Shown here piece after piece: positions 1 through 64,000 of a stretch of 64,000 nucleotides of DNA (its first letter is position 1; the number at the start of each line of letters is the position of its first letter). Below the pieces are notes generated by a model, which made no database searches, was not told the origin of the DNA, and saw only the letters and a list, made by a program, of their open reading frames with translations. A program made the position numbers and the translations under genes. The DNA comes from Acidimicrobiia bacterium (GTDB taxonomy: Bacteria > Actinomycetota > Acidimicrobiia > Spongiisociales > ZC4RG35), in contig JANQRA010000011.1 in the NCBI GenBank assembly GCA_028284765.1, forward strand, positions 124,001 to 188,000, read 5' to 3'.

Positions 1-1
1 C

Positions 2-1036
2 GCGTCTGGATTTGATCCAGAAGACATGGCTTTTCCGGTAGGTGGGGACGATTACCGAATCACAGATTCCTTTGGCGACTGTCGAGACGGATGTTCCCGA
101 CTCCACGAGGGTGTCGACATCATGGCTCCGGAGGGTGCGCCTGTTTACGCGGTGGCCGATGGAGTCGCTGAATGGGTCAGCCCGAACCAAGACCTGTGCT
201 GCCGTCTTCAGATCGACCATGGCGATGGGTGGATCACTCGGTACATCCATCTCTTGGACGATCGGACTGACTCGAACGGCAACTTCATCTGGAACGACGA
301 TCAGTTCTGGGGGATCGCACCCGGAATAGAGGACGGGACACCCATCTCCAAGGGTCAGCTGATCGGATGGGTCGGAGACTCTGGGAATGCTCCCGAGGGA
401 GTGACCCACCTCCACTTTGAGTTGAGGCGCAAGACAGGCGATTCATGGAAGTCGACTCCTCTGGATTCATATCAGTATCTGCTGTTGGCGGAGATGTCCT
501 ACAACGGCCAGTTCTATGACGACGACGGCAACACTCATGAGAACGACATCGAGAAGATCTTCGCTGCTGACATCACCCGTGGATGTAACCCGCCTACCAA
601 CAATCGCTACTGCCCCGACGCCCCGGTGAGCAGGGGAGCGATGGCAGCGTTCATCAATCGGACGCTCGGCCTGCCGGCTGCCACTCAGGACTACTTCTCG
701 GATGACAACGGCAACATCTTCGAAGGTGACATCAACGCCATCACTGAGGCCGGCATCGGATTCGGTTGCGGCAACGACTCGTACTGCCCGGATGACGACC
801 TGCTCAGGGAAGAGTTCGCCGAGATGTTCACACGAGCGTTCGGGTACACGAATCCCGGTGGCGACGACTTCTTCACCGACGACAACGACAGCGCCTATGA
901 AGAGTCGATAAACGCCCTGAAGGTTGCCGATGTCACCAAAGGTTGCAACCCGCCCGACAACGATCGGTTCTGCCCGTATCTACCCGTCGACCGCGCTGCG
1001 ATGGCCTCGTTCTTTGTGAGGGCACTCGATCTCTGA
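2..1036 (+). CDS. M23 metallopeptidase with three SLH-like repeats (5' partial)
   Basis: Peptidoglycan-directed endopeptidase of the lysostaphin/LytM type. The reading frame is open to the left edge, and the first ATG (position 26) falls inside the catalytic domain, so the signal peptide and N-terminus lie outside the window. Counting from that ATG, the zinc motif HxxxD is at His27/Asp31 and the second motif HLHFE is near residue 130. After about residue 160 come three SLH-like repeats of about 55 residues, each with an acidic DDDGN-type start and two cysteines. Repeats 1 and 3 have the long GCNPP loop and repeat 2 a short GCG loop. The protein is probably exported and wall-attached. It heads a cluster of proteins with the same C-terminal module. 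The family assignment is firm; the cleaved bond is unknown. Confidence 0.9.
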   Translation, partial: ASGFDPEDMAFPVGGDDYRITDSFGDCRDGCSRLHEGVDIMAPEGAPVYAVADGVAEWVSPNQDLCCRLQIDHGDGWITRYIHLLDDRTDSNGNFIWNDDQFWGIAPGIEDGTPISKGQLIGWVGDSGNAPEGVTHLHFELRRKTGDSWKSTPLDSYQYLLLAEMSYNGQFYDDDGNTHENDIEKIFAADITRGCNPPTNNRYCPDAPVSRGAMAAFINRTLGLPAATQDYFSDDNGNIFEGDINAITEAGIGFGCGNDSYCPDDDLLREEFAEMFTRAFGYTNPGGDDFFTDDNDSAYEESINALKVADVTKGCNPPDNDRFCPYLPVDRAAMASFFVRALDL

Positions 1037-1061
1037 CCTCTGCTGAGCCTTAGGGGCTTTC

Positions 1062-1067
1062 TAAGCT
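1062..1067 (+). promoter_or_regulatory. Putative -10 box (TAAGCT) for a leaderless transcript
   Basis: TAAGCT lies 7 bases before the GTG at 1075 and there is no ribosome-binding site, so transcription probably starts at or next to the start codon. No convincing -35 box is seen. Confidence 0.45.
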
Positions 1068-1074
1068 TCTGTGC

Positions 1075-1677
1075 GTGGAGAGCTACGAGAGGCTGTATAG
1101 CGAAGGCGGTTTCGGGTACGAGGCCGATCGGGCCAAGTGGGTCGAGTTCGTCGCCGAGCACTACGTCGCCGAGTTTGATCTTCTGCCGCCTAGGCAACGT
1201 ATGAAGAGAGCGCCCCGTCCCACCCTCCTCGACCTTCCTTGTGGCAATGGCTTCTGGACCGCAGTGTTGTCTGAATTGGGCTTTGACGCTCGGGGCGTAG
1301 ATCTCTCAGAAGCCGGGGTCGAGGCGGCGAGAACGAGCTACCCCGATCTCCAATTCGACGTTGGCAATGCTGAGGAGCCGCTACCTGTTGGTGATGCGAA
1401 GTTCGACGTGGTGTTTTCTCGCGCAATCACCCACCTCCACCGGGAGACCCTCGACCGACCCGGCACATACGCGATGGTTGCGAACCTGATGAGCTACGTT
1501 GCTCCCAAGGGCCAGTTGCTCGTCTCGTACTACAGCAAGCGGGACGGTGGCAGCACTGCTCACCACCACTATCACCCGGTCTCCGATCTTGTCGCTCTCT
1601 ATGAGCGCGTCGGTGATGTCTGGCATGTCGACGTTGTGAACAACTTCGTGCAGCTCTCCGTGCGTCACCGGGCCTAG
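1075..1677 (+). CDS. Class I SAM-dependent methyltransferase
   Basis: A 200-residue protein with a Rossmann-type methyltransferase core. Motif I (LLDLPCGNGFW, residues 51-61) binds the methionine moiety, an acidic residue follows in GVDLS, and DVVFSRAITHLH matches the motif IV region. The substrate cannot be named; the single compact domain and position between a wall peptidase and a GT-C transferase make a role in glycan or small-molecule methylation possible but unproven. The GTG start is preceded by a -10-like box rather than a ribosome-binding site. Its stop overlaps the GTG of the next gene by one base (TAGTG), so the two are probably co-transcribed. Confidence 0.8.
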   Translation: MESYERLYSEGGFGYEADRAKWVEFVAEHYVAEFDLLPPRQRMKRAPRPTLLDLPCGNGFWTAVLSELGFDARGVDLSEAGVEAARTSYPDLQFDVGNAEEPLPVGDAKFDVVFSRAITHLHRETLDRPGTYAMVANLMSYVAPKGQLLVSYYSKRDGGSTAHHHYHPVSDLVALYERVGDVWHVDVVNNFVQLSVRHRA

Positions 1678-3467
1678 TGGTCGGAGCCGCGGCCGAACGC
1701 TGGAGTTGGTGGTCCCAACTCACCGGGTTCGTTTCAGCTGTCGCCGTGGTATCCGGGGTTGTCTACCTCTTCATCATTGTTTGGGCCACGACTGGTAGCG
1801 CTTCGACACCAGGTCCGATCCGAACCCTGTTTGTGCTCGTGGCGGCGGTACTTGCCGTCCTCTTGGGGCGACCGTCTGGAGCCTGGAGACGCGGAGCGAT
1901 CATTGGCGTCGGGCTCATATTGATCGCCGTGGTCGGTGTCGAATTCGTCGGCCAGAATCCCAGCTTGGGTGTCGGTCAGCTTGGCGCCCTGGTTGGAGCG
2001 GCTGTGGCCCTACCGCTACTCAGTTCGGTCTTCTCGGGTCGACATCGCTATCTAGTTCCGGGCCTCCTGACCCTGGCCTTTGTCTTGGTGGCGGTGGCTT
2101 TGGTCAGAGTCGTTCTCGACGGCGGTGCTCTTGGTCACGACGAGTCCGCATACGCACTGAAGGCTCGCTCTTGGCTATCGGGCACACCTGACACCGGATG
2201 GCAGCTACACCGGGCGCCTTTCATCACCGTTCTCGGTCTACCGGTGATTGCGTTCACGGAGAGCGAGGTGGCGATACGAGTGGTCGGAGTCCTCACTGCG
2301 TTGTTCGCACTGGGTGTCGTCGCCATGATTGGCGCCCGCTTTGGCGGGAAATGGGTAGGCCTCCTCTCCGTTGCTGCGGTTGGAGCCTCCCTGCCATACC
2401 TCCGCCGGGGAAGCGAGTATCTGACGGACGTCCCGGCCGCAGGTCTTCTCTTGCTGATCGTGGGGGTAGTCGTGCGCGCAGCTAGGGAGCCCTCGAACGC
2501 GGCGAGGAGCGTTGTCTGGCTTGGCCCACTGGTGGCTGCGGCCTTCTACATGCGTTACCAGTCTGCCTTGGCCGTAGTGGCGATCGCGATCGGAGCCTTC
2601 GTCGTTTGGCCTTCCGAGATGAAACAGCTCCGAAGGCCTCTCACTCTCGCTGCGGCGATAGCGGTCGGGCTGATAGTCCCACACTTGGTCTGGGCCACCA
2701 TTGTCACCGGTGCGCCTTGGGGTGTAATTCTGGAGACCTCTGATGCAGCAGGACGCGCCTACCTCGGGGAAGGCCTCGTGGACTACGGCCGGGACTTCTT
2801 CGTAGATCTGACCGGCCCTCTAGGAGCAGCCCTGGTGTTGCTAGCAGCCGGCTGGATTGTCTGGGTCCTACTGAGCAAGAGCGTCCGAGAGGGCGACCGG
2901 AGTCTCGCCCTTTTCGTGGCGATCGTTGCGTTGGTCATTGTCGTGCCGCTGGGTCTGGTGGCTCACGGGGAACCGCGTTTTGTCTTCTTCCCTGTGTGGC
3001 TGCTCATTGCGCTTGGAAGCGTTGCCACAGTCAGAGTCGTGGGCACGATGAGCCTCCGTTGGGTGCCGGCTTTGGTTGCCGCAGCAACTCTCTTGTGGCT
3101 TCCTCTCCTCACGGAGTCGGTGAGGGTCGTCGACCAAAACGCCGAGGGCAGGGCGGAGTCCCTCTCGGTGTTAGTCGATGCGTCAAACCAGATCGAGACC
3201 GATGCTTCCGGGACATGCAACGTTCTCACCACCTATCAACCCCAGGTCACCTGGTATTCAGTTTGCTTCACCGAGTTCATGGAGCGGGGATGGGATCCGA
3301 CCCGTTTCGCAGACTTGCCTGGGGACAGGGACTTCGTGTTGCTTTTCGAGAATGGGAAGCGGCAGCCTTCCGACGCTGAGGAACGCTACGGAGACGTCGG
3401 AGTCAACACTCAGGTGTCGGCAGCGACACCCGTGCCAGGTGACGCCACGATCATCGCCCTCCCTTAG
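1677..3467 (+). CDS. Multi-pass GT-C family glycosyltransferase (ArnT/PMT-like)
   Basis: A 596-residue integral membrane protein with about a dozen hydrophobic segments. After the first few helices it has HDESAY, the acidic loop motif typical of dolichyl- or undecaprenyl-phosphate-sugar-dependent GT-C enzymes, followed by a long helical bundle (about residues 190-480) and a soluble C-terminal domain of about 110 residues. Such enzymes transfer a sugar from a lipid carrier to a glycan, lipid or protein on the outer membrane face. The acceptor here is unknown. It starts with GTG overlapping the methyltransferase stop, and its 3' end overlaps the convergent MurG-like gene by 4 bases. Confidence 0.75.
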   Translation: MVGAAAERWSWWSQLTGFVSAVAVVSGVVYLFIIVWATTGSASTPGPIRTLFVLVAAVLAVLLGRPSGAWRRGAIIGVGLILIAVVGVEFVGQNPSLGVGQLGALVGAAVALPLLSSVFSGRHRYLVPGLLTLAFVLVAVALVRVVLDGGALGHDESAYALKARSWLSGTPDTGWQLHRAPFITVLGLPVIAFTESEVAIRVVGVLTALFALGVVAMIGARFGGKWVGLLSVAAVGASLPYLRRGSEYLTDVPAAGLLLLIVGVVVRAAREPSNAARSVVWLGPLVAAAFYMRYQSALAVVAIAIGAFVVWPSEMKQLRRPLTLAAAIAVGLIVPHLVWATIVTGAPWGVILETSDAAGRAYLGEGLVDYGRDFFVDLTGPLGAALVLLAAGWIVWVLLSKSVREGDRSLALFVAIVALVIVVPLGLVAHGEPRFVFFPVWLLIALGSVATVRVVGTMSLRWVPALVAAATLLWLPLLTESVRVVDQNAEGRAESLSVLVDASNQIETDASGTCNVLTTYQPQVTWYSVCFTEFMERGWDPTRFADLPGDRDFVLLFENGKRQPSDAEERYGDVGVNTQVSAATPVPGDATIIALP

Positions 3468-4852
3468 GGGACGATGTCGTAGAACTCGTCGGCGATCAGC
3501 TCACGTTGGGAGCGATAGCCTGACGATGAGCCTGAGAGCACATGCTCGACAGGGTCATTGCCCAGGATTTCCTCGATCGTCGGTTCATCCGAGTATCTCA
3601 ACACCGGTAGTTCTGAGGACTCACCGAGGGTCACGCGCATCGGCTTACCGGGAGGCTCCGTCGGGCGACCCAAAGCTCGTTTGACCGCATTGGTGCCCTG
3701 TGGGCCGAGCACACGTTTTATGGCCGCCTTGGCGTCGTCTCTTGCTCGGGCAAATGTCTGGACGAGTGTCCGCTTGTTCGGCTTGTAGCTTTCGGCCAGC
3801 CAGACAAGTGCCTCCACGGTTGCCGTGGCCCCATCGACCTGAGGTGCAGGCGGGTGTTCGCCAGCGTTGAACCGGCTGACGAAACCCTCGAACTGCTCGA
3901 CCGACAGCGCGAGGGCGTCCCCGGCCACGGTCGCATAGCCTTGGTGTTCAGCCTCTCTCGCCCGAGCCACCTGGTCATCGGTGCGGGTCTGAGTATTGGG
4001 CACCAGCATCGTCGGCAGACCGGCAGGGAGGAACTCGTGGACCGCGTTGTATCCCGCGGCGCTAACCACAGCGTCGAAAGCGTCCAGGTACTTCACGAGC
4101 GGGAACACCCCGGAAACCTCCCTGACCCGTGCGTCGGGTTTCAGCGGAATTATGTTCTCCGCTATCGCACTTTTGAGCACGGCCACCTGCCAGTTAGTGC
4201 GCTCGAGTATTGCGTCGACGATTGTTTGGCCCGGCGATGCCACGTCTCCAAGACGACCGGTCCCCAAAGTGACCAGGACGGTCGTAGTCTCCAGGGTCAG
4301 ATTGAGGGCTGATCGAGCATCCTGACGATTGAGTCTCTCGATCGTCTGGTAGAGGCTCACCGGGGGGACACGCACGACGTCATCCTGACCGGCTGTAGCC
4401 CCTCTGTCGGCGGCAGCTGACAGATCTCCGGGTTCGAGGACGAAATCGAACAGGTCGGCCTTCCACAGTTGGCCTTCGTTGGCTCCCGGTTGCCACATCC
4501 CTCTCCGGAACCACACGAAAGGTGTGTCAGGCATCTCTCTCTTGGCCAACGTCACCCCCCTGTAAGGAGCGACGCCATCGAAGGACACGACGTCGGCGTC
4601 GACCTCGTTGGCGATCGCTTGGATCCGCGCAGACACGTAGTGAGGCCAGCGAACGTCAGGCTGCCAACGCCTGTCGGGTCCAGGGCAATACTCGCCGAGC
4701 AGCCCGAGCTGCCCGATCGAAGGCAGAGCTGCCGACATCGACATGATCGTCACCCTTGTGTCCGCCGGGGCAGCTAGCGCCACTGCAGATTGGCGAGCCA
4801 GATGGCCCATGCCCACACCGTTACTCGTGAGCAGAAGCAGGGACTTGCTCAT
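3464..4852 (-). CDS. GT-B glycosyltransferase, MurG-like
   Basis: A 462-residue cytoplasmic transferase. The N-terminus reads LLTSNGVGMGHLARQ, the glycine-rich GHxxR loop of MurG/GT28-type enzymes, and the C-terminal half carries the nucleotide-sugar site region (VSAAGYNAVHEFLPAGLPTM), where MurG has its GGxxT/E segment. About 100 extra residues follow the GT-B core and are predicted disordered or regulatory. The gene starts 2 bases after the stop of the upstream GT2/pyruvyltransferase gene, so they form an operon with the CgeB-like gene. It probably adds a sugar to the same surface polymer. MurG itself is unlikely because the protein is larger and not in a dcw cluster. Confidence 0.8.
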   Translation of the reverse strand: MSKSLLLLTSNGVGMGHLARQSAVALAAPADTRVTIMSMSAALPSIGQLGLLGEYCPGPDRRWQPDVRWPHYVSARIQAIANEVDADVVSFDGVAPYRGVTLAKREMPDTPFVWFRRGMWQPGANEGQLWKADLFDFVLEPGDLSAAADRGATAGQDDVVRVPPVSLYQTIERLNRQDARSALNLTLETTTVLVTLGTGRLGDVASPGQTIVDAILERTNWQVAVLKSAIAENIIPLKPDARVREVSGVFPLVKYLDAFDAVVSAAGYNAVHEFLPAGLPTMLVPNTQTRTDDQVARAREAEHQGYATVAGDALALSVEQFEGFVSRFNAGEHPPAPQVDGATATVEALVWLAESYKPNKRTLVQTFARARDDAKAAIKRVLGPQGTNAVKRALGRPTEPPGKPMRVTLGESSELPVLRYSDEPTIEEILGNDPVEHVLSGSSSGYRSQRELIADEFYDIVP

Positions 4853-4854
4853 CC

Positions 4855-7449
4855 TTAGAAGAAGGTGTGCAGTCGATCGGCCGCTTCGACCTGCTTGCGT
4901 CGCAAGAGATCAACCTGTTGGTTCATGACCGCGAGGAGCGACGTCCTTCCCTCGAGCGCATCTCGCGCCAGGGATGTCAGCGCATCGCCACCAACGGAGT
5001 CGGTCTTGATGACCAGATCGTCCAATGCGACCGACGCAGCGAAGTCTCGAAGCTTTGGTCGATACTCGACCATGAGGGGAAGCGAACCCGCCGCGGCGGC
5101 TAGCACGGCTGCGTGAAGACGCTCAGCGACCACCAAGTCGGCAGTTGCGAGTAGGTCCAATGCCGGCTGGGGATCATCGTGCGCGGCCAGATAGGGGAGG
5201 TCGGGAGCATCGGCCTGACGCATCATTTCGATGATGTGACGGTCGTCTCCGGGAAAAGCCGATAGGACCCAGACGTCCCGGCCCTCGCTCCTGAGCGTCT
5301 TGATCAGGCGCGCAAACGCCGAAAACACTGCTTGGTCAGATTCCCCCCATAGGAGACCTCTCGTGAAAGCAGGGGAGACAACCACCCGGCCATCGACGGA
5401 TTCGATACCTCCCGTTGGCTGAAGCGAAAGGGCGGGATCGCCGATCACCGTGATTGGAGACCTCACCCCCCAGCCATCCAATACGGATTCCGAAATCGGC
5501 CCTCGTACTCCGACCATGGCACAGGACTCGACAAAGGCTGCCCACTCCTCGGGCTTCTCCTTGGGCTCCGTCCAGTACTCAGGATTGGCAACACCAGTAC
5601 CAAATATGACGCGTTCGACTCTCGGACTGTCGTGGGCCTTGAGTTTTCGAAGGTAACCGCGATTAATCAGCGTTCCACCGCCGAGCATGAGCATTCCGGC
5701 GGAGGGCATGCCGGGTGACACCTCAGCCCATGGCAACAGTTGACGTGTGGCCAGAAGCATCGCTTCATCGCCGAGATTCTGATGGCCCGACCAGCCGATG
5801 TAGTTGACGGTCGGTGAATTGACCTGATTGGGCTCCGGCCGACCCGGGTTTGCGACGTAGCGATAGTTGCTTCCGGTGAGGATCGCCTTTGCGACTCTCA
5901 TCGGCGCCTTGGCTGCCCGCATGCCTCCCTTCTTGAGGTCGCTCATTGCCTCCGATCTGGTGGATGTAGGAGGCCCGAAGCCCTCCGGTGCCTGATCCCG
6001 GTTTTCAGAAGGCAGCCATACGAGAGGTGCGTTGTGAGATACGTGGTCGAGGTTGTCGACCACCCATTGCCAGGCTTCGTTGACGCTGGCTCCGGTCTTG
6101 AGGCTCTTCATCAGATCGCGTCGTCTGGTCATGCCGAATATCGGCAGACCGCTGTCCCACTGGTTGTCCATGTGGTCAATGTCCACATCGGTTCGGAATA
6201 CCACCGTCGAATCCTGGTACTGGATCCCGTAGGCAGCAGTGACATAGCCGAGCCGGGGTCTCCGTTCGATGGCGGCCACCGAGCGGCTGAGCAGCCGGTG
6301 GTCGGGAGCGGCTTCCCCGTGCAGCAACGCGACGAACTCGCCTTTTGACGCCTTCACTGCATCCTCGGTGCTCGCAGCCGACGAGAATCTTGGATCAGCG
6401 GTGCGACGCTCGATGAACGGGTTGGCTGATTCACCGAAGCCGGTGACGATGACTTCCAAGTCGTCCAAGCGCTGTCTCAGGAGCTGATCTGCAAGGTCGT
6501 CGAGTCGGCCGGCGCGGCTCCCGTGAATGATGACGGTCACTTTCGGTGCTTCATTGATGACGCCACCCTCCGTCCGATAGAAGCGGTGAGGGATCTTCGA
6601 GCGGATCAATCCCTCGTTGAGCTTGCGCTGTTCGTCACGCCATCCTGCGGGTCCCGAGTCTTCTTGGGTTTGGTGATACATCGCTGCGGACGATGCGTCG
6701 ATGAAGAACGCACCGTCGTTCCAGAGTCGCCAACCAAGCTCTGTGTCTTCCCCGCCCCAGCGGCGGAAGTCTGCGCTGAAACCGCCGGCGCGTTCGAAGG
6801 CCTTGGCATCGACGGAAAAGTTCGAGGAGACGAGCGACCTGAAGGCTTCGTCGCCAGTTCGGAGTGATGCGGTTCGACGGTGCAGGATGTCCCGAAAGTC
6901 CTCGGACCGCTGGTTGTGCCAGTCGACATCGTCTGCCCCGAAGGCGAGGTCTCTGAGAGTGGGTCCTCCAGCGGAGATCTCGTCGGGAGCCAATTCACTG
7001 AGATCGACGTGGTGGCGGGAGCCGATCACCACGAGATCGGAAGCCAGGTGATGCCAAGCCGCATGTCGGCTGACTGCGTCCCGATCCGGCACAGAGTCGG
7101 CGTCGAAGAACACATACACGTCGGCATCCGCTGAAGACATCGCTCCGAGGTTTCGGGCTTGACCGGCCCCGTAGCCGTCATGATCGCGCCGGAGCACACG
7201 CACATCCAAGCTGTCGCGAGACTCTGCAACCGCAGCTGGCACATCTTCATCTGACCCATCGTCGGACACGACGACTTGCATCAGATCCGAGGGATAGGTC
7301 TGGGCGACGAGACCGGCGAGGGTTCGTTTCAACAGCTCAACCCGGTTGTAGACCGGGATGACAACTGAAACCCTGAGGGTGGGCACAATCTCGCCACCGT
7401 GATTCAGTGCGCTGTAGTCGTTCTCCGGCGCGATCAGTGGTCTTCGCAC
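4855..7449 (-). CDS. Fusion: GT2 glycosyltransferase + second GT2-like domain + polysaccharide pyruvyltransferase
   Basis: An 864-residue three-domain protein. Residues 25-290 are a GT2 (GT-A fold) transferase with DDGSDED (63-69), a DAD metal site (117-119) and WGGEDTELGW (231-240). Residues about 303-480 look like a second, reduced GT2-type domain (KVTVIIHGS, GEFVALLHGEA). Residues about 548-835 are a polysaccharide pyruvyltransferase of the CsaB type: NYIGWSGHQNLGDEA opens it, and LMLGGGTLI, FGTGVA, GVRGPIS, VIGDPALS and ERLHAAVLA follow in the usual order. CsaB enzymes put a pyruvate ketal on wall glycans, the ligand of SLH domains. The GTG start has a TACTCT box 8 bases upstream. The fusion and its SLH-rich neighbourhood are the notable points. 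Confidence 0.88.
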   Translation of the reverse strand: MRRPLIAPENDYSALNHGGEIVPTLRVSVVIPVYNRVELLKRTLAGLVAQTYPSDLMQVVVSDDGSDEDVPAAVAESRDSLDVRVLRRDHDGYGAGQARNLGAMSSADADVYVFFDADSVPDRDAVSRHAAWHHLASDLVVIGSRHHVDLSELAPDEISAGGPTLRDLAFGADDVDWHNQRSEDFRDILHRRTASLRTGDEAFRSLVSSNFSVDAKAFERAGGFSADFRRWGGEDTELGWRLWNDGAFFIDASSAAMYHQTQEDSGPAGWRDEQRKLNEGLIRSKIPHRFYRTEGGVINEAPKVTVIIHGSRAGRLDDLADQLLRQRLDDLEVIVTGFGESANPFIERRTADPRFSSAASTEDAVKASKGEFVALLHGEAAPDHRLLSRSVAAIERRPRLGYVTAAYGIQYQDSTVVFRTDVDIDHMDNQWDSGLPIFGMTRRRDLMKSLKTGASVNEAWQWVVDNLDHVSHNAPLVWLPSENRDQAPEGFGPPTSTRSEAMSDLKKGGMRAAKAPMRVAKAILTGSNYRYVANPGRPEPNQVNSPTVNYIGWSGHQNLGDEAMLLATRQLLPWAEVSPGMPSAGMLMLGGGTLINRGYLRKLKAHDSPRVERVIFGTGVANPEYWTEPKEKPEEWAAFVESCAMVGVRGPISESVLDGWGVRSPITVIGDPALSLQPTGGIESVDGRVVVSPAFTRGLLWGESDQAVFSAFARLIKTLRSEGRDVWVLSAFPGDDRHIIEMMRQADAPDLPYLAAHDDPQPALDLLATADLVVAERLHAAVLAAAAGSLPLMVEYRPKLRDFAASVALDDLVIKTDSVGGDALTSLARDALEGRTSLLAVMNQQVDLLRRKQVEAADRLHTFF

Positions 7450-7457
7450 GAGCCAGG

Positions 7458-7463
7458 AGAGTA
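7458..7463 (-). promoter_or_regulatory. Putative -10 box (TACTCT) for the GT2/pyruvyltransferase gene
   Basis: On the minus strand TACTCT ends 8 bases before the GTG at 7449, just inside the gap after the CgeB-like gene. It may give the fusion gene its own leaderless promoter within the operon. Confidence 0.35.
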
Positions 7464-7464
7464 A

Positions 7465-9159
7465 CTAGGGGACAGGGGTCTGCTCCGGATCAGGTGATAC
7501 CCGATACCCCGACGACCCAAAGACGAACACACTCGAATCGCCGAACTCGTGAACGCGGGGCTCGCCGTGAGCCGCTTCGACCAGGTCCCCGATTTCGGAC
7601 GCAAGAGAACGAGGGGTGACTACGGCCATCCGGGCAGCCTCAACCGCGCGTCGGCGTTCGGAAGCATTGCCTGAAGTGATCACTGACACCTGGAACGAGC
7701 GTGGCTCTGCACGGTCTGCAGCAACTTCAAATCGCCAGACCTCGCGGTCTGGAAGCTGCTCTTGGGTGGCCTCGCCCAAGTCGAGGATGCGTTGGGCGTC
7801 GGGGAATCGATCGACCGCCCCAGCATGGCCGGTTGGAATCGGGGGTGGGTCGGGAGGCTCCACGTCTTCGGACCGGATTCGGGAGGCGATGTTGAGCAGA
7901 GTGTCGGCTCGGTGAACGTATGTGTGGCTGTCCCACACTCTCGAGTGTCCAGCGCGGCCGACTTCCTCCGTCCCCTGGTCGAGCATGCGATGGATCTGGT
8001 CGGCAGGTTGGTCGTCCATCGGCATGAACTCCTCCTCCGGGTCCAGGATCAGGCCCAGGCCGGGGGAGTAGCGACTCAGAAGCGTTGCTCCGGCGCCGGT
8101 GGCCTCGAAGGCTCGCATGGTGATCGGGAAGTGTCGCCCATGGCCGTCGTCAGGGACGATCCGGGAGTCCCGGTAGAGCTTCATCATTTCGGCTGGCGAC
8201 ATGTCGGTCGAGAGCGCCACAGCCCCTTCACCCAGAGACGTCGTCAGATCTTCAAGCAGCTCGACTCTCTCCTGATAGCGATCGCCGACAGCAGGGCTGC
8301 CGACGAATCCGACGTCGTGGCTGCGGTCGCCGTGGGGTCTGAAATCTCGGTCCGCTATCTCGGGAGCAACCGCAAAGGGCAGTCGCTCAACCAACCCGTG
8401 GAAATGGTGAGCCAAATGCCAACTGTGGGCAAGAGCCACTGCCGAAGCCCCATAGCGACGCTGCAGGCGGACATTGGCGGACAGGTGGTGTTCGCCGTGG
8501 TGAACCCAGAACACGACAGGCACACCGGGGTTCGTCCCGGAAACGGGAAGACCGGGGAGTTTGCTCTCGACGATGAAGACCCCGAGGGCGTCGGGGGGTA
8601 TTTGATCCCAGGCGATGCCCTGCGTCCGCATGACATCCAGCCCGAGCGATCTGAAGCCTTCTTCGAGATATCTTCCTGGGTTCCGCTCGCTACGTCGATA
8701 GGCGACCACAACCGTTCCGGTTGCATGGGCTGGTTGGGGTTGACTCCAACCTGGGACATGGATGCTTGGTTGGCGATCGGAGGATGGGCGAGACAGTGAG
8801 ATCTCTCGGGGAGCGCGCCATATGAGTGTCCTGTCATCTTGGGCCCAGCCCGGTCGACCAACGACTGTCGCCCTCTCTCCTTCGGCGGCTCGAAGAGCGA
8901 TGTTTTGCGCAGCCTCCTGGACCGGTAGGTAGAGATCTGCGCCCGACTCAACCAGGAGGTCCACTGCTCTGTCAGCAGTCGACTTCCTACTCAGACGGTC
9001 TCCGAACGAGGGGCGCGCAGCGTCTCTGACCCACTGGAGTTCTGATCCTTGATAGGAGACGCCGCACAGTTCGTGTCCTGCTGCGCTGAGTGCCGCCGCC
9101 TGGGCGCGAGCGCGTGGGTCGTCATCAATAGATGAGGTTGAGATCAGACAGATGCGCAC
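7465..9159 (-). CDS. CgeB-like GT-B glycosyltransferase
   Basis: About 564 residues. The N-terminus (RICLISTSSIDDDPRARAQA) is a GT4-like first strand and loop. The central part includes a glycine-containing PHGDRSHDVGFVGSP segment, and PITMRAFEATGAGATLLSRYSPGL is the signature of the CgeB/Glyco_trans_1_2 nucleotide-sugar domain. The last 130 residues (PPDPPPIPTGHAGAV onward) are an extra domain I do not recognise. I chose the GTG at 9159 because a TACGGT box lies 7 bases upstream; a TTG one codon earlier is the alternative. The stop is 15 bases before the next gene. It is likely a sugar transferase for the same surface polymer as its operon partners. Confidence 0.78.
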   Translation of the reverse strand: MRICLISTSSIDDDPRARAQAAALSAAGHELCGVSYQGSELQWVRDAARPSFGDRLSRKSTADRAVDLLVESGADLYLPVQEAAQNIALRAAEGERATVVGRPGWAQDDRTLIWRAPREISLSRPSSDRQPSIHVPGWSQPQPAHATGTVVVAYRRSERNPGRYLEEGFRSLGLDVMRTQGIAWDQIPPDALGVFIVESKLPGLPVSGTNPGVPVVFWVHHGEHHLSANVRLQRRYGASAVALAHSWHLAHHFHGLVERLPFAVAPEIADRDFRPHGDRSHDVGFVGSPAVGDRYQERVELLEDLTTSLGEGAVALSTDMSPAEMMKLYRDSRIVPDDGHGRHFPITMRAFEATGAGATLLSRYSPGLGLILDPEEEFMPMDDQPADQIHRMLDQGTEEVGRAGHSRVWDSHTYVHRADTLLNIASRIRSEDVEPPDPPPIPTGHAGAVDRFPDAQRILDLGEATQEQLPDREVWRFEVAADRAEPRSFQVSVITSGNASERRRAVEAARMAVVTPRSLASEIGDLVEAAHGEPRVHEFGDSSVFVFGSSGYRVSPDPEQTPVP

Positions 9160-9166
9160 CAACGAG

Positions 9167-9172
9167 ACCGTA
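9167..9172 (-). promoter_or_regulatory. Putative -10 box (TACGGT) for the CgeB-like operon
   Basis: Lies 7 bases before the GTG at 9159 on the minus strand with no ribosome-binding site between. It would drive the CgeB-like, GT2/pyruvyltransferase and MurG-like genes. Confidence 0.45.
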
Positions 9173-9177
9173 TCGGT

Positions 9178-10917
9178 TCAGTCGAGCCCACGCCTCAGGA
9201 AGGCGGTCATCGCACCTCGGTCGACCTTGAGGTTCGGGCAGTACTGAGTGTTGGCCGGAGGATTGCATCCTTTGGTGATGCCGGCTTCAGCGATGCGGTT
9301 GATGTCGGCTTCGAAGATGGACGACTCATCATCATCGAAGTAGTCGACTGACGTCCCCGGCAATCCGAAGGCCCGAGCGAGGAAGGCAGCCATCTGGCCT
9401 CGATCCACCACGTTCTTCGGGCAGAAAAGGCCATCCCCACACCCTTTGGTGATACCGGCTGCGGCGAGCCGATTGATGTCATTCTCGAAAATGGAGCCGT
9501 TGTCGTCAGAGAAATAGTCCTTGTCTGTCGCCGGCAAGTTGAGGGCTCGATTGAGAAAAGCCGCCATCACCTCTCGTGAAACATCTTCGTTCGGGCAGAA
9601 GAGTGTGTTGAGAGGCGGATTGCAACCTTTGGTGATGCCCTCGTCAGCTGCCCATGCGATGTCGTTCTCGAAGAGATGGTGCACGGTGTCGATGAAGCGA
9701 TGAGTGAGGGCCCGGCCGATGTTGAGACGTCCGGACTCCACCTTTCCTGCGATTCCTGCTGTTTCGTCGACGAAGCCCTTGAGCCGATCCGCAACCTGGG
9801 CGTACGACATCGAGGGGTCGGAGCTCCAAAGCAATGCAGCCGCTCCGGCGACTAACGGCGCAGAGAAAGATGTTCCGGAGACGGTCGCATACAGGGAGAC
9901 ATCCGTTGTCCGAATCGAAGCCCCAGGTGCGGCGATGTCAATGTTGTTTGAGTAGTAGGAGAACCCCGCCATCTGATCGTTTCGATCGCTTGCTGCAACT
10001 GCGATGTTGTTCGGGTTTGGCAGTTCAGCCGGGGTAATGACGTAGCCGGCCGGAACCTGGCTCGGCGGCGTGTTTCCGGCGCCACTTACAACTAAGACAT
10101 CGTTCTGCTCCGCGTAATCGATCGCAGCCTCGAGGAGGGGGTCACCATCTTCGATGAGTGTGGGTCCACCAAAAGAGAGGTTGATGATGTGAGCGCCGTT
10201 GTCTACTGCGTAGTAAATGGCCTCGGCGCTGTCGAACGTCCAGCAGCTGCCATCCTGACAGGCTTTGAGGACCATGATCGTTGAGTCCGGGGCGACACCA
10301 GTGATTCCCGAGCCATTGGCTTCAGCCGCCACCACCCCAGCGACAAAGGTCCCGTGTGCTTCATCGTCATCGACACCCACAGGAGAAGGGTCGTTGTCGA
10401 TGTTGTAGAAGTCCCAGCCCACGACGTCATCGATGTAGCCGTTGCCGTCATCGTCTATTCCGTTGATGACCTCATCGGTGTTCATCCAGATCTGATCATC
10501 GAGTTCCGGATGACTCATCTCGACGCCCGAGTCCACGATTGCCACCACGATTCCGGCACCAAGTGACTCGGACCAGGCTTCGATGGCATCGATGTCAGCA
10601 TCCACGGTCCCTCCGCTCTGACCGGTGTTCTCCAGCGCCCACTGACTTCCGAAGGAGGGCTCGTCCTCAGGTCCGAGTAGCGGGTAGAGGCGGTCGACCA
10701 GCACCCGTTGGCCGGTTTCCTTCGACAATCGCTCGGCGGTTTCCTCGACGGTGCCGTCGAGTGGCGCGTCCACTTGGTGCCAGCGAAAGCCGTCTCCTCC
10801 ACCCGAGGCCAGCGTGTCGGTCTCCACAATCAGCCTGACAGTGTCCGCTGAGTGGCCTTCAGCCGCGACGAGAGGCAGTGCTGACAGCAGCAGGGCCAGG
10901 CTGACCACGAAACGCAT
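9178..10917 (-). CDS. Exported subtilisin-like (S8) protease with three SLH-like repeats
   Basis: A 579-residue serine protease. Residues 1-20 form a signal peptide with a hydrophobic core ending VAAEG. A propeptide-like stretch (about 27-85) precedes the S8 domain, whose triad is Asp129 (VAIVDSG), His188 (AHGTFVAG) and Ser350 (SGTSFSAP); the oxyanion Asn is likely in VSGAGN. Residues about 410-579 are three SLH-like repeats with paired cysteines in a long-short-long loop pattern. The catalytic set is complete, so an active surface-anchored protease is expected; it may process neighbouring surface proteins. The 3' end lies 18 bases upstream of the CgeB-like start on the same strand. Confidence 0.92.
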   Translation of the reverse strand: MRFVVSLALLLSALPLVAAEGHSADTVRLIVETDTLASGGGDGFRWHQVDAPLDGTVEETAERLSKETGQRVLVDRLYPLLGPEDEPSFGSQWALENTGQSGGTVDADIDAIEAWSESLGAGIVVAIVDSGVEMSHPELDDQIWMNTDEVINGIDDDGNGYIDDVVGWDFYNIDNDPSPVGVDDDEAHGTFVAGVVAAEANGSGITGVAPDSTIMVLKACQDGSCWTFDSAEAIYYAVDNGAHIINLSFGGPTLIEDGDPLLEAAIDYAEQNDVLVVSGAGNTPPSQVPAGYVITPAELPNPNNIAVAASDRNDQMAGFSYYSNNIDIAAPGASIRTTDVSLYATVSGTSFSAPLVAGAAALLWSSDPSMSYAQVADRLKGFVDETAGIAGKVESGRLNIGRALTHRFIDTVHHLFENDIAWAADEGITKGCNPPLNTLFCPNEDVSREVMAAFLNRALNLPATDKDYFSDDNGSIFENDINRLAAAGITKGCGDGLFCPKNVVDRGQMAAFLARAFGLPGTSVDYFDDDESSIFEADINRIAEAGITKGCNPPANTQYCPNLKVDRGAMTAFLRRGLD

Positions 10918-11013
10918 GTTGAGATGGTGCCAGAAGATGCTGCCTTATCGGTCACTCCGTTTACATCCTTGACCTGGCGAACCTCGGGTCACCTCGTAGG
11001 CGTTCGCTTGCTG

Positions 11014-11019
11014 TAGCCT
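11014..11019 (+). promoter_or_regulatory. Possible -10 box (TAGCCT) upstream of the M15 peptidase
   Basis: TAGCCT sits in the divergent region between the protease and the M15 gene. It would give a leader of about 30 bases ending in an AGGA at 11047-11050 in front of an ATC codon at 11056. Weak, context-based call. Confidence 0.25.
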
Positions 11020-11115
11020 CCATTCCGGGCTTGGGACCGACATTCGAGGACGAGTATCTCCAACAGGATTCCAACGCAGACACGGCGCCCAAAGCCTCTT
11101 CTTGCTCTGGCTGTT

Positions 11116-13128
11116 TTGATGTTGGTCTCGATCGTGCCGATGCAGGTCGCATCAGCGTCGGACACTTCGACACGCTGGGTGAGTTTCTCCGAATCGACGG
11201 GTTGTGGTTCGCCGTTCACTCGGGGCCCAATGGTCTCCAGAATCGGGTCACTCTCGAACTCAGAGCCGATCCTCGGGCCTTACGGTTCGTACTTTGGACG
11301 CTCGATTGCCGACGTCCGCAGTCGTTTGGTCTGGTGGACGGTCCCCAACAGTGGAGGGAAACGAGTCCAGGTACATGAAGCCATGTACCCATCAATGGTC
11401 GAGGTCGCGGATGCGCTCGCCGTTCATGCCGCGCAGGGACGTGTCTACCCGATCAAGACTGTCGGAGCATTCGTGCCGCGCACCATCGCAGGCCGGCATC
11501 AGGTGTCTCGTCACGGTTTGGGGCTGGCCATCGATTTCAACTTCGCTCAAAACCCGTATCGATCTGACAACAAGCTGGTGACCGACATGCCCCAGTGGTT
11601 CATCGACACCTGGACCGATGCTGGCTTCTGCTGGGGCGGCTACTGGCAAAGCGTGAAGGACCCCATGCACTTCTCGTGGATGGGACCCGGAGCGACTCCT
11701 GATTCATCCGACACCATCACTCCTTTGGCTCCTCTCACCTCGAAAGCGGACTTCGAAGAGGCGGACAACTATGTGAGTGAACACGCGGCCGTAGCCAATC
11801 GGTATCAAATGATCCTGTACGACGCCAACAGCAACGGCACCTCCGATATCGCGGGGGTGCGCTCCCATACCGGAGGTTCGGTCGTTGACATCGCCTCGGG
11901 CACCTACTCCTTTGGTGAGTGCTCCGTCTGGCGATGGTTCATCGAAGACTCCACCGCTCACGCGGCGGACCACATCGTCTTCGGGGACTTCACCGGCGAC
12001 AGCGGCCTCGACATGGTTGCCCTCACCGACGATGGATCGAGTATGGATGCCGAGTTCGCTACAAGAGTCAACGTATTTGAGGATCTCGTCGCCTATGGAA
12101 CCTCTCTTTCCAGCGATGCGGTGGACGTGACGGCGGCCGACTTCAATTCCGATCACCGAGCCGATCTGTGGGAGCTGCTCCCTGGCGGCACATTGCGAGT
12201 GTGGAGCGGTGACCAATTCGCGGACAAGATTCATGAGACGACCTTGCCCGGCAGCCCGATCCAGATTGCAGCGGGGGACCGGGACGGAGGCGACCGCGCA
12301 GAGCTGTTTGCCCTCTACGGGGGACCGCAGGCCCGGGTCGATGTGTTTGAGTTCTCAGGAGGGTGGAGCCTCGAGACCTCGCTCGACCTGCCTGCCGCTA
12401 GTGGTGTTGCCGATTTGGCAGCCGCCGACTACGACGGTGACGGAAGGGCTGACATTCAAATCCTGTCCAACGGTGGAGGAATGACCGCCTACATCGGCAA
12501 CACGTCCACCGGCGTACCGGCCGATCGCTGGTTCACCAATCCCGACCAGGACTGCGACAATCCATTGCTGTTGCAGTTCGGAGGATCCTTCTACGACGAC
12601 GACGGCAACATCTTCGAAGCCAATATCGAGTCAATTGCCGACGTGGGTGTGACCAAGGGATGCAATCCACCTTTCAACGACCGCTTCTGCCCCGATGACG
12701 TCGTCACGAGGGAGACCATGGCCGCATTCCTGGTGAGAGCGCTCGGGCTTACGTTGAACACCCATCCCGGATTCGTCGATGTCGATCCGGACAGCACGTT
12801 CGCCGAAGACATCGGACGGCTCGCGACGGCGGGGATCACCCGTGGCTGCAACCCGCCGGAGAACGACCAATTCTGTCCCGACGATCCCGTGACGCGAGAA
12901 ACGATGGCGGCCTTCATGGTGCGGGCTCTGGGACTGGTCGACGGATCCCACCCTGGGTTCGTGGATGTGGCGTCCAACTCAATCTTCCGAGAGGACATTC
13001 GTCGGCTTGCTGCTGCCGGTATCACCCGAGGCTGCAATCCGCCGACGAACGACATGTTTTGCCCGAAAGACGTGGTGGTGCGAGACACCATGGCAGCGTT
13101 CCTGGACCGGGCCGGATTGGGCTCATGA
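11116..13128 (+). CDS. M15-type D,D-carboxypeptidase (VanY-like) with FG-GAP-like repeats and three SLH-like repeats
   Basis: About 670 residues from a TTG at 11116. The peptidase part has SRHGLGLAID (zinc ligands His133 and Asp140) and DPMHFSW (His185), the M15B/VanY pattern for trimming wall peptides. Residues about 250-470 hold four FG-GAP/VCBS-type blades (GDFTGDSG, ADFNSDHRAD, GDRDGGDRAE, ADYDGDGRAD), a probable calcium-binding propeller. Three SLH-like repeats, all with the long GCNPP loop, end the protein. The start is doubtful: TTG 11116 leaves a signal peptide without its basic n-region, while the open frame upstream encodes TRRPKPLLALAV after a stop at 11014, with only ATC, ATT or CTG available as starts. 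Confidence 0.87.
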   Translation: MMLVSIVPMQVASASDTSTRWVSFSESTGCGSPFTRGPMVSRIGSLSNSEPILGPYGSYFGRSIADVRSRLVWWTVPNSGGKRVQVHEAMYPSMVEVADALAVHAAQGRVYPIKTVGAFVPRTIAGRHQVSRHGLGLAIDFNFAQNPYRSDNKLVTDMPQWFIDTWTDAGFCWGGYWQSVKDPMHFSWMGPGATPDSSDTITPLAPLTSKADFEEADNYVSEHAAVANRYQMILYDANSNGTSDIAGVRSHTGGSVVDIASGTYSFGECSVWRWFIEDSTAHAADHIVFGDFTGDSGLDMVALTDDGSSMDAEFATRVNVFEDLVAYGTSLSSDAVDVTAADFNSDHRADLWELLPGGTLRVWSGDQFADKIHETTLPGSPIQIAAGDRDGGDRAELFALYGGPQARVDVFEFSGGWSLETSLDLPAASGVADLAAADYDGDGRADIQILSNGGGMTAYIGNTSTGVPADRWFTNPDQDCDNPLLLQFGGSFYDDDGNIFEANIESIADVGVTKGCNPPFNDRFCPDDVVTRETMAAFLVRALGLTLNTHPGFVDVDPDSTFAEDIGRLATAGITRGCNPPENDQFCPDDPVTRETMAAFMVRALGLVDGSHPGFVDVASNSIFREDIRRLAAAGITRGCNPPTNDMFCPKDVVVRDTMAAFLDRAGLGS

Positions 13129-13140
13129 TTGGAGAATGAA

Positions 13141-14829
13141 ATGAAGAAGACCCTGACTGTCGGATTGGCTTTTGTCCTTGCGATGTCATTGGCGGGCACC
13201 GCATTCGCCGATCTACCTCCTGGTGGCACGTTCACGGACGACGATGGCAACACTCACGAAGCCGACATCGAGGCGATTGCAGCCGAGGGGGTCACGAAGG
13301 GATGCAACCCTCCTTTCGAGGACCTCTACTGCCCTTCCCAGTCGGTTGACCGCGGGGCAATTGCTGCCTTTCTTCGCCGGGCCATGGATCTGCCAGCGGC
13401 CTCAAAGGACTACTTCACGGACGACAACGGATCGATCTTCGAGAACGACATCAACGCAATCGCCGAAGCTGGAATCACCAAGGGGTGCAACCCGCCGGCC
13501 AACACGATCTACTGCCCAAACGACATCGTCCAGCGAGACGTGATGGCCGCTCTCCTGCGGAGAGCGCTCAATCTCCCGGCGGCGAGTCAGGACTACTTCA
13601 CGGACGACAACGGATCGATCTTCGAGAACGACATCAACGCAATCGCCGAGGCTGGAATCAGCAAAGGGTGCAACCCGCCTACCAACACTCTCTTTTGTCC
13701 CAACCAGACGGTCAAGCGGGACACCATGGCTTCTTTCCTGACGCGTGCATTCGGATACACGCCCGAGAACCCCGACCCTCGGCCAGGTCTCGATTGGGAG
13801 ATCGTGGTCAGTGGGCTGTCAAGCCCGATCGAGGTCCTCGCTCCTCCTGGCGAGGATCGACTGCTGATCGCCCAGCAGGCTGGCCGAGTTCTTTCGTATG
13901 AGTCTGGATCCCTGACGACGTTCCTCGACATCGAGGATGACGTTTGGTTCCAGGGTGAGCGTGGCTTGCTTTCGATAGCGGTCCACCCTGACTATCCGAG
14001 CGACCGGAGGCTCTTCACCTGGTACTCGGGAAACGACGGTGACACCTACCTCGTCGAGTTCGATATCGCCGGCGATCTCCAATCTGCTTCTTCGCCGCGA
14101 GTGGTCCTCGAAATCGACCAGCCGGCGAGCAACCACAACGGCGGGTTCATCACATTCGGTGATGACGGCTATCTCTACCTCAGCACTGGAGACGGCGGGG
14201 GAGGAAACGACTCATTCAAGGTCGCCCGCAATCTCAACAGCCTGCTTGGCAAGATGATCAGGATCGACGTCGATGGGGCTGCGCCGTACGAGATCCCGGC
14301 TGACAATCCGTATGTCGGCAAGTCCGGAAGGGACGAGATCTGGGCTTCGGGTCTTCGCAATCCTTTCCGGTGGTCGTTCGACGATGGCTACATGTTCATT
14401 GGCGATGTCGGACAGGAAACTCGGGAAGAGATCTCCGTGGTGGAAGTCGCCCCGGTGGGTTATGACTTTGGTTGGTCCAGATACGAGGGATCGGTGTGCA
14501 ACCCCAACGATCACGATCCGAGTTGTTCGACGGCCGGGCTGACATTCCCGGTCTACGAATATGGTCGGTCGGTGGGCCGCTCCGTCACCGGGGGAGTCGT
14601 CTACCGGGGTTCGATCGTGAATTCGCTGGCCGAGTACTACCTGTGGGCCGACGTCCTGAGCGGGACTGTCCAGGCCTTCCGCATCGATGATGGTGTGGAC
14701 GTGGAGCACAAGAATCTCAGCTCTGATCTGGGCCTCGGTGGCATCGTCTCGTTCGCGCACGATGGCGATGGCGAGATTCTCGCGGTTTCGTTGTGGACGG
14801 GAGCGGTGTACAGGCTGACAGGGGGCTGA
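13141..14829 (+). CDS. Exported PQQ-type sugar dehydrogenase propeller with N-terminal SLH-like repeats
   Basis: 562 residues. The start is ATG 13141, with GGAG at 13131-13134 six bases upstream, giving a clean signal peptide (MKKTLTVGL to TAFA). Here the three SLH-like repeats are N-terminal (about residues 25-205), the reverse of the other six proteins. The rest is a glucose/sorbosone dehydrogenase-like beta-propeller: GLSSPIEVLAP, GERGLLSIAVHPDY, NHNGGFITFGDDGYLYLSTGDGG and ASGLRNPFRWSFD are typical. Enzymes of this fold oxidise sugars with PQQ, but some members are only structural, and PQQ synthesis is not visible here. The gene begins 12 bases after the M15 gene and is probably co-transcribed with it. 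Confidence 0.86.
   Translation: MKKTLTVGLAFVLAMSLAGTAFADLPPGGTFTDDDGNTHEADIEAIAAEGVTKGCNPPFEDLYCPSQSVDRGAIAAFLRRAMDLPAASKDYFTDDNGSIFENDINAIAEAGITKGCNPPANTIYCPNDIVQRDVMAALLRRALNLPAASQDYFTDDNGSIFENDINAIAEAGISKGCNPPTNTLFCPNQTVKRDTMASFLTRAFGYTPENPDPRPGLDWEIVVSGLSSPIEVLAPPGEDRLLIAQQAGRVLSYESGSLTTFLDIEDDVWFQGERGLLSIAVHPDYPSDRRLFTWYSGNDGDTYLVEFDIAGDLQSASSPRVVLEIDQPASNHNGGFITFGDDGYLYLSTGDGGGGNDSFKVARNLNSLLGKMIRIDVDGAAPYEIPADNPYVGKSGRDEIWASGLRNPFRWSFDDGYMFIGDVGQETREEISVVEVAPVGYDFGWSRYEGSVCNPNDHDPSCSTAGLTFPVYEYGRSVGRSVTGGVVYRGSIVNSLAEYYLWADVLSGTVQAFRIDDGVDVEHKNLSSDLGLGGIVSFAHDGDGEILAVSLWTGAVYRLTGG
13408..13500 (+). repeat. Recently duplicated SLH-like repeat, copy 1
   Basis: Bases 13408 to about 13500 are nearly identical to 13591 to about 13683, offset by 183 bases (61 codons). 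The first 59 bases match exactly and differences are a few third-codon or single-base changes. Confidence 0.8.
13591..13683 (+). repeat. Recently duplicated SLH-like repeat, copy 2
   Basis: Second copy of the unit starting at 13408, encoding the third SLH-like repeat of the sugar-dehydrogenase-like protein. The near-identity at DNA level points to recent duplication or gene conversion. Confidence 0.8.
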
Positions 14830-14831
14830 GC

Positions 14832-16994
14832 TCAGCCATCGAGGGCGCGATGGAGGAATGCCATCATCGCACCCCGATCGACATCCAATTCCGGGCAGAA
14901 CCGGGTGTTCGCAGGTGGGTTGCAACCACGTGTGATCCCGGCCGTTCCAAGCCGATCGATGTCGCCCTCGAAGATCGAGTGGTCGTCGTCGATGAAGAGA
15001 TCGCCGCCTCCATTGTCGTGGAGGCCAAAGGCACGACCCAAGAAGGCTGCCATCTGCCCGCGATCGACTTTGAGGTCGGGGCAAAAACGAGTTCCGCCGC
15101 AGCCACGGGTGATGTCGGCCTCAGCCATTCGGTTGATGGCGTCCTCGAAAGGAGAGCCTTCGTCGTCGGTGAAGTAGTCCACAGTGGTCGGTGGCAGGTC
15201 TAGAGCGTTGGTCATGAACACTGCCATCTCCTCCCTGCTCACAGCACGATCAGGGCAAAACAGGTCGTTGTCAGGTGGGTTGCATCCGAAAGCGACGCCT
15301 TGGGAGGCTGCCCACTCGATGTCACCTTCGAACAGGTGCCCCTCGATATCTTCATAGCTCGGTCCAGGCGGTGGTGGTGGAGGGGGAGGAGGCGGTGGCC
15401 CGCCGCTGGTGTCACCCCATTCGACGTCGAAGAAGCGGGAGCGGAGGCCAAACGCGCTGTCGACCCAAGCTCCGGTCTTGTCGACTGTGATTTCTTGGCC
15501 TCCCGAGATGCCTTTGAACTGAACAGTCTTGGCGCTGCCGGAGTCGTTGAGAGCAATCACATCGACGCCGAGAACTTCCGTGAAGCCGAGCTTGGAGGCC
15601 ACAGCGGCAGGCGTGAAGGACTTGGTCCAATGTGCGTAGGGATTGTCGTCGTTGAGCGAGTAGGGGTCAGGGACGGAAACGAGGTAGCTGAAGTTCGACG
15701 GCGGCTCATACCCGTTCCACCCGTTGTGAGATTCGGAGGCACCACCATTCGACGAGCCATAGAAGGCCCAAATCACACCGTGGCCAGGTGCCGTGAGCAC
15801 GGTGCCTTCGCCTTCGACGAGGGTCGACGCAACCGCTGCGGGCCAAACGCCCCCGCTCTCGATCTCACGTGTCCAACCGTTGTACACCTGAGTGAGAGTG
15901 GTCGAGTAGACGTGACACCAACACCGGTCGCGTTGGGTATTGAACGAGCTTTGAGTGTCTGTGTATGGGTAGGCAGAGCCGTTGACCTGGCCTAGCTCAC
16001 CGTAGGACAACATGAGCCGCATCCCCATCGTTCGGGCTGCGATTGCCTGCGCTTTCAGCGCCTCGCCGGCACCAACACTGTCCCACCAGGTCATCACCTC
16101 GTCGATACCCGAGACGTAGTCCTCGAGCCCGACTTCGAGGACCACATGGACACCCTCTATGGCTCCTGATGAGGCGTCGATGTCTGGGCGAATTCGAAGG
16201 TCGCCATGAGCTAGCTCGACGGGGACTCCACTGTCCACTTTCTCGGGCAACGCGACACGAGTGGTGGTGCTGAGGTTCCTGACCGACCCGAGACAGTCAC
16301 CAACCGCGAGGGCGCCCGGGAACGGACAATTCCCATCGTCGTCCACGTTCACCGTGATCGTCGACGTCGGAACTGCCGTTTCGATCACACATCGGTCACC
16401 TGAATCCGACTCCCACAGCTTGGCCTTGGTGTTCCGCCCTACGGCGCCGTCGGCCACGAGTCCGTTGGCCGTTTGGAAAGATCTCACAGCAGAGTCTGTC
16501 GCCGCATCGAACATTCCGTCGATCGGCCCCGGATCGTGGCCTAGGTCGTCGAGTCTTTGCTCGAGGATCTGGACGTAGACCGATTCTTCGCCGCCGTTGT
16601 TGGTGAGCGACCACAACGACTCCGTCTTGGGCTCTTGCTGGCAAAAGGTGAGTCCGACGCTTGAAGTTCGAATCTGGAAACTGCTCCGGTTGGTCGACGA
16701 AGAAATCCCGAGCATGTTGACCCAAACGGGAGAATCGTCGTCAGTGACCCAACTCGGAATCTCGGCCTCGGCGAGTGTCAGCACGCTCGCTGTCTGGTAG
16801 TAGGTCTCGACGATTTCCTCGGCGGTCTGACCCTGGCGGGCTCGTTCATAGGCTCCCCACTGGGAAAGACCCATGCCATGACCCCAACCACTCCCCGTGA
16901 ACACGACATCGTCCGTCGCAGAGGCACTTTGCGTGCCAGGTGTGACGAGAGTGAGCAACGTGGTTACTGCGAGCAGTATTGACTTGGTGCGCAT
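14832..16994 (-). CDS. SpoIID/LytB-type protein with peptidoglycan-binding domain and three SLH-like repeats
   Basis: 720 residues with a signal peptide (MRTKSILLAV to QSASA). GSGWGHGMGLSQWGAYERA follows, then a PG_binding_1-like domain (about residues 140-195, ILEQRLDDLGHDPGPIDGMFD) and the SpoIID core (LEDYVSGIDEVM, EALKAQAIAARTMG, GSSNGGASE). The Glu in GIDEVM aligns with the catalytic Glu of SpoIID lytic transglycosylases. An 11-proline linker leads into three SLH-like repeats (long-short-long). SpoIID cleaves glycan strands lacking stem peptides; in non-sporulating actinobacteria such proteins are thought to act in wall remodelling. Divergent from a second SpoIID-type gene across 53 bases; convergent end 2 bases from the dehydrogenase gene. 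Confidence 0.88.
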   Translation of the reverse strand: MRTKSILLAVTTLLTLVTPGTQSASATDDVVFTGSGWGHGMGLSQWGAYERARQGQTAEEIVETYYQTASVLTLAEAEIPSWVTDDDSPVWVNMLGISSSTNRSSFQIRTSSVGLTFCQQEPKTESLWSLTNNGGEESVYVQILEQRLDDLGHDPGPIDGMFDAATDSAVRSFQTANGLVADGAVGRNTKAKLWESDSGDRCVIETAVPTSTITVNVDDDGNCPFPGALAVGDCLGSVRNLSTTTRVALPEKVDSGVPVELAHGDLRIRPDIDASSGAIEGVHVVLEVGLEDYVSGIDEVMTWWDSVGAGEALKAQAIAARTMGMRLMLSYGELGQVNGSAYPYTDTQSSFNTQRDRCWCHVYSTTLTQVYNGWTREIESGGVWPAAVASTLVEGEGTVLTAPGHGVIWAFYGSSNGGASESHNGWNGYEPPSNFSYLVSVPDPYSLNDDNPYAHWTKSFTPAAVASKLGFTEVLGVDVIALNDSGSAKTVQFKGISGGQEITVDKTGAWVDSAFGLRSRFFDVEWGDTSGGPPPPPPPPPPPGPSYEDIEGHLFEGDIEWAASQGVAFGCNPPDNDLFCPDRAVSREEMAVFMTNALDLPPTTVDYFTDDEGSPFEDAINRMAEADITRGCGGTRFCPDLKVDRGQMAAFLGRAFGLHDNGGGDLFIDDDHSIFEGDIDRLGTAGITRGCNPPANTRFCPELDVDRGAMMAFLHRALDG

Positions 16995-17047
16995 CCGAGA
17001 TCTCCATCGGCCACTTTTTGAGGTTTCTGAGGCTCTTTCTCAAGTAA

Positions 17048-18928
17048 ATGCTGACTAGTGGGATGATCGTGAGTGACCGTCAGATGTTCGATAGAGACCG
17101 ACCACCCCCCACGCGTCGGAGGGTTGGCGCAGCGGAGCGCCTTCTCGTCCTGCTTTCAGCAGCACTCGCCGTGGTCACCGTGCTTCCTGCGAACGGCGCT
17201 TTTGCAGCGAGCGAAGAACCCTGGGAGTTCGACGGTGGCGGATGGGGTCATGGGGTCGGACTGTCCCAGTTCGGAGCGCTTGGCATGGCCGAAGAAGGCG
17301 ACTCAGTCGAAGAGATTCTCGACTTCTACTACAGCGCCGACGCGTACCTCGGCGAACTGCCAGGCACCCACTGGACCACAGAGACCGAAGGGCTGAAGAT
17401 CGGTCTTCAGCAATCAGTGACCACGATCGACATCGAGGCTATCGGTGGCAACATCGAGATCTGCCAACCGGCAGCGGATTGCAGTGACGTCAGCGAGACG
17501 ATCGAGCCTGGTGAGCTTTGGCGCTTTGAAGTCAACGGCTCGGACCCCAGTGAATGCCGCTTTCGGGAAATTGGCGTCGGCAACACGGGCTATCACGCCT
17601 GCGATGCGCGATTGACGAAGGCTGCGTCGACCGGGATTCGTTTCGACATCGACGATGTCGAGTATGCGAGAGGAGCAATCGAGTTCGTTCCTGCCACCGA
17701 TTCTTTTCACGCAATAGTCCGCATTGACCTCGAGCAATACCTCTACGGCCTGGCTGAGGTTCCGTCGTCGTGGCATCCGACCGCACTCCAAGTGCAAGCT
17801 GTGATCGGGCGTACATTTGCAGTTGCGACTGCGGTCGCCAGAGGAGGTTCCGACGGTTCTGGAGTGCTGAGCTCATGTGGTTGTCACTTGCGGGACACAG
17901 CATCAGACCAGGTGTACGCCGGCTGGTCCCAGGAGGCTCCCGCATGGAACGGTGCGGTGGACGACACTGCTGGTGATGTTCTGAAGCACCCGGAATCTTG
18001 GCTGACCCTCGACCTCGTCGAAACCTTCTATTCGTCTTCCAACGGTGGTGCCAGCGAGAACAACGAAGACGTTTGGCCGGGCACGCCCCGCCCATGGTTG
18101 CGATCTGTTGTCGACCCGTATTCATCGGATCCGAACATCAACCCCCTCGCCAATTGGAAGATCCTCGTGACTGATGAGGACATGGCGACGGCGTTGGGTT
18201 GGGATAGGGCGTTGGACGCTTTCGTCCTCGAGGGGCCACCCGGGCTCCAGGTGCGGTTCACGGGCAAAGACGGCGGAGCAGACGTCGAAACGCTCCTCAA
18301 CGGAACCGAGATCGCTTCGATTCTCAAGACGTATGGAGTCGAGTCGGGAGGGGGACAGGTACGGGTGTCGCCCTACATCTCCCAAGTGATAGATCCACCA
18401 GGGTTCGACGACATCGTCGGGCATCTGTTCGAAGCCGATATCGAGTGGTTGCTGGCGGAGGAGATCACCCAAGGTTGCAATCCTCCGGCGAACACCCAGT
18501 TCTGCCCTGAGGATTCTGTCAGTCGAGAGGTGATGGCGGCGTTCCTAAACCGATACCTCGATCTTCCGGCCGCCTCCCAGGACTACTTCACCGACGATGA
18601 CAACTCCATTTTCGAAGACGACATCAATCGGTTGGCGGAAGCGGGGATCACAACGGGTTGTGGTGGGACGAATTTCTGCCCGAAGAACGTCGTAGACCGT
18701 GGACAGATGGCTGCCTTCCTGGTCCGGGCTTTAGGTCTCACCGACAACGGTGGTGGCGACCTCTTCATCGACGACGACAACTCGATTTTCGAGAACGACA
18801 TTGACCGCTTGGGCACCGCCGGAATCACCAAAGGCTGCAATCCACCCACCAACGATCGCTATTGCCCCGACCTTCCGGTTTCACGGGGTGCGATGGCCGC
18901 TTTCCTGCACCGTGCAGACGACCTTTAA
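17048..18928 (+). CDS. SpoIID/LytB-type protein with three SLH-like repeats
   Basis: About 626 residues from the first ATG; ATGs at 17063 and 17084 are also possible, and all precede a signal peptide (AERLLVLLSAALAV to GAFA). GGGWGHGVGLSQFGALGMA opens the mature protein, followed by the SpoIID core with GLAEVPSSW (catalytic Glu equivalent), ALQVQAVIGRTFA and YSSSNGGASEN. Three SLH-like repeats (long-short-long loops) form the C-terminus. It lacks the peptidoglycan-binding domain and proline linker of its head-to-head paralogue. Likely an exported wall lytic enzyme or regulator of one. The divergent arrangement suggests shared control. Confidence 0.87.
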   Translation: MLTSGMIVSDRQMFDRDRPPPTRRRVGAAERLLVLLSAALAVVTVLPANGAFAASEEPWEFDGGGWGHGVGLSQFGALGMAEEGDSVEEILDFYYSADAYLGELPGTHWTTETEGLKIGLQQSVTTIDIEAIGGNIEICQPAADCSDVSETIEPGELWRFEVNGSDPSECRFREIGVGNTGYHACDARLTKAASTGIRFDIDDVEYARGAIEFVPATDSFHAIVRIDLEQYLYGLAEVPSSWHPTALQVQAVIGRTFAVATAVARGGSDGSGVLSSCGCHLRDTASDQVYAGWSQEAPAWNGAVDDTAGDVLKHPESWLTLDLVETFYSSSNGGASENNEDVWPGTPRPWLRSVVDPYSSDPNINPLANWKILVTDEDMATALGWDRALDAFVLEGPPGLQVRFTGKDGGADVETLLNGTEIASILKTYGVESGGGQVRVSPYISQVIDPPGFDDIVGHLFEADIEWLLAEEITQGCNPPANTQFCPEDSVSREVMAAFLNRYLDLPAASQDYFTDDDNSIFEDDINRLAEAGITTGCGGTNFCPKNVVDRGQMAAFLVRALGLTDNGGGDLFIDDDNSIFENDIDRLGTAGITKGCNPPTNDRYCPDLPVSRGAMAAFLHRADDL

Positions 18929-18965
18929 GCGTTCAGATTTGGGTGCAATCCGTCGATAGATTCTT

Positions 18966-20324
18966 GTGAGAATTCGCTGGATACTTGCCGCCGTCTTGCT
19001 GGTCGGACTGATACCCGCTGCTCCCTCCGAGGCCGACTCGGCAACCATCTACTTGAACGAGAGATTCGAAGAGGGAGTCGATATCTTCGCCAATGGCTCG
19101 TGGGGCATGCTTCCACTGGCCGACGGCCACCAGGGTTCCGGTATCAAGTCGAAGATGAACACTGGCGCTCACTGGGGCTCGAGCGGATGGTGGTACTTCG
19201 ATTCCAATGGCTTCTCTGAGCCCGAGGAGCTCTACTGGCGCTACTACCTCAAGTTCGATCCGAACTTCTACGTCAAGCCGCCGGCTCGCGGAAAGCTCCC
19301 CGGACCGGCAACCCTCAGCGGGTCGGGATGCAGAGGTGGAGTGCCTTCAACGTCTTCTCATCCGTGCTTTTCGGCACGAATGCTGTTCTCCCGGACCTAT
19401 CCGAAGTGGGGTGAGCCGGGTTATCCGAATGGGCCGTCGGACAAGACTCGGATCGGGTTCTACGCCTACCACCTGGACAAGGCGGGTGACATCCTCCCCT
19501 GGGACATCGATGTCGCCACCCTCGATCATGGCGAGTGGTATTGCGTCGAGGGCCGCATCAAGCTCAACACTCCGGGCTCGAGCAATGGCCTTCTGGAGGG
19601 CTGGGTAGACGGGACCAAGGCCTTCAGTCAGGACGACTTCAGATTCAGGCGATCGAACGAGAGTTTCGACATCAAGAGCTTCTGGTTCGACATCTACTAC
19701 GGAGGCAGTCACACCTCGCCTCGTAACAACGAGATTCACTTCGACAACCTCGCCCTCAGCTCGGAGCGGGTGGGTTGCTCGGTTGGGTACAACGGGACCT
19801 TCTTCGACGACGACAACAACATCTTCGAAAACGACATCGAGTGGATGGCGGCAAATGGGATCACGAACGGCTGCAATCCGCCGGACAACACCATGTATTG
19901 CCCCAAAGACCCCGTTTCGAGAGAGGTCATGGCCGTTTACCTCGCCAGGGCCCTCGATCTGCCTCCGTCTCCGGTCGACTATTTCAGCGATGACAACTCG
20001 TCGATCTTCGAAGCAGACATCAACCGCATCGCACACGCAGGGATCACGAAGGGTTGTGCGGACGATCAGTTCTGTCCAAAAGGGCTGGTCGATCGTGGGC
20101 AGATGGCGGCGTTCTTGGCGCGAGCCCTGGGGTTGAGCGACAACGGCGGTGGTGATCTCTTCACTGATGACGATTCCTCGATCTTCGAAGCAGATATCGA
20201 TCGGTTGGCAACTGCGGGGATCACGAAGGGTTGCAACCCTCCGGCCAACACGATGTACTGCCCCCGCAGCCTTGTTGACCGCGGAGCGATGGCAGCGTTC
20301 ATCCATCGCGCCGTCGGTAACTAG
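18966..20324 (+). CDS. Exported jelly-roll protein, polysaccharide-lyase-like, with three SLH-like repeats
   Basis: 452 residues from a GTG. Signal peptide MRIRWILAAVLLVGLIPAAPSEA. Residues about 25-265 form a concanavalin-like domain (LNERFEEGVD, WWYFDSNG, ELYWRYYLKFDPNF, WYCVEGRIKLNTPG, EIHFDNLALS) that resembles alginate-lyase-type family PL14 and related glucan-binding folds. I cannot confirm catalytic residues, so it may only bind glycan. Three SLH-like repeats follow (long-short-long). A TAGATT box ends 3 bases before the GTG, too close for a standard leaderless start. It is the last member of the seven-gene SLH set. Confidence 0.75.
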   Translation: MRIRWILAAVLLVGLIPAAPSEADSATIYLNERFEEGVDIFANGSWGMLPLADGHQGSGIKSKMNTGAHWGSSGWWYFDSNGFSEPEELYWRYYLKFDPNFYVKPPARGKLPGPATLSGSGCRGGVPSTSSHPCFSARMLFSRTYPKWGEPGYPNGPSDKTRIGFYAYHLDKAGDILPWDIDVATLDHGEWYCVEGRIKLNTPGSSNGLLEGWVDGTKAFSQDDFRFRRSNESFDIKSFWFDIYYGGSHTSPRNNEIHFDNLALSSERVGCSVGYNGTFFDDDNNIFENDIEWMAANGITNGCNPPDNTMYCPKDPVSREVMAVYLARALDLPPSPVDYFSDDNSSIFEADINRIAHAGITKGCADDQFCPKGLVDRGQMAAFLARALGLSDNGGGDLFTDDDSSIFEADIDRLATAGITKGCNPPANTMYCPRSLVDRGAMAAFIHRAVGN

Positions 20325-20353
20325 CTCCGCCCGATTATCGTTTCAGGCTGTCA

Positions 20354-21661
20354 GTGAGCCCCCTCAACACCTCTGAGCGCGTTCGTTTCTTTAGCGAAGA
20401 TCGGTGGACTGCTGGCGTGGTCGGCCTTGGCTACGTTGGCTTACCGCTACTTCTGACTGCGTCGGAGTCGGGCCTTGGTGCCATCGGATTCGACGTTTCT
20501 GAGAGCCTCGTGGAGAGTCTTGGCGGCGGGAATTCCCATATTGATGACATCAGTGATGAGCAGCTCCGAATCGGCCTCGATGCCGGGGTCGAGTTCTCGT
20601 CGGATCCCTCGAGCCTGAAAGGCGCCGACGCGATCTTCATTTGTGTTCCCAGTCCGCTGGGCCGCAATCGTGAGCCCGATCTCTCCTACATCCGTTCGGC
20701 TGCGGAGACTGTCGCCTCAGTCGCTCAGCAAGGGCAACTGATCGTTCTCGAATCGACGACTTATCCAGGCACCACTGAGGACTACCTGGTACCAGCTCTA
20801 GCCGAGGTCGGTTTGGAACTCGATTCCGATGTTCATATTGCTTTCTCGCCCGAACGAGTCTCTCCCGGCGACGACATGAAGACAGGGGAGATCCCGAAGG
20901 TGGTTGGTGGAGTGAGCGACGCATCGGGAGATGTGGCCGAAGCGGTTTACCGGCGGCTCGTTCCGTCCGTACATCGAGTGTCGTCGGCGAGGACCGCCGA
21001 GATGGCAAAGCTCCTCGAGAACACCTATCGCTCGGTCAATATCGGACTGATCAATGAGATGGCCCAGTTGTCTCACGAGCTCGGCATTGATATTTGGGAG
21101 GTAGTCGATGCTGCAGCCACCAAGCCGTTCGGCTACCAGCCGTTCTATCCAGGCCCCGGCGTAGGTGGTCACTGCATCCCCTTGGACCCGCAGTTCCTTG
21201 CTTGGAGAGCCCGAGAGGCCAACTTCTCAACCCGGTTCATCGACACTGCCGAGCAGGTCAACTCGAAGATGCCTGCCTACAACGTCGATCGGATAACACG
21301 CCTGCTCAACGGTGCAGGGAAGCCGGTGTTCGGCACAGAGATCCTCGGGGTGGGCATCGCCTACAAGCGCGATATCGCAGATGACCGAGAGTCCGCCTCG
21401 CTCGATGTGCTTGCTGAGCTGAGAGCTAGGGGTGCCATTATCTCAGTGCTCGATGACACTGTCGGTGCGGATCGAATTCTGAGCCACGGATACGAGCCGG
21501 CCTCGATCGACGATTTGAGCCGCTACACCCTTGCCGCAGTTCTCACCGATCACACCGACGTGGACTACGCACGTCTTGCCGCCGAGGTGCCGCTGGTCTT
21601 TGACACCAGGGGAGTGTTCCGACGGTTGGGGATTGAGTCGGAGTCGGTAGTCGCCCTATGA
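20354..21661 (+). CDS. Nucleotide-sugar dehydrogenase (WecC/WbpA/TviB type)
   Basis: 435 residues, UDP-glucose/GDP-mannose dehydrogenase family. The NAD-binding GLGYVGLPLL is at residues 23-32, the middle domain has KLLENTYRSVNIGLINE, and the catalytic cysteine lies in PGVGGHCIPLDP. This form of the motif and the sequence SPERVSPGD are typical of UDP-GlcNAc or UDP-ManNAc 6-dehydrogenases rather than UDP-glucose dehydrogenase, which is present separately at 44888. It likely makes a uronic-acid sugar donor for the surface glycan. The stop overlaps the next start by ATGA, indicating translational coupling with the GT4 gene. Confidence 0.88.
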   Translation: MSPLNTSERVRFFSEDRWTAGVVGLGYVGLPLLLTASESGLGAIGFDVSESLVESLGGGNSHIDDISDEQLRIGLDAGVEFSSDPSSLKGADAIFICVPSPLGRNREPDLSYIRSAAETVASVAQQGQLIVLESTTYPGTTEDYLVPALAEVGLELDSDVHIAFSPERVSPGDDMKTGEIPKVVGGVSDASGDVAEAVYRRLVPSVHRVSSARTAEMAKLLENTYRSVNIGLINEMAQLSHELGIDIWEVVDAAATKPFGYQPFYPGPGVGGHCIPLDPQFLAWRAREANFSTRFIDTAEQVNSKMPAYNVDRITRLLNGAGKPVFGTEILGVGIAYKRDIADDRESASLDVLAELRARGAIISVLDDTVGADRILSHGYEPASIDDLSRYTLAAVLTDHTDVDYARLAAEVPLVFDTRGVFRRLGIESESVVAL

Positions 21662-22740
21662 AGGCGACGGTGCTCGTCGTCACGACCGTCCACCACCCAG
21701 ACGACACCCGCATCAGGCAGAGGCTCATCTCGACTCTCGCCGCACATTGGGATGTGGTCTACGCATGTCGGGAGCCGGGCCCCTCGAAGGTCGATGGATT
21801 CTCCACTCTTGAGCTGAGGGGAGGCCGGGCGGTCAGATGGTTCCGGGCTGGATGGACCCTGTTGACGTCCACATGGGACATTGCAGTTCTCCACGACTCC
21901 GAGTTGATCCCGCTGGGTGTTGTGGCCCGCACCATTCGCCGCAAAGTCGTTGTGTTCGACGTTCATGAGAATCTGAGAGCCCAGGTGTCTACGAAGAGCT
22001 GGATCCCGGGTTTGCTGAAGCCGGCGGCGAGAGCCTTGGCTACTGGCCTGTATTGGCTGGCCGATCGGCTCCTGACCGTTACTCTCGCTGAACCCGGTTA
22101 TTCGAAGTTGTTCAGTGAGGGCACTCCACCGGTGTTCGCCAACTATCCGATGGTGGATGTCTGGCCCGAACCGCAAATGGAACCAGATGCCCCTGCGATC
22201 TACGTGGGCGACGTTTCAATCTCTCGAGGGGTTTGGGACGCAGTGGAAGCCTCCGGTCAGGCTGGGATTCCACTCTTGGTCGTCGGTCCGGTCACCGATG
22301 TACACAGAGAGCGGCTGTTAGAAACTGCGAGCCGGGTTGGTTGTGACCTTCGGTTAGCCGGACGGGTGACCAATCCAGAGGCGCTCCAACTGATGGCGTC
22401 CGCTGCGGTAGGTCTGTCTCCTCTCTATTCGGAGCCCAACTACGTCGACTCTCTGCCGACCAAGGTCATTGAATACCTATCGGTCGGAATCCCGGTGGCT
22501 GCGTCGGATCTCCCCGGGACCCGGTCCGTCGTTGGTGACCTGGAAGCCGTCTATCTCCACGAGCCCGGCAACGTCAGCTCGATGGCCTCCGCCATGACTG
22601 AAGCGCGCTCAGATGACTCCAGACGGATCGCACGAGATGCGGCAAGCGAGGTGCGGTCGGCTTTCAGCTGGCCCGCGGATGAGGTCGTGGCGTTCTATCA
22701 GGGACTGCTCACCCCCGGAGAAAACCCCACCCCCAACTGA
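21658..22740 (+). CDS. GT4-family glycosyltransferase
   Basis: 360 residues, GT-B fold. The N-terminal TTVHHPDDTRIRQRL is a common opening of GT4 enzymes in polysaccharide loci (the DxRI(R/F) pattern), DVHENLR follows the first domain, and the C-terminal donor site reads LPTKVIEYLSVGIPVAASDLPGTR, with the conserved Glu. It probably adds a sugar to the lipid-linked glycan and is coupled to the dehydrogenase upstream. Its 3' end overlaps the convergent GT2 gene by 32 bases. Confidence 0.87.
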   Translation: MKATVLVVTTVHHPDDTRIRQRLISTLAAHWDVVYACREPGPSKVDGFSTLELRGGRAVRWFRAGWTLLTSTWDIAVLHDSELIPLGVVARTIRRKVVVFDVHENLRAQVSTKSWIPGLLKPAARALATGLYWLADRLLTVTLAEPGYSKLFSEGTPPVFANYPMVDVWPEPQMEPDAPAIYVGDVSISRGVWDAVEASGQAGIPLLVVGPVTDVHRERLLETASRVGCDLRLAGRVTNPEALQLMASAAVGLSPLYSEPNYVDSLPTKVIEYLSVGIPVAASDLPGTRSVVGDLEAVYLHEPGNVSSMASAMTEARSDDSRRIARDAASEVRSAFSWPADEVVAFYQGLLTPGENPTPN

Positions 22741-23623
22741 AGTGCATCGTGATCAACGCCGCTGCCGTTTTCCAGGATGAAGGTGACGACGTGGTGAGCC
22801 CGGCGACGAACACCGCAGCGACATAGGCCAACGGAAACACCGCCAACCAAGGCCAGGCGACTGCTCCCAACCACGCAACGACAGTTCCAATCACAAGGAG
22901 CGGGGGGAGCATCTGACGCAGACGCAGCGCCTTTGAGTGTTTCCGGGCAAACTGCCGCTTGGCTCTGCCGTACTGAAAATACTGGCTTCCTAACGCAGCG
23001 AGACTTCCGCGTGGTCGGTATTGCACTTTCAATTCAGGGTCAAACCAAACTCTGCCACCACTGGCGATGATGCGGTGGTTGAGTTCATAGTCTTGGTTTC
23101 GGGTGAAGGACTCATCGAAGCCACCCAGGGCTTCCAGCGTGCTTCGTTTGAACACTCCGAGATACACAGTCTCGACCTCGCCCTCCGTCCCTCCGATCCG
23201 GTACCGGGCATCACCGGCACCGACAGGGGATGACATGGCCGACGCGATCGCCGTTTCCCATTCCGTTGACCCCTGAGGTCGCTGGATTCCACCAACGTTG
23301 TCGGCGCCCGTCCGCTTGAGGGTCGCGACTGCCCTTTCCACATAGCCGGGCGGTAGGACAGCGTGCGCGTCGCAGCGGACCACGATGTCGCTGTCTGAAG
23401 CCTTCAATGCGAGATTGAGCCCCACAGGAGTCGATCCACTTGGGTTGTCGACGGTTCTGACTGTCCTGGCAGCAGCCTTGGACTCCGCATCAGCTGCTGC
23501 GACAACGACATCGACGATGTTCCCGTAGGTCTGCGCCTGAATCGATTCGAGTGCCGCCGGGAGCGTTTCTGCGGCTTCGCGGGCGGGGATGATCACCGAA
23601 ACCGTTGGCAGCGTGCTGGTCAC
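22709..23623 (-). CDS. GT2-family glycosyltransferase, ExoA-like
   Basis: 304 residues, starting with GTG; an in-frame stop lies just upstream, which fixes the start region. The GT-A domain has VSVIIPAREAAETLPAALESI, VRCDAHAVLP (DxD-equivalent) and GGFDESFTRNQDYELNHRI, the last matching the ED/QDxEL acceptor motif. Two or three hydrophobic segments at the C-terminus (LLVIGTVVAWLGAVAWPW and after) anchor it to the membrane, as in ExoA of succinoglycan synthesis. It overlaps the convergent GT4 gene and stands alone on its strand. Confidence 0.87.
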   Translation of the reverse strand: MTSTLPTVSVIIPAREAAETLPAALESIQAQTYGNIVDVVVAAADAESKAAARTVRTVDNPSGSTPVGLNLALKASDSDIVVRCDAHAVLPPGYVERAVATLKRTGADNVGGIQRPQGSTEWETAIASAMSSPVGAGDARYRIGGTEGEVETVYLGVFKRSTLEALGGFDESFTRNQDYELNHRIIASGGRVWFDPELKVQYRPRGSLAALGSQYFQYGRAKRQFARKHSKALRLRQMLPPLLVIGTVVAWLGAVAWPWLAVFPLAYVAAVFVAGLTTSSPSSWKTAAALITMHFSWGWGFLRG

Positions 23624-23737
23624 CTTCTCATCTTGTCATCGGCGCTCGCTTCGTGCCACGACCTTGGGCCGAGGCCGCATATTCATCTCGAGGCTGAAGA
23701 GCGCCTCTCCAACGACCGATGTTCGCATGGCCTAAGC

Positions 23738-23757
23738 CCGGCGATCTCGAAGATCGT
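23738..23757 (+). promoter_or_regulatory. Hairpin in the leader of the collagen-like gene
   Basis: CGATCT-CGA-AGATCG, extended by a G-U and G-C pair, forms a stem just upstream of a strong AAAGGGAG ribosome-binding site. It may affect translation or mRNA stability; no known riboswitch consensus is recognisable. Confidence 0.3.
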
Positions 23758-23775
23758 CTATCCAGAAAGGGAGTA

Positions 23776-23817
23776 ATGATGAGTAAGCGAGTGGTCATCG
23801 TCGGACTAGGGCCATGA
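23776..23817 (+). CDS. Thirteen-codon upstream ORF, or displaced N-terminus of the collagen-like protein
   Basis: ATG ATG AGT at 23776 follows a strong ribosome-binding site (AAAGGGAG) and encodes [13 protein letters not shown] before a TGA that overlaps the next ATG (ATGA). The basic-then-hydrophobic sequence would make a sensible membrane-targeting start for the following protein if the frames were joined. It may therefore be a leader peptide with translational coupling, or the true N-terminus separated by a frameshift or sequencing error. Confidence 0.35.
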
Positions 23818-24302
23818 CTGCGATCCTCCAGCGGTACCACGACAATGTCGCCCCGGGTGGTCCGCAGGGGCCTCAGGGTGAGCAGGGTCCGCAAGGTGAG
23901 CAAGGCATTCAGGGCGAACAGGGTCCGGTCGGTCCGCAAGGCCCAGCCGGCGCTGATGGCGCTGATGGCGCTGATGGTGCCGATGGTGCTCAAGGTCCAG
24001 AGGGTCCTCAAGGTCCAGAGGGTCCTCAAGGTCCAGCCGGTCCTGAAGGCCCACAGGGTCCAGAAGGTCCCGCTGGCGGCCTGAACACGGTCTATACGGC
24101 GACCACAACGGTCCCGGCCAATTCGTCAGCAACGGCGATGTGCAATTCTGGAGACGTCGTCCTTGGTGGCGGTTGGGACTCCGGAAACAACATTGTGGAT
24201 GCGACGTACCCGAATGCCACGGGCGACGGCTGGACCGTTGAAACCGGCTTCGGCTTCGGAACGACAACCGTGTACGCACGCTGCGCCGACGTAACCCCGT
24301 AG
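23814..24302 (+). CDS. Collagen-like Gly-X-Y repeat protein
   Basis: 162 residues as read. Residues 16-88 are an unbroken series of about 24 Gly-X-Y triplets ([12 protein letters not shown] types), expected to fold as a triple helix. The C-terminal 74 residues ([12 protein letters not shown] to CADVTP) look like a small beta-rich globular domain with two cysteines, perhaps a trimerisation head. No signal peptide is present in this frame, which is odd for such a protein. A 13-codon ORF with the ribosome-binding site lies directly upstream and overlaps by 4 bases. The gene is monocistronic, closed by a strong terminator. Confidence 0.8.
23859..24077 (+). repeat. Gly-X-Y coding repeat tract
   Basis: About 24 nine-base triplet units. 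The middle contains four consecutive GCTGATGGY-type units, and after it the 18-base pattern CAAGGTCCAGAGGGTCCT occurs twice, so the tract is prone to slippage length change. Confidence 0.85.
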
Positions 24303-24324
24303 AACGACCAGCTATCACTGAAAT

Positions 24325-24353
24325 GAGGGGCCGCCTTTGTGCGGCCCCTCTTT
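24325..24353 (+). terminator. Rho-independent terminator after the collagen-like gene
   Basis: A perfect 10-base-pair GC-rich stem, GAGGGGCCGC (24325-24334) with GCGGCCCCTC (24341-24350), six-base loop and TTT tail. It lies 23 bases after the stop codon. Confidence 0.88.
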
Positions 24354-24376
24354 GCGTGTGAAGGGGATGGCGGCCA

Positions 24377-24382
24377 TAAGAT
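24377..24382 (+). promoter_or_regulatory. Putative -10 box (TAAGAT) for the following membrane protein
   Basis: Ends 8 bases before the GTG at 24391, downstream of the terminator. It supports GTG 24391 as a leaderless start over upstream in-frame ATGs, one of which would lie just after the terminator. Confidence 0.45.
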
Positions 24383-24390
24383 GCGCCGCC

Positions 24391-25080
24391 GTGCCTGACG
24401 ACTTAGTTCTCCTCGCCGACCCCGTCCTCATTGTCCAGGTGTGGGCAGCCGGTCTTGCGTTGGTCGCCGGGTATGTCTCGCTACAGAGAATCGTGGGTCC
24501 TGGATTCGTTTGGCTCACCGCTGGTACGTCATTTGCGATCGGTCTAGCTGGGGCGTTCGCTGAGGGCGCTTGGCTCGTCCGCTTGGGTCTGGTTCTGGTA
24601 GTTGTTGGGTTGATCTGGGCGCGCAACCAGTTGGCCGCCGGGATACTGCTCTCACTCGGCGGTGCGGCACTGACCATCGGGACCGTCCCTGAAATCGGGT
24701 GGCTGGCCGCTCTCAGCGGTACGGTCGCGCTCGGCGGTGTCACCGGGGAGATGATGTTGGGCCACTGGTACCTGGTCGATCCGCGGCTGCCCAGATCGGC
24801 GCTGCGTCTCCTGGCAGTCGCCGGGATTGCCGGTCTCGTTGCAGACTCGCTGGTGCTCATTGGCATCGGCTTGCCTGATTCAGGTGCGACCATTGCGTAC
24901 TGGGTTCTGTTGGCCACCTCGGTAGTTCTCATGGTGGCCGTGATCGCAGCCTTGCGATACCCGGCGTATAGCGGTGTGATGGCTGCCACCGGTTTGTCCT
25001 ACCTCGCCGTATTGACCACGCTGGGAGCGATTTTCCTCGGCCGAGCACTGGCCGCAGGCTTGGGTCCGTTCACGACATGA
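24391..25080 (+). CDS. Multi-pass membrane protein of unknown function
   Basis: About 229 residues, nearly all hydrophobic: roughly seven transmembrane segments (from VLIVQVWAAGLALVAGYV to YLAVLTTLGAIFLGRAL). I do not recognise the family. GEMMLGHWYLVDPRLPRSALR between helices is the most distinctive loop. The GTG at 24391 is preferred because of the TAAGAT box upstream; the frame is open through the terminator, so longer starts (ATG 24367) are less likely. It ends 9 bases before the leucyl aminopeptidase start and may be co-transcribed with it. Confidence 0.7.
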   Translation: MPDDLVLLADPVLIVQVWAAGLALVAGYVSLQRIVGPGFVWLTAGTSFAIGLAGAFAEGAWLVRLGLVLVVVGLIWARNQLAAGILLSLGGAALTIGTVPEIGWLAALSGTVALGGVTGEMMLGHWYLVDPRLPRSALRLLAVAGIAGLVADSLVLIGIGLPDSGATIAYWVLLATSVVLMVAVIAALRYPAYSGVMAATGLSYLAVLTTLGAIFLGRALAAGLGPFTT

Positions 25081-25089
25081 AGGAATGAG

Positions 25090-26514
25090 ATGAGAATCCA
25101 CCCCGTAGACACTTCCGTCGATACCAGCGACGCAACGCTTGTGGCTGGTGTGTTGAAGGGCCTTGAGCCAATTGAGGGGTCGGGAGAGGCGATCGGACAG
25201 GCAGACGCCGATGCCTTCGCAGCTGCAGGGTTCGAAGGCAAGGCGGGGCAAACCATCATCGTTTCTCACCCGGAGGCCGCTGCGCTGCTTGTGGTTGGCT
25301 TGGGTGACGAGCTCTCGTTCCGGAGCCTGCGCGACGCAGCGGGCAATGCTGTCCGAGCGATCAAGACGACGGACGCTGTGTCTTTGCTCGGCGCGTCGGG
25401 AATCGAGGGAGCCACCAGAGCGGTCGTTGAAGGGACCCTCCTCGGCGCCTACGAATACCGCACCTACAAGACAGGCGAGTCTGACCTGAAATGCGAGTCA
25501 GTTGGAATCACATCGGCCGACGACAAGCTCGCAGAAGCCATTTCGATGTCGGAGGCGACATCTCTGGCCCGGGATTGGGTCAACACCCCGGCAATGGACA
25601 AGTCGCCAGAAACTCTCGCTGGCCTGGCGCGGGAGGCGGTTGGCGATCTGCCGATCGAGGTCGAAATCTGGGACCGATCGAGAATCGAATCCGAGGAGCT
25701 CGGCGGTGTTCTTGGTGTTGCCGCAGGGTCGGATCGCGATCCACGTGTGGTCATCATGAAGTACCGGCCCGATGGTGCTCAGAAGCACCTCGCCCTCGTG
25801 GGCAAGGGCATCATCTTCGACACTGGCGGGTTGTCCTTGAAGCCTTCCAACTCCATGGAGGAGATGAAGGACGATATGTCTGGCGCTGCCGTTGTCATGG
25901 CGACCACGATCGGCATTGCCGAGCTCGGTCTCGGTGTGAATATCACGACGATCGCCCCGCTGACAGACAATGCCGTCGGCGGCAATGCGACCCGACCAGG
26001 GGATGTGTTGCGCCCTGTTGATGGTCCGACGATCGAGGTCTTGAACACCGATGCCGAGGGTCGGCTGATCTTGGCTGACGGTCTTGGCTTGGCTCAGGGC
26101 TATGAGCCGGATCTCACGATTGATGTGGCGACGCTCACCGGAGCTGCTGCGGTTGCACTCGGAAAAGAAGTGGCGGCGGTATTCGCATCGGATGAGGATG
26201 TCGCTAGCCAGGTTCTCGCATCGGCAGATGTCGCCGGTGAGTACTTCTGGGAGCTGCCCCTACACCGTGGCTACCGGAAGCTGATCGACTCCAACATCGC
26301 TGACATCAAGAATGTGTCGGGTATCAGATACGGGGGAGCGATCGTGGCTGCCCTATTCCTGGCTGAATACGCGGGCGATGGCCCGTGGGCTCACCTTGAC
26401 ATCGCAGGTCCCGCACGATCCCAGAAGACAACAGGACAAATGGTGAAGGGTGCATCAGGGGTGGGCGTTCGAACGCTCATCGAACTAGCCCGAGACATGG
26501 CAGAAACCGACTGA
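25090..26514 (+). CDS. pepA: Leucyl aminopeptidase (M17 family)
   Basis: 474 residues, cytosolic dizinc/dimanganese aminopeptidase that releases N-terminal residues from peptides. The N-terminal macro-like domain spans about 1-150. The C-terminal catalytic domain has VGKGIIFDTGGLSLKPS (metal-binding Lys and Asp), MKDDMSGAA, and the family signature NTDAEGRLILADGL. Length and motifs are complete. A ribosome-binding sequence (AAGGAATGAG) precedes the ATG. Confidence 0.95.
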   Translation: MRIHPVDTSVDTSDATLVAGVLKGLEPIEGSGEAIGQADADAFAAAGFEGKAGQTIIVSHPEAAALLVVGLGDELSFRSLRDAAGNAVRAIKTTDAVSLLGASGIEGATRAVVEGTLLGAYEYRTYKTGESDLKCESVGITSADDKLAEAISMSEATSLARDWVNTPAMDKSPETLAGLAREAVGDLPIEVEIWDRSRIESEELGGVLGVAAGSDRDPRVVIMKYRPDGAQKHLALVGKGIIFDTGGLSLKPSNSMEEMKDDMSGAAVVMATTIGIAELGLGVNITTIAPLTDNAVGGNATRPGDVLRPVDGPTIEVLNTDAEGRLILADGLGLAQGYEPDLTIDVATLTGAAAVALGKEVAAVFASDEDVASQVLASADVAGEYFWELPLHRGYRKLIDSNIADIKNVSGIRYGGAIVAALFLAEYAGDGPWAHLDIAGPARSQKTTGQMVKGASGVGVRTLIELARDMAETD

Positions 26515-26531
26515 CAAGCCTCGCAGCTACC

Positions 26532-26537
26532 TAACCT
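26532..26537 (+). promoter_or_regulatory. Putative -10 box (TAACCT) for the sugar-phosphate transferase operon
   Basis: Lies 9 bases before the GTG at 26547 with no ribosome-binding site. It would drive the initiating transferase and flippase genes. Confidence 0.4.
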
Positions 26538-26546
26538 CTACGGATA

Positions 26547-27842
26547 GTGCGCACTCGATTCCTCACATCGGTCGCAATCACCGACCTGCTGTCTCTGGCG
26601 ATTGCCATGGGAACGGCCTCGTTGGTCGCTTTCGGGACAATCTTTCCCTGGGAAGCTCCGGTTGATCTAACAGGCGGCTTATCGGTGTTTCCGATGCTGG
26701 TTTTTATGGTCGTGTCGATGCTGGCGATGTCAATCGTCACCGAGCAGATGTCAGGTCCTGGGGTGCCTCGGCCGACCTACGGACGAATGCTCGCGATCGG
26801 TTTCGGCACTTTCCTGCTGACCACAGCGCTCCTGGTGATGTTTCGGGGCTCTTACTTTTCTCGGGCTTTCATCGGCCTCTCCACCGCCGCGTGGTTGGTA
26901 CCGGCGACCCTGCATCGTTTGATACGCCGGCGACGCCCCTGGACCGAGAAGATCGGTGTGATCACCAACGAGAAGGAACTGGCAGATGATCTCGATGACG
27001 CTGATCATGCCCAGGTCGTGTGGATCCTCGCTCCTGGCGGAGAAAACCCCGGAGCCCTCCCCGAACGAGATGTGACGATCGCGATCGACCTACGCGCGGT
27101 CCTCTCTGATTCGATGGCCCAGTATCTGTCGTCGTGTGACGTGGCGGGGTTCACTATTCGGCCCTTCTCGTCCATCTACGAGGACCACACCGGTCGGGTC
27201 CCTTTGGTGCACCTGGCCGAAGGTTGGGAGATCTCCGCACCATTGCTCGAAGTCGCTCACTGGCTCCCGGGGAAACGTATCTTCGAGACCACGCTGACGG
27301 CGCTCACACTCCCGCTATGGATGCCGCTGGGTCTTGCCGTGGCCGCCTACGTGAAAATGACCGACCCGGGCTTCTCGATTTTCCGCCAGAGGCGAATAGG
27401 CATGGGGAATCGCGTCTTCACCATGTACAAGTTCCGGACGATGGATCTCGATGCCGAGAAAGACGGCGCGAAGTTCGCAGTGAAGGACGATCCGAGGCTG
27501 ATCAAGGGAGGTGCATTCCTCAGAAAGAGCCGGCTTGACGAGATTCCACAGCTCTGGAACGTTCTAAAGGGGGATATGAGTCTCGTGGGCCCCAGGGCTG
27601 AACAGGTTCCGTTTGTCGACCAGTTCAGAGCCGAGATTCCCTTCTATGACCACCGTCACATGGTTCGACCGGGGATTACGGGGTGGGCTCAGGTCAACTA
27701 CGGGTATGCCGATGATCAAGCAGAGACCATCGAAAAGCTCACGTATGACCTCTATTACATCAAACACATGTCGCCCGTCATGGACCTCCGGATCTTCGCC
27801 AAGAGCGTCTGGACGGTGTTGACCGGCGCCGGGGCTAGATGA
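26547..27842 (+). CDS. Undecaprenyl-phosphate sugar phosphotransferase (WbaP/WcaJ-like)
   Basis: 431 residues. Four or five N-terminal membrane segments (residues 8-130) precede a soluble domain and a C-terminal bacterial sugar-transferase catalytic domain (about 235-431). The catalytic part shows FRQRRIGMGNRVFTMYKFRTMD, LRKSRLDEIPQLWNVLKGDMSLVGPRAE and RPGITGWAQVNY, all canonical. The enzyme starts lipid-linked glycan synthesis by moving a sugar-1-phosphate onto undecaprenyl phosphate at the inner face. It overlaps the flippase start by ATGA, so initiation and export are coupled. Confidence 0.93.
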   Translation: MRTRFLTSVAITDLLSLAIAMGTASLVAFGTIFPWEAPVDLTGGLSVFPMLVFMVVSMLAMSIVTEQMSGPGVPRPTYGRMLAIGFGTFLLTTALLVMFRGSYFSRAFIGLSTAAWLVPATLHRLIRRRRPWTEKIGVITNEKELADDLDDADHAQVVWILAPGGENPGALPERDVTIAIDLRAVLSDSMAQYLSSCDVAGFTIRPFSSIYEDHTGRVPLVHLAEGWEISAPLLEVAHWLPGKRIFETTLTALTLPLWMPLGLAVAAYVKMTDPGFSIFRQRRIGMGNRVFTMYKFRTMDLDAEKDGAKFAVKDDPRLIKGGAFLRKSRLDEIPQLWNVLKGDMSLVGPRAEQVPFVDQFRAEIPFYDHRHMVRPGITGWAQVNYGYADDQAETIEKLTYDLYYIKHMSPVMDLRIFAKSVWTVLTGAGAR

Positions 27843-29059
27843 CAGCCATTCCCTCCGCTGATACCCAACGTGGGTTCAAGGCGCCCGGTACGACCTTCAT
27901 GGTCGCCGGTGGCCTAATTGGTGCTCTCGGTGCCTACTTGTTCCAGTTGTACGGTGGTCGAGCGCTAGGGCCCGACGACTTCACTCCGGTCTCCATCCTC
28001 TGGACGGCCTTCTTCATCCTGGCGACGGTCTTGCTGGTCCCGCTCGAGCAGTACGTGACCCGGGAGGTTGCATCTGGTCGGAAGTCGTTGCCCCGTGACT
28101 TCAAGCCAGCCGGTGTGATGGTTTTGATCGGAGCGGCCATTGGGGGTGGGTTTGTCGCAGTGACCCTCGACGACCTGTTCCGTGGAGATCCGCAATACAT
28201 CGCTCAGATCATCTTGCTGGTCATCGGCTACGCCCTGCTCATGGTGGCCAAGGGCGTTCTGGCTGGGAGCCGACGGTTTGCAGGGGTCGGATGGGTTCTC
28301 ATCATCGAGAGCGCAGTGCGGCTATTCGCAGGCGTCATTGCGATCCAGTTGTTCGCTGACGCCGTTTCCCTCGGCTGGGCAATGGTGGTGGGCGGATTCG
28401 CCGTGCTAGCCCTTCGCTGGTGGCGACATGACAAGGGCGATCCGACAGTCGATGCGAGTCCGGCTGCCGGTTTCCTCGGCGGCTATGTCGCGGGGACGTC
28501 GTCGTCTCAGCTGCTGCTCGCCGGCGCCCCGCTTGCGGTGGCGATTCTCGGCGGCTCCGACGAATTGATCTCAATCATCTTCTTCACGTTCACGATCTAT
28601 CGAGCACCGCTCACCCTCATCTTCAGTCTGCAGGGGAGGATCTTGCCGTATCTCGTGGGGCTCTCGAATCAGTCCGACGAGTCGCAACTCCGGCTGATCG
28701 GTCGCCTTCTCATGATTGGAGGTGTGGTCCTGGCAGGACTTGGTGGTCTTGTCGGATATCTGGTTGGGCCAGAGGTTCTGAGTTTGTTGCTCGGAGAGGA
28801 ATTCGAACCCGCCAGGGCTGTCGCCGGATATGCGGCCGCCGGAATCATGGCGGCGGCGGCGGCTCAGCTGGCGAGCCAGGTGTTGGTGGCCGAAGGCAGA
28901 ACGACGAAGCTCGCTTGGGCTTGGTTCGGCGGTCTCGTGGTGGCCGTCGTGTTCCTCACTCTCCTGGGGGGTGAGCTCGGTGTGCGGGTAGCGGCCTCGT
29001 TCGCAGCGGGTGAGTTCGTTGCTCTCGGTGTGATGTCGTTCTTGGCGATTCGTCGCTAG
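27839..29059 (+). CDS. Wzx-type polysaccharide flippase
   Basis: 406 residues with about 12 transmembrane segments and little else, consistent with the MATE/polysaccharide-synthase (MOP) superfamily. The opening TTFMVAGGLIGALGAYLFQLYGGRALGPDDF is the usual first helix and loop. It would move the undecaprenyl-linked glycan across the membrane. The start overlaps the initiating transferase gene; the 3' end overlaps a small convergent gene by 4 bases. Confidence 0.85.
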   Translation: MTAIPSADTQRGFKAPGTTFMVAGGLIGALGAYLFQLYGGRALGPDDFTPVSILWTAFFILATVLLVPLEQYVTREVASGRKSLPRDFKPAGVMVLIGAAIGGGFVAVTLDDLFRGDPQYIAQIILLVIGYALLMVAKGVLAGSRRFAGVGWVLIIESAVRLFAGVIAIQLFADAVSLGWAMVVGGFAVLALRWWRHDKGDPTVDASPAAGFLGGYVAGTSSSQLLLAGAPLAVAILGGSDELISIIFFTFTIYRAPLTLIFSLQGRILPYLVGLSNQSDESQLRLIGRLLMIGGVVLAGLGGLVGYLVGPEVLSLLLGEEFEPARAVAGYAAAGIMAAAAAQLASQVLVAEGRTTKLAWAWFGGLVVAVVFLTLLGGELGVRVAASFAAGEFVALGVMSFLAIRR

Positions 29060-29472
29060 GCGGTCTTTGCCAGCCAAGCCGTGTGCTCGGCGGCGATATT
29101 GGGAGGGAAGCGCCAGCGCATCTCCGCCGGCACCGCAGGCAACTTCGTCTCAACGGTCAGGATCCCGTCCTCGATTTCAACGAGGTGGGCCCTCAGGAGA
29201 TGGGGTAGGTATCTGGGTAGCCGGACGTCCTCCCCCTTGCCTGCTGCGCTGATGAGCCGGAGCAGCTCGGCAATGGCGCCCGGCCCCATCGCGGCCACCC
29301 AGAACCGTCGGACGTAGGGATCAGAAGGTGAGAACGGGTGTTGAGAGTCTCTCACCCTTACCGGTACCGTTGGTCTCACTTGCGCTGTCGGACGAACCGG
29401 AGCGCCGACGTGCCTCACGGCGTTCTTGATCGGAGGACGATTCTGGCCGCTCGAAGACGCTCCGGTTCTCAT
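29056..29472 (-). CDS. Small hypothetical protein downstream of PBP
   Basis: 138 residues, cytoplasmic, no recognised family. The first 45 residues are basic, proline-rich and probably disordered. The rest (FSPSDPYVRRFWVAAMGPGAIAELLRL to AAEHTAWLAKTA) looks folded, mostly helical, with a beta hairpin around VEIEDGILTVETKLP. It lies 79 bases after the PBP gene on the same strand but has a good own promoter, so its link to PBP is only positional. Confidence 0.65.
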   Translation of the reverse strand: MRTGASSSGQNRPPIKNAVRHVGAPVRPTAQVRPTVPVRVRDSQHPFSPSDPYVRRFWVAAMGPGAIAELLRLISAAGKGEDVRLPRYLPHLLRAHLVEIEDGILTVETKLPAVPAEMRWRFPPNIAAEHTAWLAKTA

Positions 29473-29480
29473 GTCTCATA

Positions 29481-29509
29481 TATCTATGAGTAACGTTGAA
29501 TAACGTCAA
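29481..29509 (-). promoter_or_regulatory. Sigma-70-type promoter for the small hypothetical gene
   Basis: On the minus strand, TTGACG (29504-29509) and TAGATA (29481-29486) are separated by exactly 17 bases, and the ATG at 29472 begins 8 bases after the -10 box. This is the clearest two-box promoter in the window and again implies a leaderless message. Confidence 0.65.
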
Positions 29510-29551
29510 CCACTATGGAGTGGTCCGCGAAAAGAATCAGTGGGTGTTCGA

Positions 29552-32116
29552 CTACCCGTCGCCGCCCAGCTGTCCGATAAGCACCGATATCGTCGCAGAA
29601 GCCGTTATCTCTGTTCCTGGTGGCGGGTTGGTCGCAGCGATCTTCCCTACGAGATTGGGGTCTTCGGTTTCGATGGATGACGGGACAAGCGTGAGTTTCA
29701 CACCAGTTTCCAACTCCAACTCGGCCGCCAGCTCGAGAGCTTCTTCGACAGTCAGGCCGATCATCGACGGCAGTGCTGTAACTGGCGTTTCACCATTGCT
29801 CACATAGATGGTGACGACGCTTCCTTGGTCGACCGTGGTCCCGGGCTCAATCGATTGCGCGACGACTATTCCGGACGGCTCCAGGGACGGGACCTCGAGG
29901 ATCGTGACATTCAGTTTGGCGTCCTTGGTCAGCTTCTCTTCAGCTGCCGACTCGCTCAGGCCGACAACGATTGGGACTGTGGTCTTCGGCGGTATCAGGA
30001 ATTCCCGGATGTTCCCGGGTTCCTCGGGGAACTGGGACTCAGGGAGATCGACGGTGACGATGTTCATGAACTCAGCCCAGATGGGTGCGGGAACGGATCC
30101 ACCGAACACCCGGCTGTAGTTCTGGCCGTTGATCACGACGTTTTCGAGCGGAATCTGCTCGGCCTCGTAGCCCACCCAAACCGCCGTCGAGTACTCGGGT
30201 GTGAACCCGACGTACCACGCGTCTAGATAACTCTGGTGGGTGCCGGTCTTGCCGCCCTGAGGGTGGTCGATATCGGCTCGCGACGCCGTACCCGAGCTGG
30301 TCGGGACCTTCAGCAGGGCACGCCTCGACGCGGCGAATATGGCGGGGTCGGAAACCTGAGTTTGTTGTGGCTCATGCTCGTAGATAACGGTGCCCTCATG
30401 GTTCACGATCTTGGCGACGATGTAGTCGTCGGCGTGGAGACCGTCTGTGGCGAAATTGGAGTAAGCGGACGCCATCTCTAGAGGCGAGACCGCGGATGAG
30501 CCCAACACGATGGACAGGACAGGGTCCAAGGCGGCATCGGTTATGCCCATCCTCCTTGCGGTGTCGACCACGTTTTCGGGACCTGTTGCCTCAGATACCT
30601 GGGCATAGACAGTGTTGACCGACCGATAGGTCGCTTCCTCGAGGGAAATCACTCCTGTGGAGCTCCCAGCGTTGGAGACCCTCCAAATGTTTGTGCCGTT
30701 GGGTGAGCACACGAAGTCGCACTCGACTTCCAACGGTGATGCTCCCGACCAGCGGTGCCCGGTGGTGAAACCCTGCTCGAGAGCAGCGACGAGCCCGATC
30801 GGCTTGAACGACGAGCCTGGGTTCCTACGACCCTGGATGGCGAGGTCGAATTGACTGAACTCGAAGTCGAGACCCGACGCCATGACCTTCACCGCACCCG
30901 TCTCGTTGTCGACCATCGCAATGGCTCCGGTCGGCTTGCACGAGTGGGTTTCGGCGTACTTCGCGTAGAACTCGGTGTTTTCTTCGAAGTCGGGGAAGAT
31001 CTTGGCGCACTCTTGGAGGTTCTGCTCGTAGGGGACGAGGGGGAGCCACTCGTTCAAGACCCGGTTTGCCTCTTGCTGTAGACCGAGATCGATCGTCGTG
31101 AAGATTTGCAGACCACCACCACCTTCACACTCGACGTCGTCCGCAGGACAACCGAAGATGGCTTGTTTTCTCTCCTCGTTCGAATCTCCGAGGAATGAAA
31201 ACTGTGGATCGTTCAGAAGCTGACGTCGCACCTCGGCAACGACGTGGTCGGCCTGGCCACGGCGTGCAGGCGAGTCCACGACGCCAAGCGGCCGATCCTT
31301 GGCATATGCGGCCTGTGACTCAGTGATCCATCCATGCTCTGCCATCTCGGCGATGACGTCGTTGCGGCGTTCCAAGGTGAGCTCAGGTCTGCGTCTCGGG
31401 TTGTAGAGCGAAGGGTTGCGAACGAGGACCGAGAGTGCGGCAGCTTCATGGATCTGTAGCTCATCCATGTCCTTGAGAAAGAACTCTTCTGATGCTGCTT
31501 TGACGCCGTAGGCCCCGGCCCCGAAGTAGACCGAGTTCATGTAGTACTCGAGGATGCGTTCCTTGGGGAACCGTCTCTCCAACTCGGCGGCCACGAAGGC
31601 TTCGTTGATCTTCCGTTGGATTGAGATCTCGTTGCCGACGAACGCGTTCTTGACTACCTGTTGAGTGACAGTCGATCCACCACGGGTTTCGTCGTAGATG
31701 ATGTTGTCGATGGCAGCGGAGGCGATGGCCGAGAAGTCGACGCCATCGTGCTCGAAGAACTCACCATCTTCAGCAGCAAGGATTGCGTGTACCAGGACTT
31801 CGGGCACGTCCTCGTAGGGCACCGGCTCGGAGTTACGGCCATCGTGGAGCTCAGCGAGCACCTCACCCGAATCGGCATAGACCCGACTGACTCGGCTCAG
31901 ATCGGGGAGGTTCAGCTCCATGGCGCGAGTGTCCGGCACCCACTCGTCAGCCAGTTCTTCGAAGGTCCCGTAGGCCGAGTTGGCTCCCATGAACGCGAAC
32001 AGACCTACCCAACCCGATAGGAGGAGGGCAATAGAGAGGAGGGTGGCCAGGGCGCCAAACCAGCGTCCCCGACGTTCCCGCGCCTCGATCTGGTGGATGA
32101 GGGCTTTCCTGGCCAT
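29552..32116 (-). CDS. Class A penicillin-binding protein with two PASTA domains
   Basis: 854 residues, bifunctional peptidoglycan synthase. One membrane anchor (about 23-45) is followed by a GT51 glycosyltransferase domain (about 80-270; catalytic Glu116 in AAEDGEFFEH, GGSTVTQQ at 146-153). The transpeptidase has SxxK at Ser435-Lys438, SVN at 499-501 and KTGT at 623-626. Two PASTA domains (about 711-778 and 779-850) end the protein and may sense wall fragments or position the enzyme. All catalytic residues are present. PonA-like in architecture. It is divergent from the acyl-CoA mutase gene. Confidence 0.95.
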   Translation of the reverse strand: MARKALIHQIEARERRGRWFGALATLLSIALLLSGWVGLFAFMGANSAYGTFEELADEWVPDTRAMELNLPDLSRVSRVYADSGEVLAELHDGRNSEPVPYEDVPEVLVHAILAAEDGEFFEHDGVDFSAIASAAIDNIIYDETRGGSTVTQQVVKNAFVGNEISIQRKINEAFVAAELERRFPKERILEYYMNSVYFGAGAYGVKAASEEFFLKDMDELQIHEAAALSVLVRNPSLYNPRRRPELTLERRNDVIAEMAEHGWITESQAAYAKDRPLGVVDSPARRGQADHVVAEVRRQLLNDPQFSFLGDSNEERKQAIFGCPADDVECEGGGGLQIFTTIDLGLQQEANRVLNEWLPLVPYEQNLQECAKIFPDFEENTEFYAKYAETHSCKPTGAIAMVDNETGAVKVMASGLDFEFSQFDLAIQGRRNPGSSFKPIGLVAALEQGFTTGHRWSGASPLEVECDFVCSPNGTNIWRVSNAGSSTGVISLEEATYRSVNTVYAQVSEATGPENVVDTARRMGITDAALDPVLSIVLGSSAVSPLEMASAYSNFATDGLHADDYIVAKIVNHEGTVIYEHEPQQTQVSDPAIFAASRRALLKVPTSSGTASRADIDHPQGGKTGTHQSYLDAWYVGFTPEYSTAVWVGYEAEQIPLENVVINGQNYSRVFGGSVPAPIWAEFMNIVTVDLPESQFPEEPGNIREFLIPPKTTVPIVVGLSESAAEEKLTKDAKLNVTILEVPSLEPSGIVVAQSIEPGTTVDQGSVVTIYVSNGETPVTALPSMIGLTVEEALELAAELELETGVKLTLVPSSIETEDPNLVGKIAATNPPPGTEITASATISVLIGQLGGDG

Positions 32117-32192
32117 GTAAGGAGATAGGACGATCCTGGATGCCGAGTAGTTCCCGCCTACGATCCGGATCTGGTGTCAGGATACTTGCGAT

Positions 32193-33755
32193 ATGAATGA
32201 AAACCGGCGCACCTCGAGCGGCATAGAAATCGAGACGGTCTACGACCAGCCGGCTGATCGGGGAAAGATCGGCGATCCGGGGGAGTACCCATTCACCAGA
32301 GGGCCCTACCCGAGCATGTATCGGGGGCGATTGTGGACGATGCGTCAATACGCAGGTTTCGGAACCGCGTCGGAGACAAACCAGAGGTTCAAGTCATTGA
32401 TGGCCGCAGGACAGACTGGTCTCAGCGTGGCGTTCGACCTGCCCACACAAATGGGGTTGGACTCCAATCATCCGTTGGCGGCTGGTGAGGTCGGCAAAGT
32501 CGGGGTAGCCATCGACTCGATTGAAGACATGAGACGTCTTTTTGAGGGCATCCCCCTCGATGAGGTCTCGACGAGTATGACGATCAACTCAACCGGACCC
32601 TTGCTGCTACTGCTTTATCAACTGGTTGCGGAGGAACAGGGTGTCACTGGAGACCAACTGCGAGGAACCATCCAAAACGACATCCTCAAGGAGTATGTGG
32701 CGAGGGGGACATACATCTACCCGCCGAAGCCCTCGATGCGGCTCGTGATGGACGTCTTTGCCTACTCGGCTAAAGCCCTTCCACAGTGGAACACCATCTC
32801 GATCAGTGGATATCACATCCGTGAGGCGGGAGCCACCGCCGCTCAGGAGTTGGCCTTCACCATCGCCAACGGTCTCGCCTACGTTCGCGCTGCCATCGAC
32901 GCGGGTCTGGATGTCGATGACTTTGCCTCCAGGCTCAGCTTTTTCTGGAACGGTCACAACGACTTCTTCGAGGAGATAGCGAAGTACCGGGCGGCGAGGC
33001 GGATCTGGGCCAGACATATGAAGGACGAGATCGGGGCCCAGAGTCCGAAGTCTTGGGCGATGAGGTTCCACACCCAGACCGCGGGCTCGACGTTGACGGC
33101 TCAACAGCCCTTGAACAACGTCGTCCGGACCACCGTGCAGGCTCTGTCAGCCATATTGGGCGGTACTCAGTCCCTCCACACCAACTCATACGATGAAGCC
33201 CTCGGCCTGCCCACCGACGAGTCAGCGTTACTGGCTCTCCGTACACAGCAGGTTCTTGCCAACGAATCAGGTGTTGCCAACACGGTTGACCCGCTCGCTG
33301 GCTCTTACTTCATCGAGTCGCTGACTGATGAGCTCGAGGCGAGGGCCGAGTCGCTCATCAAACAGATCGATGACATCGGCGGGGCGGTCTCTTCCATCGA
33401 AGAGGGCTGGATGCAGGCGCAGATCGAGGACTCGGCCTACGAAGAAGCCAGAAGGCAAAGCTCTGGGGAGTCTGTGGTCGTAGGGGTCAATCGCTACGAG
33501 GACGAGGAGTCGACCCCGGTTCCCGTCCTCGAGGTCGACCCGGCGTTGGAGCGGAACCAGGTGGCGAGCCTCGAAGAGCGGAAAGCCAATCGCGACCAGG
33601 GCGCACTGGAACAGTCGCTTGGAGTGGTCAGGTCGGCGGCGCGGTCGGACACCAATCTCATGCCGCCCATGAAAGCCGCCCTTTCACTTGGGGCGACCAT
33701 CGGGGAAGTCTCAGATGTCCTTCGAGAGGTCTTCGGAGTTCACCGCCCCACCTGA
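32193..33755 (+). CDS. Methylmalonyl-CoA mutase family large subunit (no B12-binding domain)
   Basis: 520 residues, the TIM-barrel substrate domain of adenosylcobalamin-dependent acyl-CoA mutases. [31 protein letters not shown] and [13 protein letters not shown] are in family order. Tyr53, Arg171 and His208 align with Tyr89, Arg207 and His244 of Propionibacterium methylmalonyl-CoA mutase, and Thr49 and Arg51 with Thr85 and Arg87. That set favours a carboxylated CoA substrate such as methylmalonyl-CoA over isobutyryl-CoA. The B12-binding domain is absent, so a separate small subunit must be encoded elsewhere. A TACGAT box at 32160 could be its promoter. Confidence 0.88.
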
Positions 33756-33763
33756 GTCCTCGT

Positions 33764-36541
33764 TCAGTCCGATAGCTCGATCGCAGCGGCGAGCGCCGAG
33801 GCATCTTCGATCGACATTTCGGTTCCCTTCGCCTTCCAGTCCACAAACCGGTCGTCATCGCTGAGCGATTCGAGGGCTTGGTTCCATTTGATCTCGTCCA
33901 GGCCATACGGCCATCGGCCGGCAGCCGATGCGGCGGACATGAGGACGGTCGCCGTTTCGCCGTCGCCGGTCTGGGCCGCAAGTAGGGCCAAGTATCGAAT
34001 AGCGGTCCAGGTGTAGGACACAGCTCCAATTCGCCGATAGACGTCCAGCCCTCCCTTGAGGGATTCGAGCGCAGCCGGACCATCGCCGACCTGCATGTAC
34101 GCCCAGCCCTGGGCGGTGAGGGCCATTCCCTCAATGAAACGGTTGTTCACCGATCGCGACCTCTCCACAGCGCGGGAGAACAGCGTGATAGCCCGGCTGT
34201 GGTCAGAGCCGATCAACGCTTCCCCAAGTGTGTAGTCGGCGTATGCGATGTACGTGGGTGAGCCTGTCTTCCGAGCGGTCTGCTCAATACCTTCAGCCAC
34301 TGCAAGAGCTTTGTCGTAGTAGCCCTGATACGAGAGCGCCAGCGCCTCGCCAGCCACGGCGTCGATGACACCGACCGTGTCTTCCACGGAGCTGGCTCTG
34401 ACCAGTTGCTTGTCGAACATCTCGAGAGCCATGTCGAGATCGCCGATATAGCAAGCGACATCTCCAGCCATGAACATCGGGAAGCGAGCTGCCGGGCCGT
34501 CGGAGAATGCGATTCCTCTCTCGGCATATTCCATTGCCAGTTCAACATCACCACGCTTCATGGCCGCCAGCGATGCCCAGGCAGATGCGATGGGCGTCAC
34601 CTCGTGTCCGTTGGCTGCAGCGAGGACCGTTTCGCCCCAGTCCACGATCGCAGGTGGCTGTCGGTGATAGAACCAATCGAACAAGCCCTCGAGAATGTCT
34701 GAGACGAAGTCGAAGTGGGCAGATTCGACCGAGAACCTGATGGCCGCTGCCATGTCATCCGTGGCCGCTTGCGCAACTTCGATCCACCGGGCTTCCTCCG
34801 GCCCGGCCAAACCATCACCAATGCGTGTAGACAAGCCAGCAAAGAACTCTGCGTGACGGAGTCTGGGCTCCACCTCGTTCCCGAGTCTCTCTGCAGCGAA
34901 AGACCTGAGAACTCGAAGCATGCGATATCCGTCTCCTGACCGACGAACGACGAGCGAGCGCTCGACCAGCGAAGCAATCAGGCCCGGAACCTGTTCCGGC
35001 GTCATGGTGTCGAAGGAGACGACGTGGGTAGCGGCCTTGAGCCCGAAAGGACCGGAAAAGACGGAGAGTCTCCGGAATACGGTTTGTTCCGACGACGTGA
35101 GGAGGTCGTAGGACCAGCTGACAAGGGCTTCGAGGGTCTGGTGGCGAGGCGTATCGCCTCGTCGTGGGCGTTCGAGGAGGTCGATTCTCTGCTGGAGCCG
35201 GTCGGTCATGTCTTCGAGCGTCAAAACCGAAGAACGTGAAGCCGCCATCTCGATGGCCAATGGCATGCGATCTACGAGTTCGCACAGATTCGACACCCGC
35301 CGATCGTCGTCAGCGAAGTCGGCTCCAACTCTCCGAGACCTTTCTAGGAAGAGATCCAAAGCTCCTTTCTCGTCCAGCGGTCCGAGATTGATGGACACCT
35401 CGCCTGCGACGTTGAGTGCCTCTCTGCTCGTGGTCAGAATCCGGACCTGTGTGTTGAGAAGGATGGCACTGACAATGTCTGCCACTTCGTCGATAACGTG
35501 CTCACAATTGTCCAGGCACAGGACGCCGCTCGACGTTTGCAATCGTGAGATGAGCGTTTCCAGTGGTTGGTCCCGTGCTTCGACGCCAACGGCGTTGAGG
35601 ATCGCCGGGAGAACACCATCCGGGCTTCCGACGCTTCCCAGCGCGACGAACCAAACGTTGTCTGCTCCAATGTCTCGAGACAGGAATTCGAGAACCAGCC
35701 GGGTCTTGCCCATACCTCCAGGACCGGTGACTGTCACCAATGAGGAAGAACTGATCGTTGATCCCAACTCCTCGATGTCCACCTCCCGGCCAATGAACTC
35801 ATCTGGCGGAACCGGCAACGGTGACACGGGTAGCCGAGCAAGCTCCTCAAAGACGGAATCCTCTGCTTGGGAGAGAGCGGGAGAGGGGTCGAGTCCGATC
35901 TCTGCGATTCTCGATCGGTACTCGTCGAGTGTCTTGATCGCTTCGGGCTGGCGGCCTGCGGCGTGGAGAATCAGCGCTCGTTCGATCCACGCCGATTCGC
36001 GCAGATGCTCTGCCGCAATGACACGATCAGCAGCTGTCAGCGCATTCTCGTAGTCACCGACCATGCGGAGGGATGAGGCGAGTTTCTCTTCTGCCGTGAG
36101 ACGCCGCTCGTGAAGCGCTCGAGCCTCGATGTCGAGGTGTGGGAAGTCTTCGAAGGCCGGGCCTCTCCACAGCGACAGTGCTTGCCTCACAACCTCCACA
36201 GATTCGAGTGGTCCCTGAGGCAGATTCGACATGAGGGCCACGAACGTATGTGCATCGATTTCGAACTCCGATGGGTCGAATCGGTATCCGGGAGATTCAG
36301 TGAGGATCGCGCTCCTGCCCAGTTCTCGCCTGAGTCGTGATACGTAGGACTGAATGGTGGCCGGTCCGGTCGGGGGCGGATCCTCACCCCAGAGGTGCTC
36401 CAGCAACGTTGGGACCGACACCACTTCACCGTTAGCCGCCACCAATGACGCCAGAAGCCTTCGCTGCGTGGGTCCTCCGAGGTCGATGGGCCCGTCTTCA
36501 GACTGGGCGGCGATTGGGCCCAGAACCGAGATCCGTATCAC
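33764..36541 (-). CDS. AfsR/SARP-type regulator with BTAD, NB-ARC ATPase and TPR-like C-terminus
   Basis: 925 residues. Residues 1-95 are an OmpR-like winged helix (TQRRLLASLVAANGEVVS, SYVSRLRRELG), 96-235 a BTAD helical domain, and about 247-500 an NB-ARC-type ATPase with P-loop VTGPGGMGKT (271-280) and LCLDNCEHV as the Walker B strand. The last 400 residues are helical repeats of TPR type. Such proteins activate transcription after ATP-driven oligomerisation, often next to their targets. The GTG start has TAATAT six bases upstream. The divergent methyltransferase gene is the natural candidate target; this is inference. Confidence 0.88.
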   Translation of the reverse strand: MIRISVLGPIAAQSEDGPIDLGGPTQRRLLASLVAANGEVVSVPTLLEHLWGEDPPPTGPATIQSYVSRLRRELGRSAILTESPGYRFDPSEFEIDAHTFVALMSNLPQGPLESVEVVRQALSLWRGPAFEDFPHLDIEARALHERRLTAEEKLASSLRMVGDYENALTAADRVIAAEHLRESAWIERALILHAAGRQPEAIKTLDEYRSRIAEIGLDPSPALSQAEDSVFEELARLPVSPLPVPPDEFIGREVDIEELGSTISSSSLVTVTGPGGMGKTRLVLEFLSRDIGADNVWFVALGSVGSPDGVLPAILNAVGVEARDQPLETLISRLQTSSGVLCLDNCEHVIDEVADIVSAILLNTQVRILTTSREALNVAGEVSINLGPLDEKGALDLFLERSRRVGADFADDDRRVSNLCELVDRMPLAIEMAASRSSVLTLEDMTDRLQQRIDLLERPRRGDTPRHQTLEALVSWSYDLLTSSEQTVFRRLSVFSGPFGLKAATHVVSFDTMTPEQVPGLIASLVERSLVVRRSGDGYRMLRVLRSFAAERLGNEVEPRLRHAEFFAGLSTRIGDGLAGPEEARWIEVAQAATDDMAAAIRFSVESAHFDFVSDILEGLFDWFYHRQPPAIVDWGETVLAAANGHEVTPIASAWASLAAMKRGDVELAMEYAERGIAFSDGPAARFPMFMAGDVACYIGDLDMALEMFDKQLVRASSVEDTVGVIDAVAGEALALSYQGYYDKALAVAEGIEQTARKTGSPTYIAYADYTLGEALIGSDHSRAITLFSRAVERSRSVNNRFIEGMALTAQGWAYMQVGDGPAALESLKGGLDVYRRIGAVSYTWTAIRYLALLAAQTGDGETATVLMSAASAAGRWPYGLDEIKWNQALESLSDDDRFVDWKAKGTEMSIEDASALAAAIELSD

Positions 36542-36547
36542 GAGTCG

Positions 36548-36553
36548 ATATTA
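36548..36553 (-). promoter_or_regulatory. -10 box (TAATAT) for the BTAD regulator
   Basis: Lies 6 bases before the GTG at 36541 on the minus strand. TAATAT is close to the sigma-70 consensus and there is no ribosome-binding site; TTGAAG at 36568-36573 may be a -35 box but the spacing (14) is short. Confidence 0.5.
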
Positions 36554-36631
36554 CGGACGCAAGGCGACTTCAAGCCTTCTGCAAGGACGGGTCCATACCT
36601 TCTCGAGAGTCAAACCAAACAAGGAGAAGAG

Positions 36632-37726
36632 ATGACCATCGCAATTGAAAAAGTTGATGAGGCTGCCGTCGAGGACTTCGTCGGCCGTGTGTTCGACTCG
36701 GTCTTGGGGATGATGGACGCCTGGTCCATATATGTGGGCGACAAGCTCGGTCTTTACGATGCGCTTGCTGCTGGATCTCGAACACGGGACGAGTTGGCTT
36801 CCGAAACCAGCACCAACTGGCGCTATGTGGGCGAATGGCTCGAGCAACAGGTGACAACAGGGTTCTTGACTGTGGACGACCCGTCACGGCCCGACTCTGA
36901 GCGGGTCTACTCACTCCCGGCCGAGCACGCTGAGGTCTTCTGTGATCGAGACAGCCTCAACTTTCTGACGCCGTTCGTACGTCTGGTGACGGCCGGAGGG
37001 ATGCAGATGCAGTCTCTCGTCGAGGCCTATCGGACTGGCGGTGGCGTTTCCTGGGAGCAGTTCGGGGAAGACATGCGAACGGGTCAGGCAGAAATGAATC
37101 GGCCCTGGTTCCTCCAAGCGATCGGCACCGACTGGTTCCCTTCCGCCCCGGCCGTCCAGCAGAAGCTGGTTGAGCAGGACACCAGAGTCGCAGACATTGG
37201 ATGTGGCGAGGGATGGTCGTCCATCGCACTGGCGCAGGCCTACCCGGGGATCACCATCGACGCTTACGACGTCGATGAGGCATCGATACTTGCCGCCAGG
37301 CATCATGCTTCGGACGCCGGAGTAGCCGACCGCATCCGTTTCCATCACGTCGATGGCAAGGGGATCGAAGCTGGGAATCACTACGACGTGGTCACGTTCT
37401 TCGAATGTGTCCACGACATGCCGGACCCGGTCAGCGTTCTCGAGACGGCAAACCGCATCGTCAAAGAGGACGGGGTAGTTGTTGTCATGGACGAAGCCGT
37501 AGGTGAGGCTTTCGGGGAGCAGACGGACGAAGTGGAGAGGCTGATGTACGGGTTCTCGATGTTCGTGTGCCTTCCAGACGGCCTTTCCCATGACGAGAGC
37601 GTCGGCACGGGAACGGTGATGCGACCTTCAAAACTGGCCGAGTACGCGTCCTCTGCTGGGTTCGAGAGGGTCTCGGTTCTCCCCATCGAGAACGACCTCT
37701 GGCGTTTCTACCAACTCCACCAATAG
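36632..37726 (+). CDS. SAM-dependent methyltransferase with N-terminal winged-helix dimerisation domain
   Basis: 364 residues. Residues 20-95 resemble the winged-helix/dimerisation domain of O-methyltransferases (WSIYVGDKLGLYDALAAGSRTRDELA). The catalytic domain has VADIGCGEGWSSIALAQAYP (motif I), AYDVDEASI and FFECVHDMPDP. A very good ribosome-binding site (AAGGAGAAG) precedes the ATG, unlike many neighbours. The substrate is unknown; similar proteins act on small molecules or are annotated simply as class I methyltransferases. It is divergent from the BTAD regulator across 90 bases. Confidence 0.82.
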   Translation: MTIAIEKVDEAAVEDFVGRVFDSVLGMMDAWSIYVGDKLGLYDALAAGSRTRDELASETSTNWRYVGEWLEQQVTTGFLTVDDPSRPDSERVYSLPAEHAEVFCDRDSLNFLTPFVRLVTAGGMQMQSLVEAYRTGGGVSWEQFGEDMRTGQAEMNRPWFLQAIGTDWFPSAPAVQQKLVEQDTRVADIGCGEGWSSIALAQAYPGITIDAYDVDEASILAARHHASDAGVADRIRFHHVDGKGIEAGNHYDVVTFFECVHDMPDPVSVLETANRIVKEDGVVVVMDEAVGEAFGEQTDEVERLMYGFSMFVCLPDGLSHDESVGTGTVMRPSKLAEYASSAGFERVSVLPIENDLWRFYQLHQ

Positions 37727-37731
37727 CCGGA

Positions 37732-37788
37732 TTGCGAACCCTGGGTTCCTGACTTCGCATAGCGAAGTCAGGAGCCCTCAGTTCGCAA
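37732..37788. repeat. Long hairpin repeat, left copy, flanking the AbiEi/DUF559 gene
   Basis: Two 27-base arms (37732-37758 and 37762-37788) match at 23 positions around an ATA loop. The inner stem TCCTGACTTCGC / GCGAAGTCAGGA is perfect over 12 pairs. The outer-left arm begins GCGAACCCTGGGTTC, a motif found inverted in the right copy at 38736-38788. The stop codon and last codons of the AbiEi/DUF559 gene lie within the right arm. Confidence 0.85.
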
Positions 37789-38688
37789 AGAGCGGCGCCG
37801 GGAGAGGATCGCCGACACCGACTCCGAAACGGTTTGGGGATCGGACGTAACGTCCTCCCAGGTGAATCGGACCACCACCCATCCGTGCCTGACCGCATCG
37901 CGATCGCGCTTTCGGTCGTTTCGCATCTCAGATCGTCGTTGGTGCCAGCTCCGGGAGTCCCACTCGACTGCCAACCGGTGATCTGGGTAGGCGTCGTCGA
38001 AGCGGCGGCCGGGTGCCCACGGGACCCGGTATTCGGAGACCGGGTGTGGGGGCGGCATCGACAGGAGAATCCTGCGTCCTTTTCGTTCCAGAACCGAAGC
38101 CTCCGGTGCGAACAATCGGGCTTCGACAAACGTCGAGACGGCTTTGGTGCCGCCCTTGCCTCGTCGACCGATCTCACCCCTCATCGCTTCGAGTTGATCC
38201 AGCGATAGCAGTTTTGCCACCATCGCTGACTCTGCGACCCGTTCGAAGACTCGGTAGCTGACTACACCGGCCAGGTCGAACAACGTTCTGGGGGAGTTGG
38301 TGCAGGGTATCCCGTTGACGCTGACGAGGTGTGTGGGTGACAGATCGCCGGCTCGGCGTACGGTCACACCCGGGAACCGGTGAGTCGTATGGCTCGGGAC
38401 CGTGACGGTCGGCTCCAGCCTCGGTGGTGAAGGAAGCTTCAACAGGTGCGCAGCGGATTGGTGGGACGCGACTCCCTGAGGAAGTGCCAGCAGCGCACCT
38501 CTCAACAAGTCGCTGTGGTCGCTGGACGGTATGACCTGATAGATCCCTTCCTTGAGGGGCAGGAGGTCGCCCTCATTGACCATGCGGTCGACGCGGCTTG
38601 CCGAGACGGAGTTCGCCAGCAGTTGCTCCCGAGAGAGATACCCGCCGTTCTGGGTTGCGAGCTCGATCAGGTCTCGTGAGATCCCCAT
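37768..38688 (-). CDS. AbiEi-type winged-helix plus DUF559 (Vsr-like nuclease fold) protein
   Basis: 306 residues. The N-terminus (LIELATQNGGYLSREQLLANSVSASRVDRMV) is the winged helix found in AbiEi antitoxins and related regulators. The middle resembles the AbiEi C-terminal region (FDLAGVVSYRVFERVAESAM). Residues about 200-295 resemble DUF559, a restriction-endonuclease-like fold related to Vsr (DDAYPDHRLAVEWDSRSWH, RDAVRHGWVVVRFTWEDV). No AbiEii toxin partner is adjacent. The gene is flanked by inverted hairpin repeats and its 3' end runs into one of them. The family is common and multi-copy in actinobacteria; its function is unknown. Confidence 0.78.
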   Translation of the reverse strand: MGISRDLIELATQNGGYLSREQLLANSVSASRVDRMVNEGDLLPLKEGIYQVIPSSDHSDLLRGALLALPQGVASHQSAAHLLKLPSPPRLEPTVTVPSHTTHRFPGVTVRRAGDLSPTHLVSVNGIPCTNSPRTLFDLAGVVSYRVFERVAESAMVAKLLSLDQLEAMRGEIGRRGKGGTKAVSTFVEARLFAPEASVLERKGRRILLSMPPPHPVSEYRVPWAPGRRFDDAYPDHRLAVEWDSRSWHQRRSEMRNDRKRDRDAVRHGWVVVRFTWEDVTSDPQTVSESVSAILSRRRSLRTEGS

Positions 38689-38735
38689 ACGGCCAGCTTG
38701 TCTGACCGGACGGCCAGATGGAACACCGTCGTTCC

Positions 38736-38788
38736 GCGTTCTGCGGGCCGTGGACTTCGCATAGCGAAGTCCAGAACCCAGGGTTCGC
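38736..38788. repeat. Long hairpin repeat, right copy, flanking the AbiEi/DUF559 gene
   Basis: Arms 38736-38760 and 38764-38788 surround an ATA loop, with a perfect 10-pair inner stem TGGACTTCGC / GCGAAGTCCA. The outer (right) arm, read in reverse complement, matches the outer arm of the left copy at 23 of 25 bases. The two copies differ in the stem by paired changes, so pairing is kept. It lies between the carboxylase stop (38798) and the AbiEi/DUF559 start. Confidence 0.82.
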
Positions 38789-38797
38789 TATTGACGG

Positions 38798-40528
38798 CTA
38801 TTTGATGATGGCGATGACCTGCCCGGCGGCCACTGTGTCGCCGGGCTCGACTCGGAGCTCTACAACATCGCCGTCGGATGGCGAGAGAACCTCGTTCTCC
38901 ATTTTCATGGCCTCGAGCACACAAATCGGTTCACCGGCCTCGATTGATTCACCGGCCTTGACCGAGACTTTCACGATCGTTCCCTGCATCGGGGCTGAGA
39001 CAACTCCGTCAGAACCCCCGCTAGACCCTGAGCTGGTCAACCTCGGAGGACGACGTTTGACCTGACCTCCAACGGAGCTCTCAGGTGCCCAATAGGAAAC
39101 CTTGAAACGGCGACCGCCGACTTCGACCGTGATGTCGCGCTTGGTCGTTTCCTCTTCTTCGGGCATGTGAGGAGCGACATTGGGCTCGCCCTCGCCGAGT
39201 TTCACCGAATCCTCCATCCACTTTGTGTGGTGTCGACCCTCAACGAAAGCCTCGTGATCGAGCACCGTCAGATGAGCCGGAATGGTTGACGCAACACCCA
39301 CCACCTTGAACTCGCGGAGCGCACGCTTCCCACGATTGATGGCAGCCTCTCGATCAGCGCCCCAGACGACGAGCTTTGCCATCAGATTGTCGTAGTACTG
39401 GGAAACACTCGTGCCTGGTCGAATCCATGAGTCGACACGCACCCCCGGTCCTGCAGGCTCTTCCCACTCGACGACCTGACCTGGAGTCGGGAGGTACTCG
39501 TTGAAAGGGTCTTCGGCGTTGATTCGAAACTCGATGGCATGGCCACGAGGTTCAACCGAGTCGATCGACAACTCCTCACCGGCGGCGATCCTCAATTGCC
39601 ACTCAACGAGATCGAGGCCAGTCACCATCTCAGTGACCGTGTGCTCGACCTGCAGGCGGGTGTTCATTTCGAGGAAGTAGAAGTCTCCTTGCTGGTCCAT
39701 CAGGAACTCCACGGTCCCGGCGTTCACGTAGTCACATGAGCGCCCGGCATCGATGGCCGCTTTGCCCAGCACCTTTCGCTGCTTGTTGGTGATGCCCGGT
39801 GACGGAGTCTCTTCAATCAGCTTCTGATGTCTGCGTTGGACAGAACAGTCCCTTTCACCCAGGAAGACTCCGTTGCCGTGCTGATCAAAGAGGATTTGGG
39901 CCTCAACATGGCGCGGTTTATCGAGATACTTCTCGACGTAAACCTGGGCGTTGCCGAAGTAGGCCTCGGCTTCTCGCTTCGCACCGTCGAAGGCGTCACC
40001 AGCCTCTTCAGCGCTGCGCACAACCCTCAGGCCTTTGCCGCCACCACCGTGCGCCGCTTTGATCGCTACCGGGTACCCGAAGTCTTCTGCAAGGGACAGG
40101 ACTTCATCGACGGTTGTCACCGGGTCGGTTATCCCGGGCACTGTCGGCACACCAAAGGCTTCCGCATTCCGGCGCGAGGTGATCTTGTCGCCCATGGCCT
40201 CGATGGCCGACGCAGGGGGACCCACCCAGATCAAGCCAGCTTCTTGAACCGCATTCGCAAATGTGGCGTTTTCTGAGAGGAATCCGTATCCAGGGTGAAT
40301 GGCTTCCGCTCCAGATTCGTGGGCGATCCTGAGAACGTTCTCGATATTCAGATAGCTCTCAGCCGCTGGCGCACCTCCGACGTTCCAGGCTTCGTCCGCG
40401 ATATCGACGTGCAAAGCGTCTCTGTCGAGTTCGGAGAAGATGGCGATGGTGCGGATGCCCATCTCCTGAGCAGTCCGGATTACCCGGACGGCGATCTCGC
40501 CGCGATTGGCTATCAGAAGGCTCTTCAT
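38798..40528 (-). CDS. Acyl-CoA carboxylase alpha subunit (biotin carboxylase + biotin carrier)
   Basis: 576 residues. The biotin carboxylase part (1-450) has IANRGEIAVRVIRTAQEMGI, IHPGYGFLSEN, KAAHGGGGKGLRVV (ATP-grasp loop) and FLEMNTRLQVEH. The C-terminal biotinyl domain has EAMKM with biotin Lys542. This two-in-one layout is the actinobacterial AccA/PccA type. It makes carboxybiotin for transfer to acetyl- or propionyl-CoA by the beta subunit, whose stop overlaps its start by 4 bases. BirA, which attaches the biotin, is encoded just beyond. Together with the nearby mutase, propionyl-CoA carboxylation is plausible, but substrate range is not visible. Confidence 0.94.
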   Translation of the reverse strand: MKSLLIANRGEIAVRVIRTAQEMGIRTIAIFSELDRDALHVDIADEAWNVGGAPAAESYLNIENVLRIAHESGAEAIHPGYGFLSENATFANAVQEAGLIWVGPPASAIEAMGDKITSRRNAEAFGVPTVPGITDPVTTVDEVLSLAEDFGYPVAIKAAHGGGGKGLRVVRSAEEAGDAFDGAKREAEAYFGNAQVYVEKYLDKPRHVEAQILFDQHGNGVFLGERDCSVQRRHQKLIEETPSPGITNKQRKVLGKAAIDAGRSCDYVNAGTVEFLMDQQGDFYFLEMNTRLQVEHTVTEMVTGLDLVEWQLRIAAGEELSIDSVEPRGHAIEFRINAEDPFNEYLPTPGQVVEWEEPAGPGVRVDSWIRPGTSVSQYYDNLMAKLVVWGADREAAINRGKRALREFKVVGVASTIPAHLTVLDHEAFVEGRHHTKWMEDSVKLGEGEPNVAPHMPEEEETTKRDITVEVGGRRFKVSYWAPESSVGGQVKRRPPRLTSSGSSGGSDGVVSAPMQGTIVKVSVKAGESIEAGEPICVLEAMKMENEVLSPSDGDVVELRVEPGDTVAAGQVIAIIK

Positions 40529-42075
40529 TGAGGACCGTTGCCGTGTTTCTTGGGCGGCAATGTCTCACGTTTCGTTCTGAGCATCTCCATCGCGCGGATC
40601 AACTTCACCCTCGTCTCTCGGGGTTCGATGATCTCATCGACCAGGCCGAGCTCCGCCGCGACATAGGGGTTATTGAACCTGTCCTCGTAGTCAGCAATCA
40701 GCTCCTCGCGCCGTCCTTCGATGTCATCTGCCTGGGCGAGTTCCCTCCGGTGGATGATGTTGACTGCACCAGGCGCCCCCATGACCGCGATTTCGGCTGA
40801 AGGCCACGCGAAAACCAGATCGGCGCGAATGCCTCTCGCATTCATCACGAGATAGGCGCCTCCGTAGGCCTTGCGGGTGATCACAGAGATTCTGGGAACA
40901 GTGGCCTCGCAGTATGCATAGAGAAGCTTCGCACCGTGGCGGATGATGCCCCCATGCTCCTGATCGACGCCGGGCAGGAAGCCTGGAACGTCCACAAACG
41001 TGAGGATGGGGATGTTGAAGGCGTCACAGAATCGAACGAATCTGGCGGCCTTCTCCGAGGCGGCGATGTCCAGCGTTCCTGCCAGCACCGCTGGCTGGTT
41101 CGCTACTACGCCCACGGCATGGCCGTCGAGCCGACCGAATCCCACGACGATGTTCTTGGCGAACTGCTCATGGACCTCGAAGAACTCGTCGGAGTCGAGA
41201 ACCGACTCGAGCACCGTCTTGATGTCGTAGGGCTGGTTGGATTCGTCAGGAATTATCGAATCGAGATCATCGTCGGCCCGGTCCGAGCGGTCGGCAGGTG
41301 CGTAGTACGGGGGCAGCTCCATGTTGTTGCGAGGCAAGAACGAGAGGAGATACCTCACAGCTTCCAGTGCGTCCTGGCCGCTTGGATAGACGAAGTGTGT
41401 CACACCTGACTTTGACGAGTGGGCTCCAGCACCACCGAGGTCTTCCATAGTCACTTCCTCACCCGTCACCGCCTTTATGACGTCCGGGCCGGTGATGAAC
41501 ATGTGGGACGTCTGATCAACCTGAAACACAAAATCGGTGAGTGCGGGGGAGTAGACGGCGCCACCAGCGCACGGCCCCATGATCACCGAGATCTGAGGGA
41601 TCACACCACTTGCCCGCACGTTTCTCTCGAAGATTCGGCCGTAGCCGTCGAGGCTGGAGACTCCTTCTTGAATTCGGGCCCCACCCGAGTCTTTGAGGCC
41701 GATCACTGGCGCCCCGGTCTCGATTGCGAGGTCAAGGATCTTGCAGATCTTGTCGGCAACCACTTTTCCGAGAGATCCCCCGAACACGGTGAAGTCTTCG
41801 GCAAAGACGAAGACCGGGCGACCGTCGATGGTGCCGTGACCTGTGACGACTGCGTCACCGGGTGGCTTCTTGTCTTCGATCCCGAATCCAGATGACTGAT
41901 GTTTCACGAATTGGTCGATTTCGTTGAACGAGCCCTGGTCGAGAAGGGCATCAATTCTCTCGCGCGCCGTGAGCTTTCCGGCTTCGTGTTGACGCGCCAC
42001 AGCCCGCTGGGTGCCGGCGTGCAACGCAGCGTCTTTCATTTCCCTAAGTTGACCTATGCGCGCCTCGGTGCCCAA
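40525..42075 (-). CDS. Acyl-CoA carboxylase beta subunit (carboxyltransferase)
   Basis: 516 residues, cytosolic carboxyltransferase of the PccB/AccD type. The N-terminal half has GSFNEIDQFVKHQS, VTGHGTIDGRPVFVFAEDFTVFGGSLG and MGPCAGGAVYSPALTDF (oxyanion region), and the C-terminal half LTFVDVPGFLPGVDQEHGGIIRHGAKLLYAY and MGAPGAVNII. The TTG start at 42075 follows GGAGGAG closely. It is upstream of and overlaps the alpha-subunit gene, so both are made together. Confidence 0.94.
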   Translation of the reverse strand: MGTEARIGQLREMKDAALHAGTQRAVARQHEAGKLTARERIDALLDQGSFNEIDQFVKHQSSGFGIEDKKPPGDAVVTGHGTIDGRPVFVFAEDFTVFGGSLGKVVADKICKILDLAIETGAPVIGLKDSGGARIQEGVSSLDGYGRIFERNVRASGVIPQISVIMGPCAGGAVYSPALTDFVFQVDQTSHMFITGPDVIKAVTGEEVTMEDLGGAGAHSSKSGVTHFVYPSGQDALEAVRYLLSFLPRNNMELPPYYAPADRSDRADDDLDSIIPDESNQPYDIKTVLESVLDSDEFFEVHEQFAKNIVVGFGRLDGHAVGVVANQPAVLAGTLDIAASEKAARFVRFCDAFNIPILTFVDVPGFLPGVDQEHGGIIRHGAKLLYAYCEATVPRISVITRKAYGGAYLVMNARGIRADLVFAWPSAEIAVMGAPGAVNIIHRRELAQADDIEGRREELIADYEDRFNNPYVAAELGLVDEIIEPRETRVKLIRAMEMLRTKRETLPPKKHGNGPQ

Positions 42076-42115
42076 GACTCCTCCGTAACCTCAATCAGAC
42101 TCGTCGGGAGACAAG

Positions 42116-42772
42116 TTGGCTACACCATATTTCCAGTACACCTTCGACAGTGTCCCATCGACCCAGGATGTCGCAAGAGACAAGCTCGAAGACCTACCTG
42201 TCCTCGCGATTGCAGCACGGCAAACAGAGGGTCGAGGCCGGACGGGCAACACCTGGTTGAACGCTGAACAAGCCTTTGCCGCGTCCCTCGCGTACCGACA
42301 CCCGGTACGCGATGGCCGACCAATAAGTCTCATGGCCGGTGTCGCCGCTCGGCGGGCTCTGGGGTCGGTCGATTTGAAGTGGCCCAATGACGTGCAGCGA
42401 GGGGGGCTCAAGATCGGAGGCATTCTGGTTGAGCGAAGTGGCGGCGTGACCGTTGTTGGTTTCGGACTGAATGTCTCCTGGGAGGACCCCCCGGAAGGTG
42501 TTGGTGCTCTCTTCGATGAGCCAGTCGGCGAATCGAGACACGTTGAGCTTGCAGCCCTTTGGGGGGCCGAACTCGCTCGACTACTGGAAGGGACAGGCTG
42601 GCCGATTGGCGACTATCGGGACTCTTGTGTGACTCTCGGCAGACAAATCACTTGGGAACCGGATGGCGCAGGCAAGGCAGTCGACGTGACCGACGATGGA
42701 GGCCTGATCGTGGAGACTGATGATGGCCCTCAGGTGATCACCTCAGGCGAAGTCCATTCCGTGCGGAGCTAA
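42116..42772 (+). CDS. birA: Biotin--[acetyl-CoA-carboxylase] ligase
   Basis: 218 residues, monofunctional biotin protein ligase without the N-terminal DNA-binding domain of E. coli BirA, so it should not be a repressor. FDSVPSTQDVA, ARQTEGRGRTGNTW (biotin-adenylate binding loop) and LKWPNDVQRGGLKIGGILVE are diagnostic, and the C-terminal SH3-like domain is present. The TTG start has GGGAG five bases upstream. It is divergent from the carboxylase genes whose product it modifies. Confidence 0.93.
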   Translation: MATPYFQYTFDSVPSTQDVARDKLEDLPVLAIAARQTEGRGRTGNTWLNAEQAFAASLAYRHPVRDGRPISLMAGVAARRALGSVDLKWPNDVQRGGLKIGGILVERSGGVTVVGFGLNVSWEDPPEGVGALFDEPVGESRHVELAALWGAELARLLEGTGWPIGDYRDSCVTLGRQITWEPDGAGKAVDVTDDGGLIVETDDGPQVITSGEVHSVRS

Positions 42773-43563
42773 CCGAGCTCCTCAAGCTCAGCTGGCGACA
42801 GCGTGGCCCTGAAGAAGGCGACGAGTCGCGCAAACGCATCGTCAGAGGCTGACTGGTCGAACCCATCCGAGTTGATATCCAGGAATCCATGGCCGACACC
42901 CTCGTAGAGCAGCCATTGGCCGTGGTCGTTGCGTCTTTGTGCCTCATCGACCGAGGAGGCGGCGATCAGCTCATCTTGGGCTCCGAAGAGGCCAAGAACA
43001 GGCACTGGCAGGTGGTCGAGATACGAGGCGACCTGGTGCTCCCGATCTTCGTCGCCGGTCAGGGGTGTGTAGGCCACAGCGATCGAACGGACCCATTCAC
43101 GCGTGGCAGCTTTGATGAGTGCAAAGCGGCCACCCGTGTCCGTTCCGATCATCCCCACCGAGTCGTCGATGTTCCACACCACATCATCAGAAGTCACAAA
43201 CTGGTGCAACTCATCAATCGTCGACAGGGCTTCGTCGTCGCCAGTTGAGTTGTAGAGATCGAGGGGGTCACCCTTTCTCCCGTAGAGGTCGACACTCAGT
43301 GCGGCAAAGCCCTCTCTTGCCAACCGACGGCACAAGTCCTTCTCGGAGGACCCGAGCCCGGAGTGCCCTGGCATCACAAAAACCACCGGGACCTTCCCTG
43401 CTTCGTCGGGCCGGGCGACGTAGCCGTCGCGATGTCCGGCGCCTACAGGGATAGGCCAGCTGCTGTACATGATGGGATATGTGCCTTCGTGGGAAAGAAC
43501 AGCCAATCGGTCCTCCGTGAGTCTTGGGCACACTAACTGTGCCGCCGCTAAGGACGGAACCAT
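42769..43563 (-). CDS. Dienelactone hydrolase family protein with Asp at the nucleophile position
   Basis: 264 residues, alpha/beta hydrolase fold. PVVFVMPGHSGLG and GFAALSVDLYGRKGDP match the dienelactone hydrolase family. At the nucleophile elbow, where that family has G-x-C-x-G-G, this protein reads GTDTGG with Asp142. Asp197 (GAQDELI) and His225 (GVGHGFLD) would complete a triad. An Asp nucleophile is normal in dehalogenases and epoxide hydrolases, not in dienelactone hydrolases. The first 30 residues may be overcalled; Met32 is an alternative start. The 3' end overlaps birA by 4 bases convergently. Confidence 0.82.
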   Translation of the reverse strand: MVPSLAAAQLVCPRLTEDRLAVLSHEGTYPIMYSSWPIPVGAGHRDGYVARPDEAGKVPVVFVMPGHSGLGSSEKDLCRRLAREGFAALSVDLYGRKGDPLDLYNSTGDDEALSTIDELHQFVTSDDVVWNIDDSVGMIGTDTGGRFALIKAATREWVRSIAVAYTPLTGDEDREHQVASYLDHLPVPVLGLFGAQDELIAASSVDEAQRRNDHGQWLLYEGVGHGFLDINSDGFDQSASDDAFARLVAFFRATLSPAELEELG

Positions 43564-43590
43564 CGTTAATCTGTCGGCGTCTAACTCCCG

Positions 43591-44856
43591 ATGGCGAAGT
43601 CATCAACCCCCTCAACCGCTCGTTCTGGGCTGCCCACCTGGCTGAAGGTCACTACCATCGCCATCCTGGTCGCGGCCAACTTGGGTGTGCTCGCATACAT
43701 CTGGCTCATCAGCACGGGGAACTCCGTCCTCGACGGGGCTGACACGGACGACCAAGTCTCTGAGGTGCTGGACCAGTCAACCGGCGACTCGCTCAATTTC
43801 CTGATCGTCGGGTCCGATTCGCGTGAAGGTCTCGAGAGTCTGGAAAACTTCGGAGCCGCCGGCGGGGCCCGAGGGGATGTGATCATCCTCGTCCGGCTCG
43901 ATCAATCGACTTCTCGCGCGCAGATGCTCAGCATCCCACGTGACCTCCTCGTTCAGATTCCCGGGCATGGCGAGAGGAAAATCAACGCTTCCTACGCTCT
44001 CGGTGGGCCGGCATTGCTCGTCGACACCATCAAGGCCAATCTCGATGTCGAGGTCAACCACTACGTGGAGATCGACTTCGTCGGTTTCCAGGCTCTTGTA
44101 GACGAGCTGGGTGGCATCGAGATCGCCTTCCCGTATGCAGCACGCGATTCGAAGTCAGGGCTCGACGTCCAAGCCGGCTCTCAGACACTCGACGGAGCAC
44201 AAGCGCTGGCGTACGCACGGTCCCGCCGATACCAGGAGAATCAAGATGGTTCATGGGTATCGGTGGAGGCAAACGACATCGGTCGCACTGGGCGTCAGCA
44301 AGAGGTCATCAGGGCAATCCTGGCCGAGTTGAAGAGCCCGGCGACCATTGCGGATGCCGGTGATATCGCTTCGACCATGGCACAGCACATGACGATCGAT
44401 TCGAGGTTGGCTGGCCTGTCAGTTGGATCGATGATCTGGGACTACAAGGGAATCCTGACCGGAGATGTCGAGGGTGCGACCTTGCCCAGCCGCACTTCCA
44501 CCGTCGGTGGCGCATCCGTTCAGCTGATGGTTGAGCCGGACGCATCGACGATGTTGGCCAACTTCAGGGCGGGCAACCCGTTTGCGGCTCAGCCCCTGAG
44601 ATTGACCGTTCTGAACGGAAACGGCTCGGCGGGTGCTGCAGGCGATATGGCCCAAGAGTTGGAGTCGCTTGGCTTCAAGGTCGAATCGATCGGAAATGCC
44701 GGGAGCGACGGGTACCAGGAGACCACAATCGTCGTACCTGAGGGAAGCGCCGACGGAGCGGAGATCCGTAGCGCCCTCGGTTTCGGTGTAGTTACGTTCG
44801 GATCGGTCGATAACGGGTATGACGCCATCGTCATAGTGGGCTCGGACGCCTCCTGA
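43591..44856 (+). CDS. LytR-CpsA-Psr (LCP) family glycopolymer ligase
   Basis: 421 residues. One N-terminal membrane anchor (about 17-42) is followed by an extracellular LCP domain (about 68-240) with LIVGSDSRE, GDVIILVRLD, LSIPRDLLVQIPGHGERKINASYALGG and ALAYARSRRY, and a C-terminal LytR_C domain (about 330-421, LRLTVLNGNGSAGAA). LCP enzymes move lipid-linked glycopolymers onto peptidoglycan. It is thus the likely last step for one of the glycans assembled by the surrounding genes. It lies directly upstream of UDP-glucose dehydrogenase on the same strand. Confidence 0.93.
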   Translation: MAKSSTPSTARSGLPTWLKVTTIAILVAANLGVLAYIWLISTGNSVLDGADTDDQVSEVLDQSTGDSLNFLIVGSDSREGLESLENFGAAGGARGDVIILVRLDQSTSRAQMLSIPRDLLVQIPGHGERKINASYALGGPALLVDTIKANLDVEVNHYVEIDFVGFQALVDELGGIEIAFPYAARDSKSGLDVQAGSQTLDGAQALAYARSRRYQENQDGSWVSVEANDIGRTGRQQEVIRAILAELKSPATIADAGDIASTMAQHMTIDSRLAGLSVGSMIWDYKGILTGDVEGATLPSRTSTVGGASVQLMVEPDASTMLANFRAGNPFAAQPLRLTVLNGNGSAGAAGDMAQELESLGFKVESIGNAGSDGYQETTIVVPEGSADGAEIRSALGFGVVTFGSVDNGYDAIVIVGSDAS

Positions 44857-44872
44857 TCAGACAGTCGACAAA

Positions 44873-44878
44873 TAGGAT
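44873..44878 (+). promoter_or_regulatory. Putative -10 box (TAGGAT) for UDP-glucose dehydrogenase
   Basis: Lies 9 bases before the GTG at 44888 with no clear ribosome-binding site, another leaderless arrangement. Confidence 0.4.
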
Positions 44879-44887
44879 GAGGGTGCT

Positions 44888-46162
44888 GTGGATGTAGCAA
44901 TTATTGGTGCTGGCTACGTTGGATTGGTGACCGGCGCCGGGCTGGCCAATCTTGGACACACGGTGAGGTTGGGTGAAGCCAACGCAGAACGTGTAGAGCT
45001 TCTGCGCTCTGGGGGAGTGCCCATCTACGAACAGGGTCTGCCTGATCTTCTCAGCCGTGCCATAGAACGACAATCGATCAGCTTCCACGAATCGAATGTC
45101 GAGGCGATCAGCGGCTCCCAGCTCATCTTCCTCTGCCTCCCGACACCTGAAGGGGAAGACGGTCGAGCCGACTTGAGGTTCATTCATGCGGTCATCGACG
45201 AGTTGGCCAATCAAGTCGACGAAGGGACGCTTTTCGTCGTCAAATCGACAGTGCCCCCGGGGACTGTCGCCTCGCTGCGCAAGCGGCTCGCTGATCTCGG
45301 CTCTTCGGCGAGAGTCGCCAGCCATCCGGAGTTTCTGCGAGAGGGACGTGCGGTTGATGACTTCATGGAACCTGACAGGATTGTGATTGGCGCATACGAG
45401 TCTGAGGACGCAGATGCGATCGCATCGCTTTACCGGAGTCTCGACACCGAGATCGTGAGCACCGACCCGACATCCTCTGAGATGATCAAGTACGCCAACA
45501 ACTCTTATCTGGCGGCTCGTCTTACTTTTGCCAATGCCCTCGCCAATCTCTGCGAGGCGGTAGGCGCCGATGTGATAGACGTGATTCACGGCATTGGCCT
45601 CGACCACCGCATTGGCCCGCACTTCCTCCAACCTGGACCGGGCTACGGTGGATCCTGCTTCCCGAAGGACACGGCGGCCTTGATCGGTGTCGCTGAGGAC
45701 GCCGGTTACGACTTCAACCTCCTCAAAGCAGTGATCGAGGCCGACCACGAGCAACGGCGCCGTGTAGCTGACAAGGTTCGCCAGGCTGCAGGTGGAGGCC
45801 TCAAGGGCCGTCGTGTCGCCATGTGGGGTGTTGCGTTCAAGGCCGGGACAGATGACGTCCGGGAGTCTCCAGCTCTCCGAATTGCACGCCTTCTCCAGGA
45901 GGACGGTGCTGAGGTGGTCGCATATGACCCTGAGGCGCATTCAGACGAGCTTTCGCACGCTGAGGATCCGGTGGCTGCAGTCAGGGACGCTGATGTGCTG
46001 CTGGTGGCGACAGAGTGGCCGGAGTTCATCACGGTTGACATGGACGACGTTGCAGAGGCGATGAAGGGCTACCGAGTGGTAGACGCCCGCAACCTGCTCG
46101 ACCCGGCCAAGGTACGTGAGGCCGGTCTGGACTATTGGGGTCTGGGGCGTCCCTCCGCCTGA
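44888..46162 (+). CDS. ugd: UDP-glucose 6-dehydrogenase
   Basis: 424 residues. It oxidises UDP-glucose to UDP-glucuronate with two NAD. N-terminal IGAGYVGLVTGAGLANLGH binds NAD, KYANNSYLAARLTFANALANL is the central helix, and GPGYGGSCFPKD holds the catalytic cysteine. The motif set is that of true UDP-glucose dehydrogenases, unlike the paralogue at 20354. It supplies glucuronate for a surface glycan. Its stop is 15 bases before the convergent cofE stop. Confidence 0.94.
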   Translation: MDVAIIGAGYVGLVTGAGLANLGHTVRLGEANAERVELLRSGGVPIYEQGLPDLLSRAIERQSISFHESNVEAISGSQLIFLCLPTPEGEDGRADLRFIHAVIDELANQVDEGTLFVVKSTVPPGTVASLRKRLADLGSSARVASHPEFLREGRAVDDFMEPDRIVIGAYESEDADAIASLYRSLDTEIVSTDPTSSEMIKYANNSYLAARLTFANALANLCEAVGADVIDVIHGIGLDHRIGPHFLQPGPGYGGSCFPKDTAALIGVAEDAGYDFNLLKAVIEADHEQRRRVADKVRQAAGGGLKGRRVAMWGVAFKAGTDDVRESPALRIARLLQEDGAEVVAYDPEAHSDELSHAEDPVAAVRDADVLLVATEWPEFITVDMDDVAEAMKGYRVVDARNLLDPAKVREAGLDYWGLGRPSA

Positions 46163-46176
46163 CCCAGGCTACGTCT

Positions 46177-46875
46177 CTAGCGAAAGAGATCCTCTCCTAC
46201 AGGCCGAACGAGGTCCGAACCCCGGCCTTCTCCGTGTAGTTCGCCGACTCCCCGTACAAGGGCTGCAGGGATCCCAGAGGATTTCCCCATTGCAAGGTCG
46301 GCCGCGGCCGCAATCTCGTCGGCGACGGCGATTTCCGTGACGTCGAGTTGGCGCTTGGTCCAGTCGAGGGTGCCCTTCAGATCGAGGATTGCCTGTACCC
46401 CAGAGATTCCGATAGCCACGTCGGTGAGACCCGTTCGCCATGGCCGACCGAAGGTATCGGAGATGATCACGGGAAGGTCAAGGCCGAGGAGGTTTTGGAG
46501 CTTCAATCGGATTCGATGCGCTGATCGGTCGGGATCGTCGGGCAGGAGGATCATGGTTCCCGGCGCCGCATTTGACCGGTCGATTCCAGCGTTGGCGCAA
46601 ACAAACCCATGCTTGGTCTCCGCGATGATCAGATCGCCGCGGCGTCGGACGATGGAGACCGCCTCCGACTCCACGAGTCGCTGCTTGAACTCTTCCTCGT
46701 CTCCAGTTATCTCGCGCACTGCCCCCTCCGCTTTGGAGACGATCTTGTGCGTGACAACGAGTACATCTCCGTGCTCCGGGCCGATCTCAGACAGGCCAAA
46801 TTTCAGGATCTCTGCCACATCGTCACCCGGCTCCACGGCGCCTACCCCGCGGACCGGGAAGATCTGGACGGTCAC
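46177..46875 (-). CDS. cofE: Coenzyme F420-0:L-glutamate ligase
   Basis: 232 residues, GTP-dependent enzyme adding gamma-linked glutamates to F420-0. VVTHKIVSKAEG, GFVCANAGIDRSN and VIISDTFGRPWRTGLTDVAIG are conserved family motifs. In mycobacteria the equivalent FbiB has an extra C-terminal nitroreductase-like domain; this protein stops after the ligase domain, so the dehydro-F420 reduction step must be encoded elsewhere or be unnecessary. The start overlaps cofD by ATGA. Confidence 0.93.
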   Translation of the reverse strand: MTVQIFPVRGVGAVEPGDDVAEILKFGLSEIGPEHGDVLVVTHKIVSKAEGAVREITGDEEEFKQRLVESEAVSIVRRRGDLIIAETKHGFVCANAGIDRSNAAPGTMILLPDDPDRSAHRIRLKLQNLLGLDLPVIISDTFGRPWRTGLTDVAIGISGVQAILDLKGTLDWTKRQLDVTEIAVADEIAAAADLAMGKSSGIPAALVRGVGELHGEGRGSDLVRPVGEDLFR

Positions 46876-47768
46876 CGGTTCACAATTTGCCTGGCGAGAT
46901 TCATCGAATCGTCCAACGAAGCGGCCATCACGTTGGTGCCGATGACATCGACTCCCCTAATCTCAACGACATCGCCACTGTCAACGAACAGGCGTCTCAA
47001 TAGACCCTCGTATGCATGTGCGATGCCGCCGATATCCGGGGCCAAGCCCTGCGAGATCATCACCTCACGCGCCGGGCCTTTGACTGCCTTTCCCCCGATC
47101 AGAGGGCTCACCGCTGTGACATCTCGGCGTTCTTCGAGGGCCTGTCGGATCTCAGCAACAGCGAGGATCGGCCAGATCGAAAGGACAGGGTTGGATGGAC
47201 CAAAGACGACCAGATCGGCACTCTCCAACGCTTCGACAACACCGGGCGCAGCAGTCGCAGCCGGTGCGCCTTGGAACTCAATCTCATGGACATCGTCCTT
47301 GTGTCGGCGCGCCACGAAGTAGTCCATGAATGAAGTCCATCCGTCCGCAAGTCGTACAACCGTGCGAAGCTGATCGTCAGTGGCCGGTAGGACCTTCGCG
47401 TCGATGTCCAGGGCCGAAGTCGCCGCCGCAGTGAATTGACTCAGTGTCTCACCGCGAGAGAGAGCAACGGTTCGGGCCAGTTTCAGAGCGAGATCTCTGT
47501 CGCCGAGTCGAAACGTGTTGTCGATGCCATAAGTGGCAAGTTCCTCGTTGAAGTTGAATGTCTCCTTGCGCCGACCCCACCCGAAGGGTCCTTCGATGCC
47601 GGCGAGTGAGTAGCAAACGGTGTCGAGGTCAGGCGACACAGCCAATCCGTGAACTTCGGTGTCGTCGCCGACGTTGACTATCACCGTGAGTTCCACGTCA
47701 TCGAGTGCCGAGAAACCCCGGGCAAGACGTGCTCCACCAACGCCACCTGATAGCTGTACAACCTTCAT
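46872..47768 (-). CDS. cofD: 2-phospho-L-lactate (or phosphoenolpyruvate) transferase for F420 synthesis
   Basis: 298 residues. It joins the phospholactyl or enolpyruvyl group to the deazaflavin Fo. LSGGVGGARLARGFSAL is the N-terminal nucleotide-binding loop, and VIVNVGDDTEVHGLAVSPDLDTV and SNPVLSIWPIL are typical. It is the first gene of the cofD-cofE pair and lies divergent from the large glycosyltransferase gene, as in other actinobacteria. The organism therefore makes F420. Confidence 0.94.
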   Translation of the reverse strand: MKVVQLSGGVGGARLARGFSALDDVELTVIVNVGDDTEVHGLAVSPDLDTVCYSLAGIEGPFGWGRRKETFNFNEELATYGIDNTFRLGDRDLALKLARTVALSRGETLSQFTAAATSALDIDAKVLPATDDQLRTVVRLADGWTSFMDYFVARRHKDDVHEIEFQGAPAATAAPGVVEALESADLVVFGPSNPVLSIWPILAVAEIRQALEERRDVTAVSPLIGGKAVKGPAREVMISQGLAPDIGGIAHAYEGLLRRLFVDSGDVVEIRGVDVIGTNVMAASLDDSMNLARQIVNR

Positions 47769-47822
47769 TTCTAGGTCCGGATATTGCTCAGTGTCGTCCG
47801 CCCGTTCAAAATGGCCCTTCGA

Positions 47823-50567
47823 ATGTCCGACACCCGTCCGTTGACAGTGGAGCCCAACGCGCCCGAAGCAGATACCGACGCGCCTCGCGTGAGGGTGCTG
47901 CTGAGTGTTGTGCCCGGATCCGACACGTCGGCAGCGCTCGGCGCCGTCGAAAGGCAGCGGTACGAACCTGCGCCGGAGATCGCAATCGTTGCAGCGTCCG
48001 CGGATTCAGATCTTCCGGAGTCCGTATCTCAGTATTCCTCACTAGAAGAAGCCATCGAGGCCGCAGACTCCGAGATCGAGTACCTGTGGTTCCTTCACTC
48101 GGATGCAAGACCCCGCCCCGATGCGCTCTCGGCGTTGGTCACGGAGAGCGAGCGTAACGAGGCCTCTCTTGCGGGGTCCAAGCTTCTCAAGGCGGGGACG
48201 ATGGATGAACTTGAGTCCGTCGGTGGAGCGACAGACGTCTTTGGTGAGCCTTACTCGGGTCTCGACGAAGGTGAGATAGATCTTCAGCAGTACGACGTGG
48301 TCCGCGAGGTTGCTTTTGTCAGGTCCGCTTCGATGCTGGTCAGACGCGACCTCGCGAGAGGCTTGCGTGGTCTCGATCCGAAACTGCCTCCCATATCCGC
48401 TGGTCTCGATTTCTCGCAGCGGACCCGGTTGGCTGGCGGTCGGGTGATCACCGTTCCGTCATCCGAGGTCTATCACCAGGCCCGCTGTGACGAGAAGGGA
48501 ACAGGCTGGCGTGAGCAGGCCGGTCGACTGCGCGCCATGCTCACGGCATACACCCCACTCACTCTTCTCTGGGTTGTTCCGTACGACTTCTTGGTTTCGA
48601 TTGCCGACGCCATAGGCAGTCTTCTGCTGCTTCGTTGGCGACCGTTGGTCCGCCAGGTTCTCTCGTGGATCTGGAACCTGATACATCTGCCCTCGACCAT
48701 CGGTCAACGACGCCGGCTCAGCAAGGTCCGATCGACGGGGGATGAAGAGATCTTCCGTTTTCAAGCGTCTGGATCTGTGAGGCTTCGAGAGATTGGTAGT
48801 GAACTCAGTGGGCGCTTCCTCTCACTGTTCGACGACGATCAGGCTCTATCGAGAGGAACCGAGCGGGTCTGGCGCTCACCTGGGATTTGGGGAGCCGTAA
48901 TCGCCGGCTTCGTAGTGCTGATTGGGGTCAGGAGCCTCGTTTTTGGGTCGCTCCCGAATACTGGTTTCGCTTTCCCTCTCGAGCCTCCGACAACGGCGCT
49001 GTCCCGGTGGCTGGGTGGTTGGAACGAGTCTGGACTGGGCTCGTCCGCTGCCGTTCACCCAAGCGTGGGCCTCATGGGGGTCCTTTCCTGGCTCTGGTTC
49101 GGAGCTGAAGGTGCCACCCGAACGCTCTTGACCATCGGGGCGGGGTTCATCGGATTCATCGGAATGGGCAGGCTCGCTGGCCGAATCGGGTTGAGAGGGC
49201 CAGGCAGGTATCTGTCCGGGTTGGTCTTGATGGCCGGGCCGGCTGTTTCGAATCTCGTGGGGGCGGGATCCTGGTTGGCGCTGATGGCTGCGGCGATTCT
49301 GCCGTGGGCAGTTCGCACTGTGTTTGTCCATCCGTCTGACTCCCGCTCCGTTTGGTCTCACGCCGGTTGGGCTCTGCTCTTGAGCATTGCGATCGGCATG
49401 GTTTCGCCGACCCTCGCTGTCGTTCCGTTCCTGATGGTGGTCTTGTGGACCCTGGCCAGAGGTACCCAAGCCTCACTCGCTGCTGGGGCGGTCAGCTTGC
49501 TTGGTGTTGCTGCTGGTTTCGGGTTCTTGGCATCGGATCCGGGTTGGCTAACGGACTCGCAACGACGACTCGGCACTGAGGTATGGCAGGTATGGCCTCT
49601 TCTGATCGGAGTAGCTGGCTTGTCTCTCCTGTTTGAAAAGGGCCATCACAGGAGAGTCGGAATGCTGGGAGCGCTTGTCTCCTTGGCCGGGCTCATTGCG
49701 CTACAGATGACTGTGCCGGGCCCGGGTCTCGAAGAGGGTCTTGCGGTCCTGGCATCGTTCGGCGCGGCATTGGTGGTTGCCGCTGCGATGGATCGGTTTG
49801 GTTCGGGGACCGGGCGATTGGTCGCTTCAGGGTGTGCCCTCGCGATGCTCGTCCTCACACTGTCAATCGTCGGCAACGGCCGTCTCGGTTTGCCTCAAGG
49901 GGACGTGAACGAGAGGTTTGCTTTCGCCACAACGCTCGCTGAGGACGAAGGGCCTGGGCGCATCCTTCACGCATCAGTCGATCGGTCGACGATCCCTGGT
50001 GATGCACGTTCGGGTCCGGGGTTCTGGTATCGGGTCCTCGATGGGTCGGGGACAACCCACGACGAGGTCTTCCTCCCGGCCGAGTTAGACGGCGACCGCG
50101 AGCTTGATGAGTCGCTGTTGGATATCGCGACCGGTGCCGACTTGAGGCCAGGAGTGCGTTTGGCTGAGTTCGCCATCGATTGGGTCGTTCTCGAGGGCCC
50201 CACGTTCCGGCTGGATGACGTCCTGGGCACACAGCTGGATTTGGTGCCGACGCCGCTGGATCGCAACGCCAGGGTGTTCGAGAACCTGGATTCCGCGCCG
50301 CTTGCTTCGTCGGCGTCCGGACCGTGGACGAGGTCCGAAGACGGTTTCGTCGGCCCGGCCACCAGCGGGGAAGTCTTGATCTCGACGAACTACGACTCGG
50401 GGTGGGCACCCGATTCTGGGCAGATGGAATGGTTCGTCACGGTGTCGGGTACAGAAGGTGTCGCTACTTACTCAGGTGATCTTCAGGAGAAGGCCTGGCC
50501 CATCGCAACGGCTGGTCTCGCAGTGTTGGGCATACTTGCGATCATCCTGGCGAGGCGGCTGCGATGA
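47823..50567 (+). CDS. Large GT2-type glycosyltransferase with multi-pass membrane region
   Basis: About 914 residues. An N-terminal GT2-like domain (about 20-250; VRVLLSVVPGSDTSAALGAV, FLHSDARPRPDAL as the DxD region) is followed by some ten transmembrane segments (about 250-690) and a C-terminal extracytoplasmic domain with a last membrane helix (AWPIATAGLAVLGILAIILARRLR). The start is uncertain: ATG 47811 and TTG 47784 are in frame. Proteins of this form sit beside F420 genes and DUF5719 genes in many actinobacteria. The substrate is unknown. Its stop overlaps the DUF5719 gene by ATGA. Confidence 0.8.
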   Translation: MSDTRPLTVEPNAPEADTDAPRVRVLLSVVPGSDTSAALGAVERQRYEPAPEIAIVAASADSDLPESVSQYSSLEEAIEAADSEIEYLWFLHSDARPRPDALSALVTESERNEASLAGSKLLKAGTMDELESVGGATDVFGEPYSGLDEGEIDLQQYDVVREVAFVRSASMLVRRDLARGLRGLDPKLPPISAGLDFSQRTRLAGGRVITVPSSEVYHQARCDEKGTGWREQAGRLRAMLTAYTPLTLLWVVPYDFLVSIADAIGSLLLLRWRPLVRQVLSWIWNLIHLPSTIGQRRRLSKVRSTGDEEIFRFQASGSVRLREIGSELSGRFLSLFDDDQALSRGTERVWRSPGIWGAVIAGFVVLIGVRSLVFGSLPNTGFAFPLEPPTTALSRWLGGWNESGLGSSAAVHPSVGLMGVLSWLWFGAEGATRTLLTIGAGFIGFIGMGRLAGRIGLRGPGRYLSGLVLMAGPAVSNLVGAGSWLALMAAAILPWAVRTVFVHPSDSRSVWSHAGWALLLSIAIGMVSPTLAVVPFLMVVLWTLARGTQASLAAGAVSLLGVAAGFGFLASDPGWLTDSQRRLGTEVWQVWPLLIGVAGLSLLFEKGHHRRVGMLGALVSLAGLIALQMTVPGPGLEEGLAVLASFGAALVVAAAMDRFGSGTGRLVASGCALAMLVLTLSIVGNGRLGLPQGDVNERFAFATTLAEDEGPGRILHASVDRSTIPGDARSGPGFWYRVLDGSGTTHDEVFLPAELDGDRELDESLLDIATGADLRPGVRLAEFAIDWVVLEGPTFRLDDVLGTQLDLVPTPLDRNARVFENLDSAPLASSASGPWTRSEDGFVGPATSGEVLISTNYDSGWAPDSGQMEWFVTVSGTEGVATYSGDLQEKAWPIATAGLAVLGILAIILARRLR

Positions 50568-51847
50568 GATACGTCGCTGCTCTCGTGATCGCCTTGATGA
50601 CTGCTTCAACCGTCCTGCTGCCTGAGATCGAGCCGCCGACCCCCGGTCCGGAAGCCGACTTGTCTCCACCTCCGTTGGCCATTTGTCCGATGGTGGGAGC
50701 TGGAGATCGCACGACTGAGGCTGCGGTTCTCTCGTCAATCAACGGGTCGGGGAGGATTTCGACGTTCTCGTCCGGCGCCGAGACAAGTGCAGCGGAGTTC
50801 GTGACCGGGAACACAGGTTCGGTGCTTATCCCAGCCGATGACCTCTCCGTCGTCGGACTTACAGGCGGTCTCGTTGAGTTCCCTTCTGAGTCCACAGCAG
50901 CTGGAGTAGTGGTACGAGGCGAGACCTCGGCGTCGTCCGAGACCTGTGTGTCAGTAGCGCCTCAGACCGCTTTCATTGCCGGCGGTACTACCGCCAGCGG
51001 CGCACAGTTCAGCCTGCAACTGGTCAACCCCTATGCGGGTCCGGCAACAGCCGAAGTCACGGTCATCAGTGAGAGCGGTGTCGAGTCCAACTCCAGATTC
51101 GGCGTCGTGACCGTCCCTCCGCTCAGCTCGGTCACCCTGAACATGGCTGAGATAATCCCCGGGCGAGAGACCATCGCGGCCGAGGTCGTGCCGACCCGTG
51201 GTTCGGTTTTTGCGTTCGGCCATCAGCGCACTGAGGGTCGCTCGGCCCTTTGGAGTGCCCTCGAACCGCGGCAGGACTGGTGGCTTCCGGTTCCCGAAGG
51301 TGGCGCCAATCGCGAGCTCATCGTGAGCAATCCGCTCAACTCGGACGTCGAATTCCAGGTGGATCTCTATGGACCAGAGGAGTTCGTCGAGGGATTCACC
51401 ACTGGGGTCATTCCGGCCCTAGGGGAGACAGTCATTCCACTTGACCTCGGATTCAACGACGAGGTGGCTCTGCGGGTTATCGCAACCGGTCCCGTGGCAG
51501 CAACCTTGAAATTCGAACAAAGTCGTGGCCTCTCAATTTCGGGAGGTTCATCGATCGACGCCACGAGTTGGCTTCTTCCGGGGGCGGAATCGCCAGTGGG
51601 AGGCGAGGGCAAGCTGATCATCTTCAACAACGGGATTGAAGAGGTAGACGCCAACGTGAGAGCCCTCGGCGGAGGGTTTGAGTTCAACCGGACTCTGACG
51701 ATTCCGGGTGGCATGGTCGAGGGAGTTGTGATCGTGGAGGCCGAGGGCTACCGGGTCGACGCGACGGGACCGGTTGTTGTGGCCTGGGTTTCGCTGCCGG
51801 AGTCCGGACGGAACATGTCGATGGGAGTGCCTGTCATCGATGGATGA
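50564..51847 (+). CDS. DUF5719 family exported protein
   Basis: 427 residues with an N-terminal signal peptide (MRYVAALVIALMTASTVLLPEIE). The rest is beta-rich, with repeats of the kind LVNPYAGPATAEVTVISESGVE, IVSNPLNSDVEFQVDLYGPE and IFNNGIEEVDANVRAL, probably tandem immunoglobulin-like domains. Its function is unknown. It is coupled to the GT2 membrane protein upstream, which suggests a shared job in surface glycan assembly. The family call rests on gene order and length and is moderately sure. Confidence 0.72.
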   Translation: MRYVAALVIALMTASTVLLPEIEPPTPGPEADLSPPPLAICPMVGAGDRTTEAAVLSSINGSGRISTFSSGAETSAAEFVTGNTGSVLIPADDLSVVGLTGGLVEFPSESTAAGVVVRGETSASSETCVSVAPQTAFIAGGTTASGAQFSLQLVNPYAGPATAEVTVISESGVESNSRFGVVTVPPLSSVTLNMAEIIPGRETIAAEVVPTRGSVFAFGHQRTEGRSALWSALEPRQDWWLPVPEGGANRELIVSNPLNSDVEFQVDLYGPEEFVEGFTTGVIPALGETVIPLDLGFNDEVALRVIATGPVAATLKFEQSRGLSISGGSSIDATSWLLPGAESPVGGEGKLIIFNNGIEEVDANVRALGGGFEFNRTLTIPGGMVEGVVIVEAEGYRVDATGPVVVAWVSLPESGRNMSMGVPVIDG

Positions 51848-52196
51848 GATCTGGGTTCGGCTGGCTCTACTGATTGGAGTAGTAGCCGTCTCTTTGGCGG
51901 TCGCCTGGTTTCTGCGCCGACGAAGCCGAGGACCGGTGCGGCGTCTAAGCACAGCGACTCTCGCCCCCGGTATCCACTTCTTCTCTTCGGCTACCTGCGC
52001 GACCTGCGATGGTGCACGCCAGGAGTTGGCCGGAGCCGTGGGGCCAGCAGGATTCACTGAACACGAGTGGTCTACGAGTCAGGCCCTATTCGCAGAGCTG
52101 AGCATCGACGCAGTACCAGCTGCGTTGGTCGTCGAGAAAGGCGGCCAAGCCACTCTCTATTCGGGGGATGTCGCGCCAGCGCTCAGGGGCGTTTGA
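51840..52196 (+). CDS. Membrane-anchored thioredoxin-like protein
   Basis: 118 residues. One N-terminal membrane helix (VRLALLIGVVAVSLAVAWFL) is followed by a thioredoxin-like domain with SSATCATCDGARQEL, a CxxC redox motif, and IDAVPAALVV containing the usual cis-proline. The ATG at 51840 overlaps the DUF5719 stop by 8 bases. Topology cannot be fixed from sequence; a periplasm-side redox domain could serve the disulfide-bearing SLH-like proteins. A WhiB gene, usual at this site in other actinobacteria, is absent. Confidence 0.75.
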   Translation: MDEIWVRLALLIGVVAVSLAVAWFLRRRSRGPVRRLSTATLAPGIHFFSSATCATCDGARQELAGAVGPAGFTEHEWSTSQALFAELSIDAVPAALVVEKGGQATLYSGDVAPALRGV

Positions 52197-52222
52197 TCCT
52201 TGGTTTGCGCGCGCGTGACTCC

Positions 52223-52228
52223 TACCGT
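52223..52228 (+). promoter_or_regulatory. Putative -10 box (TACCGT) for the DUF3499 gene
   Basis: Ends 6 bases before the ATG at 52235; a leaderless start is likely and supports this short form of the protein over longer in-frame starts. Confidence 0.45.
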
Positions 52229-52234
52229 GGCGCC

Positions 52235-52456
52235 ATGACAGTTAGCTGTACCAGATGTGGCGCGCCCGCAGCCGCAGTTATGACTTTCAACTACGCCGAG
52301 GGTGCCGTCTGGATGGATGACGTGACCGACGACATCGAGGACTACGGCTACCTGCTCTGTGCTGATCACTCGGACCGGATGACACCACCACACGGATGGA
52401 CGTTGACCGATCGTCGAACCGTCACCCGACTGTTCGCGCCGGTTCAGGTTGCCTGA
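52235..52456 (+). CDS. DUF3499 family protein
   Basis: 73 residues. CTRCGAPA near the N-terminus and CADHSDRM after the middle suggest a small zinc-binding site (Cys-x-x-Cys with Cys and His). LTDRRTVTRLF at the C-terminus is typical of DUF3499, an actinobacterial family of unknown role commonly located near manB. The start at ATG 52235 is set by the -10-like box 6 bases upstream. The stop overlaps the next start by one base (TGATG). Confidence 0.85.
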   Translation: MTVSCTRCGAPAAAVMTFNYAEGAVWMDDVTDDIEDYGYLLCADHSDRMTPPHGWTLTDRRTVTRLFAPVQVA

Positions 52457-52731
52457 TGGCGCTCCACCGCGACGTTTTGGACGCGGTCAAGGATATGGAC
52501 GAGCACGATCTGCGTCGTCTCCAAATCCTCACGAGGGCTCAACTCGAAAGCGTTGGGGTGCCGGCAGCTAACGCCGAGCCGAAGGTCAGCATGAGAAAGC
52601 AAATGGTGAAGTGCGGGAAGGACGGGTGCACCAAATGTCCTCACGGGCCCTATTGGTATGCATATTGGACGGAAGACGGGCGAAGACGCTCGAGATACGT
52701 GGGGCGACTCCTGGACGAGTCGTTGATGTAA
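52456..52731 (+). CDS. DUF6788-like small cysteine-containing protein
   Basis: 91 residues. A helical N-terminus (RDVLDAVKDMDEHDLRRL) precedes CGKDGCTKCPHGPYWYAYWTEDGRRRSRYVG, a pattern I associate with DUF6788 and proteins found with phage or plasmid genes. Function unknown; three cysteines and a histidine could hold a metal. The ATG overlaps the DUF3499 stop. Family name is from memory of the motif and is tentative. Confidence 0.72.
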   Translation: MALHRDVLDAVKDMDEHDLRRLQILTRAQLESVGVPAANAEPKVSMRKQMVKCGKDGCTKCPHGPYWYAYWTEDGRRRSRYVGRLLDESLM

Positions 52732-52750
52732 CAACCCGACCGGACGTAGC

Positions 52751-52939
52751 ATGAGCAGCCCGATGGACTGTCCTCGCTGCAGCAACACTGATGTGCTCGA
52801 GATCGAGCACGTACTACCCGACGGAACCGAGGTTCTCTTCTTCTGGTGTCACAACTGTGAAGAGAAGTGGTGGAACCGAGAGGGCGTCGACATCGACGTG
52901 ACCCAAGTGCTGGAGATGGTCAGACAGTCACGAGAGTGA
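52751..52939 (+). CDS. Small zinc-ribbon protein
   Basis: 62 residues. MDCPRCSNTDVLEIEHVLPDG and FFWCHNCEEKWW form a two-knuckle CxxC...CxxC zinc ribbon of transcription-factor type. A short acidic tail follows. It overlaps the GT-C gene start by 4 bases (GTGA). No function is known; it is one of four consecutive small cysteine-bearing proteins. Confidence 0.75.
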   Translation: MSSPMDCPRCSNTDVLEIEHVLPDGTEVLFFWCHNCEEKWWNREGVDIDVTQVLEMVRQSRE

Positions 52940-55299
52940 CGCCGATCAGGGATGCGATTCGAAGCATCCCGCCCCTTCCGGCCCTGATCTTGGGCTCGGC
53001 CTCTCTGGTCGTGTTCATCGTGATGAACCCGGCTCTGATCTTCGAGGCCAACACTCCCACTGGCGGTGACATGGGCGCACACGTCTACGGGCCCGCATTC
53101 CTGCGGGACACGTTGATTCCCGAGGGCCGATTGCTGGGGTGGTCAAATGACTGGTTCGCGGGCTTCCCGGCTTTCTACTTCTACTTCCCGCTGCCCTCGT
53201 TGACGATCGTCCTTTTGGATGTCTTCCTCCCCTATGGAGTCGCTTTCAAGCTGGTGACTGTGCTGGGTCTCCTCGCAATGGCCCCAGCCGTGTATTTCCA
53301 CGCCCGCACGCTGAGGTTGGGCAAGCATGTCTCCCTCATCGCCGCAGGGGCCGGTGTTGTCTTCGCGTTCTACGAGAGCTACTCGATCTACGGTGGGAAT
53401 GTCGCTTCAACGCTGGCCGGAGAGTTCTCCTACTCGTGGTCGTTCGCTCTTTCGCTGGTCTACCTCGGACTGCTGATCAAGGCGGTTCGGGACGACCGCA
53501 AGTACACGAAGTGGGCAGCTCTAGTACTGGCTCTGACAGCTCTTTCCCACGTGCTCACGACCATCGTCATCATCTTCGCCTCGTTGTTCGTGCTCTTCTG
53601 GAAAGAGGGTCTGGGCCGAACGATCCTGATTTGGTTCTGGGGGTTCTCGATAGCGGCGTTCTGGGCCCTGCCGTTGATCGTTCGAATCGGCCTCACTTCA
53701 GATATGGCATGGACGCCTCTATCCCGCTGGGAGGAAGTTGTTCCGGTCGAAATCTGGATCCTGTTGCCGATCGCCATTGCCGGAGGCGTCTGGCTGTTCA
53801 GGAGAACGTCGAGAGGTACCCCGATCCTGGCCGCAACCCTGCTGCCCGTGATCTACTACCCATTGCCAGCAATTCTCCCCGAGCTGTTGCCCGATCTCTT
53901 CGACGGTGAGCGGTGGAAACTCTGGAACGGGAGACTTCTCCCGTACTGGTATTTCGGTGTTGCTTTCTTCGCTGCCATCGGATTTGGTGCGGCAGTTGTC
54001 TGGCTCTCACGAAGACTTCCAAGTCGTCTACATATCAATTGGGCTCGGGCTGTCGTAGCGGTGGCATTCGCCGTCGCTGTGGGTTTGGTTGCCGACTCCG
54101 CCGAGTTCCCAGGTTGGGCTTGGATCGCAGTCGCTATTGCCGGAGTGTTGGCCATAAGCATCACCTATGCCTTCGGGTCGTCGATGAACACCCGCAACTT
54201 CCTCACCACAACTGCAGCCGCTGTGGTGGTTTTGGGAGCAGCCGCTGGGGTGACATATATCGACGGCTGGGCTGCGTGGAACTACGAGGGATACGAGTCG
54301 AAAGAGCCGTGGCCTGAGTATGAGGCACTAATGGCAGAGCTGGATCAGCTCCCTGATGGCAGGGTCCAATGGGAAGCAAACTCCGAGCTCAACCAGTACG
54401 GAACGCCGATGTCACCAATGCTCATCCCGTACTGGACTGAGGGTTCGCAGCAGTCGATGGAAGGGCTCTATTTCGAGTCCTCCCTCACGACGCCGTTCCA
54501 CTTCATCAATCACTCGGAGATGTCGTACCGCCCGTCGAACCCAATACCCGGTCTTCCATACAGCACGTTCGACTTCGATCGCGGTCTGAAGCACATGGAC
54601 CTCTACGGCGTGGACTACTACGTGTCGTTCACCGAAGAGGCAGCTTCAAAAGCGGGAAGAACCGATGGTTTCGAGCTCTTGGCGACCGCTGAACCCTTCC
54701 ACATCTTCTCGCTGCCCGAGACCGACCTGGTTGTGGCGGCGACTCATCTGCCTTCGGTCTATGAGGTTCCGGAGCGCGGGCTCTTCAGCTCCCTGATTGG
54801 CTCGGATTCCGTCACCGGTGAAGACGGGCAGCCCCTCCCGAGCTTCTTCGATCTCTCACTCGACTTTTATGTCGACGAGGAGAACCTGGATCAATGGATC
54901 GTCGCTGATGGTCCCGATGAGTGGCCACGAATCGACTCGATAGACGAAAGACCCGATGTTGAGTTGAACGTGCCTGCGGTGGCTGTGTCGGATATTGACG
55001 TTGACCATCATCGGATTTCGTTCACAACCGATGCTGTCGGGGTGCCCCACCTCGTAAAGGTGTCCTTCTTTCCCAACTGGGAAGCAGTAGGTGCCGATGG
55101 CCCTTGGCGGGCGGCGCCTTCCTTGATGGTGGTCGTGCCCACCGAGTCCGAGGTCGTTCTCGAGTTCAACGACACATGGGCGGAGACCGGTGGAAAGCTG
55201 ATGTCGTTGGGTGGAATCGGGACTCTCACTGCTATTGGCGTGGCCCTTTGGTGGAGACGCCGGAGTGATGGCCAGTCGCTCAGTCCAGAAGACGTCTGA
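52936..55299 (+). CDS. Large GT-C-like membrane protein (PTPS-related membrane domain type)
   Basis: 787 residues from GTG 52936, which overlaps the upstream stop and is chosen over earlier in-frame starts that would run deep into the zinc-ribbon gene. The first luminal loop has GGDMGAHVYGP and LLGWSNDWFAGFPAFYFYFPLPSL, the acidic and GxP motifs of the 6-pyruvoyl-tetrahydropterin-synthase-related membrane domain, a GT-C-like family. About 12 membrane helices follow, then a long extracellular domain (about 430-760) and a last helix. A lipid-linked sugar transferase role is likely; the acceptor is unknown. Confidence 0.78.
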   Translation: MTPIRDAIRSIPPLPALILGSASLVVFIVMNPALIFEANTPTGGDMGAHVYGPAFLRDTLIPEGRLLGWSNDWFAGFPAFYFYFPLPSLTIVLLDVFLPYGVAFKLVTVLGLLAMAPAVYFHARTLRLGKHVSLIAAGAGVVFAFYESYSIYGGNVASTLAGEFSYSWSFALSLVYLGLLIKAVRDDRKYTKWAALVLALTALSHVLTTIVIIFASLFVLFWKEGLGRTILIWFWGFSIAAFWALPLIVRIGLTSDMAWTPLSRWEEVVPVEIWILLPIAIAGGVWLFRRTSRGTPILAATLLPVIYYPLPAILPELLPDLFDGERWKLWNGRLLPYWYFGVAFFAAIGFGAAVVWLSRRLPSRLHINWARAVVAVAFAVAVGLVADSAEFPGWAWIAVAIAGVLAISITYAFGSSMNTRNFLTTTAAAVVVLGAAAGVTYIDGWAAWNYEGYESKEPWPEYEALMAELDQLPDGRVQWEANSELNQYGTPMSPMLIPYWTEGSQQSMEGLYFESSLTTPFHFINHSEMSYRPSNPIPGLPYSTFDFDRGLKHMDLYGVDYYVSFTEEAASKAGRTDGFELLATAEPFHIFSLPETDLVVAATHLPSVYEVPERGLFSSLIGSDSVTGEDGQPLPSFFDLSLDFYVDEENLDQWIVADGPDEWPRIDSIDERPDVELNVPAVAVSDIDVDHHRISFTTDAVGVPHLVKVSFFPNWEAVGADGPWRAAPSLMVVVPTESEVVLEFNDTWAETGGKLMSLGGIGTLTAIGVALWWRRRSDGQSLSPEDV

Positions 55300-55969
55300 T
55301 TCGGAATAGTCCGGCGACGGTCCTCGGCGCACGTTTGATGAGGGTCGACTTGGCCGTTCTCAGCTCTTCAACCACCACCGGGACCTCGACTATTCGGTAG
55401 CCGGCGCGCTCCGCTCTCACCACGAGCTCTGTGTCGAATAGATCCTTGGTGCTCACCACTTGTGGGCCGACATCAGCCACGAGGGTGTTTCTGAACCCTT
55501 TCATCCCATGAGTGTCGGACACCTGTGAGCCGAGCACCGTCCTTAGGAGCAGGTTGAAGACTTTGGTCGCCATTCTTCTGATCAGTGGACGGCGATCGTC
55601 CGACATCGGATCCCGTTTCGATCCGATGACGAGATCGACGTCTTCGGGTTGCTCGAGGAGCTGCTTCAGGAACGATCCCGAGAAGTAGTCGATGTCGAAG
55701 TTGACAATCCACTCGCCTTTGGCCTCGATGAAGCCGTCTCGCATCGCGGCGCCGTAGTCGGGGGTTGGGATCGAAGTGACATCCACTGGGAAGCTGCCGG
55801 CTGCTCTCTTGGCAACTTCGGCTGTCCCATCGGTCGAGCCGTTCTCGACGATCTTGATCACGTAGTCGACCCCGACGTCTTCGACCTCGCTGATGAGGCG
55901 CGGCAAGGCTTCTCCGATGAACCCGGCCTCGTTGTAGACCGGCACCACGATGGTGAGTTGGGGCGCCAT
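55280..55969 (-). CDS. GT2 glycosyltransferase, dolichyl-phosphate-mannose-synthase-like
   Basis: 229 residues, GT-A fold. LTIVVPVYNEAGFIGEALPRLI, IVENGSTDGT and VNFDIDYFSGSFL (DxD) are typical of polyprenyl-phosphate sugar synthases. There are no obvious membrane helices. Such enzymes make the polyprenol-phosphate-sugar donors used by GT-C enzymes such as the two in this window, but the substrate is inferred. It is divergent from manB, with a TACAAT box 10 bases before its ATG. The 3' end overlaps the GT-C gene by 20 bases. Confidence 0.85.
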   Translation of the reverse strand: MAPQLTIVVPVYNEAGFIGEALPRLISEVEDVGVDYVIKIVENGSTDGTAEVAKRAAGSFPVDVTSIPTPDYGAAMRDGFIEAKGEWIVNFDIDYFSGSFLKQLLEQPEDVDLVIGSKRDPMSDDRRPLIRRMATKVFNLLLRTVLGSQVSDTHGMKGFRNTLVADVGPQVVSTKDLFDTELVVRAERAGYRIVEVPVVVEELRTAKSTLIKRAPRTVAGLFRIRRLLD

Positions 55970-55979
55970 GGATTGCCGG

Positions 55980-55985
55980 ATTGTA
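55980..55985 (-). promoter_or_regulatory. Putative -10 box (TACAAT) for the GT2 gene
   Basis: Lies 10 bases before the ATG at 55969 on the minus strand. It shares the 47-base divergent region with the manB promoter. Confidence 0.4.
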
Positions 55986-56001
55986 CGACCGGGCCAACAC
56001 C

Positions 56002-56007
56002 TACACT
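56002..56007 (+). promoter_or_regulatory. Putative -10 box (TACACT) for manB
   Basis: Lies 9 bases before the GTG at 56017 and supports that start over an upstream in-frame TTG at 55981. It would drive the manB, Trm112-like and SIS isomerase genes. Confidence 0.45.
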
Positions 56008-56016
56008 GCTCGGCTC

Positions 56017-57357
56017 GTGGATACCACCGTCTTCAAGGCCTACGACATACGTGGCCGCACCGACAACGGTCAGATCACCCCAGGCCTATACGAAGCCATC
56101 GGCAGGCAGATGGTTCGAGTCTTGGGCTTCACAGAGGTCGCCGTAGGCAGGGATTGTCGCGACTCGTCTCCAGCCCTCTTCAAAGGTCTGACAGACGGCA
56201 TCCGAGCGGCAGGCGGCAATGTGATCGACCTCGGTGAGGTACCCACGGACGCGGTCTATTTCTACTCGGGGTCCAGAAACATCCCGGGTGCGATGATCAC
56301 CGCGTCGCACAACCCGGCTGGCTACAACGGCCTCAAGATCTGTCGCGCCGGAGCAGGGCCCGTTGGCATTGAGTCTGGGTTGGCTGAAGTCAGGGACGCT
56401 GTCGTCGAAGCTCGTGACATGGAGCCGGTGGAGCTCGGCGCTCTATCCGAAGAGGACATCGTTGATGACTACGTGGCACATCTCTTCTCGATCGTCGACC
56501 CGGAGTCGATTTCTGACCTGCGGATAGCCGTCGACGCGGGGAATGGCATGGCGGGTGTCGCCCTGGAGCGGGTCTTTGCTCAACTCACAGCCTCACTTCA
56601 TGGCATCTATCTGGATCCGGACGGCACCTTTCCAAATCATCCAGCCGATCCTCTGGTTGAAGAGAACCTAAGAGATCTGCAAGACGTGATGCGGAAAGGT
56701 GAATTCGAACTGGGGGTGGCTTTCGACGGAGATGCTGATCGAGCCTTCTTTCTCGACGACCAGCTCAAACCCTTACCTGGCAGCACGGTCACGTCCCTGA
56801 TTGCGCGAGCGATCCTGGTCGACCAACCGGGTGCCTCAGTCGTCCACAACCTCATTGTGTCAAAGGCAGTACCTGAGATAGTCACAGAGCTTGGAGGAGA
56901 GCCAATCCGAACCCGGGTCGGACACAGCTTCATCAAGCAGGTGATGGCCGAGTCCGGGGCGGTCTTCGGTGGTGAGCACAGCGGCCACTACTACTTCAAG
57001 GAGAACTTCCGGGCCGACTCGGGGATGTTGGCCATGCTGTATCTCTTGAGAGTTCTGAGTCGTGATGGTCGCCCGTTGTCTCAGGTGCGTCAGGACGTTG
57101 AGCGTTATGCCAGTTCGGGCGAGATCAACTTCCGTGTTGCTGACACCGAGAGTGCGATGGCAGCTGTCGCGGCCGGAGTGACTGATGGGAGAATCGACCA
57201 CTTGGACGGTCTGACCGTTGAGCTTGGCTCGGGATGGTTCAACCTCAGACCCTCGAACACTGAACCGCTACTTCGACTCAACGCTGAAGGGTCCTCCAAG
57301 GACGACGTCGATAGTCTCGTCTCACTAGTACGAGATGTGTTGGAGGAGCGTCGGTGA
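56017..57357 (+). CDS. manB: Phosphomannomutase/phosphoglucomutase
   Basis: 446 residues from GTG 56017. FKAYDIRGR opens the protein, TASHNP with phospho-Ser97 is the catalytic loop, DGDADR is the magnesium-binding loop, GGEHSGHYYF the sugar-binding loop, and RPSNTEPLLRLNAE the phosphate-binding loop. It interconverts hexose-6- and hexose-1-phosphates to feed GDP-mannose or UDP-glucose synthesis. The start is chosen because homologues begin just before this point and a TACACT box lies 9 bases upstream. The stop overlaps the next gene. Confidence 0.94.
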   Translation: MDTTVFKAYDIRGRTDNGQITPGLYEAIGRQMVRVLGFTEVAVGRDCRDSSPALFKGLTDGIRAAGGNVIDLGEVPTDAVYFYSGSRNIPGAMITASHNPAGYNGLKICRAGAGPVGIESGLAEVRDAVVEARDMEPVELGALSEEDIVDDYVAHLFSIVDPESISDLRIAVDAGNGMAGVALERVFAQLTASLHGIYLDPDGTFPNHPADPLVEENLRDLQDVMRKGEFELGVAFDGDADRAFFLDDQLKPLPGSTVTSLIARAILVDQPGASVVHNLIVSKAVPEIVTELGGEPIRTRVGHSFIKQVMAESGAVFGGEHSGHYYFKENFRADSGMLAMLYLLRVLSRDGRPLSQVRQDVERYASSGEINFRVADTESAMAAVAAGVTDGRIDHLDGLTVELGSGWFNLRPSNTEPLLRLNAEGSSKDDVDSLVSLVRDVLEERR

Positions 57358-57533
57358 GCCTCATTGATCCCCAACTCGCAGAGGTGTTGGTCTGTCCGGT
57401 CGAGAAATCGCCTTTGACGCAGGATGTGCCTGCTCAGCGTTTGGAGTGCACCAATTGCGGTAGGCGCTATCCCGTGAGAGAGGGCATCCCGATCATGTTG
57501 ATAGACGAGGCAGAAGGAGGACCGGATGTCTGA
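57354..57533 (+). CDS. Trm112/YcaR-like small protein
   Basis: 59 residues: SLIDPQLAEVLVCPVEKSPL and CTNCGRRYPVREGIPIMLIDEAE match the Trm112p-like family, a zinc-ribbon-like fold. The GTG overlaps the manB stop (GTGA) and the stop overlaps the isomerase start, so the gene is sandwiched in a coupled operon. Bacterial members are of unclear function; yeast Trm112 stabilises methyltransferases. Confidence 0.85.
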   Translation: MSLIDPQLAEVLVCPVEKSPLTQDVPAQRLECTNCGRRYPVREGIPIMLIDEAEGGPDV

Positions 57534-58527
57534 GATGATGGAACAACTGGCAACTCTCGGTGATCAGTTTCGGTGGGCCGCCGATCTCGAAGTGCCCCAT
57601 ATCGGAACGCACTCCGAGGTTCTCTTCGCAGGCATGGGCGGGTCGGGAATTGCAGGCGACTACGTGGCGGCCATCGCAGGGCCAGTGGGAACCAGGGTTT
57701 CGGTGCACAAGGGCTATGGGCCTGTGCCGGCTTGGGCGATTCGACAACGGCCACTCGTGATCGCGGCTTCGTACTCCGGGAACACCGAAGAAACCATCGA
57801 TTTCGTCACCGCGGCATGGGAGAGCGGCCTGCCAGTGGCAACTCTGTCGACCGGTGGGAGGCTGGCTGAGCTATCCGCCTCGAACGGTTGGGCCACGGTG
57901 GCTGTTCCGGCGGGCCTCCAACCTCGAGCAGCCGCTGGATACATGGTCGGTGGCGCACTTCGCCTTCTAGAAGCATCCCATTCAGTGGACGACCAGCGAC
58001 TTGCCCTTGTTGAGGCCATCGAACTCGCTGAGGCGGAGGTGCATGAGGACAGCAACTCGTACAGGCAGGCAGCAGAGATCGCTGAGCGGCTCGAGGGCCG
58101 GATACCGATCATCTATGGCTCGGGGCCGATTTCCGGGACGGTCGCCCAGCGCTGGAAAACCCAAATCAACGAGAACGCCAAGGTTCCGTCGTGGTATTCG
58201 CTACTCCCGGAGCTGGACCACAACGAGATCACCGGCTGGGAGACCATGCCCGACGTCACCAAGGAGCATTTGGGAGTTGTCGTGCTCACCGACCAGACCG
58301 ATCACGACCGCGTTGGCAAGCGGATAGACATCACGAGGAATCTCACCAACGAAGCCGTTCCCTGGGTGGGTGAAGTTTCCTCTGTGGGCAACTTCACGCT
58401 CACCCGACTGGTCTCGCTAACCATCGTTGGCGACCTCATGTCGGCGATGCTTGCCGATCGACTTGGCGTTGACCCCGTCCCCGTGGTCACAATTGAGAAG
58501 CTGAAGAAACTTCTAGTCGAGGACTAA
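57526..58527 (+). CDS. Bifunctional phosphoglucose/phosphomannose isomerase (SIS fold)
   Basis: 333 residues, two SIS domains. GMGGSGIAGDYVAA and SYSGNTEETIDFV belong to the first, with the sugar-phosphate loop; IYGSGPISGTVAQRWKTQINENAK and ELDHNEITGWE to the second, including the catalytic Glu and His. It interconverts fructose-6-phosphate with glucose- and mannose-6-phosphate, feeding ManB. The ATG overlaps the preceding gene by 8 bases. Confidence 0.9.
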   Translation: MSEMMEQLATLGDQFRWAADLEVPHIGTHSEVLFAGMGGSGIAGDYVAAIAGPVGTRVSVHKGYGPVPAWAIRQRPLVIAASYSGNTEETIDFVTAAWESGLPVATLSTGGRLAELSASNGWATVAVPAGLQPRAAAGYMVGGALRLLEASHSVDDQRLALVEAIELAEAEVHEDSNSYRQAAEIAERLEGRIPIIYGSGPISGTVAQRWKTQINENAKVPSWYSLLPELDHNEITGWETMPDVTKEHLGVVVLTDQTDHDRVGKRIDITRNLTNEAVPWVGEVSSVGNFTLTRLVSLTIVGDLMSAMLADRLGVDPVPVVTIEKLKKLLVED

Positions 58528-58533
58528 TCGCAA

Positions 58534-59781
58534 ATGAACTATGACATCGCAAACCCTGACCTTGCCGAGGTTGGTTCTCGCCGAATCGAGTGGGCAGGAC
58601 GACGTATGCAGGTCCTCGAGACCGTGCGTGAGCGATTCAAAGAAGAGAAGCCACTGGAAGGGCACGTGATCGCAGCATGTCTGCACGTGACCGCTGAGAC
58701 AGCTAACTTGATGTTGGCTCTCCGAGACGGGGGAGCAGAGCCGGTGCTTTGCGCCTCCAACCCTCTCTCCACTCAGGATGATGTGGCAGCGGCGCTCGTG
58801 GCCGAGGGGATCCCGGTGTTTGCGATCAGGGGAGAAGATGACGGGACTTACTACAAGCACATCCACGCAGCGCTAGACCACGCTCCAGCGGTGACCATGG
58901 ACGACGGTGCCGATCTCGCCACGGTCCTCCACACGGACCGGAGAGATATCGAGGTCATCGGCTCCACCGAAGAGACCACCACCGGCGTGATACGGCTTCG
59001 AGCGATGTCCGCCGACGGGACGTTGAGAGTTCCTGTCGTCGCTGTGAACGATTCCGCCACGAAGCATCTGTTCGACAACCACTACGGAACAGGCCAGTCT
59101 ACGCTCGACGGCATCATTCGGGCCTCCAACGTCCTTCTCGCCGGCCAGAACCTGGTTGTCGTCGGTTACGGGGACTGTGGGCGGGGTGTGGCAGACCGTG
59201 CGGACGGTCTCGGCGCCAAGGTCATCGTGGTGGAGGTCGACCCGGTGCGTGCGCTGGCCGCAGCCATGAGCGGGTATCAGGTGATGACTGCCGATCAGGC
59301 AGCCGAGGTTGGTGACATCTTTGTCACCGTTACCGGAAACAAGCACGTTCTGAGGGGGCGCCACTTCGAGAAGATGAAGGACGGGGCAATCGTTGCCAAC
59401 TCGGGTCACTTCGACATCGAGCTTGATCTCCAGGCTCTGGAACGAGAGTCCGTTGCTCGACGCGTCGTGCGTGAGAACCTCGAAGAGTTCGAGATGCCTG
59501 ACGGCAGGCGAATCCTCGTCGCGGCGGAAGGCCGCCTGGTGAACCTGGGCGCGGCCGAAGGGCACCCGGCAGACGTCATGGATATGTCTTTCACCAACCA
59601 GGCGTTGGCCGCGGAATATCTGATCCAGAATCGGGACGATCTTGAGCCGAGGATCTACACGCTTCCGACAGAGATCGATGATCAGGTTGCTTCCATCAAG
59701 CTCTCGCATCTTGGTGGCGGCTTGGAGAAGCTGACAGAAGAGCAGATCGCCTACCTGAGCGGCTGGCAAGAGGGCACCTGA
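58534..59781 (+). CDS. ahcY: Adenosylhomocysteinase, short archaeal/Thermotoga-like form
   Basis: 415 residues. It hydrolyses S-adenosylhomocysteine (or S-inosylhomocysteine in some archaea) formed by methyltransferases. VVVGYGDCGRGVADRADGLGAKV binds NAD, NDSATKHLFDNHYGTGQS holds the catalytic Lys and Asp region, and NSGHFDIELD the late His. The protein ends at YLSGWQEGT and lacks the C-terminal Lys-Tyr extension of the longer bacterial enzymes. In the substrate region it reads ASNPLSTQDD, with Ser where the longer enzymes have Cys. Confidence 0.93.
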   Translation: MNYDIANPDLAEVGSRRIEWAGRRMQVLETVRERFKEEKPLEGHVIAACLHVTAETANLMLALRDGGAEPVLCASNPLSTQDDVAAALVAEGIPVFAIRGEDDGTYYKHIHAALDHAPAVTMDDGADLATVLHTDRRDIEVIGSTEETTTGVIRLRAMSADGTLRVPVVAVNDSATKHLFDNHYGTGQSTLDGIIRASNVLLAGQNLVVVGYGDCGRGVADRADGLGAKVIVVEVDPVRALAAAMSGYQVMTADQAAEVGDIFVTVTGNKHVLRGRHFEKMKDGAIVANSGHFDIELDLQALERESVARRVVRENLEEFEMPDGRRILVAAEGRLVNLGAAEGHPADVMDMSFTNQALAAEYLIQNRDDLEPRIYTLPTEIDDQVASIKLSHLGGGLEKLTEEQIAYLSGWQEGT

Positions 59782-59800
59782 AGCTGTCACACCGCCCCCT

Positions 59801-59806
59801 TACGTT
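59801..59806 (+). promoter_or_regulatory. Putative -10 box (TACGTT) for comF
   Basis: Lies 9 bases before the ATG at 59816, without a clear ribosome-binding site at the right distance. Confidence 0.4.
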
Positions 59807-59815
59807 CAGGGGGTC

Positions 59816-60385
59816 ATGCTCTGTGTCGCCTGTCACCGTGTAAACGGAAATCGCCTTTGCCCGTCGTGCATGACGTCCGTTCGGCCAGCGACCGAGCGTC
59901 TCCTTCCGGATGGAATTCGACTGGTGGCAGCTTTTGAGCACACCGGTGCTGCCGTACATCTGGTGCATCACCTCAAATACCGCGGTCTTACCTCATTCGC
60001 ACGCCTCGTGGGCGAGGTGCTGAGCGAACGTGTGACGCCGGCTCCGCTTGTGCCGATACCGCGAGCCTGGTCGAGGCGCTACAAGCATGGGGTCGACCCG
60101 GCTCAGGAGATCGCAGATGCCCTTGGTGAGATTTGGGGGCTACCCGTTCTGCATGCACTCGAAAGGCCCCTCCACGCGAGACGTCGGGCCGGTCGTAACC
60201 ACGGGGCCCCTGTGACTGCCTTCCGGTCAAGGGGAGCGGTCTCCGCGCCGATTCATGTTGTCGATGATGTCATTACAACCGGCGCCACGGCGAGAGCTGC
60301 TGTGGCCGCGATCGGCCAGAACAAGCTGGAGTCGGTCCTCGCGGCCAACGTCGTTCCCAGGGTGTCTAGTCTCTCTCCAAAGTGA
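59816..60385 (+). CDS. comF: ComF family phosphoribosyltransferase-like protein
   Basis: 189 residues. An N-terminal zinc-binding pair (CVACHRVNGNRLCPSC) and a PRTase domain with VPIPRAWSRRYKHGVDPAQEIA and the PRPP loop VDDVITTGATA identify ComF. In naturally competent bacteria it helps DNA uptake; in actinobacteria its role is unclear. It lies upstream of an orphan response regulator and secA, where other actinobacteria have a hibernation factor gene. Confidence 0.9.
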   Translation: MLCVACHRVNGNRLCPSCMTSVRPATERLLPDGIRLVAAFEHTGAAVHLVHHLKYRGLTSFARLVGEVLSERVTPAPLVPIPRAWSRRYKHGVDPAQEIADALGEIWGLPVLHALERPLHARRRAGRNHGAPVTAFRSRGAVSAPIHVVDDVITTGATARAAVAAIGQNKLESVLAANVVPRVSSLSPK

Positions 60386-60389
60386 CTAG
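60366..60389 (+). promoter_or_regulatory. Six-base inverted repeat upstream of the response regulator
   Basis: CTAGTC (60366-60371) and GACTAG (60384-60389), 12 bases apart and spanning the comF stop, 25 bases before the regulator gene. It could be an operator for this or another regulator; the evidence is only the symmetry. Confidence 0.2.
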
Positions 60390-60413
60390 TCCCATTCAAG
60401 GTAGGGAATCCTC

Positions 60414-61064
60414 ATGGCGTCTGTCCTGATCGTCGATGACGCTGAGTTGTTCCGTGAAGCTCTCCGTGCTGCATTCACACAGGAGGGTTTTGAAGTAGTT
60501 GGGGTGGCAGCCGACGCCATGGCCGCCATCGACCTCACACGCGAGCACGAGCCCGACCTCGTGATGCTCGACCTCTTGATGCCCGGGATGTCCGGTCTCG
60601 AGGTGTTGGGCACGATTCAGAAGGCAAGTCCGCGGAGTCGTATCGTTCTGCTGACTGCCAGCGAGTCTGCCGAAGACCTGCTTGCTGCGGTGAAGGCGGG
60701 TGCCTCCGGTTACCTCACGAAAGACACTCCGCTTCCCAGGCTGGCGGCAGCCATGGAGGATGTTCTAGCTGGAGGTGCTGCAATCTCTCCAGCCATGGGT
60801 GGCAAATTGTTCTCCGCCCTTCGGGATCTGCTTCGACATGCCAGCGCCGGCTCGATGCGGCAGAGCGAGCTGACGGGAAGAGAGCTGGAGATCTTGACCC
60901 TCGTGGGCGAGGGGAAGACATCGAAAGAAATCGCCGAAGAACTCTTCATCTCAGAGAACACGGTTCGCAATCACGTGAGGAACATCCTCGACAAGCTGGG
61001 AATGAAGTCCCGGTTCGAAGCTGTTAACTGGGCCTACAGGGAAGGCCTGATCAACATCAGGTGA
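60414..61064 (+). CDS. NarL/FixJ-type response regulator (orphan)
   Basis: 216 residues. The receiver domain (1-120) has VLIVDDAELFREAL, the phosphoacceptor Asp in MLDLLMPGMSGLEVL, the Thr in LLTASES and the Lys in LTKDTPLP. The LuxR-type helix-turn-helix (about 150-215) reads LTGRELEILTLVGEGKTSKEIAEELFISENTVRNHVRNIL. All signalling residues are present but no histidine kinase gene is nearby. It sits between comF and secA, 51 bases before the SecA start, and could influence export or wall genes; this is inference. Confidence 0.93.
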   Translation: MASVLIVDDAELFREALRAAFTQEGFEVVGVAADAMAAIDLTREHEPDLVMLDLLMPGMSGLEVLGTIQKASPRSRIVLLTASESAEDLLAAVKAGASGYLTKDTPLPRLAAAMEDVLAGGAAISPAMGGKLFSALRDLLRHASAGSMRQSELTGRELEILTLVGEGKTSKEIAEELFISENTVRNHVRNILDKLGMKSRFEAVNWAYREGLINIR

Positions 61065-61115
61065 GACCGGTTTAATGGGGTTGAGCCCCAATTCCCGGTA
61101 CCATTGAGGAGCCAG

Positions 61116-63740
61116 ATGCCCATCTTTCAGAAGGTTCTGCGCGCCGGTGAGGGCAAGACTCTCAAAGAGTTCCGAGACATCGCGAATGCGGTCAACGAGA
61201 TCGAGTCCAGTTTCGAATCCCTTTCCGACGCAGAGCTGACATCCAAAACCACAGAATTCAAAAACCGGCTAGTTAACGGTGCCACCCTCGACGATATTCA
61301 AGTTGAGGCCTTCGCTACTGTTCGTGAGACTTCAAAGCGGGTCCTCGGCCAGCGTCACTACGACGTTCAGATTGTTGGCGCGGCGGCGATGCACAAAGGG
61401 ATGGTCGCCGAGATGAAGACCGGCGAGGGAAAAACCCTCGCATCGACGATGCCCGCCTACCTCAACGCACTCAGCGGTCAAGGCGTGCACATGGTGACCG
61501 TCAACGACTATCTGGTTACCAGAGACGCTGAGTGGATGGGCCAGGTTTACCGCCAACTAGGCATGACCGTCGGGTTGATTCTCAACAACATGCCGACATC
61601 CGAACGTCATCCGGCCTACGCCGCTGACATCACGTACGGAACCAACAACGAGTTCGGTTTCGACTACCTGCGAGACAACATGGCCATGTCCGCCGAGGCC
61701 AGGGTCCAGCGGTCACACACCTATGCCATTGTCGACGAGGTCGACTCAATTCTCATCGACGAGGCCCGCACGCCCCTGATCATCTCCGGAAAGCTCTCGG
61801 ACAGCGCCAAGTGGTACCGAGATTTCGCCAGGATCGCGAGACGCCTCACTGCCGAAGTCGATTACACCGTCGATGAGAAGAAGCGTCAGGTTCTGGTGAC
61901 CGAAGACGGTGTGGCAAGGGTCGAGCAGATACTGGGCGTCGAGAACCTCTATGACCATGCTGCCGTCGACTTCGTTCATCACATGGAGACCGCTCTCAAA
62001 GCTGAGGCTCTCTATCACAAGGATGTGGAGTACCTCATCGATCGCGGCGAGGTGAAGATCGTTGACGAGTTCACCGGGCGCGTGCTGGAGGGTCGTCGCT
62101 ACTCCGAAGGCCTCCACCAGGCGATCGAAGCCAAAGAAGGCGTGGCGATCAAGGAAGAAAACCAGACTCTCGCCACGATCACGCTCCAGAACTACTTCCG
62201 TCTCTACGAGAAGCTGGCCGGGATGACCGGAACCGCCGAGACCGAGGCCGCAGAGTTGGCTTCGATCTACAACGTCGAGGTGGCGGTGGTCCCCACGAAC
62301 CGACCGATTGCACGTCTCGACGAGGGTGACTTGGTTTACAAGACTGAGAATGGGAAGTTCCAGGCGCTAATCGAGGATGTGAAGGCGCGTCATGAGAATC
62401 AGCAACCGGTTCTCATGGGAACCGTCTCCATCGAACGTTCCGAGATGCTGTCCAAAGCCCTCAGCAAGGTGGGAGTCAAGCATGAGGTCCTGAATGCCAA
62501 AGCTCATGCGCGCGAGGCCGACATCATCGCTCAGGCCGGTCGACCGGGAGCTGTGACGGTCGCCACCAACATGGCGGGTCGTGGCGTTGATATCCAGCTT
62601 GGCGGGAACCCCGAAGGTATGGCGAAGATCGAGCTCAAGAAACGTGGGGTCGATCTAAGTGATCCGACCTACCCGGGACTCGAAGCCGAGCTGACGGATC
62701 AGTTTGCTGGCGAGATCAAGCCTGACAAGCAGACGGTTCTCGACGCCGGTGGCCTCTACGTCGTCGGCACCGAAAGGCACGAGTCACGTCGAATCGACAA
62801 CCAGCTACGGGGACGCTCAGGTCGTCAGGGTGACCCTGGAGAGAGCCGCTTCTATCTGTCTCTCGAAGACGAGCTGATGCGTCGATTCCAGGGCGAGTGG
62901 GTAGCCAACATCATGGAACGCCTCAACATGCCAGAAGATCAGCCCATTGAGGCCCGCATGGTGTCCAAGTCGATCGAAAGGGCGCAGCGTCAGGTCGAAT
63001 CACAGAACTTTGAGATCCGAAAGAACGTCCTCAAGTACGACGAGGTGATGAACACCCAGCGCGAGAACATCTACGCCTGGCGCAAATCGATTCTCGAGGG
63101 GACAGCTTCCGAAGACTTGGTCACCGAATGGATCGAAGATGTCATGACCGCCACGGTGGAGTCGGAGTTCGGTGGTGTTCCCAAGTCCGATTGGGACTGG
63201 GATTCTGTGAAGAGGGAACTGGAGCAGTTCTTCCCGACGAAGATCGACGCCTCCAAGTTCGAATCTCCCTACGACATCGACGATGTGGTCGACTTCGCGA
63301 TCGACGAGGCGCTGGCTCGTTACGAAGAACGCGAAGACGAGCTGGGTAAAGAGGTGATGGTCCGGGTTCAAAAATCGGTAATGCTCAGCGTCATTGACAA
63401 CAAATGGCGTGAGCATCTATCCGAGATGGACTACTTGCGGGCGGGCATCGGTCTCCGGGCCATGGGCCAGCGTGATCCGTTGACCGAGTATCAGCGCGAG
63501 GGATACGACATGTTTCTCGACGCGGTGGACAGCGTGAAGCGCGACTCGGTCAGGTATCTATTCCATGTTGAAGTGGCACAGCCCAAGACCCAGCCGCAGC
63601 GGGTTCAGGCAGCCCCGACCGGTGGCAGGTCCAAGAAGCCGGTATCAGCAGGAGACAAGGTGGGTCGGAACGACCCGTGCCCCTGTGGGAGCGGAAAGAA
63701 ATACAAGCGTTGCCATCTGCTCCAGGAGCAGAACGCCTAG
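61116..63740 (+). CDS. secA: Protein translocase ATPase SecA
   Basis: 874 residues. ATP-driven motor that pushes unfolded preproteins through SecYEG, so it exports the SLH proteins above. The start is ATG 61116 (MPIFQKVLRAGEGKT, the usual N-terminus) with GAGGAG at 61106-61111. The Walker A loop is MKTGEGKT, DEVDSILIDEARTPLIISG is the DEAD motif, GRGVDIQLGGNP and GRSGRQGDPGESRF belong to the second helicase half, and NDPCPCGSGKKYKRCH is the C-terminal zinc motif. All regions are intact. It is convergent with a membrane-protein gene whose stop overlaps. Confidence 0.98.
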   Translation: MPIFQKVLRAGEGKTLKEFRDIANAVNEIESSFESLSDAELTSKTTEFKNRLVNGATLDDIQVEAFATVRETSKRVLGQRHYDVQIVGAAAMHKGMVAEMKTGEGKTLASTMPAYLNALSGQGVHMVTVNDYLVTRDAEWMGQVYRQLGMTVGLILNNMPTSERHPAYAADITYGTNNEFGFDYLRDNMAMSAEARVQRSHTYAIVDEVDSILIDEARTPLIISGKLSDSAKWYRDFARIARRLTAEVDYTVDEKKRQVLVTEDGVARVEQILGVENLYDHAAVDFVHHMETALKAEALYHKDVEYLIDRGEVKIVDEFTGRVLEGRRYSEGLHQAIEAKEGVAIKEENQTLATITLQNYFRLYEKLAGMTGTAETEAAELASIYNVEVAVVPTNRPIARLDEGDLVYKTENGKFQALIEDVKARHENQQPVLMGTVSIERSEMLSKALSKVGVKHEVLNAKAHAREADIIAQAGRPGAVTVATNMAGRGVDIQLGGNPEGMAKIELKKRGVDLSDPTYPGLEAELTDQFAGEIKPDKQTVLDAGGLYVVGTERHESRRIDNQLRGRSGRQGDPGESRFYLSLEDELMRRFQGEWVANIMERLNMPEDQPIEARMVSKSIERAQRQVESQNFEIRKNVLKYDEVMNTQRENIYAWRKSILEGTASEDLVTEWIEDVMTATVESEFGGVPKSDWDWDSVKRELEQFFPTKIDASKFESPYDIDDVVDFAIDEALARYEEREDELGKEVMVRVQKSVMLSVIDNKWREHLSEMDYLRAGIGLRAMGQRDPLTEYQREGYDMFLDAVDSVKRDSVRYLFHVEVAQPKTQPQRVQAAPTGGRSKKPVSAGDKVGRNDPCPCGSGKKYKRCHLLQEQNA

Positions 63741-64000
63741 CCCAGCAAGTCTGAGATGAGCACTGTCTCCTTGCGGGCTCGAAGATCTACGTACCAAATC
63801 CCGTAAGCGGCCCCGATGGCTGCCGCCACCGGCCCTTGTACCAAGGTGATGAGGGCGTAGGCCACCCCAAAGATCCAGGGTGAGGTGAGCGCGAAGAAGA
63901 ACACGGGGAAGAGGGCTGCGCTCAAGACCTGGGCCACCGCCGAGGAGATGAGTGCCACGACCACCAAGAAGCCCAAAGTGACCCACCATCGTTCCCGAAC
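63737..64000 (-). CDS. Membrane protein, C-terminal part (5' partial at window end)
   Basis: At least 87 residues; the frame remains open to the window edge (VRERWWVTLGFLVVVAL at the cut). At least two long hydrophobic segments (GFLVVVALISSAVAQVLSA, PWIFGVAYALITLVQGPVAAAIGAAYGIWYV) and a basic tail are seen. WWxTLG followed by helices resembles the C-terminal half of actinobacterial membrane proteins with a glycerophosphodiester-phosphodiesterase-like membrane domain, but the family is unproven. Its stop overlaps the secA stop. Confidence 0.6.
   Translation of the reverse strand, partial: VRERWWVTLGFLVVVALISSAVAQVLSAALFPVFFFALTSPWIFGVAYALITLVQGPVAAAIGAAYGIWYVDLRARKETVLISDLLG

Follow-up and report, generated by a model that had tools for sequence, protein, structure and literature searches.

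Palindromes flanking AbiEi-DUF559 genes in Actinomycetota and their likeness to a mobile element

Genes for AbiEi-DUF559 proteins are common in actinobacteria, where they are annotated as antitoxins or unknown proteins. Proteins with related parts are the AbiEi antitoxins, for which binding to two 23 bp inverted repeats 3 bp apart was reported and which bind inverted repeats at their own promoters (PMC7319586), and the homing endonuclease I-Bth0305I, reported to form a dimer on its target, which is nearly 60 bp long (PMC3943268). Among mobile systems the closest in way of life is that of the REP palindromes and the RAYTs that propagate them. In the open-access literature searched, no publication was found that ties DUF559 or AbiEi to palindromes, mobile elements or RAYTs, and publication elsewhere is not excluded.

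The window analyzed in this study is a stretch of 64,000 nt from an Acidimicrobiia bacterium (GCA_028284765.1, contig JANQRA010000011.1, positions 124,001–188,000, forward strand), whose 2.9 Mb genome (G000) is referred to below as the own genome. An earlier sequence-only reading of the window had claimed two hairpins enclosing one AbiEi/DUF559 gene, and had proposed an undescribed mobile or domesticated nuclease-hairpin system recalling RAYT/REP.

Window locus and its protein

The two hairpins were confirmed at the places claimed. Each is a near-palindrome of 25+3+25 bp (~53 bp), and exactly one gene is enclosed. The palindrome downstream of the gene, h1, occupies window positions 37734–37786 (arms 37734–37758 and 37762–37786, loop ATA at 37759–37761), and that upstream, h2, positions 38736–38788 (arms 38736–38760 and 38764–38788, loop ATA at 38761–38763); a covariance model of the window palindrome matched them at C22:161730–161790 (78.5 bits) and C22:162732–162792 (68.9 bits), respectively. 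The solitary AbiEi-DUF559 gene (37768–38688, minus strand) encodes 306 amino acids, and its 3' end is overlapped by h1, the stop codon falling within the h1 inner arm. Palindrome, AbiEi-EDxHD nuclease gene and palindrome together make a unit of about 1.05 kb. Both outer neighbours lie outside the unit, and each palindrome starts a few bases past the stop codon of its neighbour: a methyltransferase gene (36632–37726, plus strand) ends 7 bases before h1, and an accA3-like biotin carboxylase/biotin carrier gene (38798–40528, minus strand) ends 9 bases past h2. With these two genes as neighbours, no AbiEii toxin gene stands beside the AbiEi-DUF559 gene. Divergent from the methyltransferase gene is an ORF of 925 aa (window 33764–36541, minus strand), by eye a SARP/BTAD-type ATPase regulator.

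The outer 15 bases, GCGAACCCTGGGTTC, are the same in h1 and h2, inverted, and the 19-mer core GACTTCGCATAGCGAAGTC occurs twice in the window versus 0.02 occurrences expected by chance. Being near-palindromes, h1 and h2 score as a direct repeat of each other and also as an inverted one; the opposite orientation claimed for the hairpins depends on a modest asymmetry between the arms, which is real at this locus. A search of Rfam gave no match. No terminator-like site (a hairpin followed by a T run) was found by scan at h1 or h2, and a reading of the palindromes as intrinsic terminators was rejected on this negative result.

An AlphaFold2 model of the protein was built with 54 homologues (pLDDT 92.5). 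Its first ~190 residues (38119–38688, minus strand) matched the fold of the AbiEi antitoxin 6y8q and of Rv2827c (Foldseek, 6y8q and 1zel), and the PADLOC AbiEi models matched the same part. The last ~100 residues (~195–295; 37804–38106, minus strand) form an EDxHD/Vsr-type nuclease domain, identified with 3r3p and 3hrl by profile and with 3r3p by fold. The fold match to 3r3p, the catalytic domain of I-Bth0305I (TM ~0.8 by target length), was in agreement with the sequence-profile match (E 2.9e-5). Pfam matches to AbiEi_4, MTES_1575 and DUF559 were weak but consistent, the cut-off being exceeded by DUF559 only. Residues D231, E242, D244, H249, D258 and R261, in nuclease-type placement, were invariant across 54 proteins. 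Pfam, profile and fold searches returned an AbiEi part and a DUF559/EDxHD nuclease only, without a Y1 HUH tyrosine transposase (IS200/IS605 type).

The AbiEi part is proposed as the palindrome-binding part of the protein, an inference from the fold match, without binding data. By analogy, and not as a binding result, the 25+3+25 geometry would fit both the AbiEi operators and the dimer target of I-Bth0305I.

Flanking repeats and dispersed palindromes

Seven AbiEi-DUF559 paralogs were found in the own genome, two of them broken by a stop codon or a frameshift. Each of the seven lay between matched repeats, which were palindromic in nearly all cases and had a sequence private to that paralog. 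At the decayed paralogs L018 (C18:52334–53026) and L019 (C18:28119–28981) the flanking palindromes were seen to persist despite the stop codon or frameshift.

For 69 homologous loci from public genomes, mostly of Acidimicrobiia, the left flank was then compared with the right, and the best local match was scored against a threshold. A flank match was obtained in 71% of these loci, versus 1.8% when flanks were swapped and 2.7% when windows were shifted, and in none of 24 loci of the control gene accA3; no flanking pair was detectable in about 30% of the 69. In other Actinomycetota families 12 of 26 loci matched (control 1.7%), one of them in a relative from the window's own order, and three further genomes gave 16 of 20 (control 6.8%). 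Matched flanking repeats were also present at a Tsukamurella tyrosinosolvens plasmid gene annotated 'DUF559 domain-containing protein'. Six matches came from Rhodococcus plasmids, and the one inspected was an ordinary AbiEi/AbiEii pair of different architecture. A phage origin was considered and rejected, with no match in phage records and only two weak partial matches in viral contigs. On this evidence most AbiEi-DUF559 genes have a private palindrome; that they behave as mobile elements is probable and remains an inference.

The orientation of the flanking pairs was mixed (29 direct and 25 inverted over 54 loci). The opposite orientation seen in the window is therefore not general, and because direct and inverted pairs are about equally common the outer arms do not qualify as classical terminal inverted repeats, the role suggested for them. 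No signal of a target-site duplication was obtained over 36 palindrome copies. A classical transposon with terminal inverted repeats was rejected because of the mixed orientation and because no target-site duplication was seen.

The palindrome sequence follows the protein sequence. Over the 54 loci, protein identity and palindrome similarity were correlated with a Mantel r of 0.69 (maximum of 9999 permutations, 0.27), and the correlation persisted among pairs below 55% identity (r 0.46). The motif AACCC(A/T)GGGTT was common to the palindromes of proteins close to that of the window. As a predictor of the palindrome the N-terminal part was slightly better than the nuclease part (partial r 0.39 versus 0.22), a difference that is not decisive.

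In the own genome the covariance model gave 43 strand-wise matches, equivalent to about 20 copies, and the palindromes of two further own-genome paralogs also had dispersed copies. Among relatives, the palindrome was found in 17 of 20 genomes with a close homologue (match E ≤ 1e-50), the other three giving no covariance-model match, and in none of the 21 without a DUF559 match (at 1e-20). The co-occurrence of palindrome and gene was significant by genome (Fisher p 8e-7) and by genus (p 2e-4). Within one genus, g9, genome G027 has the gene and palindromes, and its congeners G008 and G022 lack both. The Mantel and co-occurrence statistics are inflated by phylogenetic relatedness to an unmeasured degree; the same kind of dependence on kinship does not apply to the tests with swapped flanks, shifted windows or a control gene.

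Of 36 palindrome copies, 64% were no more than 8 nt away from a stop codon that ends a long frame, versus 6.6% at random. Paired stem changes between the two window copies had been taken as a sign of constraint, which two copies do not prove. Twelve own-genome copies were uninformative, paired changes not exceeding those in shuffles. Over 35 copies from many genomes, 80 two-sided cells were observed versus 42.7 expected, a value reached in 0 of 500 shuffles, and it is shown at this scale that palindromic symmetry is kept by compensatory change.

Further strong palindromes of other sequences were observed in the own genome at L008:1435–1471 and L012:627–673, one of which adjoins a copy of the window family.

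Site comparisons and rival explanations

Two units with 66% protein identity (L047 and L053) could be aligned from outer palindrome edge to outer palindrome edge only, and their neighbours were unrelated genes. G026 and G027 carry the unit between accA3 and lpdA; in the congeners G006, G020 and G022 it is absent, accA3 adjoins lpdA and no palindrome is found. The accA3-site units of genera g1, g7 and g9 are mutually closest relatives, those of G026 and G027 being closest to the window's own, and the site may therefore be one old insertion with losses. It is possible to read the pattern in this way as well as by repeated arrival. Solo palindromes of G026 were missing at the orthologous sites of its congener G020 and present in G006. 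For the window unit no clean empty site was found downstream of accA3 in the relatives, among which no congener of the window genome was compared. Several homologous loci were syntenic between related genomes, and many units are for this reason regarded as old residents.

These comparisons, with those of the preceding section, show that gene and palindromes are linked, that palindrome identity tracks protein identity, and that the edges of the unit lie at the palindromes. They also show that dispersed copies occur only where the gene family occurs, and that a given site may be occupied in one genome and empty in another. Mobility of the unit is inferred from comparison, no movement having been observed. 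The sequence-only reading had named two outcomes that would refute it, and it survived both: the hairpins do occur genome-wide, but linked to the gene (no copies in the 21 relatives without a match, all seven paralogs flanked), and the gene is not fixed at the window site in all relatives. Its proposal of a nuclease-hairpin system is therefore supported.

Some observations at related sites are recorded here in their own right. At L043:4953–7370 and L040:4929–7368 two palindrome copies enclose an ATPase gene, judged by eye to be HerA/VirB4-like. The syntenic L037 (compared from 2509 onward) and L039 lack this gene, and their alignment picks up again at the palindrome; the gene may have been lost or gained at the palindromes. 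In syntenic pairs (L037, L039, L042, L043) the DUF559 gene had about 68–71% DNA identity versus 80–87% for its immediate neighbours, as if it were fast-evolving or, possibly, replaced in place. Just downstream of accA3, L153 (G019) carries two tandem copies of another palindrome family, with none there in the congener L151, and L144 has at the same site yet another solo palindrome, absent in the congener L145.

The explanation we favour, and hold to be somewhat more likely than not, is that the unit is a copy of an actinobacterial mobile element and that the solo palindromes are its minimal form, propagated in trans; the binding, the cutting and the transposition or homing chemistry are inferred. 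The AbiEi part would bind its cognate 25+3+25 bp palindrome as two protomers, as AbiEi antitoxins do on their paired 23 bp inverted repeats. The next step would be a cut by the EDxHD nuclease domain, placed at the palindrome, next to it or at a target adjoining a gene end, and repair or copying would leave a lone palindrome or a whole palindrome-gene-palindrome unit, mostly right behind stop codons. A palindrome-binding nuclease would in this way propagate its own gene and palindromes, as RAYTs do with REPs, by means of an unrelated enzyme.

One rival is a free-standing homing endonuclease gene, with the palindrome as the cutting target. Repair by recombination would copy the gene into solo palindromes, leaving a palindrome on each side, and the palindromes would spread otherwise. 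The catalytic domain is indeed of homing-endonuclease type, the gene is always found between palindrome copies, and the edges of the unit are the palindromes. This reading leaves unexplained why palindromes disperse only in genomes with the gene family. A homing gene moreover normally splits and thereby destroys its target, yet complete palindromes stand on both sides, and the empty accA3-lpdA sites of the congeners have no palindrome; we consider it unlikely. No more probable is a domesticated regulator, in which the protein would be a DNA-binding autorepressor or 3'-end regulator, the palindromes operators or RNA 3'-end structures kept for the host, and the nuclease would serve another purpose, e.g., defence. 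The promoter binding known for AbiEi proteins (PMC7319586) speaks for it, as do the clustering of palindromes beside stop codons and the pairing kept through compensatory change. Against it, the gene has a palindrome on its downstream side too and not only upstream, solo copies follow gene ends and are not placed at promoters, and palindrome sites differ between congeners. The scan found no terminator-like site at either palindrome, the similarity of units stops at the palindromes, and the nuclease residues are invariant.

A further rival is a self-contained toxin-antitoxin-like module, whose gene would encode a nuclease toxin or serve in defence and whose palindromes would mark the protein or titrate it. 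In its favour is the match of the PADLOC AbiEi models to the N-terminal part. The partner toxin gene is absent, however, a single gene lying between housekeeping genes, and neither dispersed solo palindromes nor unit-wise relocation would be predicted; this rival is very improbable. Coincidence, by which a dispersed repeat family would flank the gene by chance, can appeal to the dispersal of the palindromes in the genome. It is refuted by control rates of 0–7% against 46–80% for the AbiEi-DUF559 gene family, and is practically ruled out.

Beyond the mobile-element explanation favoured above stands a bolder reading, for which the evidence at present tips neither way. It holds that a phylum-wide, undescribed class of mobile elements exists, in which a nuclease of homing-endonuclease type, joined to a DNA-binding module of antitoxin type, carries its own ~50 bp palindromes and multiplies them. 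With no more assurance, it may be said that the REP/RAYT way of life was here invented independently, on the basis of another enzyme. If true, a class of dispersed palindromic repeats in Actinomycetota would be explained and a new enzyme class would be added to mobile DNA. Putative sequence-specific nucleases would also become available in large number, each naturally paired with a recognition site of ~50 bp, with specificity readable from genomes and open to direct test.

Comparison with known systems

Insertion sequences and their MITEs share with the present units the combination of an autonomous unit and short non-autonomous derivatives with its ends. Here, however, no known transposase family is present, no target-site duplication was found, and each 'end' consists of an entire palindrome, which occurs on its own as well. 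The AbiEi of type IV toxin-antitoxin systems has the fold of the N-terminal ~190 residues, and known members bind two 23 bp inverted repeats 3 bp apart. In the present proteins, for which such binding is only inferred, this fold is fused to a nuclease domain without an AbiEii gene, and the palindromes stand on both sides of the gene and elsewhere. I-Bth0305I has a related EDxHD catalytic domain with conserved acidic and His residues, and its dimer target would fit the palindrome length. Unlike its gene, that described here lies in no intron or intein and splits no target; the DNA-binding part is AbiEi-like, and the palindromes are carried along and also dispersed.

The likeness to RAYT/REP lies in the arrangement: palindromes flank a gene and recur elsewhere as solo extragenic copies near gene ends, and one genome has several such gene-palindrome pairs, which differ from each other in sequence and in which palindrome and protein diverge together. 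The enzyme, in contrast, combines an AbiEi-type fold with an EDxHD/Vsr-type nuclease and is not a Y1 HUH transposase. The GT(A/G)G head of REPs was looked for and is absent, both in the palindrome consensus and as a conserved sequence beside the palindrome; the palindromes are ~45–60 bp long and number tens, not hundreds, of copies, and the flanking copies are direct as often as inverted (29 versus 25). The system thus resembles RAYT/REP in its proposed way of working without being a member, having no Y1 transposase, no GTAG head and mixed orientation. What appears new rests on the enzyme class and on the criteria of known systems that are not fulfilled; the way of life has a known analogue in REP/RAYT.
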